Below are positions 1 to 64,000 of a DNA stretch of 64,000 nucleotides, in pieces. The notes beneath the pieces are model-generated. The model was not told the origin of the DNA, did not search any database, and saw only the letters and a program-made list of their open reading frames with translations. Both the position numbers and the translations under genes were made by a program. Where the stretch lies: NCBI RefSeq assembly GCF_018336975.1, contig NZ_CP025572.1, forward strand, positions 4,138,600 through 4,202,599. The letters run 5' to 3'. Every line of letters begins with the position of its first letter. The stretch's first letter is position 1. Source of the DNA: Marinomonas sp. CT5 (lineage in GTDB: Bacteria; Pseudomonadota; Gammaproteobacteria; Pseudomonadales; Marinomonadaceae).

Positions 1-168
1 AATGAAGTACGCTGTCGCGGTTAAATCTTGTAGAAACCAAATAAACAAAGGTACAGCCGCCAATGTACCAAAGGTTCCGGGCGCTTTTGGTGCAGCACCA
101 GAGCCAAGGCCAAATGCCAAAAAATGTATCGGATTACGCCATACCGACGCTGGGGCAGAATTCACCAT
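1..168 (-). CDS. pgpA: Phosphatidylglycerophosphatase A, N-terminal part (cut by window edge)
   Basis: PgpA is an inner-membrane enzyme that removes phosphate from phosphatidylglycerophosphate to give phosphatidylglycerol. Only the first 56 codons lie in the window. They contain the family's opening pattern: NPIHFLAFGLGSG (residues 12-24), then PKAPGTFGTLAAVP (27-40), where membrane segment 1 begins. The ATG is preceded by AAAGG at a good distance. The gene follows thiL by 58 bp in the same direction, the usual thiL-pgpA arrangement. Most of the protein is outside the window, so completeness cannot be judged. Confidence 0.85.
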   Translation of the reverse strand, partial: MVNSAPASVWRNPIHFLAFGLGSGAAPKAPGTFGTLAAVPLFIWFLQDLTATAYFI

Positions 169-226
169 GAAACTATTACCTTTAAAATTAAAATCTAAAC
201 ATACTTTGTGAGCGCAATAGTCGCCC

Positions 227-1177
227 CTAAAAATGTTGCCAGCCTATTATTTCGCCATCATAACCTTGGATACTAAAACCTTCTGCAACAATTTCCCCGA
301 CCTTGGTGCAAGGTAAACTCAAAGTTTGGGTAATTAACGCTATTTCTGCGGCTTGCGCCTTCGGAGCGGCAAAACATAACTCGTAGTCGTCACCGCCAGT
401 TAACGCCAGAGCCACAGCAGACTCAGGTTGCCATCGCAATAACTCAGCGGAAATAGGAAGACGGCTGGCATCGATATGGGCACCCACACCAGACGCTTTT
501 AGTATATGTTGGACATCTTGGGCAAGACCATCTGAAATATCCATCATGGCATGCACCACACGCTTCAATGCCATCCCAGCGATCAGCCTTGGCTGTGGGC
601 GCCAAAAACGATCGTAGAAATAATCAAATCGCTCACTGGAAACTTGCAACTCACCGGTAACGATAGGTACGGCGGCAGCGGCATCGCCCAGTAATCCCGT
701 CACGTATATATCATCACCGACTTTAGCCCCGCTGCGCTTCACGGCCATATCGGGTTCCACATAACCGTGCACTTGCAGTGTAATGGTTAACGGCCCTTTG
801 GTCGTATCGCCGCCCACTAACGCCAAACCAATGGGTTCCGCCAGTTCTGCCATACCTTGTGCTAGACCAGCCAACCATTGCGGATCAGAATGTGGAATCG
901 TTAAACCCAAGGTAAAAAAAGCAGGCTTTGCCCCCATGGCAGCCAAATCACTCACACAGCTGGCCACCGCGCGATAACCGATATCTACCGGGTCCGCATC
1001 GAAAGGAAAATGCCGCCCTTCGACCAAGGTATCCATAGAAAACACCAAACTCTGACCTTGTGGCACTTGCACCTGAGCACAATCATCGCCAATACCTAAT
1101 AAAAGATCGCTACGCCCTTGCGTACCCGCCATCACAGACGCTTGAAAGATGTTTTGTATCAACTCGAATTCTTTCAA
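227..1177 (-). CDS. thiL: Thiamine-monophosphate kinase
   Basis: ThiL phosphorylates thiamine monophosphate to thiamine diphosphate with ATP, the last step of cofactor synthesis. The protein (316 aa) has the PurM-like fold signatures in order: GIGDDCA (28-34), DTLVEGRHF (49-57), DLAAMGA (77-83), GGDTTKGP (122-129), DISDGLAQD (213-221) and GGDDYEL (261-267). The acidic residues that bind Mg-ATP are all present. There is no ATG near the expected N terminus. I chose a TTG because AAGGA lies 6 nt upstream and the product then begins MKEFELIQ, as the family does; a TTG five codons upstream is less well placed. A terminator separates it from the gene upstream, so it probably has its own promoter between 1178 and 1290. 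Confidence 0.95.
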   Translation of the reverse strand: MKEFELIQNIFQASVMAGTQGRSDLLLGIGDDCAQVQVPQGQSLVFSMDTLVEGRHFPFDADPVDIGYRAVASCVSDLAAMGAKPAFFTLGLTIPHSDPQWLAGLAQGMAELAEPIGLALVGGDTTKGPLTITLQVHGYVEPDMAVKRSGAKVGDDIYVTGLLGDAAAAVPIVTGELQVSSERFDYFYDRFWRPQPRLIAGMALKRVVHAMMDISDGLAQDVQHILKASGVGAHIDASRLPISAELLRWQPESAVALALTGGDDYELCFAAPKAQAAEIALITQTLSLPCTKVGEIVAEGFSIQGYDGEIIGWQHF

Positions 1178-1291
1178 AAAAGATCCTTTCAAACTCGATT
1201 AAAAAACCAACCAAGGCATTCGCCCAGTAAATAAAGGTAAGCTTATTTACTGGCACAGAGGATACCGTATTGTCGGCAAGATGTCAGAAAC

Positions 1292-1327
1292 AAAAAGGGC
1301 AGATCGTCTAATACAACCTGCCCTTTT
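1292..1327 (-). terminator. Rho-independent terminator after the DUF6172 gene
   Basis: Perfect 10-bp arms, AAAAGGGCAG at 1293-1302 and CTGCCCTTTT at 1318-1327, with a 15-nt loop. Read on the minus strand the stem runs into TTTTTG. It lies 28 bp past the stop of the DUF6172 gene and insulates it from thiL. Confidence 0.75.
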
Positions 1328-1355
1328 AAGAAAAATTCAGTCTTAATACCCAGCG

Positions 1356-1649
1356 TTAACCATCTGCTCGCTTAGTACGTGTTTTAGGTGTTGGAATCAC
1401 TTCTAGGTAGAAGGTTTTCCAATGTTGGCTTTGCGCCGAGCTAATATTCATATTGATATCACCTTCGTGGATCGCTCTTGCTTTATCTGCCGTTTGACCA
1501 AACTTGCAGCTAAATCCCCAAAAATCCGCCCCCTCGGGTAACACTTTATTGCGCTCGGCTTTAATGTATTGCTTAACTTCGTTTTTCGCTTCTTCAATCA
1601 GGCGCTGGTATGGTTTTTTGGGGTGAGATAAAACAAAGTTCTTTTTCAT
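1356..1649 (-). CDS. DUF6172 family protein
   Basis: Small soluble protein of 97 aa and unknown function that I recognise as the DUF6172 family: MKKNFVLSHPKK at the N terminus, a KPYQRLIEEAKNEVKQYIKAE segment that looks helical, then WGFSCKFG (about 52-59). Charged and lysine-rich, with no signal peptide or membrane segment. An open frame extends 46 codons further upstream, but the ATG used here has AGGAT 5 nt before it and family similarity begins at this residue. It lies between two strong terminators (after nusB and after itself), so it is probably a single-gene transcript. The function cannot be deduced from its neighbours. Confidence 0.75.
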   Translation of the reverse strand: MKKNFVLSHPKKPYQRLIEEAKNEVKQYIKAERNKVLPEGADFWGFSCKFGQTADKARAIHEGDINMNISSAQSQHWKTFYLEVIPTPKTRTKRADG

Positions 1650-1784
1650 TATGATCCTAGACCTATTGGTGAGCTTACATAGCCACCTTAATACCGCGCA
1701 TGATAACGGGTTCCCAAGTAAGCAGCCATCAATATAACGAAACAAAGCATTCTTTTTATGCTCCAGCCAAGGCAAATCTAAAGA

Positions 1785-1823
1785 CATAAAAAAGCCCCGT
1801 TATTAACCAGTAATAACGGGGCT
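1785..1823 (-). terminator. Strong terminator after nusB
   Basis: Perfect 13-bp stem, AGCCCCGTTATTA at 1793-1805 and TAATAACGGGGCT at 1811-1823, with a 5-nt loop. On the minus strand the stem is followed directly by six T. It sits about 30 bp beyond the nusB stop. Confidence 0.9.
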
Positions 1824-1851
1824 CTTAGGTATCTTTTCGTAATAGGTACTA

Positions 1852-2376
1852 TTACTTGTTTGATTCTTTATTCGCTTCTCGTCGAGCAGCGATTTCTTCG
1901 CGGCGTACACGCTGCGCTAATTTGTCCATAATACCATTTACGTATTTATGGCTTTCTGTCGCGCCGAAGCCTTTTGCCAACTCAACACTTTCGTTGATCG
2001 CAACACGGTATGGCACATCCAAACGTTGTGACAGTTCAAATGCCCCAATACGCATAACTGCTAATTCGATAGGGTCTAGTTCGCTCAAAGGACGATCTAG
2101 TAACTCTTCAAACAATACGTCCAGTTTTTTAGCACTGGCCGTTACGCCTTGAAGTAATTCGCGGAAGTAGATTTTGTCACAAGAATCCATTTCTTGATCT
2201 TGGTTCATCACGAATTGAGTTTCGATCTCACTAACCGCAGTTTGGTTCATCTGCCATTGGTAGACCGCTTGTAATGCCAAACGACGTGAAGCACTGCGCA
2301 ATTGCGAACGTGAAGGCTTTTTATCCTTACGTTTTGGTGCTGGAGTTTGATCGTTTGTTGTTTCCACTTCGCTCAT
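1852..2376 (-). CDS. nusB: Transcription antitermination factor NusB
   Basis: NusB pairs with NusE (ribosomal protein S10) on boxA RNA to assemble the antitermination complex on rRNA operons. The all-helical family pattern is clear: RRLALQAVYQW (31-41), DPIELAVMRIGAFEL (101-115), VPYRVAINESVELAK (121-135) and KYVNGIMDKLAQ (144-155). At 174 aa it is longer than the usual 140 or so because of a lysine- and proline-rich, probably disordered N-terminal tail of about 28 residues and a charged C-terminal tail. The ATG was chosen because GAGG lies 6 nt upstream; an in-frame TTG four codons earlier falls on the Shine-Dalgarno itself. In many relatives ribE, ribBA and ribH lie between ribD and nusB; here they are missing and nusB has its own leader. 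Confidence 0.95.
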   Translation of the reverse strand: MSEVETTNDQTPAPKRKDKKPSRSQLRSASRRLALQAVYQWQMNQTAVSEIETQFVMNQDQEMDSCDKIYFRELLQGVTASAKKLDVLFEELLDRPLSELDPIELAVMRIGAFELSQRLDVPYRVAINESVELAKGFGATESHKYVNGIMDKLAQRVRREEIAARREANKESNK

Positions 2377-2535
2377 TTTTTGCCTCAATTGTCCAGACTA
2401 CGCCGCCTTGTGGGCTGACGCTTTTGTCTGTTTGAAAGTACCCTTGGTTGTTAAAGAGCTATTAAACACTGCATTTAGACAGCGTCTGAGTCATATCGAC
2501 CAAAGGTACGAATATATGGGTTGTCTTGGGCGGCG

Positions 2536-2541
2536 ATTATA
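2536..2541 (-). promoter_or_regulatory. Extended -10 promoter for nusB
   Basis: On the minus strand the sequence reads TTGCTATAAT, a TGN-extended -10 box with a perfect TATAAT. No good -35 box stands 17 bp upstream (GAGAAA there), as is common for extended -10 promoters. Transcription would start near 2529 and leave a leader of about 150 nt before the nusB ATG. I see no riboswitch or long hairpin in that leader. Not experimentally supported. Confidence 0.5.
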
Positions 2542-2614
2542 GCAACATTTATTCTAGGTTTCTCGGCAAAGTTAGCGAAATATCTGCAAGAAAAAACAAT
2601 TTTCAGAAATTCCG

Positions 2615-2646
2615 CAAAAAAAGCCTGAAAAAGCAATGACTCAGGC
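2615..2646 (-). terminator. Terminator after ribD
   Basis: GCCTGA (2623-2628) pairs with TCAGGC (2641-2646). On the minus strand the stem is followed by seven T. It begins 6 bp beyond the ribD stop codon and separates nrdR-ribD from nusB. Confidence 0.65.
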
Positions 2647-2651
2647 CTTAG

Positions 2652-3806
2652 CTAGTCGTCAAAACCATCTTCAAAATCTTCGTCTAGGTATTTTGGCACA
2701 TACACCAAACGCACATCTTGTCCAACTTGACGAACCGATTTGAGCGTTAGATCAACCGCTTCATTCATTGTATCTAAAGGCAATTTGAATAACGGCCGAG
2801 CATTGGAGCCCAACAGTTTTGGCGCCATGTAAACCACGATTTCGTCGATCAAACCCGCTTCCAAAAAACCACCAGCCAGTTCCGCGCCTGCTTCTAACAA
2901 GACTTCATTAATGCCCGCGTCGGCAAGCTGTTCCATGGCATCCAACAAATCCAGTCGGCCATCTTCACCACGAGGTGCAAAGCGCACGGTGACGCCTTTT
3001 TTTGCCAGTACGTCGAGATGCTCATCTTCCACTTCGTCTTCAACTGAAAAGACCCAAGCTTGATTGGTTGGATAAAGAATTTTGGCTTCAGGAAGAATCG
3101 ACAAGGCCGTATCCATAATAACGCGAATCGGCTGACGAACACTTTTCGGATCGGCTTCTTGATCATCGTTATCAATACGCACTGTCATGCTGGGATTATC
3201 CGCCAAAACCGAACCAATACCCGTCACTATCGCATCGCTTTGGGCACGTAAACGCTGAACATCAAGACGTGCCGCGGAGTCAGTGATCCATTGACTTTCG
3301 CCTGACTCCATCGCCGTGCGGCCGTCCATACTCATGGCCAGTTTCACTCGCACATAAGGAAGGCCTTCACGCATGCGTTTAATAAAACCAGGATTAAGCG
3401 CTTCGCAGTCGTCTTCTAACACAGGACCAATAACTTCAATGCCCGCTTTTTTGATTTTGGCCAGACCATTTCCAGACACTTCAGGGTTGGGATCCTGCAT
3501 GCCATAAACTACCCGCGCCACACCGGCTTTGATCAAGGCGTCAGCACAAGGCGGGGTTTTGCCTTGGTGACTGCATGGCTCCAAAGTCACATACGCCGTA
3601 GCACCAACGGCATCTTGTTTTGCGTCTGCTAGCGCATTGACTTCCGCGTGCCCTTCTCCAGCTTTAACATGAAAGCCTTGACCGATAATTTGCTGATCTT
3701 TGACCAAGACACATCCAACACGAGGGTTAGGATGCGTGGTGTAACGGCCTTTCTTTGCTAATTGAATAGCTTTTGCCATCCAATGCTCATGGTTATAAGC
3801 AGTCAT
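2652..3806 (-). CDS. ribD: Bifunctional riboflavin deaminase/reductase RibD
   Basis: RibD carries out two successive riboflavin steps: deamination of the pyrimidine ring and NADPH-dependent reduction of the ribosyl chain. The N-terminal CMP/dCMP deaminase-like domain (about 1-145) has the zinc site HAE (53-55) and [11 protein letters not shown] (77-87). The C-terminal DHFR-like reductase domain (about 150-370) has [11 protein letters not shown] (155-165) and [15 protein letters not shown] (196-210). At 384 aa it is slightly long, with an acidic C-terminal tail rich in D and E. The start overlaps the nrdR stop in an ATGA, so the two are translationally coupled. The next riboflavin genes do not follow downstream. 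Confidence 0.97.
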
Positions 3807-4291
3807 ATTTCGTCTTCTTTTTTAGGTTCTGGGTCCGTGGCATGACTTTCTAGGCGATCAATCGCCTCACGGAATTCACTGATGTCTTTAAAACTTCGGT
3901 ATACAGAGGCAAAACGCACATAAGCCACTTGATCAAGGCGCTGTAACTCATCCATCACGGCTTCACCTGTCCAGCGAGATGGCAATTCACGTTCGCCAGT
4001 CGCTTGCATTTTTTCTTTGATTCGACTGATTGCGGTTTCTACCGCTTCAATACTAACGGGACGCTTTTCAATCGCTTTGATAATGCCGTTGCGCAATTTG
4101 TCTTCATCAAAGACCTCTCTACTGCCATCGCTTTTGATCAGTTTTGGCATTTGTAATTCGGCCACTTCAAAAGTAGTAAAGCGCTCTTGGCAATGAATAC
4201 AGGTACGACGGCGACGAACTTGTGCGCCTTCGGAAACCAATCGAGAGTCCACAACTTTAGTATCTTGAGTTCCACAAAAAGGGCATCGCAT
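3803..4291 (-). CDS. nrdR: Transcriptional repressor NrdR
   Basis: NrdR is the ATP/dATP-sensing repressor of ribonucleotide reductase genes. The N-terminal zinc ribbon has C3, C6, C31 and C34 in CPFC and CIHC, followed by a basic RRRR stretch and TTFE. An ATP-cone domain fills about 49-139. At 162 aa it is slightly longer than the typical 150 because of an acidic C-terminal tail. GGAAG lies just upstream of the ATG. It is the first gene of a two-gene operon with ribD, a conserved pairing in gammaproteobacteria. No clear NrdR box was found in its own upstream region. Confidence 0.97.
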
Positions 4292-4453
4292 GGTGCTTCC
4301 AATATCGCTAATTTGGTGTAAGAATGCCTGTCACTAGGCCATCGCATGATGAGTGGAATAATATCAACCCCGCCATAATATAGCTACCAAGCGACGATGT
4401 GCGCTTTTATCATTCTTCTAATTTAGAAAATGAATGACTTTATAAGGATTTAT

Positions 4454-5359
4454 ATGCCATTCGCAGAATTATCAGGCTTGGTTGCGGCCTTATGTTGGAC
4501 CATTTCAAGTTTAATGGCGCCAAACCTAATCCAACGTTTTGGCACTATGCGCTTCAACACCTTCCGCATTGTGATTGCCAGTACAATTCTATTAGCGATT
4601 TGCGTAATCGGCCAACGCTTTAACTCGGCTTTATGGCAGCATACTGAAATAGTCATGATCTCAGGTCTGTTAGGGATTTTTATCGGTGACACCATGCTAT
4701 TCACAGCAGTGCATCGTCTTGGCCCTCGACGCACAGGGGTTCTCTTTGCCACCAATGCACCTATGTCGATTCTATTAGGTTGGTTGTTTTTAGGAGAAAA
4801 TCTGTCATTCCATCAACTTTTTGCCTGCGCTTTGGTATTAATCGGCGTGGTTATTGCCATTCTTTTTGGTCGTAAAACTAACCTTCATGCTTGGGAGCAA
4901 ACCAAAGGTAAGCTAAGCGTTGGGATTCTTCTCGCCCTCGGAGCGGCACTGGGTCAAGCCAGTGGTGCCTTACTCAGCAAACCTGCGTTAATCGATGGAG
5001 CAGACCCTATTGCGGTATCCGCTTTACGTGTGGGTACTGGCGCACTTGCGCTGGTTTTGGCTTACAGTTTGTACTATCGACACAAACAGCCTAGCGATGC
5101 CATTCCATTTACTCAGCTCACACGTTTTGACTTCATGGGCATTGCAGCCCTTGCCACCATTGGCATGGTGATTGGTATGAGCGTTTTAGTCTGGGGTGTG
5201 GGCAACGCCAACGTTGGGATTGTCACCACCCTATCAGCGGTTGTGCCTGTGTTAATTTTACCCGGTTTGTGGATCACCACCGGCCAACGTCCCGCATTTG
5301 GCGCTTGGCTTGGGGCTATTTTCGTTGTAACCGGTGCGGCTTTGATTATTCTGAAATAG
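4454..5359 (+). CDS. EamA/DMT-family transporter
   Basis: Inner-membrane transporter of the drug/metabolite superfamily with about ten hydrophobic segments arranged as two EamA repeats (roughly 5-135 and 150-295). The conserved region HRLGPRRTGVLFATNAP near the end of the first repeat is typical, as is the glycine- and proline-rich end of the second. The substrate cannot be read from sequence; family members export amino acids, nucleosides or other metabolites. An ATG eight codons upstream is also in frame, but AAGGA stands 5 nt before the chosen ATG and hydrophobic sequence begins directly after it. It is divergent from nrdR with a 162-bp gap and stands alone. Confidence 0.85.
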   Translation: MPFAELSGLVAALCWTISSLMAPNLIQRFGTMRFNTFRIVIASTILLAICVIGQRFNSALWQHTEIVMISGLLGIFIGDTMLFTAVHRLGPRRTGVLFATNAPMSILLGWLFLGENLSFHQLFACALVLIGVVIAILFGRKTNLHAWEQTKGKLSVGILLALGAALGQASGALLSKPALIDGADPIAVSALRVGTGALALVLAYSLYYRHKQPSDAIPFTQLTRFDFMGIAALATIGMVIGMSVLVWGVGNANVGIVTTLSAVVPVLILPGLWITTGQRPAFGAWLGAIFVVTGAALIILK

Positions 5360-5560
5360 CCTTGCCTGTGCTATCCTTAGCCCACTCATTGCATTTGGCT
5401 CTCCATCGACTTGGCGACGTTTTTTTAACAAGCCCATGGAGCGTTTTAACGAAATGTATTCACGACGTTACCAGCAAAACCAAGGCGTCAGTTTTAACAA
5501 CGTATTGGTAAATGTATTCATCGTGCTTAGATTTCTAATCATAGGATAAGTTGACTATTT

Positions 5561-7222
5561 ATGGCTCAATTCGTATACAGCATGAACCGCGTTGGAAAGG
5601 TTGTTCCACCTAAGCGCGAGATTCTAAAAGACATTTCTCTTTCATTCTTCCCTGGCGCTAAGATCGGTGTATTGGGTCTTAACGGTTCTGGTAAATCGAC
5701 TCTACTACGCATCATGGCGGGTGTTGATACCGAGCATAATGGTGAAGCACGCCCAATGCCGGGCATCAAAATCGGCTACTTGGAACAAGAGCCTCACCTT
5801 GATCCAGAAAAAAACGTTCGCGGTATTGTTGAAGAAGCTTTCAGCGACGTGATTGAAGCCATGGCTCGTTTAGATGCCGTGTATGCCGCATACGCAGAAC
5901 CCGATGCAGACTTTGATGCCCTAGCAAAAGAACAAGGCCAACTTGAAGCCTTGATCGAAGCCAAAGAAGGCCACAACTTAGAGCGTGCCCTTGAAGTCGC
6001 CGCTGACGCACTTCGCCTTCCACACTGGGATGCCAAAGTTGAGCACCTTTCTGGTGGTGAACGTCGTCGTGTGGCTCTGTGTCGTCTATTGCTAGACAAA
6101 CCAGACATGATTCTTCTAGACGAACCAACCAACCATTTGGATGCCGAATCCGTTGCTTGGCTAGAGCGCTTCTTAAAAGATTACCCAGGTACTGTTGTGG
6201 CGATTACCCACGACCGTTACTTCCTAGATAACGCAGCGGGCTGGATTCTGGAATTGGACCGTGGCCATGGTATTCCATACGAAGGCAACTACTCTTCTTG
6301 GTTGGAGCAAAAAAATGCTCGTCTAGAACAAGAAGCGAAGCAACAAGCGTCTCACCAAAAAGCCATTAAATCGGAGCTTGAGTGGGTTCGCCAAAACGCC
6401 AAAGGCCGTCAGTCTAAATCCAAAGCCCGTTTGGCTCGATTCGAAGAAATGAACTCACAAGAGTTCCAAGATCGTAACGAAACCAACGAGTTGTACATTC
6501 CACCAGGACCACGTCTTGGTAACAAAGTCATCGAAATCGAAGGTGTTAGCAAAAGCTTCGAACACAAGATGCTACTTGAAGACTTCAACATGGTCGTGCC
6601 ACAAGGCGCAATCGTCGGAGTTGTTGGTGGTAACGGTGCCGGTAAATCGACCTTATTCAAAATGATCGCAGGCATCGAGCAACCAGATACTGGCACAGTC
6701 ACATTAGGCGAAACAGTACAACTTGCTTACGTTGACCAAATGCGTGAACTAGATGGCGACAAAACCGTCTTTGAAGAAATCGCAGATGGCCAAGACATGA
6801 TCACGGTGCACAACTACAAAGTGCCGTCTCGCGCCTACATTGGTCGCTTTAACTTCAAAGGGTCGGATCAACAAAAATTGGTTAAGCATTTGTCTGGTGG
6901 TGAGCGTAACCGTTTGCACCTTGCGAAATTGCTTAAAGAAGGTGGCAACGTATTGCTACTGGATGAGCCAACCAACGACCTTGACGTAGAAACATTACGT
7001 GCACTGGAAGACGCACTACTGGCCTTCCCAGGTGCGGCGATTGTTATTTCCCACGACCGTTGGTTCCTAGACCGTATCGCGACACACATCCTAGCGTACG
7101 AAGGCGATTCTAAAGCCGTCTTCTTCGAAGGTAACTACGCAGAATACGAAGCCGACTACAAAAAACGTACTGGCAACGAAGCCACACCAACTCGTATCAA
7201 ATACAAACGTATTGATGCGTAA
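5561..7222 (+). CDS. ettA: Energy-dependent translational throttle protein EttA
   Basis: EttA is an ABC-F ATPase that binds the ribosomal E site and gates the first elongation steps according to the ADP/ATP ratio. Two ABC domains are complete: Walker A GLNGSGKST (39-47) and GGNGAGKST (356-364), signature LSGGE (163-167 and 444-448), and Walker B ILLDEPT (184-190) and LLLDEPT (465-471). The linker between them (about 243-322) is the P-site tRNA-interaction motif, with a KSKARLARFEEM stretch. The 553-aa length, the N terminus MAQFVYSMNRVGK and the absence of membrane segments identify EttA rather than Uup or YheS. It is monocistronic and closed by a strong terminator. Confidence 0.97.
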   Translation: MAQFVYSMNRVGKVVPPKREILKDISLSFFPGAKIGVLGLNGSGKSTLLRIMAGVDTEHNGEARPMPGIKIGYLEQEPHLDPEKNVRGIVEEAFSDVIEAMARLDAVYAAYAEPDADFDALAKEQGQLEALIEAKEGHNLERALEVAADALRLPHWDAKVEHLSGGERRRVALCRLLLDKPDMILLDEPTNHLDAESVAWLERFLKDYPGTVVAITHDRYFLDNAAGWILELDRGHGIPYEGNYSSWLEQKNARLEQEAKQQASHQKAIKSELEWVRQNAKGRQSKSKARLARFEEMNSQEFQDRNETNELYIPPGPRLGNKVIEIEGVSKSFEHKMLLEDFNMVVPQGAIVGVVGGNGAGKSTLFKMIAGIEQPDTGTVTLGETVQLAYVDQMRELDGDKTVFEEIADGQDMITVHNYKVPSRAYIGRFNFKGSDQQKLVKHLSGGERNRLHLAKLLKEGGNVLLLDEPTNDLDVETLRALEDALLAFPGAAIVISHDRWFLDRIATHILAYEGDSKAVFFEGNYAEYEADYKKRTGNEATPTRIKYKRIDA

Positions 7223-7254
7223 TTCTATTTACTAGAATTGGTTGGATTGAATGG

Positions 7255-7287
7255 AAAACCGCTTTCAGAAATGGAAGCGGTTTTTTT
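7255..7287. terminator. Bidirectional terminator between ettA and a converging EamA gene
   Basis: AAACCGCTTTC (7256-7266) pairs with GGAAGCGGTTT (7273-7283) over a 6-nt loop, with one G-T pair. A run of seven T follows on the plus strand; on the minus strand the stem is followed by TTTTCC. It serves ettA and probably the convergent transporter gene. Confidence 0.85.
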
Positions 7288-7302
7288 ATGACCATTTAGA
7301 AG

Positions 7303-8259
7303 CTACCGCTTCTTCAAGATCCCACTCGCGATGACAACACCAACGCTGACGAAGAGGAGTCCAGCGATGGAGTAGCCTTCTAGGTGTTCGCCAAGAACGG
7401 GGATGGCGATGAGCGCGGCGAGAACTGGGGTAAAAGCCCCGATGGCGGCCATGTTTTCAGCGCCCAATTTTTGGATAGCGTAGCCATAACAGAACCCTGT
7501 CATCAAGCCCACGAGCACACTCTGCACAAGGATCTGCCCTGCCAACATATCCCAAGACGCTTCGGCCAAGCCGCTGGACGCAAGCCCTGTTGCCCAAAGA
7601 AGCAATAAAACGAGTAAAGAAACGCCGCCCATTAAAGCGGTAGAGACCAAGGGCGGTAATCCAGCAATGCGTAAACTCACTGTGTAAACGGCCCAGAAAA
7701 AACTGGCCGCCAGCAGCAATAAATCCCCTTTCCACGTATCAACAGGGGCCGTGAATAATGACAAAACAAACAACACCACGACACCGATACAAACCAAGCT
7801 CAAACCCAGCTTTCGCTCACGGCTGACTTTTTCTTGATAAAAGAGCACGGCTAATAAGGTAACAAAAAAGGGAAACGCCCCCAGAATCAATAAGCCAGCG
7901 TGAGACGCAGGCGCGTATTTCAAACCGGTGGCACTCAGGTAAAAAAATGGCACCCCTGCTCCACAAACAATCCCCATTAATAATAGGGGCGATACGGCTT
8001 TGACCTGTGCTCTGGCTCGCCACAAGAAAGGAAACAACAACAAAGCCGGTGGAGAAAAACGCAAAATCCCCAGATCAAACGCGGTCAAAGTATTGGTCAT
8101 GCCAGCACGCATACTGACCAGCCAAGAAGCCCAAATAAGAATGCTCACAAACGCCGCAATTAAGCCAAGACGAAAGCCCCAACCCGTGGCGTATTGTTTG
8201 TACTTTGGTAGCGCTTGAGCAGGATTGGATGATGTGTGCTGTGTAGCGGTTTGGGACAT
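7303..8259 (-). CDS. EamA/DMT-family transporter, probable Lrp-controlled exporter
   Basis: Inner-membrane DMT transporter (318 aa) with about ten membrane segments in two EamA repeats. After a polar 25-residue N terminus the first segment begins near residue 28; the second repeat includes LLLAASFFWAVYTVSLR and ends LFVSVGVVIASGILKKR. GAGG lies 5 nt before the ATG. The divergent neighbour is an Lrp/AsnC regulator, 137 bp away. That layout is common for amino-acid exporters controlled by a dedicated Lrp paralogue, so amino-acid export is the best guess, but no residue here fixes the substrate. Confidence 0.85.
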   Translation of the reverse strand: MSQTATQHTSSNPAQALPKYKQYATGWGFRLGLIAAFVSILIWASWLVSMRAGMTNTLTAFDLGILRFSPPALLLFPFLWRARAQVKAVSPLLLMGIVCGAGVPFFYLSATGLKYAPASHAGLLILGAFPFFVTLLAVLFYQEKVSRERKLGLSLVCIGVVVLFVLSLFTAPVDTWKGDLLLLAASFFWAVYTVSLRIAGLPPLVSTALMGGVSLLVLLLLWATGLASSGLAEASWDMLAGQILVQSVLVGLMTGFCYGYAIQKLGAENMAAIGAFTPVLAALIAIPVLGEHLEGYSIAGLLFVSVGVVIASGILKKR

Positions 8260-8396
8260 ACCTACCTCGCAAGAAAATCGATAACATTATTATCTGCTCT
8301 CATTCGCGAGCATGTCCTTGCTATTTACCCTCAATAAAGGCTACTTTTTGGCATAGAACACTCATATATTCTTTTTAAATTACCAAGTGTGCCAAT

Positions 8397-8858
8397 ATGG
8401 ATAAAACAGACCTAGATATTCTTACTCACTTACAGTCCGATGGACGTCTCACTAACGTGGCTTTAGCAGAAGAAATTCATTTGTCGCCTTCACCTTGTTT
8501 ACGCCGTGTGAAGCATTTAGAAGAGGCAGGGGTGATCGAGGGCTATCACGCTCGCATTGATCGCCAAAAAGCGGGCTTTTCCATGACGGTATTCGTAGAG
8601 GTGCGTTTAAAAAGCCATGCCGATGACAAACATATTGTGTTTGAAAATGCGATTTTGGCAATGGAAGACATCATCAGCGCACACCTTGTCTCGGGGATTG
8701 CCGATTATCGCCTCGAAGTGGTGGCAATGGACCTACAAGATTATGAGCGTATTCTTAAAACCCTTCAGTCCTTGCCTCATGTGAAAGACATTCAAAGTCA
8801 TTTTGCAATTCGCTCCGTTAAAACCGCTGCGCCATTACCTTTAAAAAGGATATTGTAG
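8397..8858 (+). CDS. Lrp/AsnC-family transcriptional regulator
   Basis: A feast/famine regulator of 153 aa. The N-terminal winged HTH (about 2-60) begins LDKTD-like (MDKTDLDILTHLQSDGRL) and includes VALAEEIHLSPSPCLRRVKHLEEAGVI (22-48). The C-terminal RAM ligand-binding domain (about 68-140) has the SGIADYRLEV pattern near 100. It binds DNA as an oligomer and responds to an amino acid that cannot be identified here. It is divergent from the EamA exporter and is the likely regulator of it. The Shine-Dalgarno is poor. No unambiguous Lrp box can be picked out of the AT-rich gap. Confidence 0.92.
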   Translation: MDKTDLDILTHLQSDGRLTNVALAEEIHLSPSPCLRRVKHLEEAGVIEGYHARIDRQKAGFSMTVFVEVRLKSHADDKHIVFENAILAMEDIISAHLVSGIADYRLEVVAMDLQDYERILKTLQSLPHVKDIQSHFAIRSVKTAAPLPLKRIL

Positions 8859-8880
8859 ACCTAAACAAAAGTTATAAACG

Positions 8881-8911
8881 AAAAAACCGCTTATCTCTCA
8901 ATAAGCGGTTT
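8881..8911. terminator. Bidirectional terminator between the Lrp and chemoreceptor genes
   Basis: Perfect 11-bp stem, AAACCGCTTAT (8884-8894) and ATAAGCGGTTT (8901-8911), loop CTCTCA. On the minus strand six T follow, serving the convergent chemoreceptor gene; the plus-strand tail is short. Confidence 0.8.
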
Positions 8912-8933
8912 AGATAATAGACCTATATCGAAC

Positions 8934-10547
8934 TTACACTTTAAAACTGCCCACTTGTTGATCCAACACTTTGTACAGCTTAGTGATGTCTTCTGATTGC
9001 TGCTGAATTAAATCAGATACAGACTGAACAGAATCCGTTTGATCCTTCAAAGAGACCATGTTGCGGTTGATATCATTAGAAACGATCGACTGCTCCTGTG
9101 TCGCTTGGGCAGTATGAGCCGCCATGTCCTGAACTTTTGCGAAAGATTCCTGCAAACTATTAAAAATACTGGTTACTTCACCAAAGTTACTCACAGTAGA
9201 TTCGGCATTATCACGGCTATTTTGAATCGCTTTAGACGACTCTGCCACGTTCACTTTAAGCTGCTCAATCATGGCTTCAATTTCATTGGTACTGTCTTGG
9301 GTGCGTGTTGCTAAGGTACGAACCTCATCTGCCACCACAGCGAAACCACGCCCTTGCTCGCCAGCACGTGCCGCTTCGATTGCTGCGTTCAATGCTAACA
9401 AATTTGTTTGCTCAGCGATGTTACGAATAACTTCTAAAACGGAAGCAATATTTTCTGAACTCTTCTGTAATTCACCAGAACGTCCCAACGCAAGCTCGAT
9501 ATCAGATACTAATTCAGAAATGGCATGTTGAGATTTATTTACCGCCGACATGCCACTTTGTGTCAAGCTGTTAGAGTTTTTGGCTTCATCTGCTGTATCT
9601 TGCGCTACTGTTGCCATTTGCTGATTGGACATATCCATTTCATGGCCAGCACTAACAATAGAAGCTGACGCATTGGCTAAAGCTGCTGTAATATCAGACG
9701 TTTTCGAAGCCGCATTATTTAGCTGGCCAGTCATGTTCCCTAACGCACTGGATTGTTTATGAATGTTACTGATAATGCCTCTTAGACGATCAACAAATCC
9801 GTTAAACTCATCGGCCAAGTCCCCAAGTTCATCCTTAGTAGAAAACTCGATGCGCTGAGTTAAGTCACCATCACCTTCTGATATTTCGCGAATACGCATT
9901 CCTAAATAACGGACTTGGTTAGTAAGGGTTTTAGGCGTTTTGTAACTAAACCAAGAGGCAATAATTAAACCAATTAACACAACAATAATAGCGAGCTGTT
10001 GCAACTCTTCTTCTTTTTCAATAACACTCTTTTTCGCGGCACTAGCATGGCTATTAATGGCTTCGCCAGCTTGATCAAGAATACCTCGAAGGGCACCAAA
10101 TTCGGCGTTGGCTTTTTTCTCTGCAGCCGCAAAAGTAGGAGCCTCTTTATCTAATACAACAAAGGCATTGGAAGCATTAAGCCAAGTAGTAAAAGCTTTA
10201 TCAAAACCACCAAACGGCTTATAGATTTCTGGCTCATCAGACAAAAACTCACGAAACAGGTTAAAACGATCCTTAACTTGTTGCGCATTCTCTAATCGAT
10301 CTTTCTCTTCCTCTTGAACATTGCCAACATTTGCCACAATACGTTGTTCGGCAAGTTTTGCTTGATAAAGGTCTCTATCAGCATTCAGAATAACGGCAGA
10401 AGCTTTACCATATGCATCAGCTTGAGCATGCAATGCGATATTTAATTGATTAATTATGTATCCCATTGAAACCAAGGCAACAACAAAAGTGATACTCATC
10501 ACAAGAACAGGCAAAGAACTTTTTACCCTAATGGAATTCAAACGCAT
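8934..10547 (-). CDS. Methyl-accepting chemotaxis protein
   Basis: Inner-membrane chemoreceptor of 537 aa that passes a periplasmic signal to CheA/CheW. The order is: TM1 (about 13-34); a mainly helical periplasmic domain of about 150 residues with many E, K and Q, resembling a four-helix bundle sensor; TM2 (184-202); HAMP (about 203-260); and the long coiled-coil signalling domain. The conserved cytoplasmic tip [22 protein letters not shown] is at about 389-410. No C-terminal CheR/CheB-binding pentapeptide is seen. The ATG used has GGAG 8 nt upstream; an in-frame ATG six codons earlier lacks one. The ligand is unknown and there are no chemotaxis genes nearby. Confidence 0.95.
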
Positions 10548-10593
10548 AATTTTATCTCCAAACAAAAGTGCCGTGTCTACGGCCTGTCAGAGC

Positions 10594-10623
10594 ATAGTAG
10601 GGCGAGCCTGTACCATGAATCAA
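10594..10623 (-). promoter_or_regulatory. Possible promoter of the chemoreceptor gene
   Basis: On the minus strand TTGATT (10618-10623) and TACTAT (10594-10599) are separated by 18 bp, about 47 bp before the start codon. The rest of the gap between the chemoreceptor and the next gene (10624-10885) is AT-rich. On the plus strand it holds TTGACA at 10724-10729 with no convincing -10 box 16-18 bp downstream. Nothing else was seen there. Confidence 0.35.
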
Positions 10624-10885
10624 TAAGGCTTAACAATTACCTACATATATACAGAACTAAATAACTTATAAACACGCTCACCTTGATGTTGCGCAATGAC
10701 AGAAAACAAAATTAAGTAATTGATTGACAAGGATAGTTTTAAATAAAAATGTGAAAACAGGTAAAACTCATCCTGTCATTGAAGTGTTTCTCAACAGCAT
10801 TTAATAAAACAAAACCAATAAAAAAAGACTTTCTTTGTTCCTAACATTACACTTTACAGCACATAAAAAAGAGTAACGCGATAAC

Positions 10886-12208
10886 ATGCCTTTCCCGACT
10901 CACAGCGCAAAACTTTCTCTAGCAGCTTGGTTAGAAGCTCATACCGAGTTTCGACTGCCAACTCATGCGAGCGACTTACCGACAGCACTTAATGAGCTAG
11001 ACCGCTCACCACAACCCAAAAGCTATCTTGCGCAGTTTACGCAACTAAAACGCTATTTTAATCGTGCCATTTTAGGCTTGCTGCTGGTTTCTTTGTTGTT
11101 GGGTTTTATGGCAGTGCCGCCTGCCTTTGCCACCAGCCAATCCAATCAGGTCAATATTTTCTGGCTGTTCATTATTTTATTGGGGTTCCATGCGCTGAAC
11201 TTTATCGTCTGGTGTGTCACCATGTTGGCAACCATGAGGCAGTCCAACAATCATCAAGGTTTCTTGCTCAGCCTATTGATTTTCCTTAATAAGAAAGTAG
11301 GTAAGCACTTACATATCAATACGGAAGTGAGTACAGCTTATTTGCATTGGCAGTGCCCTAACCATGCCAATAAATGGCTGGTCAGCAGTATTTCTCATGG
11401 GGCTTGGGGGTGTTATTTATTCGCTGGTTGGGTCATGACGCTACTGCTGTTACTAACCAACCAAGTCAACTTTGCTTGGGAAACCACATTATTAAGCGAC
11501 GACGCCTTTGTTCAACTAACACAAACACTCAGCGCGATTCCACAATGGTTGGGTATTGCCCTTCCCAACCAAGTCGATATTCTGGCTAGTCGTGTCGATC
11601 TTGTTTCTCAGACCGCTTCCACTCGACAACACTGGGCAAATTTCTTGCTCGCGAGTATTTTCCTTTATGGCGTCTTACCAAGGGCAATGTTAACCATCGT
11701 CTGTGTGGCTATATATCACCTTAAAAGAGCGGCTCAGCCACTCAGTACACAAGAGAAAATCATTCAGAATCGTTACCGCCAACAAGAAAAGCAAAGCCGA
11801 CATATCTTAGATGCCGATCATCATCGCTCTGGTTCGTCGGCTCCTGCAAATGACACACATAGCAACACACTGGCAGAGGGTGCTTTTTCGCAACATTGGG
11901 CCTTGTTTGAATGGAGCCAGGCGCGACCGGATTACCTACACGCCACGCGCTCAGTTTCCTTATTAAATAGTCGCGAGGAACAAGATCGGTTTCTCGCGTC
12001 GGCGAATGACGAGCCCATGTATATTTTGGTCAATGCAGAACAAAGTCCAGATCGTGGCACACGACGATTTTTCACCCAAGCCAGCAAGATGTACTCGGTT
12101 TTAACCATGGTGATTGCAGAGCAAGGCCAAGCTAAATTCGCCGAAGACTGGCAACGTCTAGCCAAAGAAGCCCATATTTACTCTACCCAACTCAAGCAGA
12201 AGGACTAA
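10886..12208 (+). CDS. DUF2868 family membrane protein
   Basis: Integral membrane protein of 440 aa that I assign to DUF2868, of unknown function. Four hydrophobic segments are visible at about 58-79, 88-112, 174-193 and 255-279, so it probably has a cytoplasmic N-terminal region and a large cytoplasmic C-terminal domain. The linker around 295-325 is hydrophilic and His/Ser-rich. The C-terminal domain (about 330-440) has the pattern WALFEWSQARPDYL. The stop is 3 bp from the GTG of the following GTPase gene, so the two are co-translated. The same DUF2868-DUF3482 pairing is known in other gammaproteobacteria, which suggests a membrane-anchored GTPase complex (inference). Confidence 0.85.
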   Translation: MPFPTHSAKLSLAAWLEAHTEFRLPTHASDLPTALNELDRSPQPKSYLAQFTQLKRYFNRAILGLLLVSLLLGFMAVPPAFATSQSNQVNIFWLFIILLGFHALNFIVWCVTMLATMRQSNNHQGFLLSLLIFLNKKVGKHLHINTEVSTAYLHWQCPNHANKWLVSSISHGAWGCYLFAGWVMTLLLLLTNQVNFAWETTLLSDDAFVQLTQTLSAIPQWLGIALPNQVDILASRVDLVSQTASTRQHWANFLLASIFLYGVLPRAMLTIVCVAIYHLKRAAQPLSTQEKIIQNRYRQQEKQSRHILDADHHRSGSSAPANDTHSNTLAEGAFSQHWALFEWSQARPDYLHATRSVSLLNSREEQDRFLASANDEPMYILVNAEQSPDRGTRRFFTQASKMYSVLTMVIAEQGQAKFAEDWQRLAKEAHIYSTQLKQKD

Positions 12209-12211
12209 GCC

Positions 12212-13570
12212 GTGTCGATATCTCTCTTGGTCGTTGGCCACGCAAACACAGGCAAAACCTCTTTGATCCGCACCCTGTTGCGCAAACAAGACTTTGGCGA
12301 AGTCAGTGATAGAGCGGGAACCACTCGTCATGTAGAAAGCGTGAAGATCAATATTGGCCAAGAAGCCATTATCACGTTAACCGACACACCTGGGTTTGAA
12401 GATTCAATCGGCCTTTGGGACATTCGCCATTCAGAGGCATTCCGCGCTTATCAAGGCGCAGACTGGCTACAGCCATTTTGTGAAAGCCACTTTGCCCAAG
12501 ATGAGTTTGAACAAGAGGCGAAGATACTTAAGCAACTCACAAAAGCCGATATCATTTTATACGTGATAGACATTCGCCAAGCCCCTCTGGGTAAATATTT
12601 AGATGAGCTGGCGTTACTGGCCAGTGCAAATAAACCCATCATTCCTATTTTGAATTTCAGCGCCTCACCCAGCGCGCATTTAGAGGCATGGCGTCATGTT
12701 CTGGCTGAGCGCCATTTGCACGCCGTCATCAAATACGACACGGTGGCCTTTTATTTCGAAGACGAAAAGCGTTTATACCAGAGCATTCAGAGCCTGATGC
12801 CAGAACAATATGACGCCATCAAACACCTTATTGAGTCCCGAGAAGAAGCGGCGCAACTACGCCAGACCATGGCGGCTAACCAATTAGCTGAATTGATACT
12901 AAAAGCCGCCAGCACTCGTCTTGAATGCTCAAGCTACCCGCCAAAACCTGAGGAATCCTCCGTTTTCGAAGACAAAATACGCGTTCTAGAAAGTCACTAC
13001 ATTAAAAACTTGCTGCGACTTTATGAGTTCCAAGCGGAAGACTTAAAAGCCACTCCCCTCGCCATTAAGAATGACCGTTGGCAGCAAGACATTTTTGATG
13101 CAGAGACGCTAAAAGAATGGGGCGTTGAAACCAGTACCAGCGCCTTAACGGGGGCGGCGATTGGGGCGGGCATTGATGTCATGTCTGCGGGATTAACATT
13201 AGGCACGGCTACGACCATTGGCGCTATTTTAGGTGCCACATGGAAAACGGGACAACGCTACAAGGACACCCTAAAAAGCAAACTCACCAAGCGTTATTAT
13301 CTGTGTCTTGATAAAGCCACTTTGACGCTGTTGTGCCTTCGTGGCTTAACAGCGATTCACCATTTGCACCAACGAGGTCACGCATCTCAGCAAGCCTACG
13401 AGCTAGCAAATCAAGCGCAGGACGATGAACTGATTGATCAGATAAAACCCTATTGGAAACAAGCTCAGCAACATCCAGAATGGGAAAACCAGACCTTGTC
13501 TGATTCCCATCCAAGCAAATTGGCATTGCAGAGTGTGTTAGAAAAAGCGCTTAGCTCAAATAAAAGTTAA
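12212..13570 (+). CDS. GTPase with DUF3482 domain
   Basis: A TRAFAC-class GTPase of 452 aa. The G domain (about 1-165) has the P loop GHANTGKTS (9-17), a switch-I AGTTRH (35-40) and G3 DTPG (58-61). The usual NKxD base-recognition motif is not obvious; NFSAS occurs near 146. The C-terminal DUF3482 part has a striking Gly/Ala-rich hydrophobic stretch at about 309-342 (ALTGAAIGAGIDVMSAGLTL) that could insert in or lie on the membrane. The GTG start has AAGGA 7 nt upstream. Its partner is the DUF2868 protein just upstream. The gene meets plsC tail to tail and the two stops share a TTAA. The molecular role is unknown. Confidence 0.88.
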   Translation: MSISLLVVGHANTGKTSLIRTLLRKQDFGEVSDRAGTTRHVESVKINIGQEAIITLTDTPGFEDSIGLWDIRHSEAFRAYQGADWLQPFCESHFAQDEFEQEAKILKQLTKADIILYVIDIRQAPLGKYLDELALLASANKPIIPILNFSASPSAHLEAWRHVLAERHLHAVIKYDTVAFYFEDEKRLYQSIQSLMPEQYDAIKHLIESREEAAQLRQTMAANQLAELILKAASTRLECSSYPPKPEESSVFEDKIRVLESHYIKNLLRLYEFQAEDLKATPLAIKNDRWQQDIFDAETLKEWGVETSTSALTGAAIGAGIDVMSAGLTLGTATTIGAILGATWKTGQRYKDTLKSKLTKRYYLCLDKATLTLLCLRGLTAIHHLHQRGHASQQAYELANQAQDDELIDQIKPYWKQAQQHPEWENQTLSDSHPSKLALQSVLEKALSSNKS

Positions 13571-14298
13571 GACGCTTTGTTTTGATTTAACAGCTCTTGA
13601 TCTAGGCGCTGCTGTGTTTCGTGCATTTGTTGTTCACAGGACTTGAGCAGCTTTATCACATCTGTCTCGTGCAGCCCTGCTGTGTCTATGGGCGGCAGCA
13701 TTTCAACGATCACTTTACCATTATTCCAACGGTTCAGGCTTATTTGACCATGTGTGCTGCTGCAAACCACAGGCACCACGGGCACCCCAGCTTGAACAGC
13801 AGCATGGAATGCGCCTCGTTTAAAGGGCAACAAACCACGCCCACGGCTTCGGGTTCCTTCTGGAAACATCCAAATAGATAAGCCGGTTTTTTTCATTTTG
13901 GAGACAATTTGGTCAATGGTGGCAATGGCCTGCTTGCGGTTTTCTCGATTAATTAAGAAGTTACCACTGGCCCAATACAACGCCCCAAAGAAAGGAATCC
14001 ATCGCAGGCTAGTTTTTCCTACGGTCACCACGCCTTTCGGGACAACCACCGCGAGGGTGAACAAATCGAAATTATTTTGATGGTTCGCCACATAAACCGC
14101 TTGAGGTATATTCTTCGCAGATTCAGCGACACGCCCTTCAACCGATAAGCCAAACAAAGGGCCTACTTGGGCAAACACACGCCCCAGATAATACACGCGG
14201 TTCTTTGACCACAAGGTAAGCAAGCAAAACACAATCCCCAGAAGTGTTACACCTACAACCAACAATAATAGCAATGCCATCCGTATCAAAAGCAACAT
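13567..14298 (-). CDS. plsC: 1-acyl-sn-glycerol-3-phosphate acyltransferase
   Basis: PlsC adds the second acyl chain to lysophosphatidic acid to form phosphatidic acid at the inner membrane. The 243-aa protein has an N-terminal hydrophobic anchor (about 5-29), the catalytic HX4D block NHQNNFD (72-78), the acceptor-binding FPEGTRSRG (145-153) and a GVPVVPV strand (171-177), all in the usual spacing. The Shine-Dalgarno before the chosen ATG is poor; an ATG six codons later is an alternative, but it would shorten the membrane anchor. The gene stands alone, with its stop overlapping that of the converging GTPase gene. Confidence 0.93.
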   Translation of the reverse strand: MLLLIRMALLLLLVVGVTLLGIVFCLLTLWSKNRVYYLGRVFAQVGPLFGLSVEGRVAESAKNIPQAVYVANHQNNFDLFTLAVVVPKGVVTVGKTSLRWIPFFGALYWASGNFLINRENRKQAIATIDQIVSKMKKTGLSIWMFPEGTRSRGRGLLPFKRGAFHAAVQAGVPVVPVVCSSTHGQISLNRWNNGKVIVEMLPPIDTAGLHETDVIKLLKSCEQQMHETQQRLDQELLNQNKAS

Positions 14299-14343
14299 AT
14301 TGGAATAAACCTCACAATAACAGCGTGTAAGATTGATTATGGT

Positions 14344-16650
14344 TTAACGTGAATGGAACTCCTCACGCCATTGAAAAAACTCTTCTGCAACCAAGGGTTT
14401 AGAAAAGAAGTAGCCTTGTATTTTATCACAATGATAATGCCTTAAAAGCGCTGTGCCCTCGGCATTTTCGGCTCCTTCGGCAGTGACCTGAAAACCTAAG
14501 CTATGGGATAGCTCTATGGTGGCCTTAGTAATAAATTCATCACCTTTATTGGTATCGATATACTGAATGAAAGCTCGGTCTATCTTCACCTCATTGACAG
14601 GCAACTCGCGTAAATAAGCCAATGAAGATTGTCCCGTGCCAAAATCATCAATAGCAAGATGAACCCCCATCTCTTGCAATGCTTTTAATACACGGATGAC
14701 TTTCGCTCTATCCTTCATCACCGCACTTTCTGTTACCTCTAACGCCAGCGCGCGTGTCGGTAAACGGTTCGCCAACAGGGCTTCAGATACAATAAATGGC
14801 AACTGCTCATCTAACAGATCATGGGCTGATAAGTTTACCGCGACACGTATTTCTTGACCTTGTTCCCACCATTTACTCAATTGAGATAACACAGTATTCA
14901 ACACCCACTTGGTTAACTGCTGAATACTACCTGCGTGTTCTAATAACGAAATAAACTCATCCGGCGGCAAAAAGCCAAGTTCTGGATGAATCCAGCGAAT
15001 TAAAGCTTCTGCTTCATGGCAATCATCGCCAGCTAAACCCACTTTAGGTTGATAAACAACAAACAGCTGTCCGCCCTTCAAGGCCGCAGGCAAGTCACGG
15101 ATAATGGTCAACTGACGGCGGTGGTTTTCATCCTGACCCACTTTATAGAAAACATATAAATCGCTGGCTTCTCTGGCTTCATCGGTCACAATATCCAAAC
15201 GTCGCATCGCGCTATTAACGCTAGCAGAAGCATGTTCAAACGGAAGGACAGCAATGCTGATATCAAGACGAATGCTAGAGCCTTTCTCTACTTCAAACTC
15301 ATCAGCAAAACAGCTTTTTAAATCATTACAATCTTGCTGAGTAATGGAGCGATCAAAAATCAGTAAAAACTTATCCGCATTCAATCTAGCTAACATGTTG
15401 GCATCGTGTCCCCATTGTTGCAGACGTTCAGCCACTTTCGAAAGCAATGCGTTCCCCACATCAAAACCCAACATATTATTAATATCTTTAAAATGGCGGA
15501 TATTAACTAACACTAATCCACCCTGTTCTTTGGGTAAGGTATCGCTTAAATAATGCTCTACAGCACTCTGATTGAATAAACCGGTAAGTTGATCATGAGA
15601 AGCGCGATAGGTTAGCTCTTCTTCCCTGCTAATAATAGAATCTTGCATCGTCTTCATGGTATGAGACAAAACACCAAACTCGCCGCCGACATCCGGTGCA
15701 TGTACCTTATCCTTCTTGCCACCAAGTCCAATCTCTTTGGCATAATCCACCAGACGCCCTATTGGCTTAGTCATATTACGAGCAAGAGCAAAACCAAATA
15801 ACAAGGCTAACGACAAGGCCCCTGTGAAAATCAAAATCAATTGGTTGCGGGTATTGTTGTAACTCTGCAACCATGGACCATAAGGTAAATGGATAATCCC
15901 CCATTGATTTGGCATGCCCAAGTCAACACCAAGCGATAAGTATTTTTCATCGTTGGAAAAAGCGGGAGTGGTAAGAATACTTTCAATACTGCCAATGTCT
16001 TTTAAAAGGACATCCTTTTCATGCTCAGGCAAGGTTGACCCACCCGCAATAAGATGGTCATCAGACGATTCATAAACAAAACTGATGTCCAAACCAGTGA
16101 CATTTTTGATTTGTTCCGCCAAAGCTCGATCTAGCAAAAACGCCATGCCGACCCATGCCACCACATTAGGCACTCTAATTGGCACCAATACCAACTGATA
16201 GGCGCGATTATCAAACGCAATCATGGTGCTAATTGACGAACCACCAGAACGACGCGCAGCAAAAACTAGGTCTGCAATCGTGGTGTTGATGTTTAGATCT
16301 TGGGTAGCGGTAATAAGTTCGCCTCTAGGAGAGACTATAAGAGAGATGTCGGCGTTAATTCGTGCGCCATGATTTTGTAGAACAGATTTAATTGTGCCGG
16401 TTTCTCTGGTCGCAACCGCTTGCTTAAAACCAAAGTCAGAGGTCAGAATTTCAACCCCTTTGGTGAGCTGCTCGGCACGTGACTCTAAAAATAAATCAAA
16501 AACATTACGTGAGACATCAATGGAATGAACTCCCTGCTTGTAGTTATCTTCTTTTAAAGAAGATAACACCGCCAACGCGGTTCCTAACTGAACCAACGCA
16601 AGCAGCACTAAGACAAACATAATGAGTCGTGCTTGAAAGCTCTTTAACAC
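14344..16650 (-). CDS. Cyclic-di-GMP phosphodiesterase with degenerate GGDEF domain
   Basis: Inner-membrane signalling protein of 768 aa. It has TM1 (about 9-30), a periplasmic Cache-like sensor (31-268), TM2 (270-290), HAMP (about 291-345), GGDEF (346-510) and EAL (520-765). The GGDEF signature is replaced by NADKF (424-428), so cyclase activity is unlikely. The EAL domain keeps the catalytic set: EAL (548-550), NLS (606-608), LEVTES (637-642), DDFGTG (668-673), VKID (688-691), AEGAE (724-728) and QGY (745-747). It should therefore hydrolyse c-di-GMP, perhaps with the broken GGDEF as a GTP sensor. The GTG start is fixed by AGAGG 8 nt upstream. It is monocistronic, with no obvious partner. 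Confidence 0.93.
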   Translation of the reverse strand: MLKSFQARLIMFVLVLLALVQLGTALAVLSSLKEDNYKQGVHSIDVSRNVFDLFLESRAEQLTKGVEILTSDFGFKQAVATRETGTIKSVLQNHGARINADISLIVSPRGELITATQDLNINTTIADLVFAARRSGGSSISTMIAFDNRAYQLVLVPIRVPNVVAWVGMAFLLDRALAEQIKNVTGLDISFVYESSDDHLIAGGSTLPEHEKDVLLKDIGSIESILTTPAFSNDEKYLSLGVDLGMPNQWGIIHLPYGPWLQSYNNTRNQLILIFTGALSLALLFGFALARNMTKPIGRLVDYAKEIGLGGKKDKVHAPDVGGEFGVLSHTMKTMQDSIISREEELTYRASHDQLTGLFNQSAVEHYLSDTLPKEQGGLVLVNIRHFKDINNMLGFDVGNALLSKVAERLQQWGHDANMLARLNADKFLLIFDRSITQQDCNDLKSCFADEFEVEKGSSIRLDISIAVLPFEHASASVNSAMRRLDIVTDEAREASDLYVFYKVGQDENHRRQLTIIRDLPAALKGGQLFVVYQPKVGLAGDDCHEAEALIRWIHPELGFLPPDEFISLLEHAGSIQQLTKWVLNTVLSQLSKWWEQGQEIRVAVNLSAHDLLDEQLPFIVSEALLANRLPTRALALEVTESAVMKDRAKVIRVLKALQEMGVHLAIDDFGTGQSSLAYLRELPVNEVKIDRAFIQYIDTNKGDEFITKATIELSHSLGFQVTAEGAENAEGTALLRHYHCDKIQGYFFSKPLVAEEFFQWREEFHSR

Positions 16651-16765
16651 TTTAAAACCTCTTTAATGCTAATCACCTAGGCTGCTTAGCTTAAATTCCA
16701 AAAAACCACTCATGGTCAAGAATAATAGGGGTTATCCCATTTTTATGCCACATCTAACACGCTTT

Positions 16766-17749
16766 CTAATGTTGCCAGTAATTATCTTGCCAATAGTCAA
16801 TTTGATCATCACCAAGAAAACTCCATGCGACAAATCGACTAATCTTCTGACCTTGCGCCATTTCAATGGTTTTTACTTGCCGAGCGCCGACGGCTTTGAG
16901 TGCGCGATAGATAGCCTCTAAATTGCTTTGTCGAGCCACTAACGATGTAAACCAAAAACAACGATCTGCATACTGCACACTTTCTTTTACCATACGCGAA
17001 ATAAAGCCAGCCTCACCACCATCACACCATAATTCTGCAGCCTTGCCACCAAAATTCAGCACAGGTTTATCATTTTTGGCGGTGTTATCTTTTACACCAC
17101 GCCACTTACGCTGAGACTCATCGATCATCGCCGACTCACTGGTATGGAAAGGCGGGTTACATAAGGTCAAATCGAAACGGTCTTTTTCCTTCCAGACCCC
17201 ATCAAACAGCTTTGCTGGTTGAGTCTGCAATCGTGCCGTAATGGCACCTTTTAAACAGGCATTGGATTTCACTATGGTGTCACAGGTTGCCACGGCAACA
17301 GGGTTCACATCTGATCCAACAAACTGCCAACCATATTCTTGATGACCAATGATCGGATACACACAGTTTGCTCCCACACCCACATCCAACACTTTAATAC
17401 CTTTACCACGTGGAATAACGCCTTTATTACTGGCGGCTAATAGATCGGCAAGGTAATGAATGTAGTCTGCTCGACCCGGAATGGGCGGGCAAAGATAGCC
17501 TGGTGGAATATCCCAAAAAGCCACTCCATAAAAATGACTCAGTAAGGCGCGGTTCAAGGTTTTCACCGCCTCGGGATTAGCAAAGTCTACCGATTCATTG
17601 CCGTATTGATTCAACTGGATAAAACGAGAGAGTTCAGGACAAGAATCCGCCAATAAAGCAAAGTCATAACGCGCACGATGCGGGTTACGAGGATGAAGCT
17701 CTAGCTTATTAGTGCGTTTGCTTTTCGTATTCTTGCTTTTTAAGACCAC
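16766..17749 (-). CDS. rlmF: 23S rRNA (adenine-1618-N6)-methyltransferase RlmF
   Basis: RlmF uses S-adenosylmethionine to methylate A1618 (E. coli numbering) of 23S rRNA. The 327-aa protein shows the N-terminal family signature LHPRNPHRARYDF (18-30) and FWDIPPGYLCPPIPGRADY (78-96). It also has the SAM-binding LDVGVGANC (121-129) and the amino-methyltransferase motif NPPF (198-201). A lysine-rich N-terminal extension (residues 2-16) is probably an RNA-contact tail. The start is a GTG, because an in-frame stop lies six codons upstream and no ATG intervenes. It is monocistronic, between the phosphodiesterase and LysR genes. Confidence 0.95.
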   Translation of the reverse strand: MVLKSKNTKSKRTNKLELHPRNPHRARYDFALLADSCPELSRFIQLNQYGNESVDFANPEAVKTLNRALLSHFYGVAFWDIPPGYLCPPIPGRADYIHYLADLLAASNKGVIPRGKGIKVLDVGVGANCVYPIIGHQEYGWQFVGSDVNPVAVATCDTIVKSNACLKGAITARLQTQPAKLFDGVWKEKDRFDLTLCNPPFHTSESAMIDESQRKWRGVKDNTAKNDKPVLNFGGKAAELWCDGGEAGFISRMVKESVQYADRCFWFTSLVARQSNLEAIYRALKAVGARQVKTIEMAQGQKISRFVAWSFLGDDQIDYWQDNYWQH

Positions 17750-17837
17750 AGGGATGCCATTGTTTTAAACCAAAATGCGAGTATAACCGAATTCCTCTAC
17801 AGGGACTAAATGTGCCGAGTGTTACGCTCTTCAATAG

Positions 17838-18770
17838 TCAAAACTCAGGATAAGGAATTAAGCTTTTCACCACGTCTTCCGTCAGTTTTCTAAACCATTC
17901 TACAGCAGGGTCTCGTTCAATACTTTTAGGCCAACTTAAAAAGTATTTGGAATCAGGAAACTCAACGGGTAACGGCTTCATAGTAAGATTAAATTGTTCG
18001 CAGAATCGCTCGGCTAATAGACCGCTTGTGCTGATAAGCAAAGACGTACGCCCTACGGTTTCCAGAGCAGATAAGAAATACGGTGTACGAAAGGCAAAAC
18101 GCCGCTCATGGGCTCTATCGGCTAAAACAAGATCACTCACTACACGGCGTGTTCCCCCCATACTTACCAATACATGGGAAAAGCTTAAATACTCATCTAG
18201 GCTAATCTTATCTTGCTTCGCAAGGGGATGATTGTTCGACATGATGCAACGAAATTTCTCATGTCCCAACAGCACTTTGCGATATGTGTTAGGAATTTCA
18301 ATGTACTCACTGCATAGCACGACATCAACTGAGTGTTCTGCCTGACTCACTAAACTGGTTTCCGTAATGGTCGTCGTTTCTAATGAGGCAAAAGGTGCTT
18401 CTTGGTAAAAACGTTCAGCTATAGCTGGCACATAAGCTTGCGCTTGGTAATGAGTCGTTTGTAATCGAAAAACTCGGTTACTACTTTGTGGTTGAAAATC
18501 TGGAAGGGATTCCAGTCCGGCCATTTGCTCTAACATCTGCTTTAATGGCGCTTCTAGGGTCAATGCTTTTGATGTTGGCACCATGCCTTTCGAAGTACGA
18601 ATGAATAAAGGGTCATCAAACGCATCACGTAATCGATTAAGCAGCCGACTCATGGCCGATTGACTCAAATAAAGGCGCTCCGCAGCCCGACCAACATGAC
18701 GCTCTTCCAATAAGAACAAAAGCCCTGTTAAAGACTTTAGATCCAAGTGTTGTAACGAATTAGGAATCAT
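17838..18770 (-). CDS. LysR-family transcriptional regulator
   Basis: A LysR-type regulator of 310 aa with the N-terminal winged HTH (about 8-66), including ERHVGRAAERLYLSQSAMSR and the wing LFIRTSKGMVPT, and a periplasmic-binding-like effector domain (about 90-300). It is divergent from the EamA transporter and very probably controls it. The 112-bp gap holds a near-ideal LysR operator. The ATG is preferred over an in-frame TTG two codons upstream. The effector is unknown. Confidence 0.93.
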   Translation of the reverse strand: MIPNSLQHLDLKSLTGLLFLLEERHVGRAAERLYLSQSAMSRLLNRLRDAFDDPLFIRTSKGMVPTSKALTLEAPLKQMLEQMAGLESLPDFQPQSSNRVFRLQTTHYQAQAYVPAIAERFYQEAPFASLETTTITETSLVSQAEHSVDVVLCSEYIEIPNTYRKVLLGHEKFRCIMSNNHPLAKQDKISLDEYLSFSHVLVSMGGTRRVVSDLVLADRAHERRFAFRTPYFLSALETVGRTSLLISTSGLLAERFCEQFNLTMKPLPVEFPDSKYFLSWPKSIERDPAVEWFRKLTEDVVKSLIPYPEF

Positions 18771-18788
18771 GACCAAATCTCGTTTTAC

Positions 18789-18812
18789 GCATAATAATTA
18801 GAACCATTATGC
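18789..18812. promoter_or_regulatory. Candidate LysR operator
   Basis: Perfect 7-bp inverted repeat, GCATAAT (18789-18795) and ATTATGC (18806-18812), with a 10-bp spacer. It lies 19 bp upstream of the lysR ATG and 70 bp upstream of the EamA ATG. Dyad form, spacing and position between divergent genes are those of a LysR recognition-binding site. Confidence 0.6.
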
Positions 18813-18882
18813 ATTGGATTTAATTCAGAGGGAAAGTCATTATCACAACACTTATTCACCCCGCTTTAACAAGGTTGATTTA

Positions 18883-19848
18883 ATGCCAACTGCAAAACAG
18901 ACTTTTCTATATGGCCTCTTTTTTAGCTCTATTACTGTCATGTTTTGGGGAATGCTACCGATTGCATTAAAGCTCTCTGGCCACTTTTCCGACCCAATCA
19001 CGCTCACATGGTTACGCTTCTCTGTCGCTGGCATCATTTTAGGATTATGGCAATGGCAACGTGGAAAACTGGGCGAGTTTAAATCATTAACGAAAAATGA
19101 TTGGTTGCGTCTTTTTGCCGCTGGCAGCTTTTTAATTGTTAATTACACCAGTTTCGCATGGAGCCTCGACTTTTTATTACCCGGTTCTGCACAATTAAGT
19201 TTTCAAATCGCACCGCTTTTCCTCGCTTTAGGTGGATTATTCTTTTTAAAAGAACGCATTAACTGGCAACAATGGCTTTGTTTTGTGGGAATTGGCCTAG
19301 GCATGTTGGTCTTCTTTCACCCTGTTATTGGGCAAGATGGTCAAGGATCATTGTGGGTTGGTTTTGCTATTATTCAATTGTCCGCTGCTGCTTGGTCTCT
19401 GTATGCGTTACTCCAAAAATCCCTATTCAAACATCTAGCACCGACCAATATTTTGCTGGCAATTTATGTTTATGCCTTGTTTGTTATGTTGCCATTTTCA
19501 TCGCCAAGCGAACTACTCACTATGTCTCCTGACGACATATGGGTAGCAGCATTCTGCTGCCTTAATACACTGGTCGCATATGGTGCATTTGCTCAAGCCA
19601 TGCGTTATTGGCAAACCGTACAAGTCAGTGCATCTGTTGCATTAGCCCCTGTCATGGCTTTCCTATTAACCGAACTTTGCGTGGCACTGGGATGGTGGAC
19701 TGGCAGCATCAGTTCATCTCATGCTGACTTACTCAGTTTGTTTGGTATGTTCATCGTCATTGTCAGTGCGATTAATGTGCAATTGATTAGTGCAAGAGTA
19801 CAACGTAAAGCCGAATTATTAACAAAATCAGCAAGTAAAACGGCTTAA
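18883..19848 (+). CDS. EamA/DMT-family transporter, probable LysR target
   Basis: Inner-membrane DMT transporter of 321 aa with about ten membrane segments and two EamA repeats. Segments near the N terminus (FLYGLFFSSITVMFWGMLP) and the AWSLYALLQKSLF stretch opening the second repeat are typical. The C-terminal tail is basic. AAGG precedes the chosen ATG by 8 nt. An open frame runs 23 codons upstream from a TTG, but that part is hydrophilic, unlike the family, and overlaps the operator. The substrate is unknown; LysR-divergent EamA genes usually encode exporters induced by their substrate. Confidence 0.85.
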   Translation: MPTAKQTFLYGLFFSSITVMFWGMLPIALKLSGHFSDPITLTWLRFSVAGIILGLWQWQRGKLGEFKSLTKNDWLRLFAAGSFLIVNYTSFAWSLDFLLPGSAQLSFQIAPLFLALGGLFFLKERINWQQWLCFVGIGLGMLVFFHPVIGQDGQGSLWVGFAIIQLSAAAWSLYALLQKSLFKHLAPTNILLAIYVYALFVMLPFSSPSELLTMSPDDIWVAAFCCLNTLVAYGAFAQAMRYWQTVQVSASVALAPVMAFLLTELCVALGWWTGSISSSHADLLSLFGMFIVIVSAINVQLISARVQRKAELLTKSASKTA

Positions 19849-19875
19849 GTTAATCATCAAGGGGATCGGCGGCGG

Positions 19876-20226
19876 TCACAACCACAAAGTAAAGGGAATA
19901 ATGGAAATGCCTAAAATTAGCAGCACGGCAATCAGAGTAAAAAAAGCTTCGGATGGGTTTTGGCGGGCGTGTTGTAAATAACCTAATACCCACTGACCGA
20001 AAGAGATAGGACGCATGGTTTGGGCGCGGGCCATTTGATCTTCTCGAATCAATTCCCGTGCTTTGATGGCTTGCTCTTTATCCTTCACCCACAGACCTGC
20101 CATTGAAATCTGCCAACGACCAGCGGAGGTTTCATAAAAGGCAATATCATGATCGGCCAATAACTGACGGATCTCATCCGCTTCTTCATCAGGAACATAT
20201 TTCAGCCGAAAAACCAGAGTTGCCAT
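19876..20226 (-). CDS. DUF6164 family membrane-anchored protein
   Basis: A 116-aa protein of unknown function that I recognise as DUF6164. The N-terminal soluble part (1-85) has the start MATLVFRLKYVPDEEADEIR and resembles a small ferredoxin-like alpha/beta fold of the kind that reads a query residue pattern (inference). The C terminus is one hydrophobic segment (about 96-115, FFTLIAVLLILGISIIPFTLW) that anchors it to the inner membrane. It converges on the EamA gene with a 27-bp gap. There is no Shine-Dalgarno of note. No partner is suggested by the neighbours. Confidence 0.75.
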   Translation of the reverse strand: MATLVFRLKYVPDEEADEIRQLLADHDIAFYETSAGRWQISMAGLWVKDKEQAIKARELIREDQMARAQTMRPISFGQWVLGYLQHARQNPSEAFFTLIAVLLILGISIIPFTLWL

Positions 20227-20312
20227 ACGATAAAACCTTGAACTTAGAAATTAAGCGGTAGAGAGTAAGAGAAGCAAGGCAATAATACAATCTCGTATTT
20301 TGAGTCGTTTTT

Positions 20313-21866
20313 TTAAAAGGTAAGTCGTTCTTCAAGCCAAGCGATAACTTGTTCTTTCGGTAGAGGGCGGCAGAAATAGTAACCTTGCACTCTATCAACA
20401 CCTAGCTCTCGAACCGCACTTAATTGATCTTCTCGCTCAACCCCTTCAGCCACCAACTCCATATTCAACTCTTTTGCTAGTTTTGTGACTGAGGTGAGTA
20501 TCTGCCGAGTAAACTGATCATCCCTCAAGCTAGCAATAAAAATTTGATCCAGCTTCAATGTGTCATATGGGAAACGACGAAGGAAGTCTAACCCCGCATA
20601 ACCAGTACCAAAATCATCAACCGACAACCCAATTCCCAAACTTTTAATGTGTTCAAAGCGACTCACCATTAAAGGCAGTTCAACAGAATCTAGCACACTC
20701 GTTTCTGTCACTTCGAGGTTAAGTCGACCTTTTAACTCAGGATACTCATCTAAAATACAAGATAAGTGCGGCGCAAAACATTCTTTCAGCAGACTATGCC
20801 TATCCACATTCACGGAAATTTTAATATCCCTGAGTTGTTCTGGATACTCTCGGTAAAAATCCCCAACTTTGCGAATCACCATCCACGTCAGCTCATCAAT
20901 CAAGCCAAGACGGTCTGCCATATCCACAATGACCAGTGGCGACACCTGTCCATGGCGAAATGATCGCCACCGGATGAGCGCTTCCATTTCATGAGCGCCA
21001 CCCTCTTTTAATGAAACAATGGGCTGGAAATGTACATCCATAGCATTATTCTTAATTGCTCGTTTAATGCAGTGTCGTAAAGAACGTCGGTAATAAATCA
21101 GTACTAAATGACTAATATAAAAGACAACAAACAAGAATACCCAACTCACTAAAATAAAAGGCAAAAGTGACCATAGGTGACGCCAATACAAACTAGAAGG
21201 TAGGAAGACAACCAACGTCATTGCCCAATGACTTAAAGTCTCTTGGTGTTTAGCAAGTACTTTGGAATCGATGCCATCTCTATTGGAAGAAAATATTTTC
21301 TTTCCAATCGTCAACTGATAAAAATAATCAGGCAATAGAACTTGATCGACACTCACTGCGATACTTTCCGGTGGTGCGAGTCCATTCACGCCAAGACCAT
21401 CAGGCCGTTGATAAAAGGCAAAAAAGGTCGATTCCCCTAGTGTATTAGAACTCACTAAAGATACCGTCTTTCGGTCCACACTGTCTTTAATTCGACCGAC
21501 TATCGAATCATATATCTTGATATTAGCGGGACCTAGGCTCGAACAATAAACAATAAAATCAGAATTGAATAAACCAATTTCTTTCAAGGTTGGGGAGTAA
21601 AAAGTAACGCGTCGTAAACGCTTTAAATCAGGCTTTTCACAAGACAAACTGCTTTCATCTACAACCTGTTTTAATTCAGTAAAAATCCCATCCATTTGCT
21701 TAGACAAAGCCTGTTTCGCAGCCACAGTACGATTATCTAAATCCTGCAATAAAGAGAAATATAAGCAGATAGCAAAAATAGTGAGGATAACAAACAACGA
21801 AAGGAGGCTATAAAAAAAGATCACTCTTTTTCTCGAAGGAACTATTTCAGTGATATTTTTAAACAC
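20313..21866 (-). CDS. CSS-motif EAL cyclic-di-GMP phosphodiesterase
   Basis: Membrane phosphodiesterase of 517 aa. TM1 is at about 14-38. The periplasmic sensor (39-228) contains the CSS motif (108-110) and an upstream partner C76, as in the E. coli class whose periplasmic cysteines are controlled by DsbA/DsbB redox state and which is activated by proteolysis when reduced. TM2 is at about 230-257. The EAL domain (about 275-517) keeps EALIRW (295-300), LEVTETS, VDDFGTGYAG, LKLDQ, EGVERE and QGYYF, so it should be active. The GTG start is well supported by AAGGAGGT 8 nt upstream. It is monocistronic; the next operon upstream ends in a terminator. Confidence 0.93.
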   Translation of the reverse strand: MFKNITEIVPSRKRVIFFYSLLSLFVILTIFAICLYFSLLQDLDNRTVAAKQALSKQMDGIFTELKQVVDESSLSCEKPDLKRLRRVTFYSPTLKEIGLFNSDFIVYCSSLGPANIKIYDSIVGRIKDSVDRKTVSLVSSNTLGESTFFAFYQRPDGLGVNGLAPPESIAVSVDQVLLPDYFYQLTIGKKIFSSNRDGIDSKVLAKHQETLSHWAMTLVVFLPSSLYWRHLWSLLPFILVSWVFLFVVFYISHLVLIYYRRSLRHCIKRAIKNNAMDVHFQPIVSLKEGGAHEMEALIRWRSFRHGQVSPLVIVDMADRLGLIDELTWMVIRKVGDFYREYPEQLRDIKISVNVDRHSLLKECFAPHLSCILDEYPELKGRLNLEVTETSVLDSVELPLMVSRFEHIKSLGIGLSVDDFGTGYAGLDFLRRFPYDTLKLDQIFIASLRDDQFTRQILTSVTKLAKELNMELVAEGVEREDQLSAVRELGVDRVQGYYFCRPLPKEQVIAWLEERLTF

Positions 21867-21971
21867 TAAGTCTACCTCCTTATGTGTTTATTCTCAGTTC
21901 TAAAAAGCACTTTGTGCAAAAATATCGAATACTATATGTTGATAATTACATAGATATTCAAATGTACCAAT

Positions 21972-22001
21972 AAAAAAGACCGCCAAAAGGCAGTCTTTTT
22001 T
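21972..22001 (-). terminator. Terminator of the Cfa operon
   Basis: AAAAAAGACCGCC and GGCAGTCTTTTTT form a stem with one internal mismatch and an AAAA loop. On the minus strand it ends in six T. It lies about 115 bp beyond the stop of the DUF3833 gene, the last gene of the operon. Confidence 0.75.
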
Positions 22002-22115
22002 AAATAATAGAAAAGAAATCGCGTTAACCTTATCCTATATCAAGCAAAGTAATAATGTACCTTTAACACTATCTTTTCCTATCCAAATAGTCAGGATAAT
22101 GGCTACTTTATCCTA

Positions 22116-22667
22116 TTACTCAAGTGTTTTTTTAATCACAATGGACAAGTAACCCACTTCAAAACCAAATTTCGTCATGATGGATTCGTTCATCACAATC
22201 CCCTCATCAACCATATACATTCGATCATCTACATTAACTTCAATCAAATCACCATCATAGGGAACCTGTAAGACATACTTCATAAACAAGGCATTGCCCG
22301 ATGTTTTCACCACACCTTCTCCAATCACATCATTGGCTGTTGCTGTATACTGACCATTAGCGTCAGGCGTCATCACCCAAGTGCGTTTTTGGACCTCACC
22401 GTCGTCAAATAAAAACTCTTCTTCAAGAGTACCAACCCCATTCTCCCAACTACCTTCAAGGGTGGCGTTGAAATAGCGAATCACTTCACCACTGCGATTT
22501 TTCAAAATACCATGAGCGGTTAAAGGGCCCGAAAAAAACGTTTGTAACTCGAACTTAGGCTCATTTTTAGAATACAAAGAGACTTCTGGTGTAGAACAAG
22601 CCGTCATGAAAAACAAACATAAAATAATAGAAACCTTCGCTAAAATCGCTCGCCGTAAATGATTCAT
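22116..22667 (-). CDS. DUF3833 family lipoprotein
   Basis: Exported lipoprotein of 183 aa and unknown function. The N terminus MNHLRRAILAKVSIILCLFF is a lipoprotein signal with the lipobox MTAC, giving lipid-modified C24. The remainder is a beta-rich DUF3833 domain (about 35-180) with FFSGPLTAHGILKNRSG and LEGSW patterns. The ATG has AAGGAG 6 nt upstream; a GTG two codons earlier is inferior. It is the last gene of the putative sigma-driven operon with cfa, where DUF3833 genes are a usual companion. A role in lipid trafficking or modification is only an inference from that context. Confidence 0.85.
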   Translation of the reverse strand: MNHLRRAILAKVSIILCLFFMTACSTPEVSLYSKNEPKFELQTFFSGPLTAHGILKNRSGEVIRYFNATLEGSWENGVGTLEEEFLFDDGEVQKRTWVMTPDANGQYTATANDVIGEGVVKTSGNALFMKYVLQVPYDGDLIEVNVDDRMYMVDEGIVMNESIMTKFGFEVGYLSIVIKKTLE

Positions 22668-22697
22668 ACCCACTCCTTTAAGAACCTATAAAAACAA

Positions 22698-23426
22698 CTA
22701 CATATAATGATATTGAATGTCGACAGTTTGATATTTGCCTTGCTCATCACAAATGTTTGCTCGCCCTGTAAATCTCAATAACCTTTTATCTGCTGGATCG
22801 TATGCTACGACAATGGGATCTAGCGCCAACCGGACAAACCAAGAAACAGGCTTAAGGGCAAAACACATCGCTCCCTCTTTTGTGCCATCAACACATGTTA
22901 TTTGACTGACACGAAAGCTATACGTTGTTTGCCTGCTTGGCACTAAGTACTCAATGTCCATCTCCTTCCCAGTGATCAAGGTATTCCAGTACTGTTTTAC
23001 AAAGGCATCAAAACCCGCATCGACGACCATACCAGCCACTAATTTAACGGAATCTTTTTCAACCTTAGCCGTATTGTTTTCTTGATAACTTATTTTTAGT
23101 AAGTCGCCTGACTGGGTGACACTTATTTTTTCGCCATTGCGCTCATTCACTTGTGAGAAACTGGGTGTGATTCGAGACTTAGAAAAATCTAAGGTTTTAT
23201 TCGCAAAAATCTGCCCATCTGGCTCTGAGTATTCAACTTTATAAATATCTTCACTCACTTTTTGATGAGTTTCTCGGTATAACAGAGTGCCCGTTTCCAC
23301 ACTATACGCACTGCCAACTAGCTTAGAAAAACCCTCTTCTGCCATACTGGAAGAACTAAATAAAAATGCCAGCACAGCCACCATAAAATATCGCTTTGGA
23401 AATAGTTCATGAACCATACCTTTCAT
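22698..23426 (-). CDS. Exported protein of unknown function in the Cfa operon
   Basis: I do not recognise a named family. The protein (242 aa) begins with a Sec signal peptide: basic MKGMVHELFPKRYF, a hydrophobic MVAVLAFLF core and probable cleavage after SMA. The mature part is beta-rich and alternates polar and hydrophobic residues, with two cysteines near ITCVDG and GAMCFAL and one near ANICDEQ. The proportions resemble DUF3108-type periplasmic proteins, but I cannot confirm that. The ATG shares one base with the upstream stop (TGATG), so translation is coupled to the DUF2878 gene. It lies between DUF2878 and DUF3833 genes in the operon. Confidence 0.75.
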   Translation of the reverse strand: MKGMVHELFPKRYFMVAVLAFLFSSSSMAEEGFSKLVGSAYSVETGTLLYRETHQKVSEDIYKVEYSEPDGQIFANKTLDFSKSRITPSFSQVNERNGEKISVTQSGDLLKISYQENNTAKVEKDSVKLVAGMVVDAGFDAFVKQYWNTLITGKEMDIEYLVPSRQTTYSFRVSQITCVDGTKEGAMCFALKPVSWFVRLALDPIVVAYDPADKRLLRFTGRANICDEQGKYQTVDIQYHYM

Positions 23427-23950
23427 CACCTTCTGTCTCCTTCTGTTGGAAATAATGCCCATTTTTCACAAAGCCATACGCCTAACGGCAATACCATTGA
23501 CCAAACAAGAGCAACAATAAACAGGCTCAACATAATGGGAGTCGCTAGTGTAATACCGGCCAAATTTGCTCCAGCGAAGTAACTCATGGTAGGCCCTATT
23601 GCACCGAGTAAAGCCGCAAATACATAACGTGAGCGTAGAAAAGTTAAACTGTGGGCAAACAAAGTCCCCACACTTACCCAAAGACAAAGTAGCCAAACAG
23701 GTGGCAAATTTAACTCACCTATTTCACTTTGATTGGCGGTAAAAATACCAAATTGAAACATGGCGCCATCAATCACAACGCCAAGCAGAAAAAAAAACAG
23801 CAGTAATCGCCACTCACGCCGTGAAGCCATAAAGTAGCGATCATGCAAAAACAAATACAAAGCCGTGGCGACCAGCGCCCATACGCTGCCAGCCAACAAA
23901 CAGACAAACCATACGGTTTGAAACAAAATGGCATTCATCAAAGATTTCAT
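23426..23950 (-). CDS. DUF2878 family membrane protein
   Basis: Inner-membrane protein of 174 aa with about five hydrophobic segments, including ILFQTVWFVCLLAGSVWALV, LLLFFFLLGVVIDGAMF, VWLLCLWVSVGTLFAHSL, a Gly-rich GAIGPTMSYFAGANLAG and a last one near 140-163. Family DUF2878, function unknown, regularly found beside cfa and DUF1365 genes. The open frame extends 72 codons upstream inside cfa, but the true start is the ATG 14 bp after the cfa stop with GAGGG upstream. The C-terminal codons overlap the next start by one base. Confidence 0.82.
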   Translation of the reverse strand: MKSLMNAILFQTVWFVCLLAGSVWALVATALYLFLHDRYFMASRREWRLLLFFFLLGVVIDGAMFQFGIFTANQSEIGELNLPPVWLLCLWVSVGTLFAHSLTFLRSRYVFAALLGAIGPTMSYFAGANLAGITLATPIMLSLFIVALVWSMVLPLGVWLCEKWALFPTEGDRR

Positions 23951-23963
23951 GCCATTCACCCTC

Positions 23964-25232
23964 TTACCCTTGCACGATAGATAAACGGTGATCAGGCTTG
24001 GCAAAAATAAATTGTCCAGTACTGATCGCACGTTCTTTGAAGCCACCTTCACAATAAGCGAGGTAAAAGTCCCACATGCGACAAAACACATCATCAAAGC
24101 CCATCTCGGCGACTTCTCGGCGAGCCGCATGAAAACGTGTACGCCAGTCCGCAAGTGTCTTGGCATAATGCTCTGTGATGTCTTCTAAACCGACGATTTG
24201 CATGTCCGTCTTAGACGCAATTTTATGGGCAATAACCTGATTGGAAGGAAGGCAACCGCCAGGGAAAATATAGCGCTGAATAAAGTCTACCGAGCTGCGC
24301 GCATAATCGTATCGCTGATCCGCAATGGTAATCGCTTGAATCACCATTACCCCATGAGGCTTCAAAAGCGCACTGCACTTGGAAAAATAACTGTCGTAAT
24401 ATTCGTGACCGACCGCTTCGATCATCTCAATCGATACTAGCTTGTCATATTGACCTTGTAAGTCTCGATAATCTTCCAGCAATAGAGTGATTCTATCTTG
24501 TAAACCTTCCGCCTCTACTCGCGCTTTAGCAAACTCGTATTGCTCTTTCGAGATGGTGGTCGTCGTTACTTGGCAACCGTAATGCTTCGCGGCATGAATC
24601 GCCATACCACCCCAGCCCGTGCCAATTTCTAGCAAGTGATCGTCTTTATTGAGTTGTAGCTTTTGACAGATGCGATCTAACTTATTCACCGATGCTTCTT
24701 CTAAAGACGCATCAACCTGAGGATAAACGGCCGACGAATACATCATGGTCGGATCCAAAAACAAGGAGAAGAAATCGTTCCCCAAATCATAATGGGCTGA
24801 GATGTTATCTTTAGAACCTTTCTTGGTATTGGCATTTAACTTGTGAATAATCTTGGCACCAATACGGCTCCAGATTGGGCGCTTCGCGTCCATTTTGTTG
24901 ATCAAGTTCAAGTTAGCGACCATCAAACGAATCACCGCCACCACGTCGGAAGACGACCACCAGCCCTTCATGTAGGCTTCGCCAGCACCGATACTGCTGT
25001 TTTGAAAAACATCACGATAAGCATGAATATCATGAACATGAATATGAGCAATGTATTGAGTGTCTTCTTTCGCTTCACCAAAAGAATAAACTTCACCATT
25101 TTCTTCTAGAGTTAGGTGACCCACTTCCAATTTTCCTAACATGGTAAACACCATTTTACGGGCAAGATTATCAAACCATGTTGTTGTACGATTTTTTCTC
25201 ACTTTTTGGTTATCCATACTGACGGAGTTCAT
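23964..25232 (-). CDS. cfa: Cyclopropane-fatty-acyl-phospholipid synthase family methyltransferase
   Basis: Cfa-type enzymes transfer a methylene or methyl group from S-adenosylmethionine to the double bond of membrane phospholipid acyl chains. The 422-aa protein shows an N-terminal lipid-binding domain (about 25-130), AHYDLGNDFF (146-155), the SAM motif LEIGTGWGG (201-209), SIEMIEAVGHEYY, and a C-terminal AYCEGGFKER with C394 at the position of the conserved active-site cysteine. It is the fifth gene of the operon divergent from an ECF sigma/ChrR pair. In Rhodobacter the same stress sigma controls Cfa-like enzymes, including a methylase of furan fatty acid synthesis (UfaM), so this could be either activity. 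The start has GGAGAG upstream. Confidence 0.9.
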   Translation of the reverse strand: MNSVSMDNQKVRKNRTTTWFDNLARKMVFTMLGKLEVGHLTLEENGEVYSFGEAKEDTQYIAHIHVHDIHAYRDVFQNSSIGAGEAYMKGWWSSSDVVAVIRLMVANLNLINKMDAKRPIWSRIGAKIIHKLNANTKKGSKDNISAHYDLGNDFFSLFLDPTMMYSSAVYPQVDASLEEASVNKLDRICQKLQLNKDDHLLEIGTGWGGMAIHAAKHYGCQVTTTTISKEQYEFAKARVEAEGLQDRITLLLEDYRDLQGQYDKLVSIEMIEAVGHEYYDSYFSKCSALLKPHGVMVIQAITIADQRYDYARSSVDFIQRYIFPGGCLPSNQVIAHKIASKTDMQIVGLEDITEHYAKTLADWRTRFHAARREVAEMGFDDVFCRMWDFYLAYCEGGFKERAISTGQFIFAKPDHRLSIVQG

Positions 25233-25269
25233 ACTGGTTACTCTCCTAATGCGTTTTATACTTAACTTA

Positions 25270-26055
25270 TTATTTAGATTTAGTAGTAACTGACGATGAA
25301 TTCGGATGCGAATAAAAAGGTACCTTTTTCATCCAAAGCTTAAGTGCTTGCCAATAAATCCCAAACGCCACTTTCATTGTCATCACAGGGTAAGTAAACA
25401 ACACCCTAGCCATTGAGCTTGACGTTAGAGCCATGCGATTTAGCGATAAAGTGGCATCAAATACACATTGTTCACCTTTTAATTCTTTGTTCTGCATGTG
25501 TACCGCTAACTTTTGGTGCGGAACATTGCTACGCCAATCATAAAAGTGTTCCATTGGATGAAAAGGCGATACATGCATCTCTTTGTTAAATTTAATACGC
25601 TGCGTTTGATTACTTGGATCACACTTTAAAACATAAGGAATTTTTTCGTTCCAAGGCGTGTTGGTCACTTCGAGCAACATGGCTTGCAGTTGCTCCTCTT
25701 CATCAAAGCAGTAATAGATAGTGATAGGATTAATAATGAAGCCGAAATAACGGCAATTGGTCAGCATACGAACGGGCCCTGAAAGATTCAGCCCCAGACG
25801 CGTATTCACTTCCGACAACACCGCTTGCTTGATAGGCAGGGCATTTTCCCCGAAATAATCCTTTCGCGCGAAACGAGCAAGAGACCAGCTCTTCATGGAC
25901 CACCAAGAACTCATGGCCAACACCTCGTCCAACTCGTCTAGGTCGAAGTACATCATAAAAACACGATAGCGGAATGCATGGGAGCGCGGCGTAAAACGAC
26001 GATGCCGCACTATTCCCTGATAAATCGCACTGTGTTTAGGAACAAAATCTACCAT
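25270..26055 (-). CDS. DUF1365 family protein
   Basis: Protein of 261 aa in DUF1365, of unknown function, nearly always coded next to an NAD(P)-binding flavoprotein and a Cfa-type methyltransferase. Typical features are an N-terminal [24 protein letters not shown] (10-33), [10 protein letters not shown] (108-117), [10 protein letters not shown] (128-137) and a C-terminal hydrophobic stretch with [24 protein letters not shown]. The repeated aromatic pattern suggests membrane association. The ATG overlaps the end of the flavoprotein gene by 7 bp, so translation is coupled. Role in lipid modification is inferred from this constant neighbourhood. Confidence 0.88.
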
Positions 26056-27299
26056 GAAACACCAAGTCCATTAGCAACACGCACACCACTCCAACAGCCG
26101 TCTTCATGGAAACCATTTCGCCAGTAAGCACCACAGAACCAAGTCTTATTGACGCCATTAATCTCAGCCCATCTATCCTGAGCCTTAATACCCTCTAACG
26201 TAAAAGTAGGATGGGAATACTGAAAACGTCCAACAATTTTGTCTTCGGCGATCATGTCCGTTTGATTCAAGGTCACCACATAGGTTGTATCACTGGAAAA
26301 GTGCTGCAGAATATTCATGTTATAGCTAAGCGTCGCAGGCTTGGTGCTGTCCGTACCTAAATGGTAATTCCAGCTCGACCATGCCAGCTTTTTCTTAGGC
26401 AAAAGTCGTGTATCTGTGTGAAGTACGACGTCATTGTTGCGATACGGAATCGCCCCCAAGATAGCCTGCTCTTGTGCAGAAGGATCAGCCAACAAAGCCA
26501 AGGCTTCATCACTGTGACAGGCAAAGACAACTTGATCAAAAGTCTGTGTAGAGCCATCGCCAAAATGAATAATTACCTCATTTTCAGCGCGTTGGACCTT
26601 GGCAATATCAGCACCCAATTGAATACGATCTTCAAACTTAGCCACCAAAGGCTGTAAGTAGGCCGATGATCCCCCTTCGATGACACGCCATTGTGGGCGA
26701 TCATTCACGCTTAACAATCCGTGGTTTTTAAAGAAACGAACAAAAAACACCAAGGGAAAGTCCATCATTTCATCTAAGGTAGATGACCAAATTGCACTGC
26801 CCATGGGGATCAAATAATGACTCGCAAAACGGCTGCCGTAACCCTTTTCTTTTAGATATTCCCCCAGCGTCACGCCTTCTTTTAGTTGGCCGCCTTCAAG
26901 GTCTTGGATGGCCTCTTTGTTGAATCGTAAAATGTCTTTCAACATACCAATAAAAGAAAAATTTAGTAGGTTCCGGCGCTGAGCAAACAAGGTATTAAGG
27001 TTATTACCACCGTACTCCAACCCGGTACGCTGACAGCTGACACTAAAACTCATTTCTGTGGCTTTCGATGTCACGCCCAGCTCATCCATTAAGCGAATAA
27101 AGTTTGGGTAGGTCCAATCATTGAAGACAATAAAGCCGGTATCAATTGCCCGAGTATTTCCGCCTTCTTCTACTTGCACGGTCGCTGTATGACCACCAAT
27201 GCGCTCAGCCGACTCAAATACGGAGACATCATGTTGTTGCTGTAGAAGATACGCGCTGGTTAATCCGGAAATCCCTGATCCAATAATGGCAATTTTCAC
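26049..27299 (-). CDS. NAD(P)/FAD-binding amine-oxidase-like flavoprotein
   Basis: Flavoprotein of 416 aa. The Rossmann dinucleotide motif GSGISGL (7-13) is followed by an acidic residue at the end of strand 2 ([10 protein letters not shown], 28-37) and [12 protein letters not shown] (50-61). A C-terminal FAD contact is near [14 protein letters not shown] (about 391-404). Members that accompany DUF1365 and Cfa genes include UfaD of the Rhodobacter furan-fatty-acid pathway, a fatty-acyl desaturase; a similar role here is an inference. The GTG start has AGGGG upstream; an ATG a few bases earlier is out of frame. It is the third gene of the putative sigma-dependent operon. Confidence 0.87.
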
Positions 27300-27365
27300 T
27301 CATTGTCCCCTTAAAACATGTTTATTATGACCAGCCAAGCTGATGTTTATATTTCATTCTTCTCT

Positions 27366-28115
27366 TTATGTCTTTGGCGCTAACTTGGACAACCATAATT
27401 TCGGCAAGTGTCGACCGATCCACAAAGCCGCGCTTAAACGTTTTGGAAAAGCGTATTCGTAAGGACGAGATTTTAAAGCGTCATACATACGTTTTGCCGC
27501 CTCTTCCGCTGACATTAAAAAAGGCATAGAAAAATCGTTCTTTTGCGTCAAAGGCGTATCCACAAAACCCGGCAACAAACAGCTCACATCAATATTGAAT
27601 TGCTTCACGTCTACACGCAAAGAAGACAAAAAATACCGAATGGCGGCTTTACTGGCACCATAGGCTTCATTTTGAGGAAAAGCCGCTTGCACAGCTTGTG
27701 AACTGACACCGACCAAATGAGGCTGTGACGCTTTTTTTAGCAAGGGCAAACACACATCGACACAGTTCACCAAACCAAAAAAGTTGATCGACATAACGCG
27801 GTCCATCATTTTCCAATCAGGCTCGTTAATATCCAAATATTCACAAGTGCCCGCGTTTAAAATGGCACAATCTAAATGAGCAGAATGCGAACTAAGAACC
27901 TCCTGAACAGAGACTATTTGGCTGTCATCCGTCATATCAAAAGGCACAAACGTTAAATGATCAGAAGAGCCTAACAAAGGCTCAAGCTCTCCAGGTTTTC
28001 TCGCACTTGCCAGTACTCGCCAACCATCGTTCAAATAGCGCTTAGTCAAGGCAAGCCCTATGCCAGAGGTTGCGCCTGTTATCCAAACAACCTTCTTATC
28101 TTTTGCCTCTTCCAT
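27366..28115 (-). CDS. Short-chain dehydrogenase/reductase
   Basis: Classical SDR of 249 aa: cofactor motif TGATSGIG (13-20), NAG (87-89), the serine at 138-139 and the catalytic YGASK (152-156). The residue after strand 2 is in ARKP, favouring NADP(H) (inference). The C terminus is basic and ends near LPKLWLSKLAPKT. AAGGAGG stands 5 nt before the ATG. It is the second gene of the operon, 10 bp after the NTF2-like gene. The substrate is unknown; the surrounding genes suggest a lipid or lipid-derived aldehyde or ketone. Confidence 0.88.
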   Translation of the reverse strand: MEEAKDKKVVWITGATSGIGLALTKRYLNDGWRVLASARKPGELEPLLGSSDHLTFVPFDMTDDSQIVSVQEVLSSHSAHLDCAILNAGTCEYLDINEPDWKMMDRVMSINFFGLVNCVDVCLPLLKKASQPHLVGVSSQAVQAAFPQNEAYGASKAAIRYFLSSLRVDVKQFNIDVSCLLPGFVDTPLTQKNDFSMPFLMSAEEAAKRMYDALKSRPYEYAFPKRLSAALWIGRHLPKLWLSKLAPKT

Positions 28116-28125
28116 TACAGCCTCC

Positions 28126-28575
28126 TTATTTCGCTAGACGTTTCTTTAAACCTTTCACCGCTATCCCCAATAAAGGGACATGCTCATAGAGTAATTGGCC
28201 CAAGTCATATACATCTTCATGAAAATAGATAAGGTCGTTAAATTGCACCTGACTGATACCGCGCACGGTAATGGTCTTATTACCTAATTTGGGATGTTTA
28301 AAATGCATGTTCCATTTTATGTATGCGGTATCTTCCGAAACGACTTGATCTAGGTATTCAAAACGCCCTGTTTGAACGTTTTCGCACATCTCAGACAAAT
28401 AGGCGTGCAAATTTTCCTTACCACGCAATTCATGGACAGGGTCTTTGAAGAGCACATCTTCGGTATATATTTCATCTATTTTGTCGAGCTTAGGGTGCTT
28501 TACATCAAGATAAAACGCTTTAAAACGCTCTATTAGCAAAGAATTGGGATCCATCTGAGAGTCCGCCATGTCCAT
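28126..28575 (-). CDS. NTF2-like (SnoaL-type) protein
   Basis: Small soluble protein of 149 aa with a nuclear-transport-factor-2-like cone fold: N-terminal helix FKAFYLDVKHPKLDKIDEIY, strand EDVLFKDPVHELRGKENLHAYL (about 43-64), then the beta-sheet with AYIKWNMHFKHP and ITVRGISQVQF. The D-H pair in DPVHE (48-52) is placed like catalytic residues of related isomerases, but activity cannot be assumed. The ATG was chosen with AAGG 6 nt upstream. It is the first gene of the operon, 65 bp downstream of the predicted sigma promoter, and is a frequent member of ECF/ChrR-linked Cfa clusters. Confidence 0.85.
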   Translation of the reverse strand: MDMADSQMDPNSLLIERFKAFYLDVKHPKLDKIDEIYTEDVLFKDPVHELRGKENLHAYLSEMCENVQTGRFEYLDQVVSEDTAYIKWNMHFKHPKLGNKTITVRGISQVQFNDLIYFHEDVYDLGQLLYEHVPLLGIAVKGLKKRLAK

Positions 28576-28639
28576 CACTTACCTTAGTCATCTTGATATG
28601 AATAATTAATCAAAGCCAATTCGCTTCACTTCCCTCAAT

Positions 28640-28667
28640 TAAACGCACACAACACAATAATGGATCA
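28640..28667 (-). promoter_or_regulatory. ECF sigma promoter driving the Cfa operon
   Basis: On the minus strand, -35 TGATCC (28662-28667), a 16-bp spacer and -10 CGTTTA (28640-28645). This is the form expected for RpoE/ChrR-type (ECF11) sigma factors, and the same -35 and spacer occur on the other strand before the sigma gene. Transcription would begin near 28633, about 58 nt before the first start codon. Confidence 0.75.
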
Positions 28668-28746
28668 CTCTTTTTTTTAAAGCTTGACGCAAGCACAATA
28701 TTTTTTTGCCCTCCTAATTATTTTTTACTGTTTAAAATAAAGAATG

Positions 28747-28774
28747 TGATCCATCCTTCTAATCACCGCGTATA
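28747..28774 (+). promoter_or_regulatory. ECF sigma promoter, autoregulation of the sigma gene
   Basis: -35 TGATCC (28747-28752), 16-bp spacer, -10 CGTATA (28769-28774). It is 39 bp upstream of the sigma-factor ATG. It matches the divergent element in all six -35 bases, spacer length and the CGT of the -10 box. Confidence 0.78.
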
Positions 28775-28813
28775 GTTGATAATCACATGCAAGCTTTCCT
28801 TTTGGAGCAATGA

Positions 28814-29389
28814 ATGGAACGCGCAATACAAACAGAACCAGATGAAAAACGCTTAGCAGACATTTTTGCCATTGCGGAAAAAAGAGACCAAGAGGCGCTT
28901 GTGCGCTTGTTCGATCACTATGTTCCAAAGGTAAGAGCTTTCTGTCTTGCGGCACAGCCTGGCGCCAATTTAATGGCCGATGACATTGCTCAAGAAGTCA
29001 TGATTCGTATTTGGAATAAAGCGCACACTTATAAACCCGAGTCGGCGTCTCTCAATACTTGGGTTTTTACCCTAGCCAGAAACGCACGTATTGATTATTT
29101 GCGTAAGAACAGTCGCCATCAATCAGACATTGACCCAGAGTACCTCTGGCAAAATGTGGTTGATGAAAATGCCGACCCATTTAAAGATGCGCAACAAAAA
29201 AGAGATCAAGAACGGATTCAGCAAGGCTTAGATAAATTGCCTGCGGATCAAAAACAGGTTTTGGCCAAAGTCTATTTAGAAGGCAAAACCCACAAAGAAG
29301 CAGCGGAGGAGCTATCGCTCCCTCTCGGAACCATTAAGTCCCGAGTCCGTCTTGCTTTGCACAAACTCACTATTTACGTTAAGAGGTAG
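28814..29389 (+). CDS. rpoE: ECF-family RNA polymerase sigma factor (RpoE/ChrR type)
   Basis: Extracytoplasmic-function sigma factor of 191 aa. Region 2 (about 22-90) includes LVRLFDHYVPKVRAFC, ADDIAQEVMIRIWNKAH and TLARNARIDYLRK; region 4 (about 130-188) has LPADQKQVLAKVYLEGKTHKEAAEELSLPLGTIKSR. No extra domains. It is followed 5 bp later by a ChrR-type zinc anti-sigma, which identifies the ECF11-like group responding to singlet oxygen and related oxidants in Rhodobacter and to organic hydroperoxides in others. GGAG is 6 nt before the ATG. The symbol is by group; it is not the orthologue of the E. coli envelope-stress factor. Confidence 0.92.
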   Translation: MERAIQTEPDEKRLADIFAIAEKRDQEALVRLFDHYVPKVRAFCLAAQPGANLMADDIAQEVMIRIWNKAHTYKPESASLNTWVFTLARNARIDYLRKNSRHQSDIDPEYLWQNVVDENADPFKDAQQKRDQERIQQGLDKLPADQKQVLAKVYLEGKTHKEAAEELSLPLGTIKSRVRLALHKLTIYVKR

Positions 29390-29394
29390 TATCG

Positions 29395-30087
29395 ATGATT
29401 CACTACCATCCATCGATTGAAATCCTGACCGACTACGCGGCCGGTTCGTTGCCATTAGCGCACTCTTTATGTGTTTCTACACATCTAGAGCGTTGCCATG
29501 AATGCCAACAGCAAATTCGCAAACTGGAAATGCTTGGTTCACACCTGTTCGAGCAGACGAAAACAGACAGTCGTCAGCTAAGCGATTTAAAAGACAGCTT
29601 TTTCCAAAAGCTAAATACCCAAATCGAGCAGGAACCCAAGAGTCAGGAGAAAGAAGAAGAGTCTGCCACTTTGGAGTGGGATAATTACACCGTTCCAAGA
29701 AGTCTTCGTCAGTTTATTAAAAAGAACTACGACGATTTAAATTGGATGCGCCTCTCTCCCTCATTTAAAATCGCCACCTTGTACAACGAAGAAGGTGGTG
29801 CACAAATTGCTCTAACCAGAGTAAAAGCAGGCGCTCATATGCCAACTCACACTCATACTGGGGATGAAATTACCCTTGTATTAGAAGGGGCTTTTTCTGA
29901 CGAAAGTGGTGTTTATCGTCAAGGGGATTTTATCAACCGCGATGCCAGTCACAAACACAAACCGATTGTGACCAAAGACGCGGAATGCATCTGTTTAACC
30001 GTGCTAGATGCACCGATTGAATTTACCGGATGGTTGACACGTTTATTGAATCCTATCCTTCGCCGATACCACCCTTATTCGGGGTAA
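29395..30087 (+). CDS. chrR: ChrR-family zinc anti-sigma factor with cupin domain
   Basis: Anti-sigma factor of 230 aa. The N-terminal zinc-binding anti-sigma domain has H5, H30, C34 and C37 (HLERCHEC), in the same arrangement as ChrR of Rhodobacter. The C-terminal cupin domain (about 100-215) has H152, H154 and E158 in PTHTHTGDE, with a later H186 or H188, the set needed for the signal-dependent release of sigma. No membrane segment, so it acts in the cytoplasm. Coupled to the sigma gene by a 5-bp gap with GAGG upstream of its ATG. The linker at about 72-92 is unusually rich in E, K, Q and S. Confidence 0.93.
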   Translation: MIHYHPSIEILTDYAAGSLPLAHSLCVSTHLERCHECQQQIRKLEMLGSHLFEQTKTDSRQLSDLKDSFFQKLNTQIEQEPKSQEKEEESATLEWDNYTVPRSLRQFIKKNYDDLNWMRLSPSFKIATLYNEEGGAQIALTRVKAGAHMPTHTHTGDEITLVLEGAFSDESGVYRQGDFINRDASHKHKPIVTKDAECICLTVLDAPIEFTGWLTRLLNPILRRYHPYSG

Positions 30088-30177
30088 TGGCAGCAGTCTG
30101 TGCCTATCTTCTGAATCGAAGATGAGCACACGATTGCAGACGTTAGCCAACAACAAGCAAATTTTGTGAAAATCTGG

Positions 30178-30210
30178 TATAGTCCTTGTTCAAACTACAA
30201 ACAAGGACTA
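30178..30210 (+). promoter_or_regulatory. Promoter and perfect inverted repeat upstream of the small protein gene
   Basis: TGGTATAGT is an extended -10 box (TATAGT at 30178-30183). Overlapping it is a perfect 11-bp inverted repeat, TAGTCCTTGTT (30180-30190) and AACAAGGACTA (30200-30210), with a 9-nt spacer. The right arm contains the AAGGA used by the next gene. As DNA it could be an operator over the -10 box; in a transcript started further upstream it would be a hairpin hiding the Shine-Dalgarno. Confidence 0.5.
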
Positions 30211-30216
30211 TTTATC

Positions 30217-30399
30217 ATGGCAACTAAGAAGAAACAGCCGGCTGCTACGGAAACTTCGGAATCCATTGAAAAGCAGATGCAAGAGTTTCTAGCTCGCGGT
30301 GGACACATAGATAAAATCGATTCAGGAGTTAGTGGACAATCTCAGCTAACAGGATCACGTCACATTTCCCTTGGAAATAGCAAAACGAAAGCCCAATAG
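30217..30399 (+). CDS. Small hypothetical protein
   Basis: A 60-aa hydrophilic protein. The N terminus is basic and low-complexity (MATKKKQPAATETSES), followed by one helix (IEKQMQEFLARGG) and the segment GGHIDKIDSGVSGQ. I have the impression that the FLxxGGxIxxIxxGxSG pattern recurs in small proteins of marine gammaproteobacteria, but no function is known to me. An ATG 17 codons upstream is in frame but would span the -10 box and hairpin; AAGGA lies 8 nt before the chosen ATG. No membrane segment. It converges on the RpiR gene. Confidence 0.65.
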   Translation: MATKKKQPAATETSESIEKQMQEFLARGGHIDKIDSGVSGQSQLTGSRHISLGNSKTKAQ

Positions 30400-30440
30400 G
30401 TCTTTCCAAATTGTCTGACAGAAGACTAGAAACGCGTTAG

Positions 30441-30478
30441 AAAATGAATTCTCAAAGTACACAAGCATAGAGAATTCA
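30441..30478. terminator. Hairpin between converging small gene and RpiR gene
   Basis: Perfect 9-bp arms, TGAATTCTC (30445-30453) and GAGAATTCA (30470-30478), 16-nt loop. On the minus strand the stem is followed by TTTTCT, so it fits a terminator for the RpiR gene whose stop is 3 bp away. Confidence 0.45.
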
Positions 30479-30481
30479 AGC

Positions 30482-31324
30482 TTATCTAGCGCTCTTTTCT
30501 AAAGCATGAGCCAAACCAATCGACAAAGATTGTGCTAAGCAAAGCGACGAAGACAAAGAGCGAAAAGATTGTATTTCGGCTTCCTTAACCACAAAGCAGA
30601 CCGAAGCAATTGAAGCTAGCGGACTTATTTGATTATCTGTAATCACAATAAGTGGCACATTTTTTTCTGCGGCCGCTTTCGCGACAGCTTGTGTTTCTTG
30701 TGCGTAAGGATGAAAACTTACGGCGATCAATGCATCGTTTTCACTTAAAGCACTCGCTTGTTCCTTGTACATCCCTCCAACACCATCAATCAAATACGCT
30801 TTTCGATCAATATGACGTAACGCATAAGCAAAATAACTCGCTACGACAAATGCCCGCCTAACACCAACAATATGAGCGGCATGTGCTTGAGACAAGATTT
30901 GTATTGCCCTATCTAAGTCTTCGGCCGATGTGGTTTCCCCCAAATGTCCGAGCGCAACAGCATTAGCATGTGTAAAACGAGTTAACAGTTGAGAAGGCGA
31001 TTGTTCATTGCTTTCATCACCAAATGCGTCTCTTGCCATGCGAATCCGATCTTGATAACTCGGTGCTTCTTCCATCAAATTTTGTTGGAACAATTTCTGC
31101 ATTTCGCTAAAACCACTAAAGCCAAACGCATTTGCAAAACGCACCCAAGTAGAAGGATGTACACCAGCATCTTTTGACAAAACGGCTACAGTCCCAAACG
31201 CCACTTCACTAGGCGCGTCTAATACAAATTCAGCCACTTGCCGAAGCCGTTTACTTAACTTCGAATAATCCTGTTTAATTGTTTCTTTTAAATCAGTTAA
31301 TGATTCTGGAGCGACGTCTGCCAT
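30482..31324 (-). CDS. MurR/RpiR-family transcriptional regulator, probable inositol regulator
   Basis: A 280-aa regulator with the N-terminal RpiR HTH (about 1-80: DYSKLSKRLRQVAEFVLDAP and VAVLSKDAGVHPSTWVRFANAFGF) and a SIS sugar-phosphate-binding domain (about 125-255, with HIVGVRRAFVVASYFAYAL and ALIAVSFHPYAQET). It stands 750 bp from the iol operon in the opposite direction, the usual place of the RpiR-type iol repressor in proteobacteria, whose ligand is an inositol-derived phosphate. The ATG with GAGA upstream was chosen over an in-frame start 15 codons earlier, which lacks family similarity. Its target is likely the palindrome before iolC. Confidence 0.88.
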   Translation of the reverse strand: MADVAPESLTDLKETIKQDYSKLSKRLRQVAEFVLDAPSEVAFGTVAVLSKDAGVHPSTWVRFANAFGFSGFSEMQKLFQQNLMEEAPSYQDRIRMARDAFGDESNEQSPSQLLTRFTHANAVALGHLGETTSAEDLDRAIQILSQAHAAHIVGVRRAFVVASYFAYALRHIDRKAYLIDGVGGMYKEQASALSENDALIAVSFHPYAQETQAVAKAAAEKNVPLIVITDNQISPLASIASVCFVVKEAEIQSFRSLSSSLCLAQSLSIGLAHALEKSAR

Positions 31325-31525
31325 GAGATGTTCTCTATACTCAAAGTCCTCTCCAAAAACATAAAACACAGTGGCATAATCAAACCGGTGAGTTCATCAA
31401 GAGAGAAGTAGTTATTGCAATTTTGGAATAAAAATTCTAACTTAGTGATTACTAACATGTCTAGTAGCAAAATCACTAGATAAAGGCTCTTATTCAAGAA
31501 AAACCATAAAAACAGGATATTTACT

Positions 31526-31732
31526 TTGAACGAAGCAGACCGCAAATTTTTTCGTCCTAAATGGCGCCGCGTTGCCGCCACGATTTTCTGTGTGGGCTGG
31601 ACATTGCTCGAATGGCGATCAGGGGAGACATTATGGGCAGTAATGGCGGCGGGCATTACTTTTTATTGCCTATGGAACTTTTTCTATAAGTTTGATGAAG
31701 AGCAAATCCAAGAGCAAGATTCCTCTAAATAA
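31526..31732 (+). CDS. Small membrane protein
   Basis: A 68-aa protein with two close hydrophobic segments (about 14-28, RVAATIFCVGWTLLEW, and 37-53, LWAVMAAGITFYCLWNFF), basic before the first and acidic after the second, so both ends are probably cytoplasmic. The family is not recognised. It begins with TTG; no ATG is available, and AGGA stands 8 nt upstream. It lies between the RpiR gene and iolC, but an inverted repeat and a long gap separate it from iolC, so a link to inositol use is not established. Confidence 0.6.
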   Translation: MNEADRKFFRPKWRRVAATIFCVGWTLLEWRSGETLWAVMAAGITFYCLWNFFYKFDEEQIQEQDSSK

Positions 31733-31776
31733 GGCGCGACGCCTCTCGCTACTAAGCCACGTTCGATATAAAAACA

Positions 31777-31800
31777 GGTAACAATAGCCATGTTGTTACC
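31777..31800. repeat. Inverted repeat after the small membrane protein gene
   Basis: Perfect 8-bp arms, GGTAACAA (31777-31784) and TTGTTACC (31793-31800), spacer 8. It could be a weak terminator (tail AAGTACTTTTCC) or an operator. The rest of the gap from 31801 to 31930 shows no gene or clear element. Confidence 0.4.
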
Positions 31801-31935
31801 AAGTACTTTTCCCCTGTACACACACTCACTTCTATCCAAAACAAAGTCTATCTATCGTTAATCACTGAGTAACGTCCCATAAAGCGGCATTTTGTAACGG
31901 CATAATGCTAGAAAAAAAACGCCAAAGAAATTTTC

Positions 31936-31975
31936 ATTCCAATAGATTGAATGTATGGAATATATATTCTATTAT
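31936..31975 (+). promoter_or_regulatory. iolC promoter with overlapping palindromic operator
   Basis: TTGAAT (31947-31952) and TATTAT (31970-31975) are 17 bp apart, a good sigma-70 promoter about 100 bp before iolC. Within the spacer is the perfect palindrome GAATATATATTC (31958-31969). ATTCCA (31936-31941) and TGGAAT (31956-31961) form a second dyad with 14 bp between. GGAAT/ATTCC dyads are the type bound by RpiR-family sugar regulators, so this is the likely iol operator. Confidence 0.55.
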
Positions 31976-32076
31976 CATCTCAAATATATTAAACAATAAA
32001 AAAACAGCCACTTCCTTTTCGACAAAGTACTAACTCACCTTGTTGTCATTTCGGCTGATATGGGAGATGAAGAACC

Positions 32077-34014
32077 ATGCTCAAAGATAAAACGTTAGAT
32101 CTTATTTGTCTTGGACGCGCAGCAGTCGATATGTATTCAGAACAAATAGGCAGCCGTTTAGAAGACGTTAGTAGTTTTGCAAAATATCTCGGTGGGTCTT
32201 CTGGAAATATGGCATTTGGAACGGCCCGCCTTGGCTTAAAAAGCGCAATGTTAACTCGCGTTGGCAATGAGCACATGGGGCGTTTCGTGAAAGAGGAATT
32301 GGCTCGTGCTGGTGTCGATACCAGCCACGTTATCACGGACCCAGAACGCTTAACCGCGTTAGTAATTTTAGGCATCAAAGACCAAGACACTTTTCCATTA
32401 ATCTTCTACCGTAATGATTGTGCCGACATGGCTGTGAGTAAAGAAGACTTTGACGCTGACTTTATTGGCTCGGCCAAAGCTCTCGTTATTACCGGCACTC
32501 ACTTCTCGACAGAAAACACCTATGAAACCAGTAAACAGGCCATCGCCTATGCCAAGAAAGCGGGCACAAAGTGCGCTTTAGACATCGACTATCGTCCTGT
32601 CCTGTGGGGATTAACAAATCCAGGAGACGGTGAAACACGCTTCATTTCGAATGAAAAAGTCTCTGCCCATTTACAAAGTATTTTGGCTGATTTTGACCTA
32701 ATTGTTGGTACCGAAGAAGAAATTCATATTGCAGGTGGAAGCACAGACACAATTGAAGCCTTGAAAAAAATCCGCGAGCTAAGCAAGGCAACTATTGTAC
32801 TTAAGCTTGGTTCTCAAGGCTGTACGGTACTTGAAGGTGAGATTCCTAATTCTATGGATGAATTTGAGCTGCATGTTGGTGTTCAAGTCGATGTACTCAA
32901 TGTACTTGGTGCCGGCGATGCCTTCATGAGTGGTTTCTTACGCGGCTGGATTCGAGGTGAGTCAGCAGAGCAGTCTTGTGCTTATGCCAATGCTTGTGGT
33001 GCGCTTGTCGTATCTCGTCATGGTTGTGCACCGGCAATTCCGAGTGCCGAAGAACTGGACAATTACATTGCACGCGCTGCCGACATTAAACGTCCAGATT
33101 TAGACCGAGAATTGAACCATCTACACAGAGTCACCACGGAAAGATTGCCATATGACTGGCAAGATCTATGTATTTTTGCCTTTGATCATCGTAAACAACT
33201 CTTTGATATGGCTCGTGAAGAAGGGGCAGATCCTTCACGTATTAAAAAACTCAAACGCCTATTAGTTGATGCATTAGACATAGGGGCTCGCGAGTTAGGC
33301 GGCAGTCAATACGGTGTCCTCATTGACGACACTTACGGTCAAGATGCACTTAATGCGGTTACGGGGCGCGGTCTTTGGATTGGTCGGCCTGTCGAACTGC
33401 CAAGCTCTCGCCCCATTGAATTGGAAGGCGGACGCAGCGTGGGCTCACGGCTCAAAAATTGGCCTAAAGAACACATTGTAAAATGCCTAGTTTTTTATCA
33501 TTCCCAAGATGATATTGAAATGCGTACCACTCAAGAGCGCCAAATTATAGAGCTCTATAAAGCATGCTGCTCTTCAGGGCATGAACTGTTACTGGAAATT
33601 ATTCCACCGCGAGACAAAGACTTTGACGATAGTCTATTCACTAACTCAATCAAGCGATTCTATCATCTAGATGTGCGCCCCGATTGGTGGAAACTGCCTC
33701 CGCAGTCGAAAGCAAACTGGCAAGCGATTAGCGACATTATCCATCATCATGATAAACACTGTCGTGGTGTCGTAATGCTAGGATTGGATGCACCAATGAA
33801 TGAGCTCAAAGAAGGTTTTGCCAACAGTGCTGGATTCGATATCTGCAAAGGCTTTGCCGTTGGACGCTCCATTTTTAGTGAGCCAAGCCGAGAATGGCTG
33901 GGAAATCGCATGAGTGATCAACAACTTATCGACGCCATCGTCGCTAACTATTTGGAGTTAGTATCCTACTGGAAAGAACGCCACAACACTCAGCTACAAC
34001 AGAAACAGGCTTAA
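32077..34014 (+). CDS. iolC: Bifunctional 5-dehydro-2-deoxygluconokinase/5-dehydro-2-deoxyphosphogluconate aldolase
   Basis: A 645-aa fusion. The N-terminal PfkB-type kinase (about 5-325) phosphorylates 5-dehydro-2-deoxygluconate; it has GGSSGNMAFGTARLGL (residues 38-53) and the catalytic GAGDAF (278-283). The C-terminal DUF2090 domain (about 335-640) begins LCIFAFDHRKQLFDMA and ends with a barrel-like KGFAVGRSIFSEP. It is placed to be the aldolase that splits the phosphorylated product to malonate semialdehyde and dihydroxyacetone phosphate. This replaces a separate iolJ, and the fusion is common in proteobacteria. It is first in the iolC-D-E-A operon; GGGAG and GAAG lie before the ATG. Confidence 0.95.
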   Translation: MLKDKTLDLICLGRAAVDMYSEQIGSRLEDVSSFAKYLGGSSGNMAFGTARLGLKSAMLTRVGNEHMGRFVKEELARAGVDTSHVITDPERLTALVILGIKDQDTFPLIFYRNDCADMAVSKEDFDADFIGSAKALVITGTHFSTENTYETSKQAIAYAKKAGTKCALDIDYRPVLWGLTNPGDGETRFISNEKVSAHLQSILADFDLIVGTEEEIHIAGGSTDTIEALKKIRELSKATIVLKLGSQGCTVLEGEIPNSMDEFELHVGVQVDVLNVLGAGDAFMSGFLRGWIRGESAEQSCAYANACGALVVSRHGCAPAIPSAEELDNYIARAADIKRPDLDRELNHLHRVTTERLPYDWQDLCIFAFDHRKQLFDMAREEGADPSRIKKLKRLLVDALDIGARELGGSQYGVLIDDTYGQDALNAVTGRGLWIGRPVELPSSRPIELEGGRSVGSRLKNWPKEHIVKCLVFYHSQDDIEMRTTQERQIIELYKACCSSGHELLLEIIPPRDKDFDDSLFTNSIKRFYHLDVRPDWWKLPPQSKANWQAISDIIHHHDKHCRGVVMLGLDAPMNELKEGFANSAGFDICKGFAVGRSIFSEPSREWLGNRMSDQQLIDAIVANYLELVSYWKERHNTQLQQKQA

Positions 34015-34026
34015 AAGGAAAATAGC

Positions 34027-35877
34027 ATGACAACAATAAAACTCACCATGGCCCAAGCCGTCGTCCGCTTCTTGATGGCACAAAAAATAGAAACCGATAA
34101 CGGCATCCAGCCTATGTTTGCAGGTGTCTGGGGAATTTTTGGCCATGGCAACGTCGCGGGACTCGGCGAAGCGCTTTATCAGGTCAAAGAACAATTTCCC
34201 ACTTATCGTGCGCACAACGAACAAAGCATGGCACACGCCGCTATTGCTTACGCAAAAACCAAAAATCGCCAACAAATGATGGCTTGTACTGCTTCAGCCG
34301 GTCCAGGTGCCGTTAACATGGTCACGGCCGCGGCGGTGGCACACGTGAATCGCATTCCGGTCTTGTTTCTTCCTGGTGATACATTTGCCACTCGTATGCC
34401 TGACCCAGTATTACAGCAAGTTGAAAGCTTTCAAGATATGACCATCACGTCCAATGATTGCTTCCGCCCAGTCAGCCGATTCTTTGACCGCATTACTCGA
34501 CCTGAACAATTGCTCACAGCCTTACCGCAAGCCATGCGTGTATTGACCGACCCCATTGAGTGCGGGCCAGCAACACTCGGATTACCACAAGATGTTCAAA
34601 CTATGGCGTTCGACTACCCTATTCATTTCTTCGATGAAAAAATTCACCGCCTACGTCGTCAAACACCTGATTTTTATGAACTAAACGATGCTCTAAAACT
34701 TATTCGACAAGCTAAAAAGCCTGTCGTTATTGCTGGTGGTGGCCTTCATTATTCTGATGCCCTTAAAGAGTTCGATGACTTTGTCAGCCAATTCCAATTA
34801 CCGGTCGGCGAAACACAAGCAGGCAAAGGTGCTCTGCCTTGGGACCATAAGCAAAACATGGGCAGCGTAGGTGTAACTGGCGCGTCATCAACCAATAACC
34901 TATGTCATGAGGCAGACTTAATTATTGCGGTAGGCACACGGCTTGGTGATTTCACTTCAGGCTCACGCTCCCTCATCAACTCAAACGCCAAAATAGTCAG
35001 CTTAAATGTCGCCTCATTTGATGCAATCAAACATAAAAGCCAAGCACTGGTTGGGGACGCAAGAGCCACACTGCCACTCCTAAGCAAAGCACTGCAAGGC
35101 TGGAAAATAGACCCTAGCTGGATCGAAAAAGCCGAAGAAGAACGCGTTAATTGGCAACAAGTTGTCGACAGAGTAACAACGGACCAAGGCACAAATTTAC
35201 CAAGCGATGGCGAAGTAATTGGAGCCGTAAACCGTTCGGCGGGTGAAAAAGACATGGTAGTGTGTGCGGCTGGCGGTTTGCCAGGAGAACTACAAAAGCT
35301 ATGGCGAACTCGCTATAGCCGTGGCTACCACATGGAATACGGCTACTCTTGCATGGGCTACGAACTGGCTGGTGGTTTAGGAGCCAAAATGGCGAATCCA
35401 GAATCCGAAGTGTTTGTCATGGTGGGTGATGGCTCTTATCTGATGCTCAACTCCGAAATTGCTACCTCAGTAATGCTCGGCAAAAAAATCATTGCCGTCG
35501 TTCTCGATAATCGTGGTTTTGGGTGCATCAACCGCTTACAACAAGCAGGCGGAGGCGCTGGCTTTAATAACTTGTTAGAAGATTGTTTAACGGCGCCCGA
35601 AGGCGCACCAAAAACAGACTTTGCCGCACACGCTAAAGCACTCGGCGCGAATTCAGAAAAAGTCGCTAACATTGCCGAATTAGAACAAGCCCTTGTGCGC
35701 GCTAAACACTCCCCTATTAGTTATGTCATTACCTTAGATACCGACCCTCTTAAAACCACAGAGGAAGGCGGTAATTGGTGGGATGTGGCATTGCCTGAAG
35801 TGTCCGAGCGCAAACAAGTCAACGACGCTCGAAAAGAATACGAACAACGCAAAGCGGCTCAATTTAAACACTTGTAA
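34027..35877 (+). CDS. iolD: 3D-(3,5/4)-trihydroxycyclohexane-1,2-dione acylhydrolase
   Basis: IolD is a thiamine-diphosphate enzyme that opens the cyclohexane-dione ring from inosose dehydration to 5-deoxyglucuronate. At 616 aa it has the ThDP family layout: the N-terminal domain with the catalytic glutamate E65 in AHNEQSMAHAA; TASAGPGAVNMVTAAA; a central domain with KPVVIAGGGLHYS; and the cofactor motif GDGS (467-470) followed by DNRGFG. AAGGA is 7 nt before the ATG, which is 12 bp after the iolC stop. Cytoplasmic. The downstream gap to iolE contains a long hairpin. Confidence 0.97.
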   Translation: MTTIKLTMAQAVVRFLMAQKIETDNGIQPMFAGVWGIFGHGNVAGLGEALYQVKEQFPTYRAHNEQSMAHAAIAYAKTKNRQQMMACTASAGPGAVNMVTAAAVAHVNRIPVLFLPGDTFATRMPDPVLQQVESFQDMTITSNDCFRPVSRFFDRITRPEQLLTALPQAMRVLTDPIECGPATLGLPQDVQTMAFDYPIHFFDEKIHRLRRQTPDFYELNDALKLIRQAKKPVVIAGGGLHYSDALKEFDDFVSQFQLPVGETQAGKGALPWDHKQNMGSVGVTGASSTNNLCHEADLIIAVGTRLGDFTSGSRSLINSNAKIVSLNVASFDAIKHKSQALVGDARATLPLLSKALQGWKIDPSWIEKAEEERVNWQQVVDRVTTDQGTNLPSDGEVIGAVNRSAGEKDMVVCAAGGLPGELQKLWRTRYSRGYHMEYGYSCMGYELAGGLGAKMANPESEVFVMVGDGSYLMLNSEIATSVMLGKKIIAVVLDNRGFGCINRLQQAGGGAGFNNLLEDCLTAPEGAPKTDFAAHAKALGANSEKVANIAELEQALVRAKHSPISYVITLDTDPLKTTEEGGNWWDVALPEVSERKQVNDARKEYEQRKAAQFKHL

Positions 35878-35885
35878 TACAACGA

Positions 35886-35954
35886 GACCTTTGCACGACA
35901 TTACCAACGCAGCCAGAACTCAGTAATGGCAAGCACGGTCGTCGCGCAAAGGTC
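35886..35954 (+). repeat. Long hairpin in the iolD-iolE gap
   Basis: GACCTTTGCACGAC (35886-35899) pairs with GTCGCGCAAAGGTC (35941-35954), 13 of 14 positions. Inside, ATTAC (35900-35904) can pair with GTAAT (35923-35927). No T run follows. It may mark an mRNA processing or stabilising element, or a relic repeat unit. Confidence 0.65.
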
Positions 35955-35986
35955 ACAGCCTAATTTACCGATCGGAGAACAATAAC

Positions 35987-36886
35987 ATGAGCGTCAGAAT
36001 CGGCATCAACCCATTAACATGGACCAACGACGACCTGCCAACATTGGGAGCAGAAACTTCCCTAGAAACCTGTTTGACAGAAGGCAAACAAGCAGGATTT
36101 AGTGGCTTTGAATTGGGTCAGAAATTCCCTCGAACACCAGAAGTGCTTGGCCCAATCCTAAAGGCCCACGATTTGGACTTGGTTTCAGGCTGGTTCAGTG
36201 GCGAACTCTTGACTCGCAGTGTAGAAGAAGAAATCGAGGCCATAAAACCTCACTTACACTTGCTCAAAACACTTGGTGCAAAAGTCATGGTTTACTGCGA
36301 AGTAACAGGCTGTATCCATGGTCAAATAGAAACCCCTCTGTCGCACCGTCCAACGATAAGTGAAGCAGACATCGCTGAAATGAGTAAAAAGCTCACTCAA
36401 GTGGCAGATTACTGTCTCTCCGAAGGGGTACAAATTGCTTACCACCATCACATGGGAACCGTCATAGAAAGCCAACACGAAGTTGACTTACTGATGAAAC
36501 ACACGGGGCCTTCTGTTGGTTTGCTTTTGGATACTGGCCATATGACATTTGCAGGCGGTAATCCACTAGAAGTTCAGACAAAGCATGCAGACCGTATTAT
36601 TCATGTGCACTGCAAGGATCTTCGCCCTGAAATTTTAAACGACGCCAAGAATCGCGATTTGAGTTTCTTAAACGCCATGTTGAATGGTGTATTTACCGTG
36701 CCTGGCGATGGTTTTATCGATTACGGCAGCTTATTCAAACAACTTAGAGCCAGTCACTATTCTGGCTGGTTGGTGGTAGAAGCGGAACAAGATCCCGCCG
36801 TTGCACACCCGTTAACTTACGCCACTCTTGGGGCAAATAACCTACAAGCGTTCTGCGCCGAAGCTGGGTTAGACATCCAAAAATAA
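35987..36886 (+). CDS. iolE: myo-Inosose-2 dehydratase
   Basis: IolE removes water from 2-keto-myo-inositol to give the dione that IolD hydrolyses. The protein (299 aa) belongs to the xylose-isomerase-like TIM-barrel family: GINPLTWTNDDLP at the N terminus, GFSGFELGQKFP near 36-47, YHHHMGTVIESQHEVD (about 150-165), LLLDTGHMTFAGG (181-193) and HVHCKDLRP (205-213). The E, D and H metal ligands fall in those strands. GGAG precedes the ATG by 9 nt. It is the third gene of the operon, between two hairpin-bearing gaps. Confidence 0.96.
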   Translation: MSVRIGINPLTWTNDDLPTLGAETSLETCLTEGKQAGFSGFELGQKFPRTPEVLGPILKAHDLDLVSGWFSGELLTRSVEEEIEAIKPHLHLLKTLGAKVMVYCEVTGCIHGQIETPLSHRPTISEADIAEMSKKLTQVADYCLSEGVQIAYHHHMGTVIESQHEVDLLMKHTGPSVGLLLDTGHMTFAGGNPLEVQTKHADRIIHVHCKDLRPEILNDAKNRDLSFLNAMLNGVFTVPGDGFIDYGSLFKQLRASHYSGWLVVEAEQDPAVAHPLTYATLGANNLQAFCAEAGLDIQK

Positions 36887-36905
36887 TCACCCACTTTATA
36901 GTCAT

Positions 36906-36936
36906 GAAGCGAGTACTTATTGACGGTATTCGCTTC
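36906..36936 (+). repeat. Hairpin in the iolE-iolA gap
   Basis: GAAGCGAGTAC (36906-36916) pairs with GTATTCGCTTC (36926-36936) with one G-T wobble and a 9-nt loop. There is no T run, so it is not a normal terminator. It is the second long hairpin between genes of the same operon. Confidence 0.6.
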
Positions 36937-36968
36937 AACAAAAACACTTACAAATGTCAGGTATTGTC

Positions 36969-38471
36969 ATGAAAACATTAGGTAACTACATTAACGGCCA
37001 GCAAGTGGCTAGCCAAAGTGGTCGCACAGGCCCTGTTTACAACCCAGCAACCGGGGTTCAAAGTCTTAGCGTTGCACTCTCTAGTGCAGATGAAACTCGT
37101 ACCGCGATTGAATCGGCTCAAGAAGCATTCAACACCTGGAGCAAGGTCACACCACTTAACCGCGCTCGTGTTATGTTTAAATTTAAGGCCTTGTTAGAAC
37201 AACACGCTGACGAAATCGCCGAGCTAATCACCAGCGAACACGGCAAAGTATTTTCCGATGCTCAAGGCGAATTAACTCGCGGCCTAGAGGTTGTTGAATT
37301 TGCCTGTGGTATTCCACACCTACAAAAAGGCGAGCACAGCCTAAACGTGGGTCGTGGGGTAGACAGCATGTCTTTGATGCAGCCACTTGGCGTTTGTGCC
37401 GGTATTTCACCGTTTAACTTCCCGGCTATGGTGCCTATGTGGATGTTCCCTGTTGCTATCGCCTGCGGCAATACATTTGTAATGAAACCATCAGAAAAAG
37501 ACCCTTCTGTGCCACTACGCTTAGCTGAGCTACTGTCTGAAGCTGGCCTTCCTGATGGCGTTTTCAATATCGTTAATGGCGATAAAGAAGCCGTGGATGT
37601 TCTGCTAACCGATGAACGCGTGCAAGCCGTTAGCTTTGTTGGTTCAACACCCATAGCCGAATACATTTACGCCACCGCGTCTGCTCATGGCAAACGAGTG
37701 CAAGCACTTGGTGGCGCAAAAAATCACATGATCGTCATGCCAGATGCCGACCCAAACCAAGTGGTTGGTTCACTCATGGGGGCCGCCTACGGCTCAGCAG
37801 GCGAACGCTGCATGGCGATTTCTGTAGCGGTCTGTGTGGGTGATGAGGTTGCTGATAATTTAATCGAAAAACTCAACACAGAGATTGACGCAATGCGCGT
37901 TGGCCCAGGTGTTGGTTTACCCGATGAAGCCCATATGGGGCCTGTCATCTCAAAAGAACATTGCGCAAAAATCAAAGAGTATATTGGTATCGGAGTCGAA
38001 GAAGGCGCGACTTTGGTTCGCGATGGTCGTGATTTTGTCTACCCAGGCCACGAAAATGGTTACTTTGTTGGACCCACCCTATTCGACAACGTGAAACAAG
38101 GTATGAGAATTCATAACGAAGAAATCTTTGGACCGGTATTATGTGTGGTACGTGCTAACAGCTACCAAGAAGCATTAGATATGATTAATGCCCATGAATA
38201 TGGCAATGGCACATCGATTTTCACCCGTGATGGTGACACTGCACGTCAATTCTGTGAAGAAGTTCAAGTCGGCATGGTCGGCGTAAACGTCCCCATTCCT
38301 GTCCCAATGGCCTTCCACAGCTTTGGCGGCTGGAAACGTTCTTTATTTGGACCATTACACATGCATGGTCCTGATGGTGTGCGTTTCTATACACGCATGA
38401 AAACCATCACAGCACGCTGGCCAACAGGCCTTCGCGCTGGAGCAGAGTTTTCCATGCCAACAATGAAGTAA
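36969..38471 (+). CDS. iolA: CoA-acylating methylmalonate/malonate-semialdehyde dehydrogenase
   Basis: The enzyme (also called MmsA) oxidises malonate semialdehyde from inositol, or methylmalonate semialdehyde from valine, to acetyl-CoA or propionyl-CoA with NAD. At 500 aa it shows the aldehyde dehydrogenase fold: GVCAGISPFNFPAMVPMW, MKPSEKDPSVP (typical of this subfamily), FVGSTPIAEYIY, and GSAGERCMA with catalytic C281. The ATG used has AGG upstream; an ATG five codons earlier lacks a Shine-Dalgarno. It is the last gene of the operon, followed by a terminator. Position beside iolC-D-E favours the inositol role. Confidence 0.95.
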   Translation: MKTLGNYINGQQVASQSGRTGPVYNPATGVQSLSVALSSADETRTAIESAQEAFNTWSKVTPLNRARVMFKFKALLEQHADEIAELITSEHGKVFSDAQGELTRGLEVVEFACGIPHLQKGEHSLNVGRGVDSMSLMQPLGVCAGISPFNFPAMVPMWMFPVAIACGNTFVMKPSEKDPSVPLRLAELLSEAGLPDGVFNIVNGDKEAVDVLLTDERVQAVSFVGSTPIAEYIYATASAHGKRVQALGGAKNHMIVMPDADPNQVVGSLMGAAYGSAGERCMAISVAVCVGDEVADNLIEKLNTEIDAMRVGPGVGLPDEAHMGPVISKEHCAKIKEYIGIGVEEGATLVRDGRDFVYPGHENGYFVGPTLFDNVKQGMRIHNEEIFGPVLCVVRANSYQEALDMINAHEYGNGTSIFTRDGDTARQFCEEVQVGMVGVNVPIPVPMAFHSFGGWKRSLFGPLHMHGPDGVRFYTRMKTITARWPTGLRAGAEFSMPTMK

Positions 38472-38522
38472 CTCACTTTCCTTGCCGTTTCATAACTAGC
38501 GGAAAAGCAATCAAATACTTTC

Positions 38523-38548
38523 AAAACCCTCCTAATTGGAGGGTTTTT
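38523..38548 (+). terminator. Terminator of the iol operon
   Basis: AAAACCCTCC (38523-38532) and GGAGGGTTTT (38538-38547) form a perfect 10-bp stem with loop TAATT, ending in TTTTTG. About 50 bp past the iolA stop. Confidence 0.88.
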
Positions 38549-38653
38549 GTTTTATATCAATCGCACCTTTTCATCATTACGGGAGTAGAATGGGAATAAC
38601 ATTTACGACAGAGACATCCGCTTGATATGAGAGCGAACCTTACCGGTCAAGGT

Positions 38654-39481
38654 TTATGATTCCCTCTCGCCAGATTGAGGTGTACTGGTTATCAATATTT
38701 CATCTAAAAAAATGGCAAATAGCTCCGCCTGAGAGTTGATACCAAGTTTCTTGTATAAGTTTTTACAATGAACCTTGCTGGTTCCAAATGCAATGCCAAG
38801 CAGCTCGGATATGGCCTTCAAGGAATAACCACGAATGATCAATAACGCGACGTCGCGTTCTCTTTCTGTCAGTGTGTGACAGCCAAATTGCTTTAACACT
38901 TGAGACATATGGTCATGCACAATCAGCTTGTGATTTTTCTCTGAGGTCTGTCTTAAGAAAGGCTGATTTTCTCCCCAATGTTGTTTGACTGTTGCCCTGA
39001 GCAAAGGGTAAATGAAGCGTAACATTTTATAGAGCGCGGGATTGACCTGAGCATTTAGCAAACCTATCGAAATTTGAATTTGCTGCCAGGCATCAAGATT
39101 GATCACAATCACCACCTCTTCTTCAATTTCTAGCCGTTGATAATACTCATAGAAGTACTGACTTTGATAAAAGTTATCTGGGGCAAATTCATGTAAAAAA
39201 TAAAAACCATCCACTAGTTGCTTATTAATATGTGCATGAAACCAAGGGTCCAGTTGGTAACACCCGCTGACATAATTATCGACGACACATATTTTCTTAT
39301 GGCTGGGTACTAAAGATATTAGCTCAGTGGGAGGCAAACTACCCTCAAAGCCAAAGATAACGGCTTGATCGAAATGAAACTGATGTTTTAAGGCCATTAA
39401 GAGCGTTGTTGCGAACTCGTCACAACCAATCGCTTCGACCAGTCCTGCTGAGTCTTTAGCCCATTGATTATTCACACGCAT
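38654..39481 (-). CDS. LuxR-type HTH transcriptional regulator
   Basis: A 275-aa protein with a C-terminal GerE/LuxR HTH (about 205-265): LTERERDVALLIIRGYSLKAISELLGIAFGTSKVHCKNLYKKLGI. The N-terminal 190 residues form an effector-like domain with aromatic-rich CYQLDPWFHAHI, GFYFLHEFAPDNFYQSQYFYEYYQ and EEEVVIVINLD. It is not a response-regulator receiver and I do not see the acyl-homoserine-lactone pocket pattern, so it is probably an orphan metabolic regulator. AAGGTG lies before the ATG. It is divergent from the transporter/amidohydrolase genes and is their likely activator. The 266-bp gap shows no clear dyad. Confidence 0.85.
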   Translation of the reverse strand: MRVNNQWAKDSAGLVEAIGCDEFATTLLMALKHQFHFDQAVIFGFEGSLPPTELISLVPSHKKICVVDNYVSGCYQLDPWFHAHINKQLVDGFYFLHEFAPDNFYQSQYFYEYYQRLEIEEEVVIVINLDAWQQIQISIGLLNAQVNPALYKMLRFIYPLLRATVKQHWGENQPFLRQTSEKNHKLIVHDHMSQVLKQFGCHTLTERERDVALLIIRGYSLKAISELLGIAFGTSKVHCKNLYKKLGINSQAELFAIFLDEILITSTPQSGERES

Positions 39482-39650
39482 TACCCACCTTATGCATTCT
39501 CTTCAGAATACAGTAAACATCTAACTCTCCCCAGCTTCTTTTGACTTCTACCTCCTCAGCTAATGAAAAAGGGGTATAGGAAGTAAAGCCCGTCACTGAA
39601 ACTATTAGTGTTCAATAACTAAAACTAAAACCTCAAGGAACATTACCAAC

Positions 39651-39758
39651 ATGACAACCCTCATTTGCCATCAACGAAAAAATAATCGTCAACGAACGCA
39701 ATCCCCGCTATTGAACAATACAGGCATTTATCACGGAGGGAACCGACATGAAAAGTGA
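39651..39758 (+). CDS. Possible leader peptide before the NhaC-type transporter
   Basis: A 35-codon frame, MTTLICHQRKNNRQRTQS and onward, basic and with no family. AAGGA stands 11 nt before its ATG. Its stop lies 11 bp inside the transporter gene in another frame, so ribosomes finishing it would be close to the GGAGGG and ATG of the transporter. That geometry suggests translational coupling, but a chance frame cannot be excluded. Confidence 0.3.
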   Translation: MTTLICHQRKNNRQRTQSPLLNNTGIYHGGNRHEK

Positions 39759-41196
39759 TATGACACTGTCTTATAAACCAAGAAAGTTAAGCGTTAGCAG
39801 AACCATTATTAATGCCACGTTGATTATAGGGGCTTTGGTGCTAGCCCTATATGGACATATCAGTGTGCAAAACCAACAATACCAATGGTTCTCTTTGTTG
39901 CCTGTAGTCTCAGTACTCAGTTTTGCCTTGTGTACTCACCGTTCCATAGAATCACTGGTTTTTGGTTGTCTTGTCGCAGTCGTTTTAATCAGTCCTGACA
40001 CCATTATCCAGACCATGATTAACACTAATTTGGCAGTTTTGAGTGACGGCGTAACTGGATGGGTTGCGATGATTAGCTTTCTAATTGGCGGGCTGATCGC
40101 ACTGATTAATTTTTCAGGCGGTGCTAAGGCATTCTGTTCAAGCATCAGTGGGTTCTCTAATAATCGCTCCCGCACATTACTCGCATCTTGGGTGATGGGG
40201 CTGATCATTTTTATCGATGATTATATGAATGCTTTAGCCGTAAGTTCGACGATGAAGCCTTTAATAGACAAATATCGTATCTCGCGAGAAATGTTTGCCT
40301 ATGTTGTTGACTCGACAGCCGCTCCAATGTGTGTGTTGGTGCCAATCTCTACGTGGGCAATCTTTCTTATTGGTCTATTTGAGTCACTACAAGTATTCCC
40401 TGAAGGACAAGGATTTAGTGGCTACCTCAGTATAATTCCCTACATGTTTTATGCTTGGTTTGCCATTCTTCTGGTACCTCTTGTTAGTAAAGGGTGGATC
40501 CCCGTACTCGGTGCCATGAAGGCCGCGGAAAAGAATGCTCAATCCATGGATCGCCCTGTTGAAAAAGCCATTCACGAAAGTCATATTCGACCACGACTCA
40601 TTAATTTTTTATTACCCCTTGCTGTATTTATGGTCGCGACACTTTACTTTGAAAATGACACGCTTAATGGAGTTGTTGTCGCATTTATCGTCACATTTGC
40701 GTTGCTTTGGTTGCAAAAAGCAGGTTCTCTTTCTCACATCACGGAAACGGCCATCGATGGATTTAACACCATGATGCAGCCCGTCTTGATTGTTATTACA
40801 GCATTTGTGCTTCAGCGTTTTAACTCGGAGTTGGGCTTCTCCGAATTTATCATCACATCAGTCACGCCATACATGAATGCCGCGTTGCTGCCGGCTATGA
40901 CTTTTATCATTCTTTCTGCTTTGGCATTTGCCACAGGATCATTTTGGGGAATCTATGCCATTGCTCTCCCTGTTATATTTCCTTTGGCACAGGCATTGGA
41001 CGCCAACATTCCGCTTACCATTGGTGCGTTTGTTTCCGCCGGAGTCTTTGGTAGCCACGCTTGTTTCTTTGGTGATGCCACGGTTATTACGGCAAAAGGC
41101 GCGGGTTGCGAACCCTTCCAACACGCTATTACCCAATTGCCGTATGCACTAATCGCAGCCTTTTTCTCAACCATTCTATTTCTTGTCTTAGCTTAG
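39748..41196 (+). CDS. NhaC-family Na+/H+ antiporter-like transporter
   Basis: Inner-membrane transporter of 482 aa with about eleven or twelve hydrophobic segments. The family pattern is seen in MISFLIGGLIALINFSGGAKAF, LIIFIDDYMNALAVSSTMKPL, DSTAAPMCVLVPISTWAIFL and the C-terminal GVFGSHACFFGDATVITAKGAG. Proteins in this family include Na+/H+ antiporters and substrate/ion antiporters; the paired neighbour suggests it imports an organic compound. GGAGGG stands 7 nt before the ATG. The following amidohydrolase gene begins 11 bp after its stop, so the two form an operon. Confidence 0.85.
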   Translation: MKSDMTLSYKPRKLSVSRTIINATLIIGALVLALYGHISVQNQQYQWFSLLPVVSVLSFALCTHRSIESLVFGCLVAVVLISPDTIIQTMINTNLAVLSDGVTGWVAMISFLIGGLIALINFSGGAKAFCSSISGFSNNRSRTLLASWVMGLIIFIDDYMNALAVSSTMKPLIDKYRISREMFAYVVDSTAAPMCVLVPISTWAIFLIGLFESLQVFPEGQGFSGYLSIIPYMFYAWFAILLVPLVSKGWIPVLGAMKAAEKNAQSMDRPVEKAIHESHIRPRLINFLLPLAVFMVATLYFENDTLNGVVVAFIVTFALLWLQKAGSLSHITETAIDGFNTMMQPVLIVITAFVLQRFNSELGFSEFIITSVTPYMNAALLPAMTFIILSALAFATGSFWGIYAIALPVIFPLAQALDANIPLTIGAFVSAGVFGSHACFFGDATVITAKGAGCEPFQHAITQLPYALIAAFFSTILFLVLA

Positions 41197-41207
41197 GAGC
41201 ACTCAAG

Positions 41208-42332
41208 ATGTTTAACCGTAAAACAGGTTTCTTTTATGATGAGCTTTGTATGTGGCATGACCCAGGTAATCGCGGCATGTTCGACGCCATGGGGCTTTAT
41301 TTTCAACCTTTTACTTCTTTTGAAAACCCTGAGACAAAACGACGTATAAGAAACCTATTAGAAGTTAGTGGGGTTATAAAAACACTTGAATGTCGAAGTG
41401 CTGAGCCTGCAACTGAGGCAGACATACTGAATGTCCATAGTGCCGAGTATATCAAACGCTTGGCTCATGACAGCGAACAAGGCCCCGGAGATGCGGCTTC
41501 CCCCAGTAATATCAGCGACGGAGCTCCCTATTCAAAGGGCGCCTATGATATTGCTAAGCTTTCAGCAGGGCTTGCAAAATCAGCCGTAGAGCAAGTTATG
41601 AAGGGCGAGCTCAAAAATGCTTACGTACTAACTCGCCCTCCGGGCCATCACGCTAAACGGGATGGCGGCTGTGGCTTTTGTTTGCTAGGCAATATTGCGA
41701 TTGCGATTGAGTCTGCTAGAACCCAATCCTTAGTCTCCAAGGTAGCGGTTATTGACTGGGACGTGCACCATGGTAATGGGACGCAAGATGCCTTTTACGA
41801 GAATGATGAAGTTCTGACCATTTCCATTCACCATGATAATAATTTTCCTTTGGACTCTGGTGCGCACACGGAACGAGGAGCGGGTAAAGGTCATGGTTAT
41901 AACTTAAATATCCCGCTCCCTGCTGGCAGCGGTATTGGCGCATACATGGCGACGCTTGATCAATTGGTTATACCAGCCCTAGAACGTTTCCAGCCAGATC
42001 TAATAGTGGTCGCTTGTGGTTATGATGCGGCAGCATTAGACCCTCTTGGTCCAATGATTTTAGACAGTGAAGCTTATCGAGAGATGATGCTGAAAATAAT
42101 GGAAGTAGCAGCTAAATTGTGCGAAGACAAGGTAGTCGTGGTGCATGAAGGAGGTTATTCTGAAACCTATGTTCCCATTTGTGCGCTTGCTTTGATAGAA
42201 GCAATGAGTGGCCAAACAAGCTCGGTAAAAGACTATGTTGGCGAAGAGATTCGAGCATGGGGACAGCAAGAATTAATGCCACATCAACAAACTTTGCTTA
42301 GCGAACTGACACCTTATTTACAAGATATCTAA
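41208..42332 (+). CDS. Histone-deacetylase/acetylpolyamine-amidohydrolase family protein
   Basis: Zinc-dependent deacetylase of 374 aa. The family core is complete: RPPGHHAKRDGGCGF (143-157) with H147-H148 as catalytic pair, DWDVHHGNGT (183-192) with zinc ligands D185 and H187, GYDAAALDPLG (271-281) with zinc ligand D273, and HEGGYSE near the C terminus carrying the catalytic tyrosine. Bacterial members remove acetyl groups from polyamines or other small amines. AGGAG is 8 nt before the ATG; an open frame upstream overlaps the transporter gene and is ignored. It is co-transcribed with the NhaC-type transporter, so the likely job is hydrolysis of an imported N-acyl compound. Confidence 0.9.
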   Translation: MFNRKTGFFYDELCMWHDPGNRGMFDAMGLYFQPFTSFENPETKRRIRNLLEVSGVIKTLECRSAEPATEADILNVHSAEYIKRLAHDSEQGPGDAASPSNISDGAPYSKGAYDIAKLSAGLAKSAVEQVMKGELKNAYVLTRPPGHHAKRDGGCGFCLLGNIAIAIESARTQSLVSKVAVIDWDVHHGNGTQDAFYENDEVLTISIHHDNNFPLDSGAHTERGAGKGHGYNLNIPLPAGSGIGAYMATLDQLVIPALERFQPDLIVVACGYDAAALDPLGPMILDSEAYREMMLKIMEVAAKLCEDKVVVVHEGGYSETYVPICALALIEAMSGQTSSVKDYVGEEIRAWGQQELMPHQQTLLSELTPYLQDI

Positions 42333-42371
42333 CAAGGTCAGAAAATACTAATTAGTTTTTCTCTGACAAAC

Positions 42372-42405
42372 TAAGCCGGTAAGGTTCCATAATCTTGCCG
42401 GCTTA
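42372..42405 (+). terminator. Hairpin after the amidohydrolase gene
   Basis: TAAGCCGGTAAG (42372-42383) and CTTGCCGGCTTA (42394-42405) pair over 12 positions with one wobble. There is no T run (AATTAATTG follows), so it is a weak or Rho-assisted terminator. The remainder of the gap up to olsF holds nothing else that I can identify. Confidence 0.5.
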
Positions 42406-42581
42406 ATTAATTGAAACAATAATATTTGTTCGAGCTTCAAGATCTACTCCCCTTCAACAACAATTACAAAACAACTCATTAACTGGTCATATTTTCGCCA
42501 CATAAACGTCACGACGCTGTCATATTGACGTTCTACTCTGATTAATAAGATAACCAAACCTTATTAGAGCGGAGCACCACT

Positions 42582-44312
42582 GTGATTCAAGTCGAGCAAA
42601 TGATTGCCAATAAATCACCTCAGTTTTTCGACAAAAGCCCTCTTATCACTCGCCCGACGTTAAGCGTGTTAAAACGCTTATTCCACGAAAGTGAAGTAAA
42701 CCAATTCCTGGAAAAAAACGACGGCTGTGTCGGCTTCGAATTTATTGATCGTGTGCTGGATCACTTCAACTTTAGCTATCAAGTCAGTCAAGTTGATCGA
42801 CGAAACATTCCTGCCAGTGGACGTGTGATGATCATCGCCAATCACCCTCTTGGCGCTTTAGATGGCTTAGCATTACTGCGCTTGATTGGTGAGATTCGAC
42901 CTGATGTAAAAATCGTCGCGAATGATTTGTTAATGGGGTTTGATGGTTTAAAACAGCTGGTTCTTCCAGTCGATAACCTTGGTGGCAAAACAGCTCGTCA
43001 GCAATTAAAAGCCATTATGAGCTGCTTGCACAACGAAGAAGCCGTGATTATTTTCCCGGCTGGTGAAGTGTCGCGTATGTCACCCAGCGGCATCAAAGAT
43101 CAAAAGTGGAATCAAAACTATTTGAAACTGGCGCAAAAAACCAACAGCCCGTTACTGCCGGTTCATATTGGCGGACGTAACTCCATGTTGTTTTACACTA
43201 GCTCGATTTTGTATCGCCCACTGTCTACCATACAGCTAGCAAACGAGATGTTCCGCCAGCGCAATCGTAAAATCCCAATGCAAGTAGGCCAAGCCATTCC
43301 CATTCAAGAACTGGCTCAACTGCCTTTAAGTGATAAAGAAAAAAACAAACTGGTGAAACGCCACTTGTACCGAATTGCAAAGGGAAAAAAACCGCTGCTC
43401 AAAACCGAAAAGACCGTTGAGCATCCACAAAACAGACAGATGATCAAACAAGAGCTTAAAATCGCTGAGCACCTTGGCAGCACCAAGGATAACAAACAGA
43501 TTTATCTGTTTGATTACGATCCCATGTCAGTCACTATGAAAGAGATTGGACGTTTACGGGAAGTGGCCTTCCGAAAAGTGGGGGAAGGCACAGGGGAACG
43601 CTCTGATTTGGATAAGTTCGATCAGTACTATCGTCACCTGATTCTATGGGACGAAGAAGAACTTGAAATTGTCGGCGCTTATCGCATTGGCGAAGTCGCT
43701 CGTTATATGAAATCTGAGACGCCAAACCGTATCTACAGCTCAGAATTGTTCCAATACTCTTGTGATATGGAGCCTTACTTCGAACAAGGGATTGAGTTGG
43801 GCCGTAGTTTTATCCAGCCTAAATACTGGGGCAAACGTAGCTTGGATTATTTGTGGTATGGCATTGGTGCTTACTTAGACAGACATCCTGACATACGTTA
43901 TATGTTCGGCCCAGTGAGTCTCAGTAATAACTACCCACAAGCCGCAAAGGATTTCATTGTTTCATTTTACAAACTCTATTTTGCTGACAACGAACATTTA
44001 GCTCGCTCTTTCACCCCTTATCAGGTTAACGCGGAACATTCTGACATTATTTCAGCTATGTTCAGCGGCAATGATTACGAAGAAGATTTTAAAATACTAA
44101 AAGAACAACTCAGTCACTTTGGCGCCAGTGTGCCAACTTTATTTAAGCAATACAGTGAGTTGTGTGAGAAGGGAGGGGTTCGCTTCTTAGACTTTGGTGT
44201 CGATGCCGACTTTGGTTACTGTGTGGACGGTTTGGTCCTAGTAGACCTAAATACAGTCAAAGAAGCGAAAAATAAACGTTACCGAGGCCACAATGATGGC
44301 TCTCACGCCTAG
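42582..44312 (+). CDS. olsF: Bifunctional ornithine lipid synthase-like acyltransferase (OlsF type)
   Basis: A 576-aa fusion of two acyltransferase domains. The N-terminal part (about 60-290) is PlsC-like with NHPLGALDG (87-95), a spaced variant of the HX4D block, and FPAGEVSRM; it should add the second, ester-linked acyl chain (OlsA-like). The C-terminal part (about 310-560) is the OlsB-like GNAT domain, with LREVAFRKVGEGTGERSDLDKFD and GAYRIGEV; it should N-acylate ornithine. OlsF fusions of this order make ornithine lipids, phosphorus-free membrane lipids formed especially under phosphate limitation. A GTG start has GGAGC 6 nt upstream. No Pho box was found by eye. It stands alone. Confidence 0.85.
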   Translation: MIQVEQMIANKSPQFFDKSPLITRPTLSVLKRLFHESEVNQFLEKNDGCVGFEFIDRVLDHFNFSYQVSQVDRRNIPASGRVMIIANHPLGALDGLALLRLIGEIRPDVKIVANDLLMGFDGLKQLVLPVDNLGGKTARQQLKAIMSCLHNEEAVIIFPAGEVSRMSPSGIKDQKWNQNYLKLAQKTNSPLLPVHIGGRNSMLFYTSSILYRPLSTIQLANEMFRQRNRKIPMQVGQAIPIQELAQLPLSDKEKNKLVKRHLYRIAKGKKPLLKTEKTVEHPQNRQMIKQELKIAEHLGSTKDNKQIYLFDYDPMSVTMKEIGRLREVAFRKVGEGTGERSDLDKFDQYYRHLILWDEEELEIVGAYRIGEVARYMKSETPNRIYSSELFQYSCDMEPYFEQGIELGRSFIQPKYWGKRSLDYLWYGIGAYLDRHPDIRYMFGPVSLSNNYPQAAKDFIVSFYKLYFADNEHLARSFTPYQVNAEHSDIISAMFSGNDYEEDFKILKEQLSHFGASVPTLFKQYSELCEKGGVRFLDFGVDADFGYCVDGLVLVDLNTVKEAKNKRYRGHNDGSHA

Positions 44313-44319
44313 TCAATTA

Positions 44320-44478
44320 TCAGGAATCATGATGATGCCCATGATAGTGATGCTTATGATGTTTATGGGGGTAGTGGTCGTCCTCTCGCTGTTCGGAGCG
44401 TTTAAAGACAACCAGATAAACAATCTTAATGACCAGCAACACACTTAATACAATAAGAACGACCATTTGAAGATCCAT
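44320..44478 (-). CDS. Small membrane protein with His-rich tail
   Basis: A 52-aa protein with one N-terminal hydrophobic helix (MDLQMVVLIVLSVLLVIKIVYLVVF) and a cytoplasmic or periplasmic tail of KRSEQREDD followed by a cluster of ten histidines in 18 residues. The tail could bind Ni, Zn or Cu, but no partner is known. The ATG has GAGG 6 nt upstream; a frame 15 codons longer lacks one. A minus-strand -10 box TATACT lies at 44512-44517. It converges on olsF with a 7-bp gap. The family is not recognised. Confidence 0.6.
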   Translation of the reverse strand: MDLQMVVLIVLSVLLVIKIVYLVVFKRSEQREDDHYPHKHHKHHYHGHHHDS

Positions 44479-44523
44479 AAAACACCTCGTTATTTTTGTT
44501 GGTGTAACTTCAGTATAGAACAC

Positions 44524-44818
44524 AAGAAGGTTTAAAATGTGAATTTACATCTTGCATTTCTACCAACAGAATAAGCCCAGAAATAGCGCATTCAGTATGG
44601 CCTTCGACACTAAAATGGTTCTAAAAATCCGCTCCAAATTCTAGTGCGACGGGCTTTTCGTCTGAAAATTAATGAGTTAGAAAATATGGCGTAGGCTTTG
44701 CTTGTATCTTTTTTAACGGACCGATTTAAAAAGCTTTTTACTAGCTGAGTTCAACAACTACCTCGGGCTTTTGCGGTAGCCTTACACATTTGTCTATCAA
44801 TAGACTACGGAGCTGGAA
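44524..44818. other. Intergenic stretch before the CBM48 gene
   Basis: No gene and no convincing promoter was recognised for the plus-strand gene that follows. Two short hairpins are possible, GACG/CGTC near 44649-44663 and CTACC/GGTAG near 44758-44780; both are too weak to call. Confidence 0.4.
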
Positions 44819-45124
44819 ATGATCGAAAAAACCTACTTAAAAACCAAACCCGAATGCAAAGTAAAATTCGCCTTACCGGCTGAGGTCATTGGCGATGCCA
44901 AAACTGTTGCTGTGGTAGGCGATTTTAATAACTGGGACAGCACAGCTAATCCAATGAAAAAACAAAAGTCTGGTGTTTTTGCCTCGACTCTTAACCTAAA
45001 TATCGAAACCTCTTATCAGTTTCGTTATGTTTTAGATGGGAAAGAGTGGCTAAACGACGACATGGCGGACGCCTATGTCCCAAGCCCAATCAGCTACGAC
45101 ACTAATGGCGTCATTAGTATTTGA
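44819..45124 (+). CDS. Stand-alone CBM48 glycogen-binding-like protein
   Basis: A 101-aa protein that is one CBM48/AMPK glycogen-binding module: KVKFALPAEVIGDAKTVAVVGDFNNWD (14-40) with the ligand-binding tryptophan in FNNWD, NPMKKQKSGVFASTLNL, YQFRYVLDGKEWLNDDMAD (68-86) with the second tryptophan, and a closing strand. Such modules are normally part of branching or debranching enzymes or AMPK beta; single-domain versions are found in proteobacteria with unknown roles. No signal peptide. GGAGCTGGAA lies before the ATG. No glycogen gene is nearby. Confidence 0.85.
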   Translation: MIEKTYLKTKPECKVKFALPAEVIGDAKTVAVVGDFNNWDSTANPMKKQKSGVFASTLNLNIETSYQFRYVLDGKEWLNDDMADAYVPSPISYDTNGVISI

Positions 45125-45340
45125 TAATATTTTGATCCATTAACGTTCACCGATATGCGTCTCTTTTAAAACCTTAAACAGAGACGCTAACCTCTCTTAG
45201 CCTCCTGCTTCGCGTACTCTTCTGCTCTCTATTTTCCTTTTTGCAACCATTCAACTCTTTTCAAGATAACGTCATTTTTTGTTCCAAAAATACGAATTCA
45301 TGGATTCAAGCTGCAATTGACAGTCAAAATCTGTACAATT

Positions 45341-45372
45341 GTTTTTTATTAAATGCGCATTTAATAAAAAAC
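45341..45372. promoter_or_regulatory. Perfect 32-bp palindrome upstream of betB, likely regulator operator
   Basis: Arms GTTTTTTATTAAATGC (45341-45356) and GCATTTAATAAAAAAC (45357-45372) are exact reverse complements with no spacer. It ends 53 bp before the betB ATG and just downstream of TTGACA (45317-45322) and TACAAT (45334-45339). A TetR-type repressor such as BetI is the natural candidate; betI itself is not in the window. Between the CBM48 gene and this element nothing else was identified. Confidence 0.6.
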
Positions 45373-45425
45373 AAGACGTCAGTGCCCTATTAATGGACAC
45401 GGCCCCAACCGAAAAGAGGTACAAG

Positions 45426-46883
45426 ATGGCACAACAGCAGCAATACATTCATGGCCGCTACCAAGCATCCACCAGCGGTGAACATTTTGAAACAATTAAC
45501 CCAGCCAATGGCGAAGTAATTGCGACAATCGAACACGCAGGACAAGCTGAACTTGATGCTGCTGTTGAATCGGCTAAACAAGGCCAAAAAGTATGGGCGG
45601 CAATGAGTCCCGTTGAGCGTGGCCGCATCTTGAAAAAAGCTGCCGATCTTTTACGAGAAAGAAACGAAGAGCTTGCTCGCCTAGAAGTACTGGATACCGG
45701 CAAGCCCCTTCAAGAAGCCATTGTGGTTGATATCCAAACTGGTGCCGATGTGATCGAGTACTACGCAGGGCTAACCGATAAAATCCAAGGCGATTATCAA
45801 GACCTTGGCAATGGCAACTTCTTCTACACACGCCGCGAGCCTCTCGGTATTTGTGCTGGTATTGGTGCATGGAACTACCCGATTCAAATCGCCATGTGGA
45901 AATCAGGCCCTGCACTCGCCGCGGGCAATGCAATGATTTTCAAACCGTCAGAAGAAACACCATTAACCGCCTTAAAATTGGCGGAGATCTTCACTGAAGC
46001 AGGTTTGCCTGATGGTGTTTTTAACGTCATTCAGGGTGATGCGCGGACAGGCCAATTGATTACCAACCACCCAGACATCGACAAGGTCTCCTTTACTGGC
46101 GAAGTCGGCACAGGTAAAAAAGTCATGGCCGCCTCTTCACAGTCGTTGAAACAGGTAACCATGGAACTAGGTGGCAAATCCCCTATGATCATCTTCCCTG
46201 ATATGCCAGTGGATCAAGCCGTTTCTGCTGCCATGTTGGCTAACTTCTACACCCAAGGGGAAGTCTGCACCAACGGTACTCGCGTATTCGTTCATGCGGA
46301 CATGCTAGACGCGTTTACCAAAGAACTAAAAGAACGCACTGAAGCTATGATCATTGGAGACCCAATGGACATGGACACACAAGTTGGCGCGCTGATCTCT
46401 AAAGATCACATGCAAAAAGTACTGGGTTATATTCAAGCGGCGAAAGACGCGGGTGCCACCCTGCTATGTGGCGGTTACCAAGTAACGGATAACGGCTTAG
46501 ACAAAGGCGCATTTGTGGCACCAACGGTCTTTACCGATTGCACAGACGACATGCCACAAGTACGTGATGAAATCTTTGGTCCTGTCATGTCCGTACTCAG
46601 CTTCACAGATGAAGACGAAGTGGTTGCCCGCGCTAACGATACCAAGCTTGGCTTGGCGGCTGGCGTATTCACCAAAGACTTCGCTCGCGCTCATCGTGTT
46701 ATCAATCAATTGCAGGCCGGTATTTGCTGGATCAACTCATGGGGCGCTTCACCCGCAGAAATGCCAGTAGGCGGCTACAAACAATCTGGTATCGGTCGTG
46801 AAAACGGCATTGAGACTCTGTACCACTACACACAAAACAAAAGTGTGTTTGTTGATCTGAACGACATTGAAAGCCCTTACTAA
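45426..46883 (+). CDS. betB: Betaine aldehyde dehydrogenase
   Basis: BetB oxidises betaine aldehyde to glycine betaine with NAD(P), the second step of osmoprotectant synthesis from choline. At 485 aa it has the aldehyde dehydrogenase landmarks: [59 protein letters not shown] with the general-base Glu, and [12 protein letters not shown] with catalytic C281. The ATG is chosen from GAGG 6 nt upstream and the family N terminus [10 protein letters not shown]; the frame runs on upstream through the palindrome. It forms an operon with betA, 28 bp downstream. Regulation by choline through a repressor at the palindrome is likely. Confidence 0.95.
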
Positions 46884-46911
46884 GCGAAACACAGAGTAAA
46901 CAGGAGAAGTC

Positions 46912-48594
46912 ATGGCAAACGAAACGTACGATTACATCATTGTCGGCGCTGGCTCTGCTGGCTGCGTGCTAGCCGATCGACTAACCGAAAGTGGCGAACA
47001 CAAAGTGCTGTTGCTGGAAATGGGTGGCTCAGATAAAAGCATCTTTATCCAGATGCCCACCGCTTTATCTTACCCAATGAATACCGACAAATACGCTTGG
47101 CAGTTTCATACGGAAAAAGAACCCGGTCTTGATGGCCGTGAAATGCATTGTCCACGAGGCAAAGTATTGGGCGGTTCTTCGTCTATTAATGGCATGGTGT
47201 ATGTTCGTGGCCACGCCTGTGATTTCGACCAATGGGAAGAAAATGGTGCCAAAGGTTGGAATTACCAAACCTGTTTACCCTATTTCAAAAAAGCCGAAAC
47301 ATGGAAAGGTGGAGCAGATACCTATCGTGGTGGCGAAGGCCCACTGTCGACCAATAACGGCAACGACATGACCTACAACCCACTTTACCAAGCCTTTATT
47401 GACGCGGGTGAACAAGCCGGTTATGGCAAAACGGAAGATTACAATGGCTTCCACCAAGAAGGTTTTGGCCCCATGCACATGACGGTCAAAGATGGCGTGC
47501 GAGCTTCTACGTCTAACGCCTACTTACGTCGTGCAATGAAGCGCCCGAACCTAACGCTTAAAACCGGTGTGTTAAGCCATAAAGTCCTCTTTGCAAATGG
47601 AAAGGCCGATGGCAAAACCGCCACGGGCATTGAATTCAGTAAAAACGGTCAAACCCAACAAGCCACCGCCAGCAAAGAAGTCATTTTATCGGCTGGCTCC
47701 GTTGGTTCGCCACAGTTGTTGCAGCTGTCTGGAGTGGGTCCAAAAGATGTGCTCGAAAAAGCCGGCGTGCCTGTGGTTCATGAATTACCGGGCGTGGGTG
47801 AAAACCTACAAGACCACTTGGAAGTCTACTTCCAATACTATTGCAAACAGCCCGTGACGCTAAACAGCAAACTTGGCTTGATCAGCAAAGGCTTGATAGG
47901 TACCCGTTGGATGTTATTTAAAACCGGATTGGGTGCGACTAACCACTTTGAATCTTGTGGTTTTATTCGCTCGCGCGCTGGCCTGAAATCCCCCAACATT
48001 CAGTATCACTTCTTGCCAGCCGCCATGCGCTACGATGGACAAGCCGCCGTGAAAGGCCATGGTTTCCAAGTGCATGTTGGGCCGAACAAGCCAGAAAGTC
48101 GCGGTAAAATTTGGATTGAATCTTCCGATCCCAGTGCTAAGCCGCGAATCTTGTTTAACTACATTACGACGGAACAAGACAAGCAGGACTGGCGCGATAC
48201 CATCCGCCTAACCCGTGAAGTATTGCAACAGTCCGCGCTAGACGAATACCGTGGTGATGAAATCCAACCGGGCATGAATATCCAGAGCGATGCAGAGATC
48301 GACCAATGGGTAAAAGAAAATGTAGAAAGCGCCTATCATCCATCTTGTACTTGTAAGATGGGCGACGATAAGGACCCCATGGCCGTGTTGAACGAACAGT
48401 GCCAAGTGCGCGGTTTGCACAATCTACGGGTGGTGGATTCGTCTATCTTCCCGACCATAACCAACGGTAATTTGAATGCACCGACCATCATGGTGGCGGA
48501 AAAAGCCGCTGACATGATACTGGGTAAACCAGCCTTGCCGAGCCTAAACGCACCTGTTTGGATTCATCCAGAATTTGAAACGAAACAGCGGTAA
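46912..48594 (+). CDS. betA: Choline dehydrogenase
   Basis: BetA is a membrane-associated FAD enzyme of the GMC oxidoreductase family that oxidises choline to betaine aldehyde. At 560 aa it has the dinucleotide motif GAGSAG (12-17), the GMC signatures around [18 protein letters not shown] and [16 protein letters not shown], and the catalytic His H476 in [11 protein letters not shown]. It ends with the usual [20 protein letters not shown] precedes the ATG. It is second in the betBA operon and is closed by a strong terminator. No betT-type choline transporter is in the window. Confidence 0.96.
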
Positions 48595-48616
48595 TCGTAA
48601 ACCTTACCATTCTTTT

Positions 48617-48642
48617 AAAGGCCTCTTCGGAGGCCTTTTTTG
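48617..48642 (+). terminator. Terminator of betBA
   Basis: AAAGGCCTC (48617-48625), UUCG tetraloop, GAGGCCTTT (48630-48638), then more T. A typical strong intrinsic terminator. Confidence 0.92.
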
Positions 48643-48787
48643 TATTTCACATGGGACGAACTGCAAAACTGTTTTATCATGAGCAAAAGATATACAGCTT
48701 TATAGAAACTTAATTCGCTAAAAAGTTAGAAATGGCACTATTATTGGTACTACTCTAATGCTACATGTTTATTTCATGAGATTTCTG

Positions 48788-49663
48788 ATGAACACTAAGT
48801 CAATTAAATTAGACCTTTTCGAGAATAGTCACTCATTTTTTATTGAAGCAATCGAGAAGGCGATTGGTGCAGAAAACGATGTACGTCACTGGCAATTTGC
48901 TATCTTGAGCTTAGTTCAATCCTTAGAGCTAACTCTTAAAGTCATGCTAAAAAACATCCATCCTGTCTTAATCTATGAAAATATCGACGCACCTAAAAAT
49001 ACAGTCAGTATTACAAAAGCTATTCAAAGATTAGTAGACCCTAATATAGGTAATATAGTTTTAACCAAACATGAAATAGATGGAATGAACTCTGCTATAA
49101 AGTTAAGAAATAATATTACTCACTCTGACTTTGAGCTTTCGATTGATCATGCACAAGCACAATTTCTAAAAGTCCTCCTGCTCTTTATTAAAATACAAAG
49201 GGTTCACTTTAACCGTCAAATTGAAGATATACTTCCCAGTGAAGCACATGAAAAGCTTATTGAGATAGAACAATCTAGAGAAGCTCTAGTAAAAAATGCT
49301 CTCCAAAGAATTAAAGAGCAAGAAGTCCCAGAAGAAGGAGTTTTGTATTGTCCGAACTGCTTGTCAGAAACTTTTGTTATTCATGATGGTTTTGATAGCT
49401 GTTACGCTTGCACATTCTCAGAAAAACTCCAAGAATGCGAAAACTGCAATAACTACTATTTTAGTCACGATATGGTTCCTATCCACCAGCATTTTGAAAT
49501 CGATTTTACAGAGGGTTTAGCTCACCTACATAACTCATATGGTTACAACTTTAATTATGCCTGTGCAGACTGCGCAATAGAGATTGAAAGAAATATCGAA
49601 AATCAAAAAATGGAAGAATACACCGATTCACTTGAAGAAGAATACTACATGCGAAATATCTAG
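48788..49663 (+). CDS. Predicted HEPN-like domain protein with zinc-ribbon C terminus
   Basis: A 291-aa protein of no named family. The N-terminal 150 residues are helical and contain LRNNITHSDFEL, an R-X4-H motif (R107, H112) of the kind found at the active site of HEPN nucleases. The C-terminal part has four CxxC pairs (YCPNC, SCYAC, ECENC, ACADC) that would form two zinc ribbons. A Glu-rich helix links them and the end is acidic. Its composition is more AT-rich than the neighbouring betA and cpdB, and it lies alone between two terminators, which suggests gain by transfer. The ATG with GAG upstream is chosen; two ATGs 4 and 10 codons earlier are possible. Confidence 0.7.
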   Translation: MNTKSIKLDLFENSHSFFIEAIEKAIGAENDVRHWQFAILSLVQSLELTLKVMLKNIHPVLIYENIDAPKNTVSITKAIQRLVDPNIGNIVLTKHEIDGMNSAIKLRNNITHSDFELSIDHAQAQFLKVLLLFIKIQRVHFNRQIEDILPSEAHEKLIEIEQSREALVKNALQRIKEQEVPEEGVLYCPNCLSETFVIHDGFDSCYACTFSEKLQECENCNNYYFSHDMVPIHQHFEIDFTEGLAHLHNSYGYNFNYACADCAIEIERNIENQKMEEYTDSLEEEYYMRNI

Positions 49664-49681
49664 ATTTAGAAAAAACACTAA

Positions 49682-49712
49682 AAAACGCCTGCTAAATCCT
49701 AGCAGGCGTTTT
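49682..49712. terminator. Bidirectional terminator between the HEPN-like gene and cpdB
   Basis: Perfect 13-bp stem, AAAACGCCTGCTA (49682-49694) and TAGCAGGCGTTTT (49700-49712), loop AATCC. T runs occur on both strands. Confidence 0.88.
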
Positions 49713-49744
49713 CGTTTGGAGGCTTCATTCTATTTCAAGAATGG

Positions 49745-51679
49745 CTATTTCAATTCAAAGACAGCAAAACCTTTATCATCCAAAGATTGGTAATGCATGT
49801 TGTTACTCGCTGCCTCTTTGGCTTTTGGCGAGCTTGTAAACAAGACTTTTGCTTTACCAAACCCAGTGAATGTCCAGTTGCCATCCGCCGCTGGATTAAT
49901 GGTTTGCTGGCTAAGCAGATAGTTTGCCACCACATCACGGTTTTTATCTGGAGCATCAATCACGATCGTTTCGCCATTCAGATTTGGGAAGTGACCGCCG
50001 CCGCCAGCTCGGTAGTTATTGGTCGCCACGAGAAACTCGTCTTTAGCTCTTAATGGCTCACCGTTAAACATGGCCTTAGTAATACGATGGGCATCTTTAT
50101 TGATTACTTCCCCTTCCCCGTTATAACGAGCAGGCTGTGTCACATCAATTCGATAAGAAATGCCATCGATCACATCAAAGTTATAAGTTGGGAAAGATCC
50201 ATTCACCAAGTTTTGTGGCTCAGTCGAGTTAGGGTCAATCTGGTTAAACTGCCCAGCCGCCGCTTCTAACCATTCAACCACTTGCGCACCTGTCAATTTC
50301 ACCACTTTTAAATCGTTAGGGTAAATGTACAAATCACTGACGTTTTTCAGGGCGATATCGCCTTTTGGCACATCTGTGTAATACTCTGGGCCACCACGAC
50401 CACCGGCTTTAAATGGGGCTGCCGCTGACAATATTGGCAAACCTTCATAAGACGTACCACGAACAATATTTTCTACGTACCACATTTGCGCATTGTTGAC
50501 GATCTGGATCGAAGGATCATCTTGAACCAAAGCAAAGAAGCTATTGATATCAGAGGTAGACTCACCCACTTTGCGGCGCATATAAGCCAATGTGCCTTCA
50601 TGCTCGGTTTCAACGGCCTTATTTACGGCAGCATCCGCTTCAACTAACGGAATAGTCTTACGGCCTTCACGACGAGCAATGGCACGTACTTCGGCTTTAC
50701 CATCAGCGACCTTCCAACCATCACCATCTGGCTCCAGTGTCAGATCAACAACCCCTAGATGAGATCCCCAGAACCCAGGCATAGTAGCAGGCTTACCAAA
50801 GACAGTGCCCTTTTCGCCATCAACTCCTTCAAAAGCATCTAATTCTTTATCACCCGGGAAAATTCGATGAGAATGACCAAATAGAATCGCATCGATACCC
50901 TCTACTTTTGCAAGATGGTAAGACGCGTTTTCTTCGCCTTTCAAATAAGGCGAATTCATCATGCCACTGTGTGGAATCGCAATAATCACATCCGCGCCTT
51001 TGGCTTTCATTTCAGGCACGTATTTATTAGCACTTTCGATAATGTCTTTGGCAATGACTTTATGGGTTAAATTGTCTTTATCCCAAGTCATAATTTGTGG
51101 CGGTACAAAACCAATGTAACCGATTTTGACCGTTTGTTGTTTGCCGTCAGAATCGACAAACACTTTGTCTTTAATAATGTAAGGCTGGAAGTACGGCTGA
51201 TCGTTTGACGCATCATTGTCGCCATCGTCCACATACACATTCGAGTTAATGTATGGGAAATTCGCGCCACTTAAACTTTTCATTAAAAAGTCTAAGCCAT
51301 AGTTAAACTCGTGATTACCGATATTACCCACATCGTAATCCAACAAGTTCATCGCTTTAAACGCTGGGTGTGTCTCACCAAAACGCAACACTCGACCTTT
51401 GGCAACATAATCGCCCAATGGCGTGCCCTGTAATAAGTCACCGTTATCCACCAACACAGAGTTCGTTACTTCGCCACGGGCGGCTTTAATCAAAGTCGCC
51501 ACACGGGATAAACCCACCGCATCGCTTTGCTTATCGCCGTAGTAATCGTAATCCACCAAATTCATGTGGATATCCGTGGTTTCCATGACTCGCAAGTCAA
51601 TAGTAGAAGCCTGCGCCATCGCTGCAAACAACAAAGAAGAGGCGAAAATCGACGCACCCTTAGGAACAAAAAACGTCAT
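49745..51679 (-). CDS. cpdB: Periplasmic 2',3'-cyclic-nucleotide 2'-phosphodiesterase/3'-nucleotidase
   Basis: CpdB hydrolyses 2',3'-cyclic nucleotides and 3'-nucleotides in the periplasm so that nucleosides and phosphate can be taken up. At 644 aa it has a Sec signal peptide (MTFFVPKGASIFASSLLFAAMAQA), then the metallophosphatase motifs TTDIH (34-38), DNGD (78-81), GNHEF (121-125) and GHSH further on, with an N-terminal metal domain and a C-terminal 5'-nucleotidase domain (about 380-620, with the YIYPNDLKVVKLTGAQVVEWLE region). GGAG is 7 nt before the ATG; the frame runs 14 codons further upstream without a signal-peptide shape. Monocistronic. Confidence 0.95.
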   Translation of the reverse strand: MTFFVPKGASIFASSLLFAAMAQASTIDLRVMETTDIHMNLVDYDYYGDKQSDAVGLSRVATLIKAARGEVTNSVLVDNGDLLQGTPLGDYVAKGRVLRFGETHPAFKAMNLLDYDVGNIGNHEFNYGLDFLMKSLSGANFPYINSNVYVDDGDNDASNDQPYFQPYIIKDKVFVDSDGKQQTVKIGYIGFVPPQIMTWDKDNLTHKVIAKDIIESANKYVPEMKAKGADVIIAIPHSGMMNSPYLKGEENASYHLAKVEGIDAILFGHSHRIFPGDKELDAFEGVDGEKGTVFGKPATMPGFWGSHLGVVDLTLEPDGDGWKVADGKAEVRAIARREGRKTIPLVEADAAVNKAVETEHEGTLAYMRRKVGESTSDINSFFALVQDDPSIQIVNNAQMWYVENIVRGTSYEGLPILSAAAPFKAGGRGGPEYYTDVPKGDIALKNVSDLYIYPNDLKVVKLTGAQVVEWLEAAAGQFNQIDPNSTEPQNLVNGSFPTYNFDVIDGISYRIDVTQPARYNGEGEVINKDAHRITKAMFNGEPLRAKDEFLVATNNYRAGGGGHFPNLNGETIVIDAPDKNRDVVANYLLSQQTINPAADGNWTFTGFGKAKVLFTSSPKAKEAASNNMHYQSLDDKGFAVFELK

Positions 51680-51802
51680 GCAAATACTCCATTCATACAA
51701 ACATCTGCTAAATCTAAACACTAACCAAAAAGTCAGCTTTCAATAGTAAGACGATTTTATGCTAAGTTCATGCCTTTTTTATGACAGATCTTGAAAGTCC
51801 AT

Positions 51803-51881
51803 AAAGGGGTCAGATCCCTTAAACATCAAAATAAGTGTGAAAACCAACGATAGTCTTATTTTAAAGAGGTCTGACCCCTTT
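51803..51881. repeat. Inverted repeat with GGGGTCAGA/TCTGACCCC arms (possible REP or MITE relic)
   Basis: Perfect 12-bp arms, AAAGGGGTCAGA (51803-51814) and TCTGACCCCTTT (51870-51881), with similarity extending inward to about 20 bp on each side (TCCCTTAAA against TTTAAAGAGG). The 55-bp centre holds no gene. GGGGTCAGA-type palindromes recur next to REP-associated (RAYT) transposases in gammaproteobacteria, but no transposase is nearby. It is the only copy noticed in the window. Confidence 0.55.
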
Positions 51882-51906
51882 AAATCCGACCTTACAATTG
51901 AAAAAA

Positions 51907-52584
51907 CTAACGTTTAAACCAGCGCCAAACAAACAAGACTTTGATGAGCGCAGCCGCGACATAGGTCATGGCGCAGGCGGTGAGGATTTTCTTCACTTTG
52001 GGTAGGTCTTCCTGTGGGATGTAGTTACCTTCTCGCAGGATAGGGAGCGCTTTGTTAAAGCTAGCGTCCCATTCTTCTGGCAGTATCGCCAATTGCACAA
52101 TAACAGCTAACAAACCAGATAGACCAACCACTAAGGCATGCAAAGGCACGGCGTAGGGAATATGCAGCAGCAGGCTCAAGGCTGGCCAACCAAGTAATAA
52201 ACCCGCGGTAATTCGACGAGCAAAATGTGCCAAGGGCAAATAACGGGAACTTAAATGAGAAATCTTTTGTTTCTTCTCGTGCGCAATGGCGTGCCCTACT
52301 TCATGGGCGGCCACAGCAACCGCCGTTAACGATCGTCCATTGAGAACACTCGGACTCAGACGCACCGCATGTTGGCCGAAGTCAAAATGATCATTACCTT
52401 CTTGGGTTTGCTCTACTTTTACCTCTGTTAGCTCAAAGCGTTTTACTAAATGAGTCGCCAGTTCGCCCCCCGTTCCCGGCAAGTCTTTACGCTCTATGGC
52501 GTAACGTTTAAGGGTAAACTTTACCCATACATTCGGCCCAACCAGCAATAACAAGGCAATGACGATACCAGCAATCCATAACAT
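51907..52584 (-). CDS. Membrane-anchored zinc metallopeptidase (YugP-like family)
   Basis: A 225-aa protein with an N-terminal membrane segment (about 3-21), then a neutral zinc peptidase domain with HEVGH (94-98) and two further membrane stretches (about 128-145 and 146-165). The C-terminal helix again is hydrophobic (about 197-215). The HExxH glutamate and both histidines are present. Known families of this shape (peptidase M-like YugP) have no established substrate. There is no clear Shine-Dalgarno. It is divergent from the DnaJ-related gene by 86 bp; no functional link is evident. Confidence 0.85.
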   Translation of the reverse strand: MLWIAGIVIALLLLVGPNVWVKFTLKRYAIERKDLPGTGGELATHLVKRFELTEVKVEQTQEGNDHFDFGQHAVRLSPSVLNGRSLTAVAVAAHEVGHAIAHEKKQKISHLSSRYLPLAHFARRITAGLLLGWPALSLLLHIPYAVPLHALVVGLSGLLAVIVQLAILPEEWDASFNKALPILREGNYIPQEDLPKVKKILTACAMTYVAAALIKVLFVWRWFKR

Positions 52585-52670
52585 AACGTTGTCTTTCTAC
52601 TATCCAAGTTAACAAAAATATACAGCTCAACTTTGACCCTTTTTAGGTTCATCACATACACTGTAAACAT

Positions 52671-53273
52671 ATGCCTCAAGTATACGAGCTAGATATGAAA
52701 AATCCTTTAGTTGGCCCCATTCTCGCGATCCTAAAAAACCACCCAAATGGTATGAGTGAGTTTGACATACTAAAAGAGCTAAAAAGCCAACTGCCGGAAT
52801 TTAGCCAGCTTGCAGAGGATCCAAACTTACAGCTATTTCGTCAGCACTTTCTTATTATGAACGCTTTGTACCAATTACAAAGCAGCCTTTGGCAAGAAGA
52901 TAATTTGCTGCTAAACATCAGCGCTACGCGTATTCACCTTCTTAGTACCACACAATTTAGTATGTCAGAGAGCACCAGTTTAAACGATAGTGTCGATGCC
53001 AAGTTAGCGGCCTACTATCTGGACTGGGAAGAATACGAAAAAACCGATGCAGATGAAGTATCCCGCCTTCTTAATAGTTTTTACAAAGGCATCAGCCTAT
53101 CGGGCAACCGTGATTCGGCACTCAAAACCCTGCAAATTGATAACACTAACCCAACAAAAGCCATCATCAAGCAGCAATACCGAAAACTGGCTCAAAAACA
53201 TCACCCAGACAGAGGTGGTGACCAAGAAGTCTTCATTGGCCTCAGAGAAGCCTATGAATACTTGATGTTCTAA
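52671..53273 (+). CDS. DnaJ-related protein with C-terminal J domain
   Basis: A 200-aa protein. The N-terminal DNAJ-related domain (about 10-130) has LKNHPNGMSEFDILKELKSQLPEF and FRQHFLIMNALYQLQ; the J domain lies at the C terminus (about 142-200) with LKTLQIDNTNPTKAIIKQQYRKLAQKHHPDRGGD. The HPD that stimulates DnaK ATPase is present (HHPDRGG), and the G/F and zinc domains of DnaJ are absent. It is probably a specialised DnaK co-chaperone in the cytoplasm. The start is not supported by a Shine-Dalgarno; an ATG seven codons later is possible. Confidence 0.85.
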   Translation: MPQVYELDMKNPLVGPILAILKNHPNGMSEFDILKELKSQLPEFSQLAEDPNLQLFRQHFLIMNALYQLQSSLWQEDNLLLNISATRIHLLSTTQFSMSESTSLNDSVDAKLAAYYLDWEEYEKTDADEVSRLLNSFYKGISLSGNRDSALKTLQIDNTNPTKAIIKQQYRKLAQKHHPDRGGDQEVFIGLREAYEYLMF

Positions 53274-53418
53274 TCGCTTTGATATTGTCAAAGTGTAAAA
53301 CTATTACTCTATCGTTGCTTTCATTTCTATAAAAACTCAAGATGAACCTCGCTCTTTATTTATGGTCCAAACTCGACCATTTAGTATTTTACCGATTCAT
53401 TTTATAGACATAGGGCTT

Positions 53419-54606
53419 ATGACTTTTTCTTCTTTGATACGACACTTTTTACCGTCCAAAACACATCGCCGTTTCCTAATTCGCCCAGTCTGCCTGATCT
53501 CTTTTACGCTATTAAGTAGCTGTAGTATGAACGAGATAGACAGTTCCAATGACTTCGAAAACAATGGCCGAGACATCACGGCTTTGAAGCGTGATACCCT
53601 ATATTTAAAAGAAAGTCTGCCGCCCGGTTTACCTCTACCAGATGAAAGTTTCCAGAGCGGATTACAGCAGCAAATAAAGTATTTAAACCGAATTGGTGAT
53701 AAAGATTTCGTACTTGAAAACACGCAAACCAGTGTGGCCGATCTGAAACTCGTTGCTCAAGAAATCAATAATTGGCTACAAAATCCCGCGCAACAGCCGC
53801 AACTGATCGCCCATCAATTGGCCGGACAAGATCAAAGAGGCAACGTACAAATTACCGGATATTACGTACCTGTTATACCTGTTCGACACCTACCTGACGA
53901 AGTCTACCGTTACCCGCTCTATCGAAAACCCGCTCACCCGAATGCCGATGGCACCTATCCTTCTCGGGAGGAAATTGATTTTGAAAACGCCTTAGCAGGA
54001 CAAGGATTAGAAATTGCTTACACGTCCAGTTTGGTGGAAAACTTTTTCTTGCACGTACAAGGCTCTGGCGTAGTCGAATACGAAGATGGTGAGCGCAAGC
54101 TGTTGTCTTGGGGTGGAGTAAACGGACACGCTTATCGCAGTCTAGGAAAGGAATTGATCGAGAGAGGTGAAATTGATCGCGCCCATATTTCCGCTCAAAG
54201 TATTCGTCAATGGCTGAGTGATCACCCAGATCGTAACCGTGAAATTTTATCCACCAACCCAAGTTACTTATTTTTTAGTGAAGGCCCACAAAGCCCAGTG
54301 GGTGCAGCCAATGTCCCATTAACGCCACTTTATTCTGCTGCGGTTGACCCTAATGTCATTCCACTTGGCTCAATTTTGCTCGCTCAAGTTCCGAAATTAG
54401 ACTCTTATGGCAACTTAATTGGTCATGAGTTTCGTCTCTTGCTTGCCCAAGATAAAGGCGGTGCCATTAAGGGGCCAGGCCATATTGATTGGTATCAGGG
54501 CATTGGCGAAGAAGCGCACTTCCATGCAGGTCAGCTCAAGCATTTTGGAAAAGTGTGGTTACTACTGCCACAAAACCCAACGCCGAAAGCACTTATTGCG
54601 CAATAA
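53419..54606 (+). CDS. mltA: Membrane-bound lytic murein transglycosylase A
   Basis: MltA cleaves the glycan strands of peptidoglycan, forming 1,6-anhydromuramic ends, from the outer membrane. At 395 aa it has a lipoprotein signal ending in the lipobox LSSC, the MltA-specific domain (about 130-280, QITGYYVPVIPVRHLPDEVYRYPLY) and the C-terminal 3D domain with AAVDPNVIPLGSILLAQVP and LLAQDKGGAIKGPGHIDWYQGIGEEA. The aspartates of the latter are the catalytic and structural acids. The chosen ATG has a closely spaced AGGG; an ATG 19 codons earlier would lengthen an already long n-region. It is followed by a hairpin terminator. Confidence 0.92.
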   Translation: MTFSSLIRHFLPSKTHRRFLIRPVCLISFTLLSSCSMNEIDSSNDFENNGRDITALKRDTLYLKESLPPGLPLPDESFQSGLQQQIKYLNRIGDKDFVLENTQTSVADLKLVAQEINNWLQNPAQQPQLIAHQLAGQDQRGNVQITGYYVPVIPVRHLPDEVYRYPLYRKPAHPNADGTYPSREEIDFENALAGQGLEIAYTSSLVENFFLHVQGSGVVEYEDGERKLLSWGGVNGHAYRSLGKELIERGEIDRAHISAQSIRQWLSDHPDRNREILSTNPSYLFFSEGPQSPVGAANVPLTPLYSAAVDPNVIPLGSILLAQVPKLDSYGNLIGHEFRLLLAQDKGGAIKGPGHIDWYQGIGEEAHFHAGQLKHFGKVWLLLPQNPTPKALIAQ

Positions 54607-54630
54607 GCTCTTTTTGAAACAAAAACACTA

Positions 54631-54659
54631 TGTAATGCCTATGCACTATAGGCATTACA
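54631..54659. terminator. Hairpin between converging mltA and ROK genes
   Basis: Perfect 12-bp stem, TGTAATGCCTAT (54631-54642) and ATAGGCATTACA (54648-54659), loop GCACT. It abuts the ROK stop codon. T-rich stretches on both sides are short, so it may act weakly in either direction. Confidence 0.6.
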
Positions 54660-55787
54660 TTATTTGCGAAAAAACATATTCCTCAACGGCTGTAGTGCTG
54701 CACCTAATACAGCTGAATCGTCTTCCAATTCACTGACTATCATCTTTGGCCAAACCGAAATATCTTGTGGCGATTTCACCCCTTGTTGTTCTAAAGCCGC
54801 CAATAACATACGTGCTAATGGCTTAGGGATTTGTCCTCCTAGAACGATAGCACTAGGATCAATAACACTTCGAAGAGCATTAATAGCGCGTAACAAATGG
54901 GGCGTAGTCAGTTGAATCCATTCAGCCAATACGGGCCAATTGGAATCAAATTCATCATTCAGTCTAGCAACTGATGGGACATGAACACCACGACTCGCAA
55001 GCATTTCTAACAAGATAGCCAAAGCAGGACGTTTTGGTATTTCGTCCGACGTGTAGATACGACCTATCTCTCCTGCGTTGCCAAAAGCCCCAAAGAAAGG
55101 TTCTCCATCAATAACGATACCTCCGCCAAAACCAAAATCAAATGACAAATAGCCAAACGTCTGATATTTCAAACCCGCGCCATGGAAAGCCTCTCCAATC
55201 GCACCAGTCGTTGCATTATTTAACAGAATCACAGGCATATTAAGTAAGTGGCTCAGCTCATGCTCTAGGTCAATCTCAGCCCAATCTAACAATGGGTCTG
55301 GGGGACGTATATGTCCTTTTTGTTTAACAAAATACCCAGTCATCGCAAAGCCCAAACCAATAATACGTCCTTCAATAAAAGGGTACTCTTGTTGCCATTT
55401 GACGACTAATGCGCTTAACCATATTTGTGTTTCCCGACGATTAACTGGCGCAAAAGGGATATTTTCTTGCACCAGTATTTCGCCATTAAAATTCACCAAG
55501 CACACCAACATAACATCGGTATTTAATGACACACCTAGGCTAAAAAAAGCATTAGGGGCTAGGTTCACCACTCGACTTGGTTGACCGCGTCCCTGGACGA
55601 CAGAATCTCCCAATTGCAAATATTCGAGCTCCAACAAACGATCAACAATTCGATGTACCGATTGCTGGGTCAAATTAGTTTGTCTTGTAATGGCCGAGCG
55701 AGCAAGGCCTTTTGAGCGCCTCACTATATCTAAAATCATGCGCTCATTAGCCGTTATTTTCGTAGATTCCATTGCATCATTAATCAT
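54660..55787 (-). CDS. ROK-family transcriptional regulator
   Basis: A 375-aa regulator with an N-terminal MarR-like winged HTH (about 10-70: LARSAITRQTNLTQQSVHRIVDRLLEL) and a C-terminal ROK sugar-kinase-like domain (about 80-360) with GFGGGIVIDGEPFFGAFGNAGEIG. The zinc-binding CxCGxxGC motif of NagC/Mlc is absent, as is a clear ATP site, so it senses its ligand differently. It is divergent from the ABC/glycerophosphodiesterase operon and probably represses it through the dyad in the gap. GGAA lies before the ATG. Confidence 0.88.
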   Translation of the reverse strand: MINDAMESTKITANERMILDIVRRSKGLARSAITRQTNLTQQSVHRIVDRLLELEYLQLGDSVVQGRGQPSRVVNLAPNAFFSLGVSLNTDVMLVCLVNFNGEILVQENIPFAPVNRRETQIWLSALVVKWQQEYPFIEGRIIGLGFAMTGYFVKQKGHIRPPDPLLDWAEIDLEHELSHLLNMPVILLNNATTGAIGEAFHGAGLKYQTFGYLSFDFGFGGGIVIDGEPFFGAFGNAGEIGRIYTSDEIPKRPALAILLEMLASRGVHVPSVARLNDEFDSNWPVLAEWIQLTTPHLLRAINALRSVIDPSAIVLGGQIPKPLARMLLAALEQQGVKSPQDISVWPKMIVSELEDDSAVLGAALQPLRNMFFRK

Positions 55788-55887
55788 TCAAATATTCCGG
55801 CCTTTCTCTATTTTTTCTCCGCGTTAATTTACCCACTCTCAGATAAAAAAACAAATATTAAACATAAAGTGTAATATTATTGTTATA

Positions 55888-55910
55888 TTAATACTCTATA
55901 AGTGTATTAA
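55888..55910. promoter_or_regulatory. Candidate ROK operator before the ABC operon
   Basis: TTAATAC (55888-55894) and GTATTAA (55904-55910) are a perfect inverted repeat with 9 bp between (23 bp in all), like the 23-bp AT-rich dyads bound by NagC/Mlc-type regulators. It lies 63 bp before the first ABC gene. Confidence 0.5.
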
Positions 55911-55973
55911 TGTTGTATTGGAAATTTAATCAATGCAGAACGAATACCCATAATTATAAAGAGAAAGAAAGTC

Positions 55974-57035
55974 ATGACTCGCGTACTTATTGACTCGATT
56001 AAAGTGAGATTTGGAGATTTTGAAGCATTACATAATGTATCTCTAAACATTGAAAGTGGTTCATTTGTCACCCTACTTGGACCATCTGGATGTGGTAAAA
56101 CAACGCTGTTAAAAACCATTGCAGGGTTTACCTCTCCTACCTCAGGTAGCATCGTTATTGGTGACAAAGAAGTTCACAACCTACCTCCAGAGAAAAGAGA
56201 CACGGCCATGTGTTTCCAATCTTATGCTTTGTTCCCACACCTGAGCATAGCAAATAATCTCTTATTTGGTCCTAAACAAAAAAACCTACCAAAAGACGAA
56301 CAAAAAGTGCTTCTTAATGAAGTGGCAGAGCAAGTATCTCTGACGTCACAACTGGATAAATTACCCACAGAATTATCAGGCGGACAACAACAGCGCGTCG
56401 CACTTGGAAGAGCGCTTGCTATTCAGCCTGGAGTCATTTTGTTTGATGAACCACTTTCAAATCTTGATGCAAAATTACGCGATTCTGTTCGCTTCGAAAT
56501 ACGCCAGTTACAGAAAAAACAAAATTTCACTGCCATTTATGTCACCCACGATCAAGCTGAAGCATTAGCCATGTCTGATTTAGTTGTTGTAATGAACCAA
56601 GGCGCAATACAGCAAATCGGCTCGCCCCAAGAAATCTATCATAATCCAGTCAATCGCTTTGTTGCGGACTTCATTGGTGCTGCCAATATATTAGCCGCCA
56701 CGGTTCTTGAACAAACAACAACTGGCTATCGAGTACAAACAGAACTTGGTGAGTTGCTCGTCGAAAGCAAAGGTAAACCTGTTGCTAAACAAACCTATGT
56801 ATTTTGGCGACCAGAAGACATGACTTTCGACACTCAAGACATCAACAACGTAGAGCTAAAGGTTATTGCCAAAACATTCCTTGGTAATTTGACTGAATTT
56901 TTACTTTCGCCTACCACAAGCCATCAGTTAAACATTCGTATTCAATGCCTTGGCTTTCAGCAGCTACAGGAAAAAGAGCAAGCTAGTTGCCATATACCAG
57001 CCAATAAGATTCGTTTTCTTGCTGAGGAATCTTAA
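55974..57035 (+). CDS. ABC transporter ATPase of the PotA/UgpC type
   Basis: Cytoplasmic ATPase of 353 aa. It has Walker A GPSGCGKTT (36-44), the signature LSGGQQQR (134-141), Walker B ILFDEP (155-160) and the H-loop in THDQAEALA. The C-terminal TOBE-like domain (about 240-353) ends with a typical NKIRFLAEE. It is first in an operon of ATPase, two permeases, binding protein and glycerophosphodiester phosphodiesterase. Family similarity is to spermidine/putrescine, iron and glycerol-3-phosphate importers, so the substrate is taken from context. The ATG follows AGAAAGAAAG with a modest Shine-Dalgarno. The next gene begins 2 bp downstream. Confidence 0.9.
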   Translation: MTRVLIDSIKVRFGDFEALHNVSLNIESGSFVTLLGPSGCGKTTLLKTIAGFTSPTSGSIVIGDKEVHNLPPEKRDTAMCFQSYALFPHLSIANNLLFGPKQKNLPKDEQKVLLNEVAEQVSLTSQLDKLPTELSGGQQQRVALGRALAIQPGVILFDEPLSNLDAKLRDSVRFEIRQLQKKQNFTAIYVTHDQAEALAMSDLVVVMNQGAIQQIGSPQEIYHNPVNRFVADFIGAANILAATVLEQTTTGYRVQTELGELLVESKGKPVAKQTYVFWRPEDMTFDTQDINNVELKVIAKTFLGNLTEFLLSPTTSHQLNIRIQCLGFQQLQEKEQASCHIPANKIRFLAEES

Positions 57036-57037
57036 TC

Positions 57038-57898
57038 ATGTCTAAAAATACTTTATTAGCTTATGCACTGCTTATACCCGGATTAGGGTTCGTATTAGTC
57101 TTTATTGTGGTCGTGATTTCGATGGCAATAGCCCAATCCGTTGGCTACTTCAATTTTGCTGGAGACAGTAAATTCACCTTGAAGTTTTGGCATGAGATTT
57201 TAGCTAACGATCAGTTGTGGCGATCTTTCTTTTATTCTTTAAAAATAGCAACGATCAGTGCCATTTTCTCCATCGCCTTCGCGTACCCTCTCGCGCTGTG
57301 GCTAAGGAAACCTTTTTCTGGCTCTCAATTTATTTCCAGCCTACTCAAAGCTCCTTTGCTAGTACATGGTCTTGTTGCGGCATTTTTATATGTCAATTTC
57401 ATCTCATTTAATGGTTTTCTGAATCTCATTTTTGTTCACCTTGGTTTTGTCAGTCGACCCATTCGTATGCAAAACGACACCTATGGGATAGGCGTTATCA
57501 TTTTGCAAGTTTGGAAACAAATGCCGTTTGCTCTCTTATTACTAAGCAATGCAGTGCAATCTATTGGTGACGATATTATTAATGCTGCGCGAGATCTCGG
57601 TGCAGGCAGCTGGAATCGATTTATAAAAATCATCCTACCACTCACTCTAAGGGCATTACAGGCTGCCTTAATTATCATCTTCATTGGCGCAGTTGGGGAC
57701 TATTCATTTCAAGCTGTCGCAGGACCCACCAGCGTTAATTCGCTCACTCAGTTTATGCTTCGTATGAAAAATTCCTCAGTAGATGGCTGGCACCTTTCCG
57801 CCACTGTCGCCCTATTACTCATGTTAACCGCTCTTGTTGGATCGCTGTTACTCGCTTTTATTACCGAACGCATTGTTAAGTGGGGAGCAAAACGATGA
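57038..57898 (+). CDS. ABC transporter permease (PotB-like)
   Basis: Inner-membrane permease of 286 aa with six predicted membrane segments. The EAA loop is INAARDLGAGSWNRFIKIILPLTL (about 184-207), which docks the ATPase. The N terminus has LLAYALLIPGLGFVLVFIVVVISMAI. The start lies 2 bp after the ATPase stop and the stop overlaps the next start by 4 bp (ATGA), so both are translationally coupled. Works with the following permease as a heterodimeric channel. Substrate as for the operon. Confidence 0.9.
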   Translation: MSKNTLLAYALLIPGLGFVLVFIVVVISMAIAQSVGYFNFAGDSKFTLKFWHEILANDQLWRSFFYSLKIATISAIFSIAFAYPLALWLRKPFSGSQFISSLLKAPLLVHGLVAAFLYVNFISFNGFLNLIFVHLGFVSRPIRMQNDTYGIGVIILQVWKQMPFALLLLSNAVQSIGDDIINAARDLGAGSWNRFIKIILPLTLRALQAALIIIFIGAVGDYSFQAVAGPTSVNSLTQFMLRMKNSSVDGWHLSATVALLLMLTALVGSLLLAFITERIVKWGAKR

Positions 57899-58719
57899 AC
57901 ACGTCTCGAACAAATCAGCTTTTAGTATTATTTATTGTTGGCCTATCCTTGCTGTTATTGGTCATTCCATTTTCTCTCGCCATCCTGTGGTCCTTAGTGG
58001 ACCCGAGCCATGCTTGGTCGTACCCAGACATATTGCCACCCGTTTTATCCTTTAGACGATGGATAGAAGTGTGGACAACCACATCGCTACCGATCGCGTT
58101 AATGAATAGTTATACGCTGGCGCCAACCGTTGCTCTATGCACTATTTTACTCGCGTTACCGACAGCTTTTGCATTTGGACGTCTGGAGTTTCCCGGTAAG
58201 GCCGTCGCACAATCACTTACCTTGTTGCCGCTGATGATTCCGAGTTTTGTGGTTGCGCTGTTTTTTTCATCACTGCTAACCGAGCTCGGTATTTACTCAC
58301 GCTTTTTAGGCATATTAATAGGTCACACTATTCTTTTTATACCGTACGCCATTCGTATTCTGTCGGTTTCATTTTCGCTTATTAGACAAGATATTGTGGA
58401 TGCTACAAGAGATCTAGGAGGCAACAGTTTGACCGTTTTTCGTACGGCCTATTTGCCGACGTTAAGATCTGGCTTATTCGCTAGCTTCATCATGGTTTTT
58501 ATCATGAGTATTGAAGAGTTTGCCTTAGCCTTTGTCATCGGGTCACCAGATTTCACCACGGTACCAACGATTCTCTATTCTTACCTCGGCTATAACTTCA
58601 TTCGTCCGAATGCGGCCGTGGTATCTCTCATTCTTGTTGTGCCCAATGTCTTTTTGATGTTGCTCATAGAGCGTTTTCTCAAAGGCCAAAACACAGCATC
58701 AATAACGGGCAAAGGGTAA
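57895..58719 (+). CDS. ABC transporter permease (PotC-like)
   Basis: Second permease of the importer, 274 aa with six membrane segments. The EAA loop is VDATRDLGGNSLTVFRTAYLPTL (about 164-186). A GTG five codons upstream is in frame, but GGGGAG lies 7 nt before the chosen ATG, which overlaps the previous stop. The C-terminal end is short and basic. There is a 55-bp gap to the binding-protein gene. Confidence 0.9.
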   Translation: MNTSRTNQLLVLFIVGLSLLLLVIPFSLAILWSLVDPSHAWSYPDILPPVLSFRRWIEVWTTTSLPIALMNSYTLAPTVALCTILLALPTAFAFGRLEFPGKAVAQSLTLLPLMIPSFVVALFFSSLLTELGIYSRFLGILIGHTILFIPYAIRILSVSFSLIRQDIVDATRDLGGNSLTVFRTAYLPTLRSGLFASFIMVFIMSIEEFALAFVIGSPDFTTVPTILYSYLGYNFIRPNAAVVSLILVVPNVFLMLLIERFLKGQNTASITGKG

Positions 58720-58774
58720 TTCACCCTTAACTGTAACCCTTAAATAACTTCGTGAATGTAAAAGGAAATAATGT

Positions 58775-59884
58775 ATGAAAGCGTTACTGTTATCTCTCAC
58801 ATTAGCTTCAGTCAGCATCATTCCAGCGGCAAATGCAGCTGACTTATCATCTATGTCATGGGAGCAAGTGGTTTCTCAGGCAAAAAGTGAAGGCAAAGTT
58901 GTTTGGTACAACTGGTTTTTACAGAATGATTTTCGTCAACAGGTAAAAAGTTTCGAAAAGACCTATGGTATTGAAGTTGTTATTCCTGAAGGCAGCCATG
59001 ATGCTAATTTGCAAAAATTCTTAGCCAATTCTAATCGTAAAAATGGCGATATTGATGTGCTCTCTCTTGGTGGTGGAGACATCACTAAAGTTAACGCTAA
59101 AAAGACCTTGATAGGGCCGTTATCCTCCTTATTACCCAATGCAAATAAGCTCAAATATAAAATAGAAGGTGCGGACTCTAAAGGTTACGGCGTTGCTTAT
59201 TGGGGGAATCAGACCGGGATTGCTTACAACCCGGCATTCATTAGTAAAGAACAATTACCCCAATCTATTGCCGACTTTGATGCTTACCTATCGAAAAACC
59301 CAGAGATGCTAGGTTTTAACACCGTTAACGGTGGCTCAGGACCAGCCTTAATAGAATCAATCACCAAAAACATTGTCACTGATATTCATTATCAAACAGA
59401 TAAACCAACCAAAACAACAATGACCAAATTACAGCCTGCCTGGGATTGGTTTAATGATAACAGAGATAAGTACATTATTACGGCGTCAAATTCAGACAGC
59501 ATAACGCGCTTAAACAGTGGTGAGTTTGCCATGGTCGCTACTTGGGAGGATTTTTTAGCTGGCTTACAAAACAAAGGTGAAATTTCAAAAAACATCAAAT
59601 TTTATATTCCTAAAATAGGCATGCCAGGTGGCGGAAATATCGTCGTCATTCCTAAAAATACTCAACATCCTGCCGCCTCTCTATTATTTGTCAGTTGGCT
59701 CACCAGCGCAGCAACTCAAACAGCATTTAATCAAAGGTTTGGCTCTGCACCACAAAACCCAGATGCCGATGACAGCAATGCTTTGATATCAATAGAAGAA
59801 CGGAAAAATAGTACCGACTGGGCCAACCAGACTCTGAAAGACGCCATCACAAATACTTTCATAAAAGAGGTTACGCTTCACTAA
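58775..59884 (+). CDS. Periplasmic substrate-binding protein of the importer
   Basis: Extracellular solute-binding protein of 369 aa with a Sec signal peptide: MKALLLSLTLASVSIIPAANA, cleavage likely after ANA. The mature protein has the two-lobe pattern of the PotD/Fe-binding class (WEQVVSQAKSEGKVVWYNW, GSHDANLQKFLANS, GVAYWGNQTGIAYNP, ALIESI). It is not a clear UgpB, and the ligand contacts cannot be read. Downstream it is followed by a hairpin and then by a glycerophosphodiester phosphodiesterase, so a glycerophosphodiester such as glycerophosphocholine is the best candidate ligand (inference). Confidence 0.88.
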   Translation: MKALLLSLTLASVSIIPAANAADLSSMSWEQVVSQAKSEGKVVWYNWFLQNDFRQQVKSFEKTYGIEVVIPEGSHDANLQKFLANSNRKNGDIDVLSLGGGDITKVNAKKTLIGPLSSLLPNANKLKYKIEGADSKGYGVAYWGNQTGIAYNPAFISKEQLPQSIADFDAYLSKNPEMLGFNTVNGGSGPALIESITKNIVTDIHYQTDKPTKTTMTKLQPAWDWFNDNRDKYIITASNSDSITRLNSGEFAMVATWEDFLAGLQNKGEISKNIKFYIPKIGMPGGGNIVVIPKNTQHPAASLLFVSWLTSAATQTAFNQRFGSAPQNPDADDSNALISIEERKNSTDWANQTLKDAITNTFIKEVTLH

Positions 59885-59901
59885 GCTGTCTCGCAAAAAC
59901 A

Positions 59902-59927
59902 AAGGCCGTACAACCATGAACGGCCTT
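59902..59927 (+). repeat. Hairpin between binding-protein and phosphodiesterase genes
   Basis: AAGGCCGT (59902-59909) and ACGGCCTT (59920-59927) form a perfect 8-bp stem over a 10-nt loop, with AATTAATT after. The weak tail suggests partial termination or 3' protection, a common way to make more binding protein than the genes downstream. Confidence 0.55.
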
Positions 59928-59962
59928 AATTAATACATCAAAACTCGTATATAGGTAAAAGA

Positions 59963-60793
59963 ATGTCACAAAATAGTGCAACGTTAGATTTTTCCCTGAA
60001 GAATCCCAAAGTCATAGTTATTTCACACCGAGGGGTTTGGCAAAAAGCGCCTGAGAACTCTCTTTTAGCAGTCGATCATGCTATACAAGCAGGCGCTGAT
60101 ATCGTTGAAATTGATACACAAAAATGCTCAACAGGCGAATTCGTCGTCATCCATGATGAAACGTTAGATCGAACAACCAATGGCACAGGACTTGTTTGCG
60201 AAACGTCATTAGAGCAGATAAAAGCCTTGCGACTTCGACACAGTGATGGTGGAAAAGAAAATGCCGTTAGTGACTACTCTTTACCCTTACTGTCCGAACT
60301 GTTGGAGCATGCAAAAGGTAAGATCATGATCAATATTGATACAAAAAAACCAGAGGAGTTAGCTGAACTTATTAAAGAAGTAGAACAACTAAACATGCAA
60401 GACATCGCCATTGTAAAGTCTGATTTCAACACGACTACCGAGACATGGAACTCACTCAATACCAGTATCAAGCATATGCCAATGCTAACGCCTAAAAAAG
60501 GGCAACTGATTACAAACCTAAAAGCGTTAGAAACAGCTAAACCTTTTATGATAGAGCTCATACCACAGAATATTGAAGAGTTATGGGAAGCTAAACAGCA
60601 ATTAGAAAAGATGGATTGCCGTATCTGGATAAATACTTTGGATCTTGTTCCTCCTTTCGACTTCTCCGACTCTAAAGCTGTCGTTAACCCTGAAAGTATT
60701 TGGGGAACCCTGATCAATGCAGGAGTTGGTGCGATTCAAACCGACTACCCTAAACAACTCGCTATTTGGCTCGAATCAAAGTCCGTTAAGTAG
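59963..60793 (+). CDS. Glycerophosphodiester phosphodiesterase (cytoplasmic)
   Basis: GDPD-family enzyme of 276 aa that splits glycerophosphodiesters to sn-glycerol 3-phosphate and an alcohol. The TIM-barrel site is complete: HR (22-23), EN (31-32), EID (49-51) and H64 with DETLDRTTNG (65-74), so both general-acid/base histidines and the acidic metal ligands are present. No signal peptide, so it acts on imported substrate, like UgpQ. It is last in the ABC operon. The ending GAIQTDYPKQLAIWL is typical. The following terminator closes the operon. Confidence 0.93.
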   Translation: MSQNSATLDFSLKNPKVIVISHRGVWQKAPENSLLAVDHAIQAGADIVEIDTQKCSTGEFVVIHDETLDRTTNGTGLVCETSLEQIKALRLRHSDGGKENAVSDYSLPLLSELLEHAKGKIMINIDTKKPEELAELIKEVEQLNMQDIAIVKSDFNTTTETWNSLNTSIKHMPMLTPKKGQLITNLKALETAKPFMIELIPQNIEELWEAKQQLEKMDCRIWINTLDLVPPFDFSDSKAVVNPESIWGTLINAGVGAIQTDYPKQLAIWLESKSVK

Positions 60794-60843
60794 CAAAATA
60801 GGTTTATCAAATCTATTAGATATGGTTCTTAAAATCGCTAATG

Positions 60844-60889
60844 AAAACGCCGCTCTTTAACTTTAGTATTTAAAATAACGGCGTTTTTT
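60844..60889 (+). terminator. Terminator of the ABC/phosphodiesterase operon
   Basis: AAAACGCCG (60844-60852) pairs with CGGCGTTTT (60879-60887) over a 26-nt AT-rich loop, with T run to 60889. It also lies at the end of the converging TonB operon, whose minus-strand tail is TTTTCAT. Confidence 0.7.
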
Positions 60890-60916
60890 GTTCTTCATAA
60901 CCTCAACTGTACTATT

Positions 60917-61813
60917 TTATCTAAAATCACTTAACTTAAAGGACACGGGCAAGTTAATCCGCAATTCCTTTTCTGTAATGCCCTTTGAAAATGCTGGCAA
61001 AGGCGTCGAGCGCTTTATCATGTCCAGTACGGCATTATCCAAACGTTTATAGCCTGAACTTTTTTTGATCTTTACATCTGATACAGAGCCATCTGCATGA
61101 ACAACGAAAGACAAAGAGACAACACCTTCTTCGTTGCGACGACGAGATGCCCTTGGGTAACGTTTATTTTGAGCTAAAACCGATGTTAGCTTTGTGAAAT
61201 AGTTTACCTTTGCTCCTGGGTTACCTCCACTGGTTACCGCTGCGGCACTTCCTGTTGTCGCTTTTTGCTGTGCAACAGGAGGCGGTGCAACCTTTTTTGG
61301 AGTCGCTTTCACGACTGGAGTCTCTTTTTTAGGTTTGGGCTTAGGCTCAGGTTTGGGCTTAGGCTCAGGTTTGGGTTTAGGCTTAGGCTCTGGTTTGGGT
61401 TTGGGCTCTGGTTTTTTTACTGCAATTGGTGAAGCTTGCTTAACCTCAACTGGCTCTGGTTCTTTAATGGTTTCCGGTTGAACTTCAGGCTCGACAACAG
61501 GTTCTGGTTCTGGTTCTGCTTCTGGTTGTACAACAGGTTCAGGTTCAACTTCCGGTTTAATGTCTTCCTCTTGAACCTCTTCTTCAGGGGGTTCTGTCTC
61601 TATAGACTCTTCTACCTCTTTCACTTCTTCCTGAACAACCGAGCTTTCAGTAGAAGCCCCAAGGTCCCCAACCATACCTAAATCAAATTCAATACCTTGC
61701 GCCCCCGCAGACTGACTACCAGCCGACGGAGCATAAAATACCGCATAAAAAGCAGCGGCATGAACAGAAATCGCCAAGCCACCAGCAATAATCCAATGAC
61801 GCTTAGAAATCAT
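60917..61813 (-). CDS. tonB: TonB-family energy transducer
   Basis: A 298-aa TonB: N-terminal anchor (about 7-27, WIIAGGLAISVHAAAFYAVF), a long periplasmic spacer, and the C-terminal TonB domain (about 205-298, YPRASRRRNEEGVVSLSFVVHADGSVSDV, with the conserved YP and SSG). The spacer starts with a Glu/Pro-rich stretch (about 55-125) and continues with some 16 repeats of PK/PE (KPEPKPKPEPKPK type, about 133-165), so charge switches from acidic to basic along it. The domain links ExbBD energy to outer-membrane receptors. The ATG overlaps the exbD stop. Its receptors are not in the window. Confidence 0.93.
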   Translation of the reverse strand: MISKRHWIIAGGLAISVHAAAFYAVFYAPSAGSQSAGAQGIEFDLGMVGDLGASTESSVVQEEVKEVEESIETEPPEEEVQEEDIKPEVEPEPVVQPEAEPEPEPVVEPEVQPETIKEPEPVEVKQASPIAVKKPEPKPKPEPKPKPKPEPKPKPEPKPKPKKETPVVKATPKKVAPPPVAQQKATTGSAAAVTSGGNPGAKVNYFTKLTSVLAQNKRYPRASRRRNEEGVVSLSFVVHADGSVSDVKIKKSSGYKRLDNAVLDMIKRSTPLPAFSKGITEKELRINLPVSFKLSDFR

Positions 61814-62241
61814 TTATTTCCCCGCTCAAGTTGTGTCGCCAAACTCACTTTTGTAAGCCCAGCCAGACGCACCTGATTAAATATTGGACGTAGCTTTTCT
61901 AGAGAAATGGCGCCATCAGCTTTGATTTGTACCCAAAAAGTGTCTTTGTTTGATGTAGAAACAAATTGTTGCTCTAAGTAAGCTTGCACATCATCGATAG
62001 CAAATAATTTATCATCAACATAAAGGCTATTATCCGTCCCGACCACAATTTCAATATTAGGGTCTGTGGCTGCTCGGTTATCATTAATCGACTGTGGTGG
62101 CATAACAGGAATAGGGTCGGCCTTTTTAATTTGCCCCGCTACCATGAAAAAGACCAACATCAAAAACACCACGTTAATCAGTGGTACCATATTGTCATCG
62201 TTACTGGCGTTTCTCGCGGCGTATTTTTCCCCTATCTTCAT
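61810..62241 (-). CDS. exbD2: ExbD-like protein with Asn at the key membrane site
   Basis: Biopolymer-transport protein of the ExbD/TolR family, 143 aa: short cytoplasmic N terminus, one membrane helix (about 20-38, VPLINVVFLMLVFFMVAG) and a periplasmic domain. Where ExbD has the aspartate required for proton flow (PFIDV in E. coli), this copy has N23 (PLINVV), so it alone probably cannot carry protons. It overlaps both the preceding exbD and the tonB that follows by 4 bp. It is the third of four genes and likely a structural partner to the first ExbD. Confidence 0.9.
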   Translation of the reverse strand: MKIGEKYAARNASNDDNMVPLINVVFLMLVFFMVAGQIKKADPIPVMPPQSINDNRAATDPNIEIVVGTDNSLYVDDKLFAIDDVQAYLEQQFVSTSNKDTFWVQIKADGAISLEKLRPIFNQVRLAGLTKVSLATQLERGNK

Positions 62242-62660
62242 TCGGCCTCCGGCATGGCAAAGGCATTCGCAATAGATACTGTGTTTGCGCCATTCAGCTT
62301 TAGTCGGTCCGCAAGATCCATTAAGCTCTGCAAAGACACACCATCTTCCGCTTTGATAATAAAAACACCCTCATTATGTTCAGAAACAAGGCTTTGAAAA
62401 GCCGCTTGATCGTTGAAATTGATCGCCTGATCATCGATCCAAACCTGATTGTCATTTTGCTTTAAGGTCAGAATAAGATTGTCTTTTTCTTGCGGCAAAC
62501 TTTGCTCTTCCGATGAGACAGATAAAGGTGTATCGACTATGCGCCAAGGCACAAAACTAGAGGTCAACATAAAGAACAACAGCAAGATAAACACCACATC
62601 AATCAGTGGCGTTAGACTGATGGCATTCTTCCGTTTAGGTTGAGACAAATTAAGCGGCAT
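62238..62660 (-). CDS. exbD1: Biopolymer transport protein ExbD
   Basis: ExbD of 140 aa with cytoplasmic N terminus, a single membrane helix (about 17-35) and a periplasmic domain. The proton-carrying D21 lies in PLIDVV, as in functional ExbD. With ExbB it uses the proton gradient to energise TonB. It starts inside exbB, 11 bp before that gene's stop, and ends in a 4-bp overlap with the second exbD. Confidence 0.93.
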   Translation of the reverse strand: MPLNLSQPKRKNAISLTPLIDVVFILLLFFMLTSSFVPWRIVDTPLSVSSEEQSLPQEKDNLILTLKQNDNQVWIDDQAINFNDQAAFQSLVSEHNEGVFIIKAEDGVSLQSLMDLADRLKLNGANTVSIANAFAMPEAE

Positions 62661-63330
62661 GCAACAACTCTTCGTCCGCTTTTTTGGCTAGTTGCTTGGC
62701 CTGTTTGCTGGTAAACACCTGTGTCACAGCATCATTCATGTTATGAGCAATACGTTCCACTTTGCGTTCTAACCAACTTTGTAATGTGACAACAGGAATC
62801 GCTACCGCCAAACCGACTGCCGTGGTTAGCAAGGCCTGCCAAATACCACCGGACAAGACAGAAGGATCCACTTGGCTACCTGCGCCTTCCATTTGCTGAA
62901 ACGCGGTGATCATACCCAATACTGTACCGAGCAAACCTAGTAGAGGGCTCAAGGTAGCAATGATTTCCAATGGTCGAAGGTAAGAACGAAGTTGGTTTAG
63001 TTGATTCATGGCGCGTCGCTCAGCCTCTTCACGAATCAGATCAACTTGTGTATTCCCAGCCAACAAAGCGCGCATGGTGTAAGCCACTAATGCATCGATA
63101 GGACGCTTTTCATTAAGTTGCTCCAACGCGTTTTCCGCATCGTTTTCATTACGCCATTGTTCCAAAGCCAAATTACTGGTTTTTAGGCTTTCTGCACGAA
63201 GCGAGGAAAGCTGCCACAGTTTTAACAGAACAATGGTCAAGGCGACGACAGAAAATACCATCAGAATCCAAACCACAGGGCCACCAACCTGCAAGAAGTC
63301 GACTATTTTCTGCTGAACTGAATCTTCCAC
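62650..63330 (-). CDS. exbB: Biopolymer transport protein ExbB
   Basis: ExbB of 226 aa with three membrane segments: VVWILMVFSVVALTIVLLKLW (about 18-38), LSPLLGLLGTVLGMITAFQQM (about 120-145) and GIWQALLTTAVGLAVAIPVVTL (about 160-185). The last two form the channel face; the GLLGTV and TTAVGLAVAIP patterns are the family signature. GTG was chosen because GGAG stands 6 nt before it; a TTG four codons earlier has no spacing for one. It is the first gene of exbB-exbD-exbD-tonB. A promoter with a Fur-like box lies upstream, so iron control is likely. Confidence 0.93.
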   Translation of the reverse strand: MEDSVQQKIVDFLQVGGPVVWILMVFSVVALTIVLLKLWQLSSLRAESLKTSNLALEQWRNENDAENALEQLNEKRPIDALVAYTMRALLAGNTQVDLIREEAERRAMNQLNQLRSYLRPLEIIATLSPLLGLLGTVLGMITAFQQMEGAGSQVDPSVLSGGIWQALLTTAVGLAVAIPVVTLQSWLERKVERIAHNMNDAVTQVFTSKQAKQLAKKADEELLHAA

Positions 63331-63362
63331 GACACTCTCCAATGATTAAAAACAACTTACAA

Positions 63363-63391
63363 ATAGTAGTCATTCTCAACAGCATTTTCAA
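63363..63391 (-). promoter_or_regulatory. exbB promoter with Fur-like box
   Basis: On the minus strand TTGAAA (63386-63391) and TACTAT (63363-63368) are exactly 17 bp apart, 33 bp before the exbB start. Over the -10 box lies TGAGAATGACTACTA (63364-63378), which matches about 11 of 15 positions of the 7-1-7 Fur consensus. Repression by Fur with iron is therefore plausible, but the match is imperfect. Confidence 0.5.
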
Positions 63392-63460
63392 TAAGTAATT
63401 ACCTAAATAAAAAGACAGTCAAAAAGCTCATGAAGGCAATGAAGAAGAGTAAAAAAAGAT

Positions 63461-63492
63461 AAATGATCATGTTGGATTCAACATGATCATTT
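63461..63492 (-). terminator. Terminator after corA
   Basis: Perfect 14-bp stem, AAATGATCATGTTG (63461-63474) and CAACATGATCATTT (63479-63492), loop GATT. On the minus strand it is followed by TATCTTTTTTT. It lies about 30 bp beyond the corA stop. Confidence 0.75.
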
Positions 63493-63521
63493 TATTTGAA
63501 AATATAAGAAAAGCCGCTTAT

Positions 63522-64000
63522 TTACAGCCAGCCACGGTGTTTAAAGTACCAATAAGGTGCAAATGCTGAACAGACCATCAAACCTAACGCGGCAGGATAA
63601 CCGTAATCAAAGCCCAACTCTGGCATGATTTTAAAGTTCATCCCGTAAATACTGGCAACCAAAGTTGGTGGCAAAAACACCACCGAAGCAATGGAGAAGA
63701 TCTTGATAATTTTGTTCTGCTCAATATTGATAAAACCTTGCGTTGAATCCATCAAAAAGTTGATTTTATCGAACAGGAAAGTTGTGTGAGACATCAAGGT
63801 TTCCACGTCACGCATCACCTCTCGTAACGTTTCTGAATAGTCTTGTCGATTAGGCAAGTGACGCAAAAGAAAAGAAATATTACGCTGCGTATCCATCAGA
63901 CAAAGACGAATCTTTCCATTACTGTCCTCTAGACGTGCTAATTTTTCGATAATAGTATCCAGCTCTGTTTCATTGTCTTCCAATACTAGATGACTTACGT
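63522..64000 (-). CDS. corA: Magnesium/cobalt transporter CorA, C-terminal part (cut by window edge)
   Basis: CorA is the main Mg2+ channel, a homopentamer of the inner membrane. The visible C-terminal 159 codons or so have the long stalk helix and its loops (LARLEDSNGKIRLCLMDTQR, SHTTFLFDKINFLMD), TM1 (SIASVVFLPPTLVASIYGMNF) with the selectivity motif GMN, and TM2 (YGYPAALGLMVCSAFAPYWYF), ending in a basic KHRGWL. The end of E. coli CorA is very similar. The frame is still open at the window end; an internal TTG at 63983 is not the start. Confidence 0.9.
   Translation of the reverse strand, partial: VSHLVLEDNETELDTIIEKLARLEDSNGKIRLCLMDTQRNISFLLRHLPNRQDYSETLREVMRDVETLMSHTTFLFDKINFLMDSTQGFINIEQNKIIKIFSIASVVFLPPTLVASIYGMNFKIMPELGFDYGYPAALGLMVCSAFAPYWYFKHRGWL

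Follow-up and report, generated by a model that had tools for sequence, protein, structure and literature searches.

Does the ECF sigma factor encoded at this Marinomonas locus control both its own operon and a divergent lipid-modification operon through a pair of matched, facing promoters, as the original prediction held, and are these the only places at the locus where it would start transcription? The window (the whole 64-kb stretch of DNA analysed) lies in a chromosome of 4.76 Mb (G000) and holds the following features; no RNA family was found in its 64 kb at gathering score.

28747..28774, + strand: rightward ECF11-type promoter, TGATCC-N16-CGTATA, 5' of the sigma gene (motif match and conservation)
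28640..28667, - strand: leftward ECF11-type promoter, TGATCC-N16-CGTTTA, 5' of the lipid operon (motif match and conservation)
25594..25621, - strand: candidate intragenic ECF11-type promoter, TGATCC-N16-CGTATT, within the DUF1365 gene (synonymous constraint)
28814..29389, + strand: ECF sigma factor, RpoE of the RpoE-ChrR type (Sigma70_r2/r4; match to RpoE 2q1z_A)
29395..30087, + strand: ChrR anti-sigma factor (TIGR02451; 2z2s_B; zinc ligands)
28126..28578, - strand: operon gene 1, SnoaL/NTF2-like (PF12680)
27366..28115, - strand: operon gene 2, short-chain dehydrogenase, SDR (PF00106)
26049..27299, - strand: operon gene 3, FAD oxidoreductase in the position of UfaD (PF01593)
25270..26055, - strand: operon gene 4, DUF1365, UfaO-like, in which the intragenic site lies (PF07103)
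23964..25232, - strand: operon gene 5, Cfa/UfaM-like methyltransferase (PF02353)
23426..24166, - strand: operon gene 6, DUF2878 (PF11086, the match beginning at residue 76; the true start is probably near 23950)
22698..23462, - strand: operon gene 7, without a Pfam match, its position kept in relatives
22116..22673, - strand: operon gene 8, DUF3833, lipoprotein-like (PF12915)

The facing pair and the family to which it belongs

By sequence, the sigma factor, ChrR and their predicted targets belong to the ECF11 RpoE-ChrR system. Searched against solved structures, the sigma factor finds Rhodobacter sphaeroides RpoE first (2q1z_A, 122 bits; next chain, 52 bits). ChrR scores 201 bits with TIGR02451 (cut-off 124.5), matches 2z2s_B (E 2.5e-28), contains a Cupin_7 domain and retains all eight zinc ligands (H6, H31, C35, C38, H141, H143, E147 and H177) named in PMC6852236, a paper cited here, like the other papers below, from excerpts. 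A TGATCC/CGTA-type promoter 5' of rpoE, the mark of self-regulation, is present by sequence in 42/42 loci, and promoters for the lipid core regulon are likewise present by sequence, the front -10 box reading CGTT and the intragenic site being perfect. The domain families of the CMAS methyltransferase, the FAD oxidoreductase and DUF1365 are adjacent in the operon, at the level of Pfam. Photolyases are among the targets common in print and are not a family requirement; the genome has two photolyase genes, and neither is supported as a target of this sigma factor, TGATC-N16-18-CGT being absent from their two 3.5-kb loci.

Both strands of the gap carry TGATCC, a 16-bp spacer and a -10 box that begins with CGT, at 28640-28667 (-) and 28747-28774 (+), and the rightward motif lies 39 bp from the ATG of the sigma gene, all as first described. 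The leftward motif, said to stand 65 bp before gene 1, is 61 bp from the GTG at 28578 and 64 bp from the ATG that follows; similarly, the gap is 235 bp long, the 238 bp given earlier being reached only by counting from the downstream ATG. The facing -35 boxes are 79 bp apart, each with an A-rich stretch upstream. TGATCC-N15-17-CGTNNA matches exactly twice in the 64 kb, against a mean of 0.24 in whole-window shuffles (1/100 reached two), and the rightward and leftward motifs occurred together in 0/300 shuffles at every one of the 40 loci compared below, window included, in line with the earlier argument that chance would seldom produce such a pair.

The family sample comprised 48 genomes, all of one genus, the named near relatives being Marinomonas and one Maribrevibacterium. 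We compared the window with 41 of 55 loci (L064-L104; 38 of Marinomonas type and three from other gammaproteobacteria, L101-L103), the 14 loci L105-L118 being dropped for their remote sigma factors. The operon is divergent from the sigma gene and adjoins it in 39 of the 41 relatives and is not beside it in two (L095 and L101). The eight-gene operon of the original prediction is real, the order of all eight genes being kept in 37/41 relatives and seven of the eight in L102 and L103. Promoter pairs were counted in 40 loci, that is, the window and the 39 relatives in which gene 1 is beside sigma (all but L095 and L101). TGATCY-N15-17-CGT is found rightward in 40/40 and leftward in 36/40; for exact TGATCC-N16-CGT the counts are 35/40 rightward, 23/40 leftward and 21/40 for both. 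In the four leftward misses the -35 box differs by a single base, reading TGGTCC (L087, L089) or TAATCC (L102, L103). Across the loci the intergenic spacer sequences have diverged and the promoter boxes are kept.

The rightward site has a spacer of 16 bp in 37 of 42 loci and of 17 bp in five, its -35 box is TGATCC in 41 and TGATCT in one, and the fourth position of its -10 box is A in 42/42. Leftward, 27 loci have a -10 box that starts with CGTT, 11 have CGTA and four gave no match (L081 is counted by its site with a 16-bp spacer). The T- and A-bearing tips separate on a five-protein tree, on which the grouping of the CGTT tips on one branch has weak support (0.37) and labels can shift with re-rooting; the operon's front promoter may thus have departed from CGTA in one group and stayed so, a claim that we limit to the T and A tips falling apart.

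Beyond the genus, 8 of 229 genomes of the class pass the ChrR cut-off, the Marinomonas genome among them. The other seven hold eight loci above it, five of which (L184, L185, L187, L189 and L190) have a facing TGATCC-type pair; L186, L188 and L191 are without a facing sigma/lipid-gene pair. The gene that faces sigma in L185 and L187 is a more distant Cfa relative. The -35 boxes are 4 bp apart in these two loci and 1 bp apart in nine loci of Marinomonas type (L088, L091, L093, L094, L096-L100), so that there would scarcely be room for two polymerases at the same time and the promoters would presumably compete. A search for plasmid copies of the sigma/operon intergenic region gave no match.

How much of this is new? 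In Shewanella oneidensis, RpoE2 induces chrR and SO_3386, and TGATCC-N16-CGTATT, with a mapped start site, precedes rpoE2; self-regulation and a phrB-cfa operon (SO_3386-SO_3374), of which SO_3386 is the first gene, complete the likeness to the wiring predicted here (PMC4336711). The operon promoter there is placed 5' of SO_3386, however, which the gene numbers put at a distance from rpoE2 (SO_1986), and the excerpted text of PMC4336711 makes no mention of an intragenic site. The Pseudomonas syringae factor PSPTO_1043 has the ChIP-seq consensus TGATCC-n16-CGTA, induces phrB, which heads a phrB-to-cfa locus, and is suggested to regulate itself, but sigma and operon are at separate loci (PMC5507510). 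The founder of ECF11, R. sphaeroides sigmaE-ChrR, has a zinc ChrR in which all eight of these ligands occur, and a furan fatty acid core regulon (PMC6852236, PMC7380195), the ECF11 core regulon as reviewed comprising about eight genes (PMC6852236). In the synthesis of furan fatty acids, oxygen is inserted by UfaO, a DUF1365 protein; UfaD corresponds to RSP1091, and the methyltransferase UfaM depends on SAM (PMC7380195). Judged by numbering, RSP1091-1087 adjoins RSP_1092-1093 and is probably divergent from it as in the window, whereas ufaM (RSP2144) is elsewhere in the genome (PMC6852236, PMC7380195). Thus, the twin facing sites are an instance of the known ECF11 RpoE-ChrR regulon, largely in print already. 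The original prediction that the sigma factor would activate itself and the lipid operon is strongly supported by the comparison, and also by the Shewanella and P. syringae precedents; since the same promoter and targets have been published, it is sound and mostly known.

A third site within the DUF1365 gene

The original prediction missed a third, perfect TGATCC-N16-CGTA. This site, TGATCCAAGTAATCAAACGCAGCGTATT, is on the - strand within the DUF1365 coding sequence (25596-25621 in the CGTA form), 362 bp upstream of cfa. The window contains one other perfect TGATCC-N16-CGTA match, and the 4.76-Mb genome five in all. The site is present in 37/38 Marinomonas-type loci (window counted) and in both examined loci of another family, f44 (G230 and G089); the one exception among the 38 is L092, with GAA for GAT, and L102 and L103, outside the 38, read TGACCC. 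The site appears to be an intragenic ECF11 promoter held by selection.

Within the motif, the protein sequence leaves only the wobble bases of Cys145, Asp146 and Arg153 free to change. In a parsimony count over 38 rows (L095 and L101, with the operon not beside sigma, and the outgroup L102/L103 left out), these codons have undergone no synonymous change: wherever the amino acid is retained, Cys145 is TGT in 36/36, Asp146 is GAT in 37/37 and Arg153 is CGT in 38/38. Conserved columns of the eight genes average 7.7 changes for Cys (n=21), 8.0 for Asp (n=73) and 13.8 for Arg (n=72), and background codon usage is 0.585 for TGT, 0.626 for GAT and 0.385 for CGT. Just one other Cys, Asp or Arg column has no changes, at the final Arg codon of sigma, and by sequence this codon falls in the chrR ribosome-binding site. 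Altogether 7/1236 columns in the eight genes are change-free: the three codons of the motif, the two that end sigma, both within the chrR ribosome-binding site, and two singles (SDR Phe199 TTT, 27519-27521, -; Cfa Glu85 GAA, 24978-24980, -; both over 38 rows). Since these two are frozen without explanation, single columns may be change-free by chance. Taken as a window, codons 145-153 are the lowest nine in the eight genes (observed/expected 0.28, among windows with at least four conserved codons), and the next lowest value, 0.31, belongs to the end of sigma, where the ribosome-binding site of chrR lies. The wobble positions of the codons neighbouring the motif vary, as do the bases between -35 and -10.

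The simplest alternative is that only the two intergenic promoters are real and that the third match is a protein motif, Asp-Pro-x5-Arg, whose codons happen to spell TGATCC-N16-CGTA. In its favour, Cys-Asp-Pro-x5-Gln-Arg is kept in close DUF1365 homologues, in 103/121 rows made up of the query and the best 120 of 7579 matches; the 18 rows without it include the variants CEP, CNP, CDE and no Gln before Arg. M. posidonica (P0029) retains the peptide, whereas the proteins of M. mediterranea and M. balearica (P0060, P0066) have CEP in place of CDP, so that any intragenic promoter would be predicted to be weaker in these two. Residues 145-150 form a turn between predicted strands 137-144 and 151-157 (model pLDDT 88.3). 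As the peptide is conserved as protein, its residues may be kept for the enzyme, and only the wobble evidence is independent of this. Protein conservation leaves wobble positions free, however, yet three are frozen in 36-38 rows while their neighbours vary; moreover, Cys-Asp-Pro-x5-Gln-Arg is absent from 27 more distant class homologues examined (116 genomes matched). The site too is missing from these 27, including a homologue from G059, a genome positive for ChrR, which counts against the intragenic promoter.

A search of open-access papers found no intragenic ECF11 promoter by title or abstract, though one may already have been described. The nearest hints in print are two: an R. sphaeroides construct retains a 'potential promoter of RSP1089' within ufaO (PMC6852236, PMC7380195), and in P. 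syringae 54 of 87 motif-bearing ChIP peaks fall in coding regions, for which the authors urge caution (PMC5507510). The record suggests that intragenic promoters under synonymous constraint are the new part, the twin promoters being known.

A comparable site within phrB

Operons of the Vibrionaceae, Aeromonas and Pseudoalteromonas have the order ybgA-(merR)-phrB-NTF2-SDR-FAD-DUF1365-CFA-DUF2878-x-DUF3833, in which the genes after phrB are ordered as in the window, by annotation (Salinivibrio, Aeromonas) or tblastn. They too have an embedded TGATCC-N16-CGTA just 5' of the first lipid gene (10 loci). The embedded site is in phrB, however, and sigma-chrR, where found, is co-directional; two Salinivibrio loci differ in having neither peptide nor embedded site. 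In four Pseudoalteromonas loci (L266, L267, L268 and L276), chrR, DUF523/DUF1722 (ybgA), phrB and the lipid genes lie next to one another and point the same way.

The phrB site is perfect, occupies the last part of the gene before the NTF2/SnoaL gene and is encoded by F-D-P-x-G-x-F-I-R. It is found in 10/10 operon-linked photolyases with the peptide and in 0/4 unlinked ones with the same or a near peptide (Fisher 0.001, in a small table that ignores phylogeny), or in 10/10 against 0/3 (Fisher 0.0035) without the control from Shinella (L275), which has the variant FDPEGTYVR. L261, L262 and L264 count as linked by their lipid genes, no sigma gene having been found in the stretch examined; the table omits, for want of a peptide match, the operon-linked Salinivibrio L260 and L271, as well as L270, L272, L273 and the two Marinomonas photolyases. 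Codons were compared in nine of the ten loci (in L261 no single open frame above 300 residues held the peptide). Of 123 columns with identical residues four are codon-invariant, and three of these are the motif's Phe, Asp and Arg; pairs of phrB genes use different codons at 41-75% of shared residues. Aeromonas L264 keeps the same T-ending motif codons at 63% G+C. A further perfect motif lies within DUF1365 of L264 (6509-6536), at another position and in another frame, upstream of cfa. We read the phrB site as a probable second case of an intragenic ECF11 promoter.

Returning to the protein-motif alternative, Asp-Pro-x-Gly-x-Phe-Ile-Arg is shared by unlinked photolyases too, as would be expected of a motif kept for the protein, but the same freezing of codons recurs in phrB, even in L264 with its high G+C content. 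We regard an accidental spelling as unlikely. Less probable still is that the constrained DUF1365 segment serves another function, such as an RNA processing or pausing signal or the site of another regulator: synonymous constraint by itself does not name the reader of a site, but the bases that never change coincide exactly with the -35 and -10 boxes, spaced by 16 bp as for the sigma factor encoded at the same locus, and those between the boxes vary. That housekeeping sigma-70 promoters drive both operons, the ECF pair being accidental, is highly improbable, for the eleven sigma-70-like strings in 21800-30600 fall below the shuffle mean of 16.8 and avoid the gap between the operons, and the ECF pair is kept in 36/40 loci, with a like pair in 5/8 distant loci.

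The proposed circuit and its reach

We therefore favour, with a probability of roughly 0.83, an ECF11 RpoE-ChrR stress circuit in which the sigma factor would have three start places at the locus, one of them intragenic in DUF1365. The anti-sigma factor ChrR, which combines a zinc site with a cupin domain, would hold the sigma factor until the inhibition is lifted by an oxidative signal, in relatives either singlet oxygen or an organic peroxide. RNA polymerase with the freed sigma factor would presumably use all three sites, which sequence and comparison place at the locus together with their conservation and synonymous constraint: rightward for its own sigma-chrR operon, leftward from the front of the eight-gene lipid operon and, again leftward, from within gene 4, providing an extra transcript for cfa and the later genes. 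The lipid product would be of the furan or methyl fatty acid type. Counted against the circuit are the leftward -10 box, CGTT, unlike the published CGTA, and the lack of genome-wide enrichment of perfect sites (five in 4.76 Mb), a lack that also favours the protein-motif alternative. The gaps in the record of the intragenic site (L092, L102 and L103, the 18 rows without the peptide and the 27 more distant homologues) and the two unexplained frozen columns weigh against it as well.

A genome search for TGATCC-N16-CGT had been proposed as a way to recover the regulon. The pattern has 30 matches in the Marinomonas genome against 21 for the reversed control, and only 5/30 extend to CGTA; because of these figures, counts in a single genome do not part signal from chance, and we rejected definition of the regulon by this pattern alone. 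Across 12 genomes, TGATCC-N16-CGTAWA has 22 matches against 8 reversed, and across 47 genomes TGATCY-N16-CGTATA has 79 against 18. Some of the 79 could be placed, at sigma promoters, at DUF2805 genes and at the DUF1365 site of G023 (L090). Two more TGATCT-N16-CGTATA sites recur with similar spacers, one in G006:C23, G027:C17, G032:C4 and G035:C4, the other in G005:C4, G037:C31 and G040:C1:1430304.

The DUF2805 gene, outside the window at G000:C1:3823243-3823470 (-), has TGATCT-N16-CGTATA 33 bp upstream (3823504-3823531, -). Within the genus, where 36 genomes gave a DUF2805 match, 30 loci were examined and 14 have TGATCY-N16-CGTA upstream; the control gave 0/516 upstream regions of open reading frames with CGTA and 2/516 with CGTA or CGTT. 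DUF2805 is thus a further candidate target, with a site shared by only some of the genus; a role as ECF11 target beyond Marinomonas is not supported, the best upstream match in 12 other class genomes being 8/10 letters. The open-access papers found for DUF2805 are, by title and abstract, on other subjects. Two other sites were noted. A perfect TGATCC-N16-CGTA (L019, G000:C1:2350380-2350404, -) precedes a gene that by eye resembles an NAD-dependent epimerase and is a possible target. In a single genome (L120, G017), TGATCC-N16-CGTAAA stands 60 bp before the gene for a small, apparently secreted protein, perhaps of the fasciclin kind.

The two embedded sites invite a wider reading, which we consider reasonably probable: ECF11 regulons may use promoters inside enzyme genes, written as Asp-Pro-x5-Arg codons, that would have arisen separately in the DUF1365/ufaO-like genes of Marinomonas and a second family and in the phrB of Vibrio, Photobacterium, Aeromonas, Pseudoalteromonas and another genome. 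Selection on the promoter would freeze the codons and may shape the peptide, and the operon would be split into full-length and lipid-only or cfa-distal transcripts. If so, the P. syringae ECF11 ChIP peaks in coding regions may include working promoters, and lipid-remodelling genes could be expressed separately from the DNA-repair genes that share their operon. Conservation at the level of codons would also offer a cheap route to intragenic promoters in other regulons. A routine promoter pair would then lead to a testable rule, that extra sigma-specific promoters lie within coding sequence and are revealed by frozen synonymous codons.
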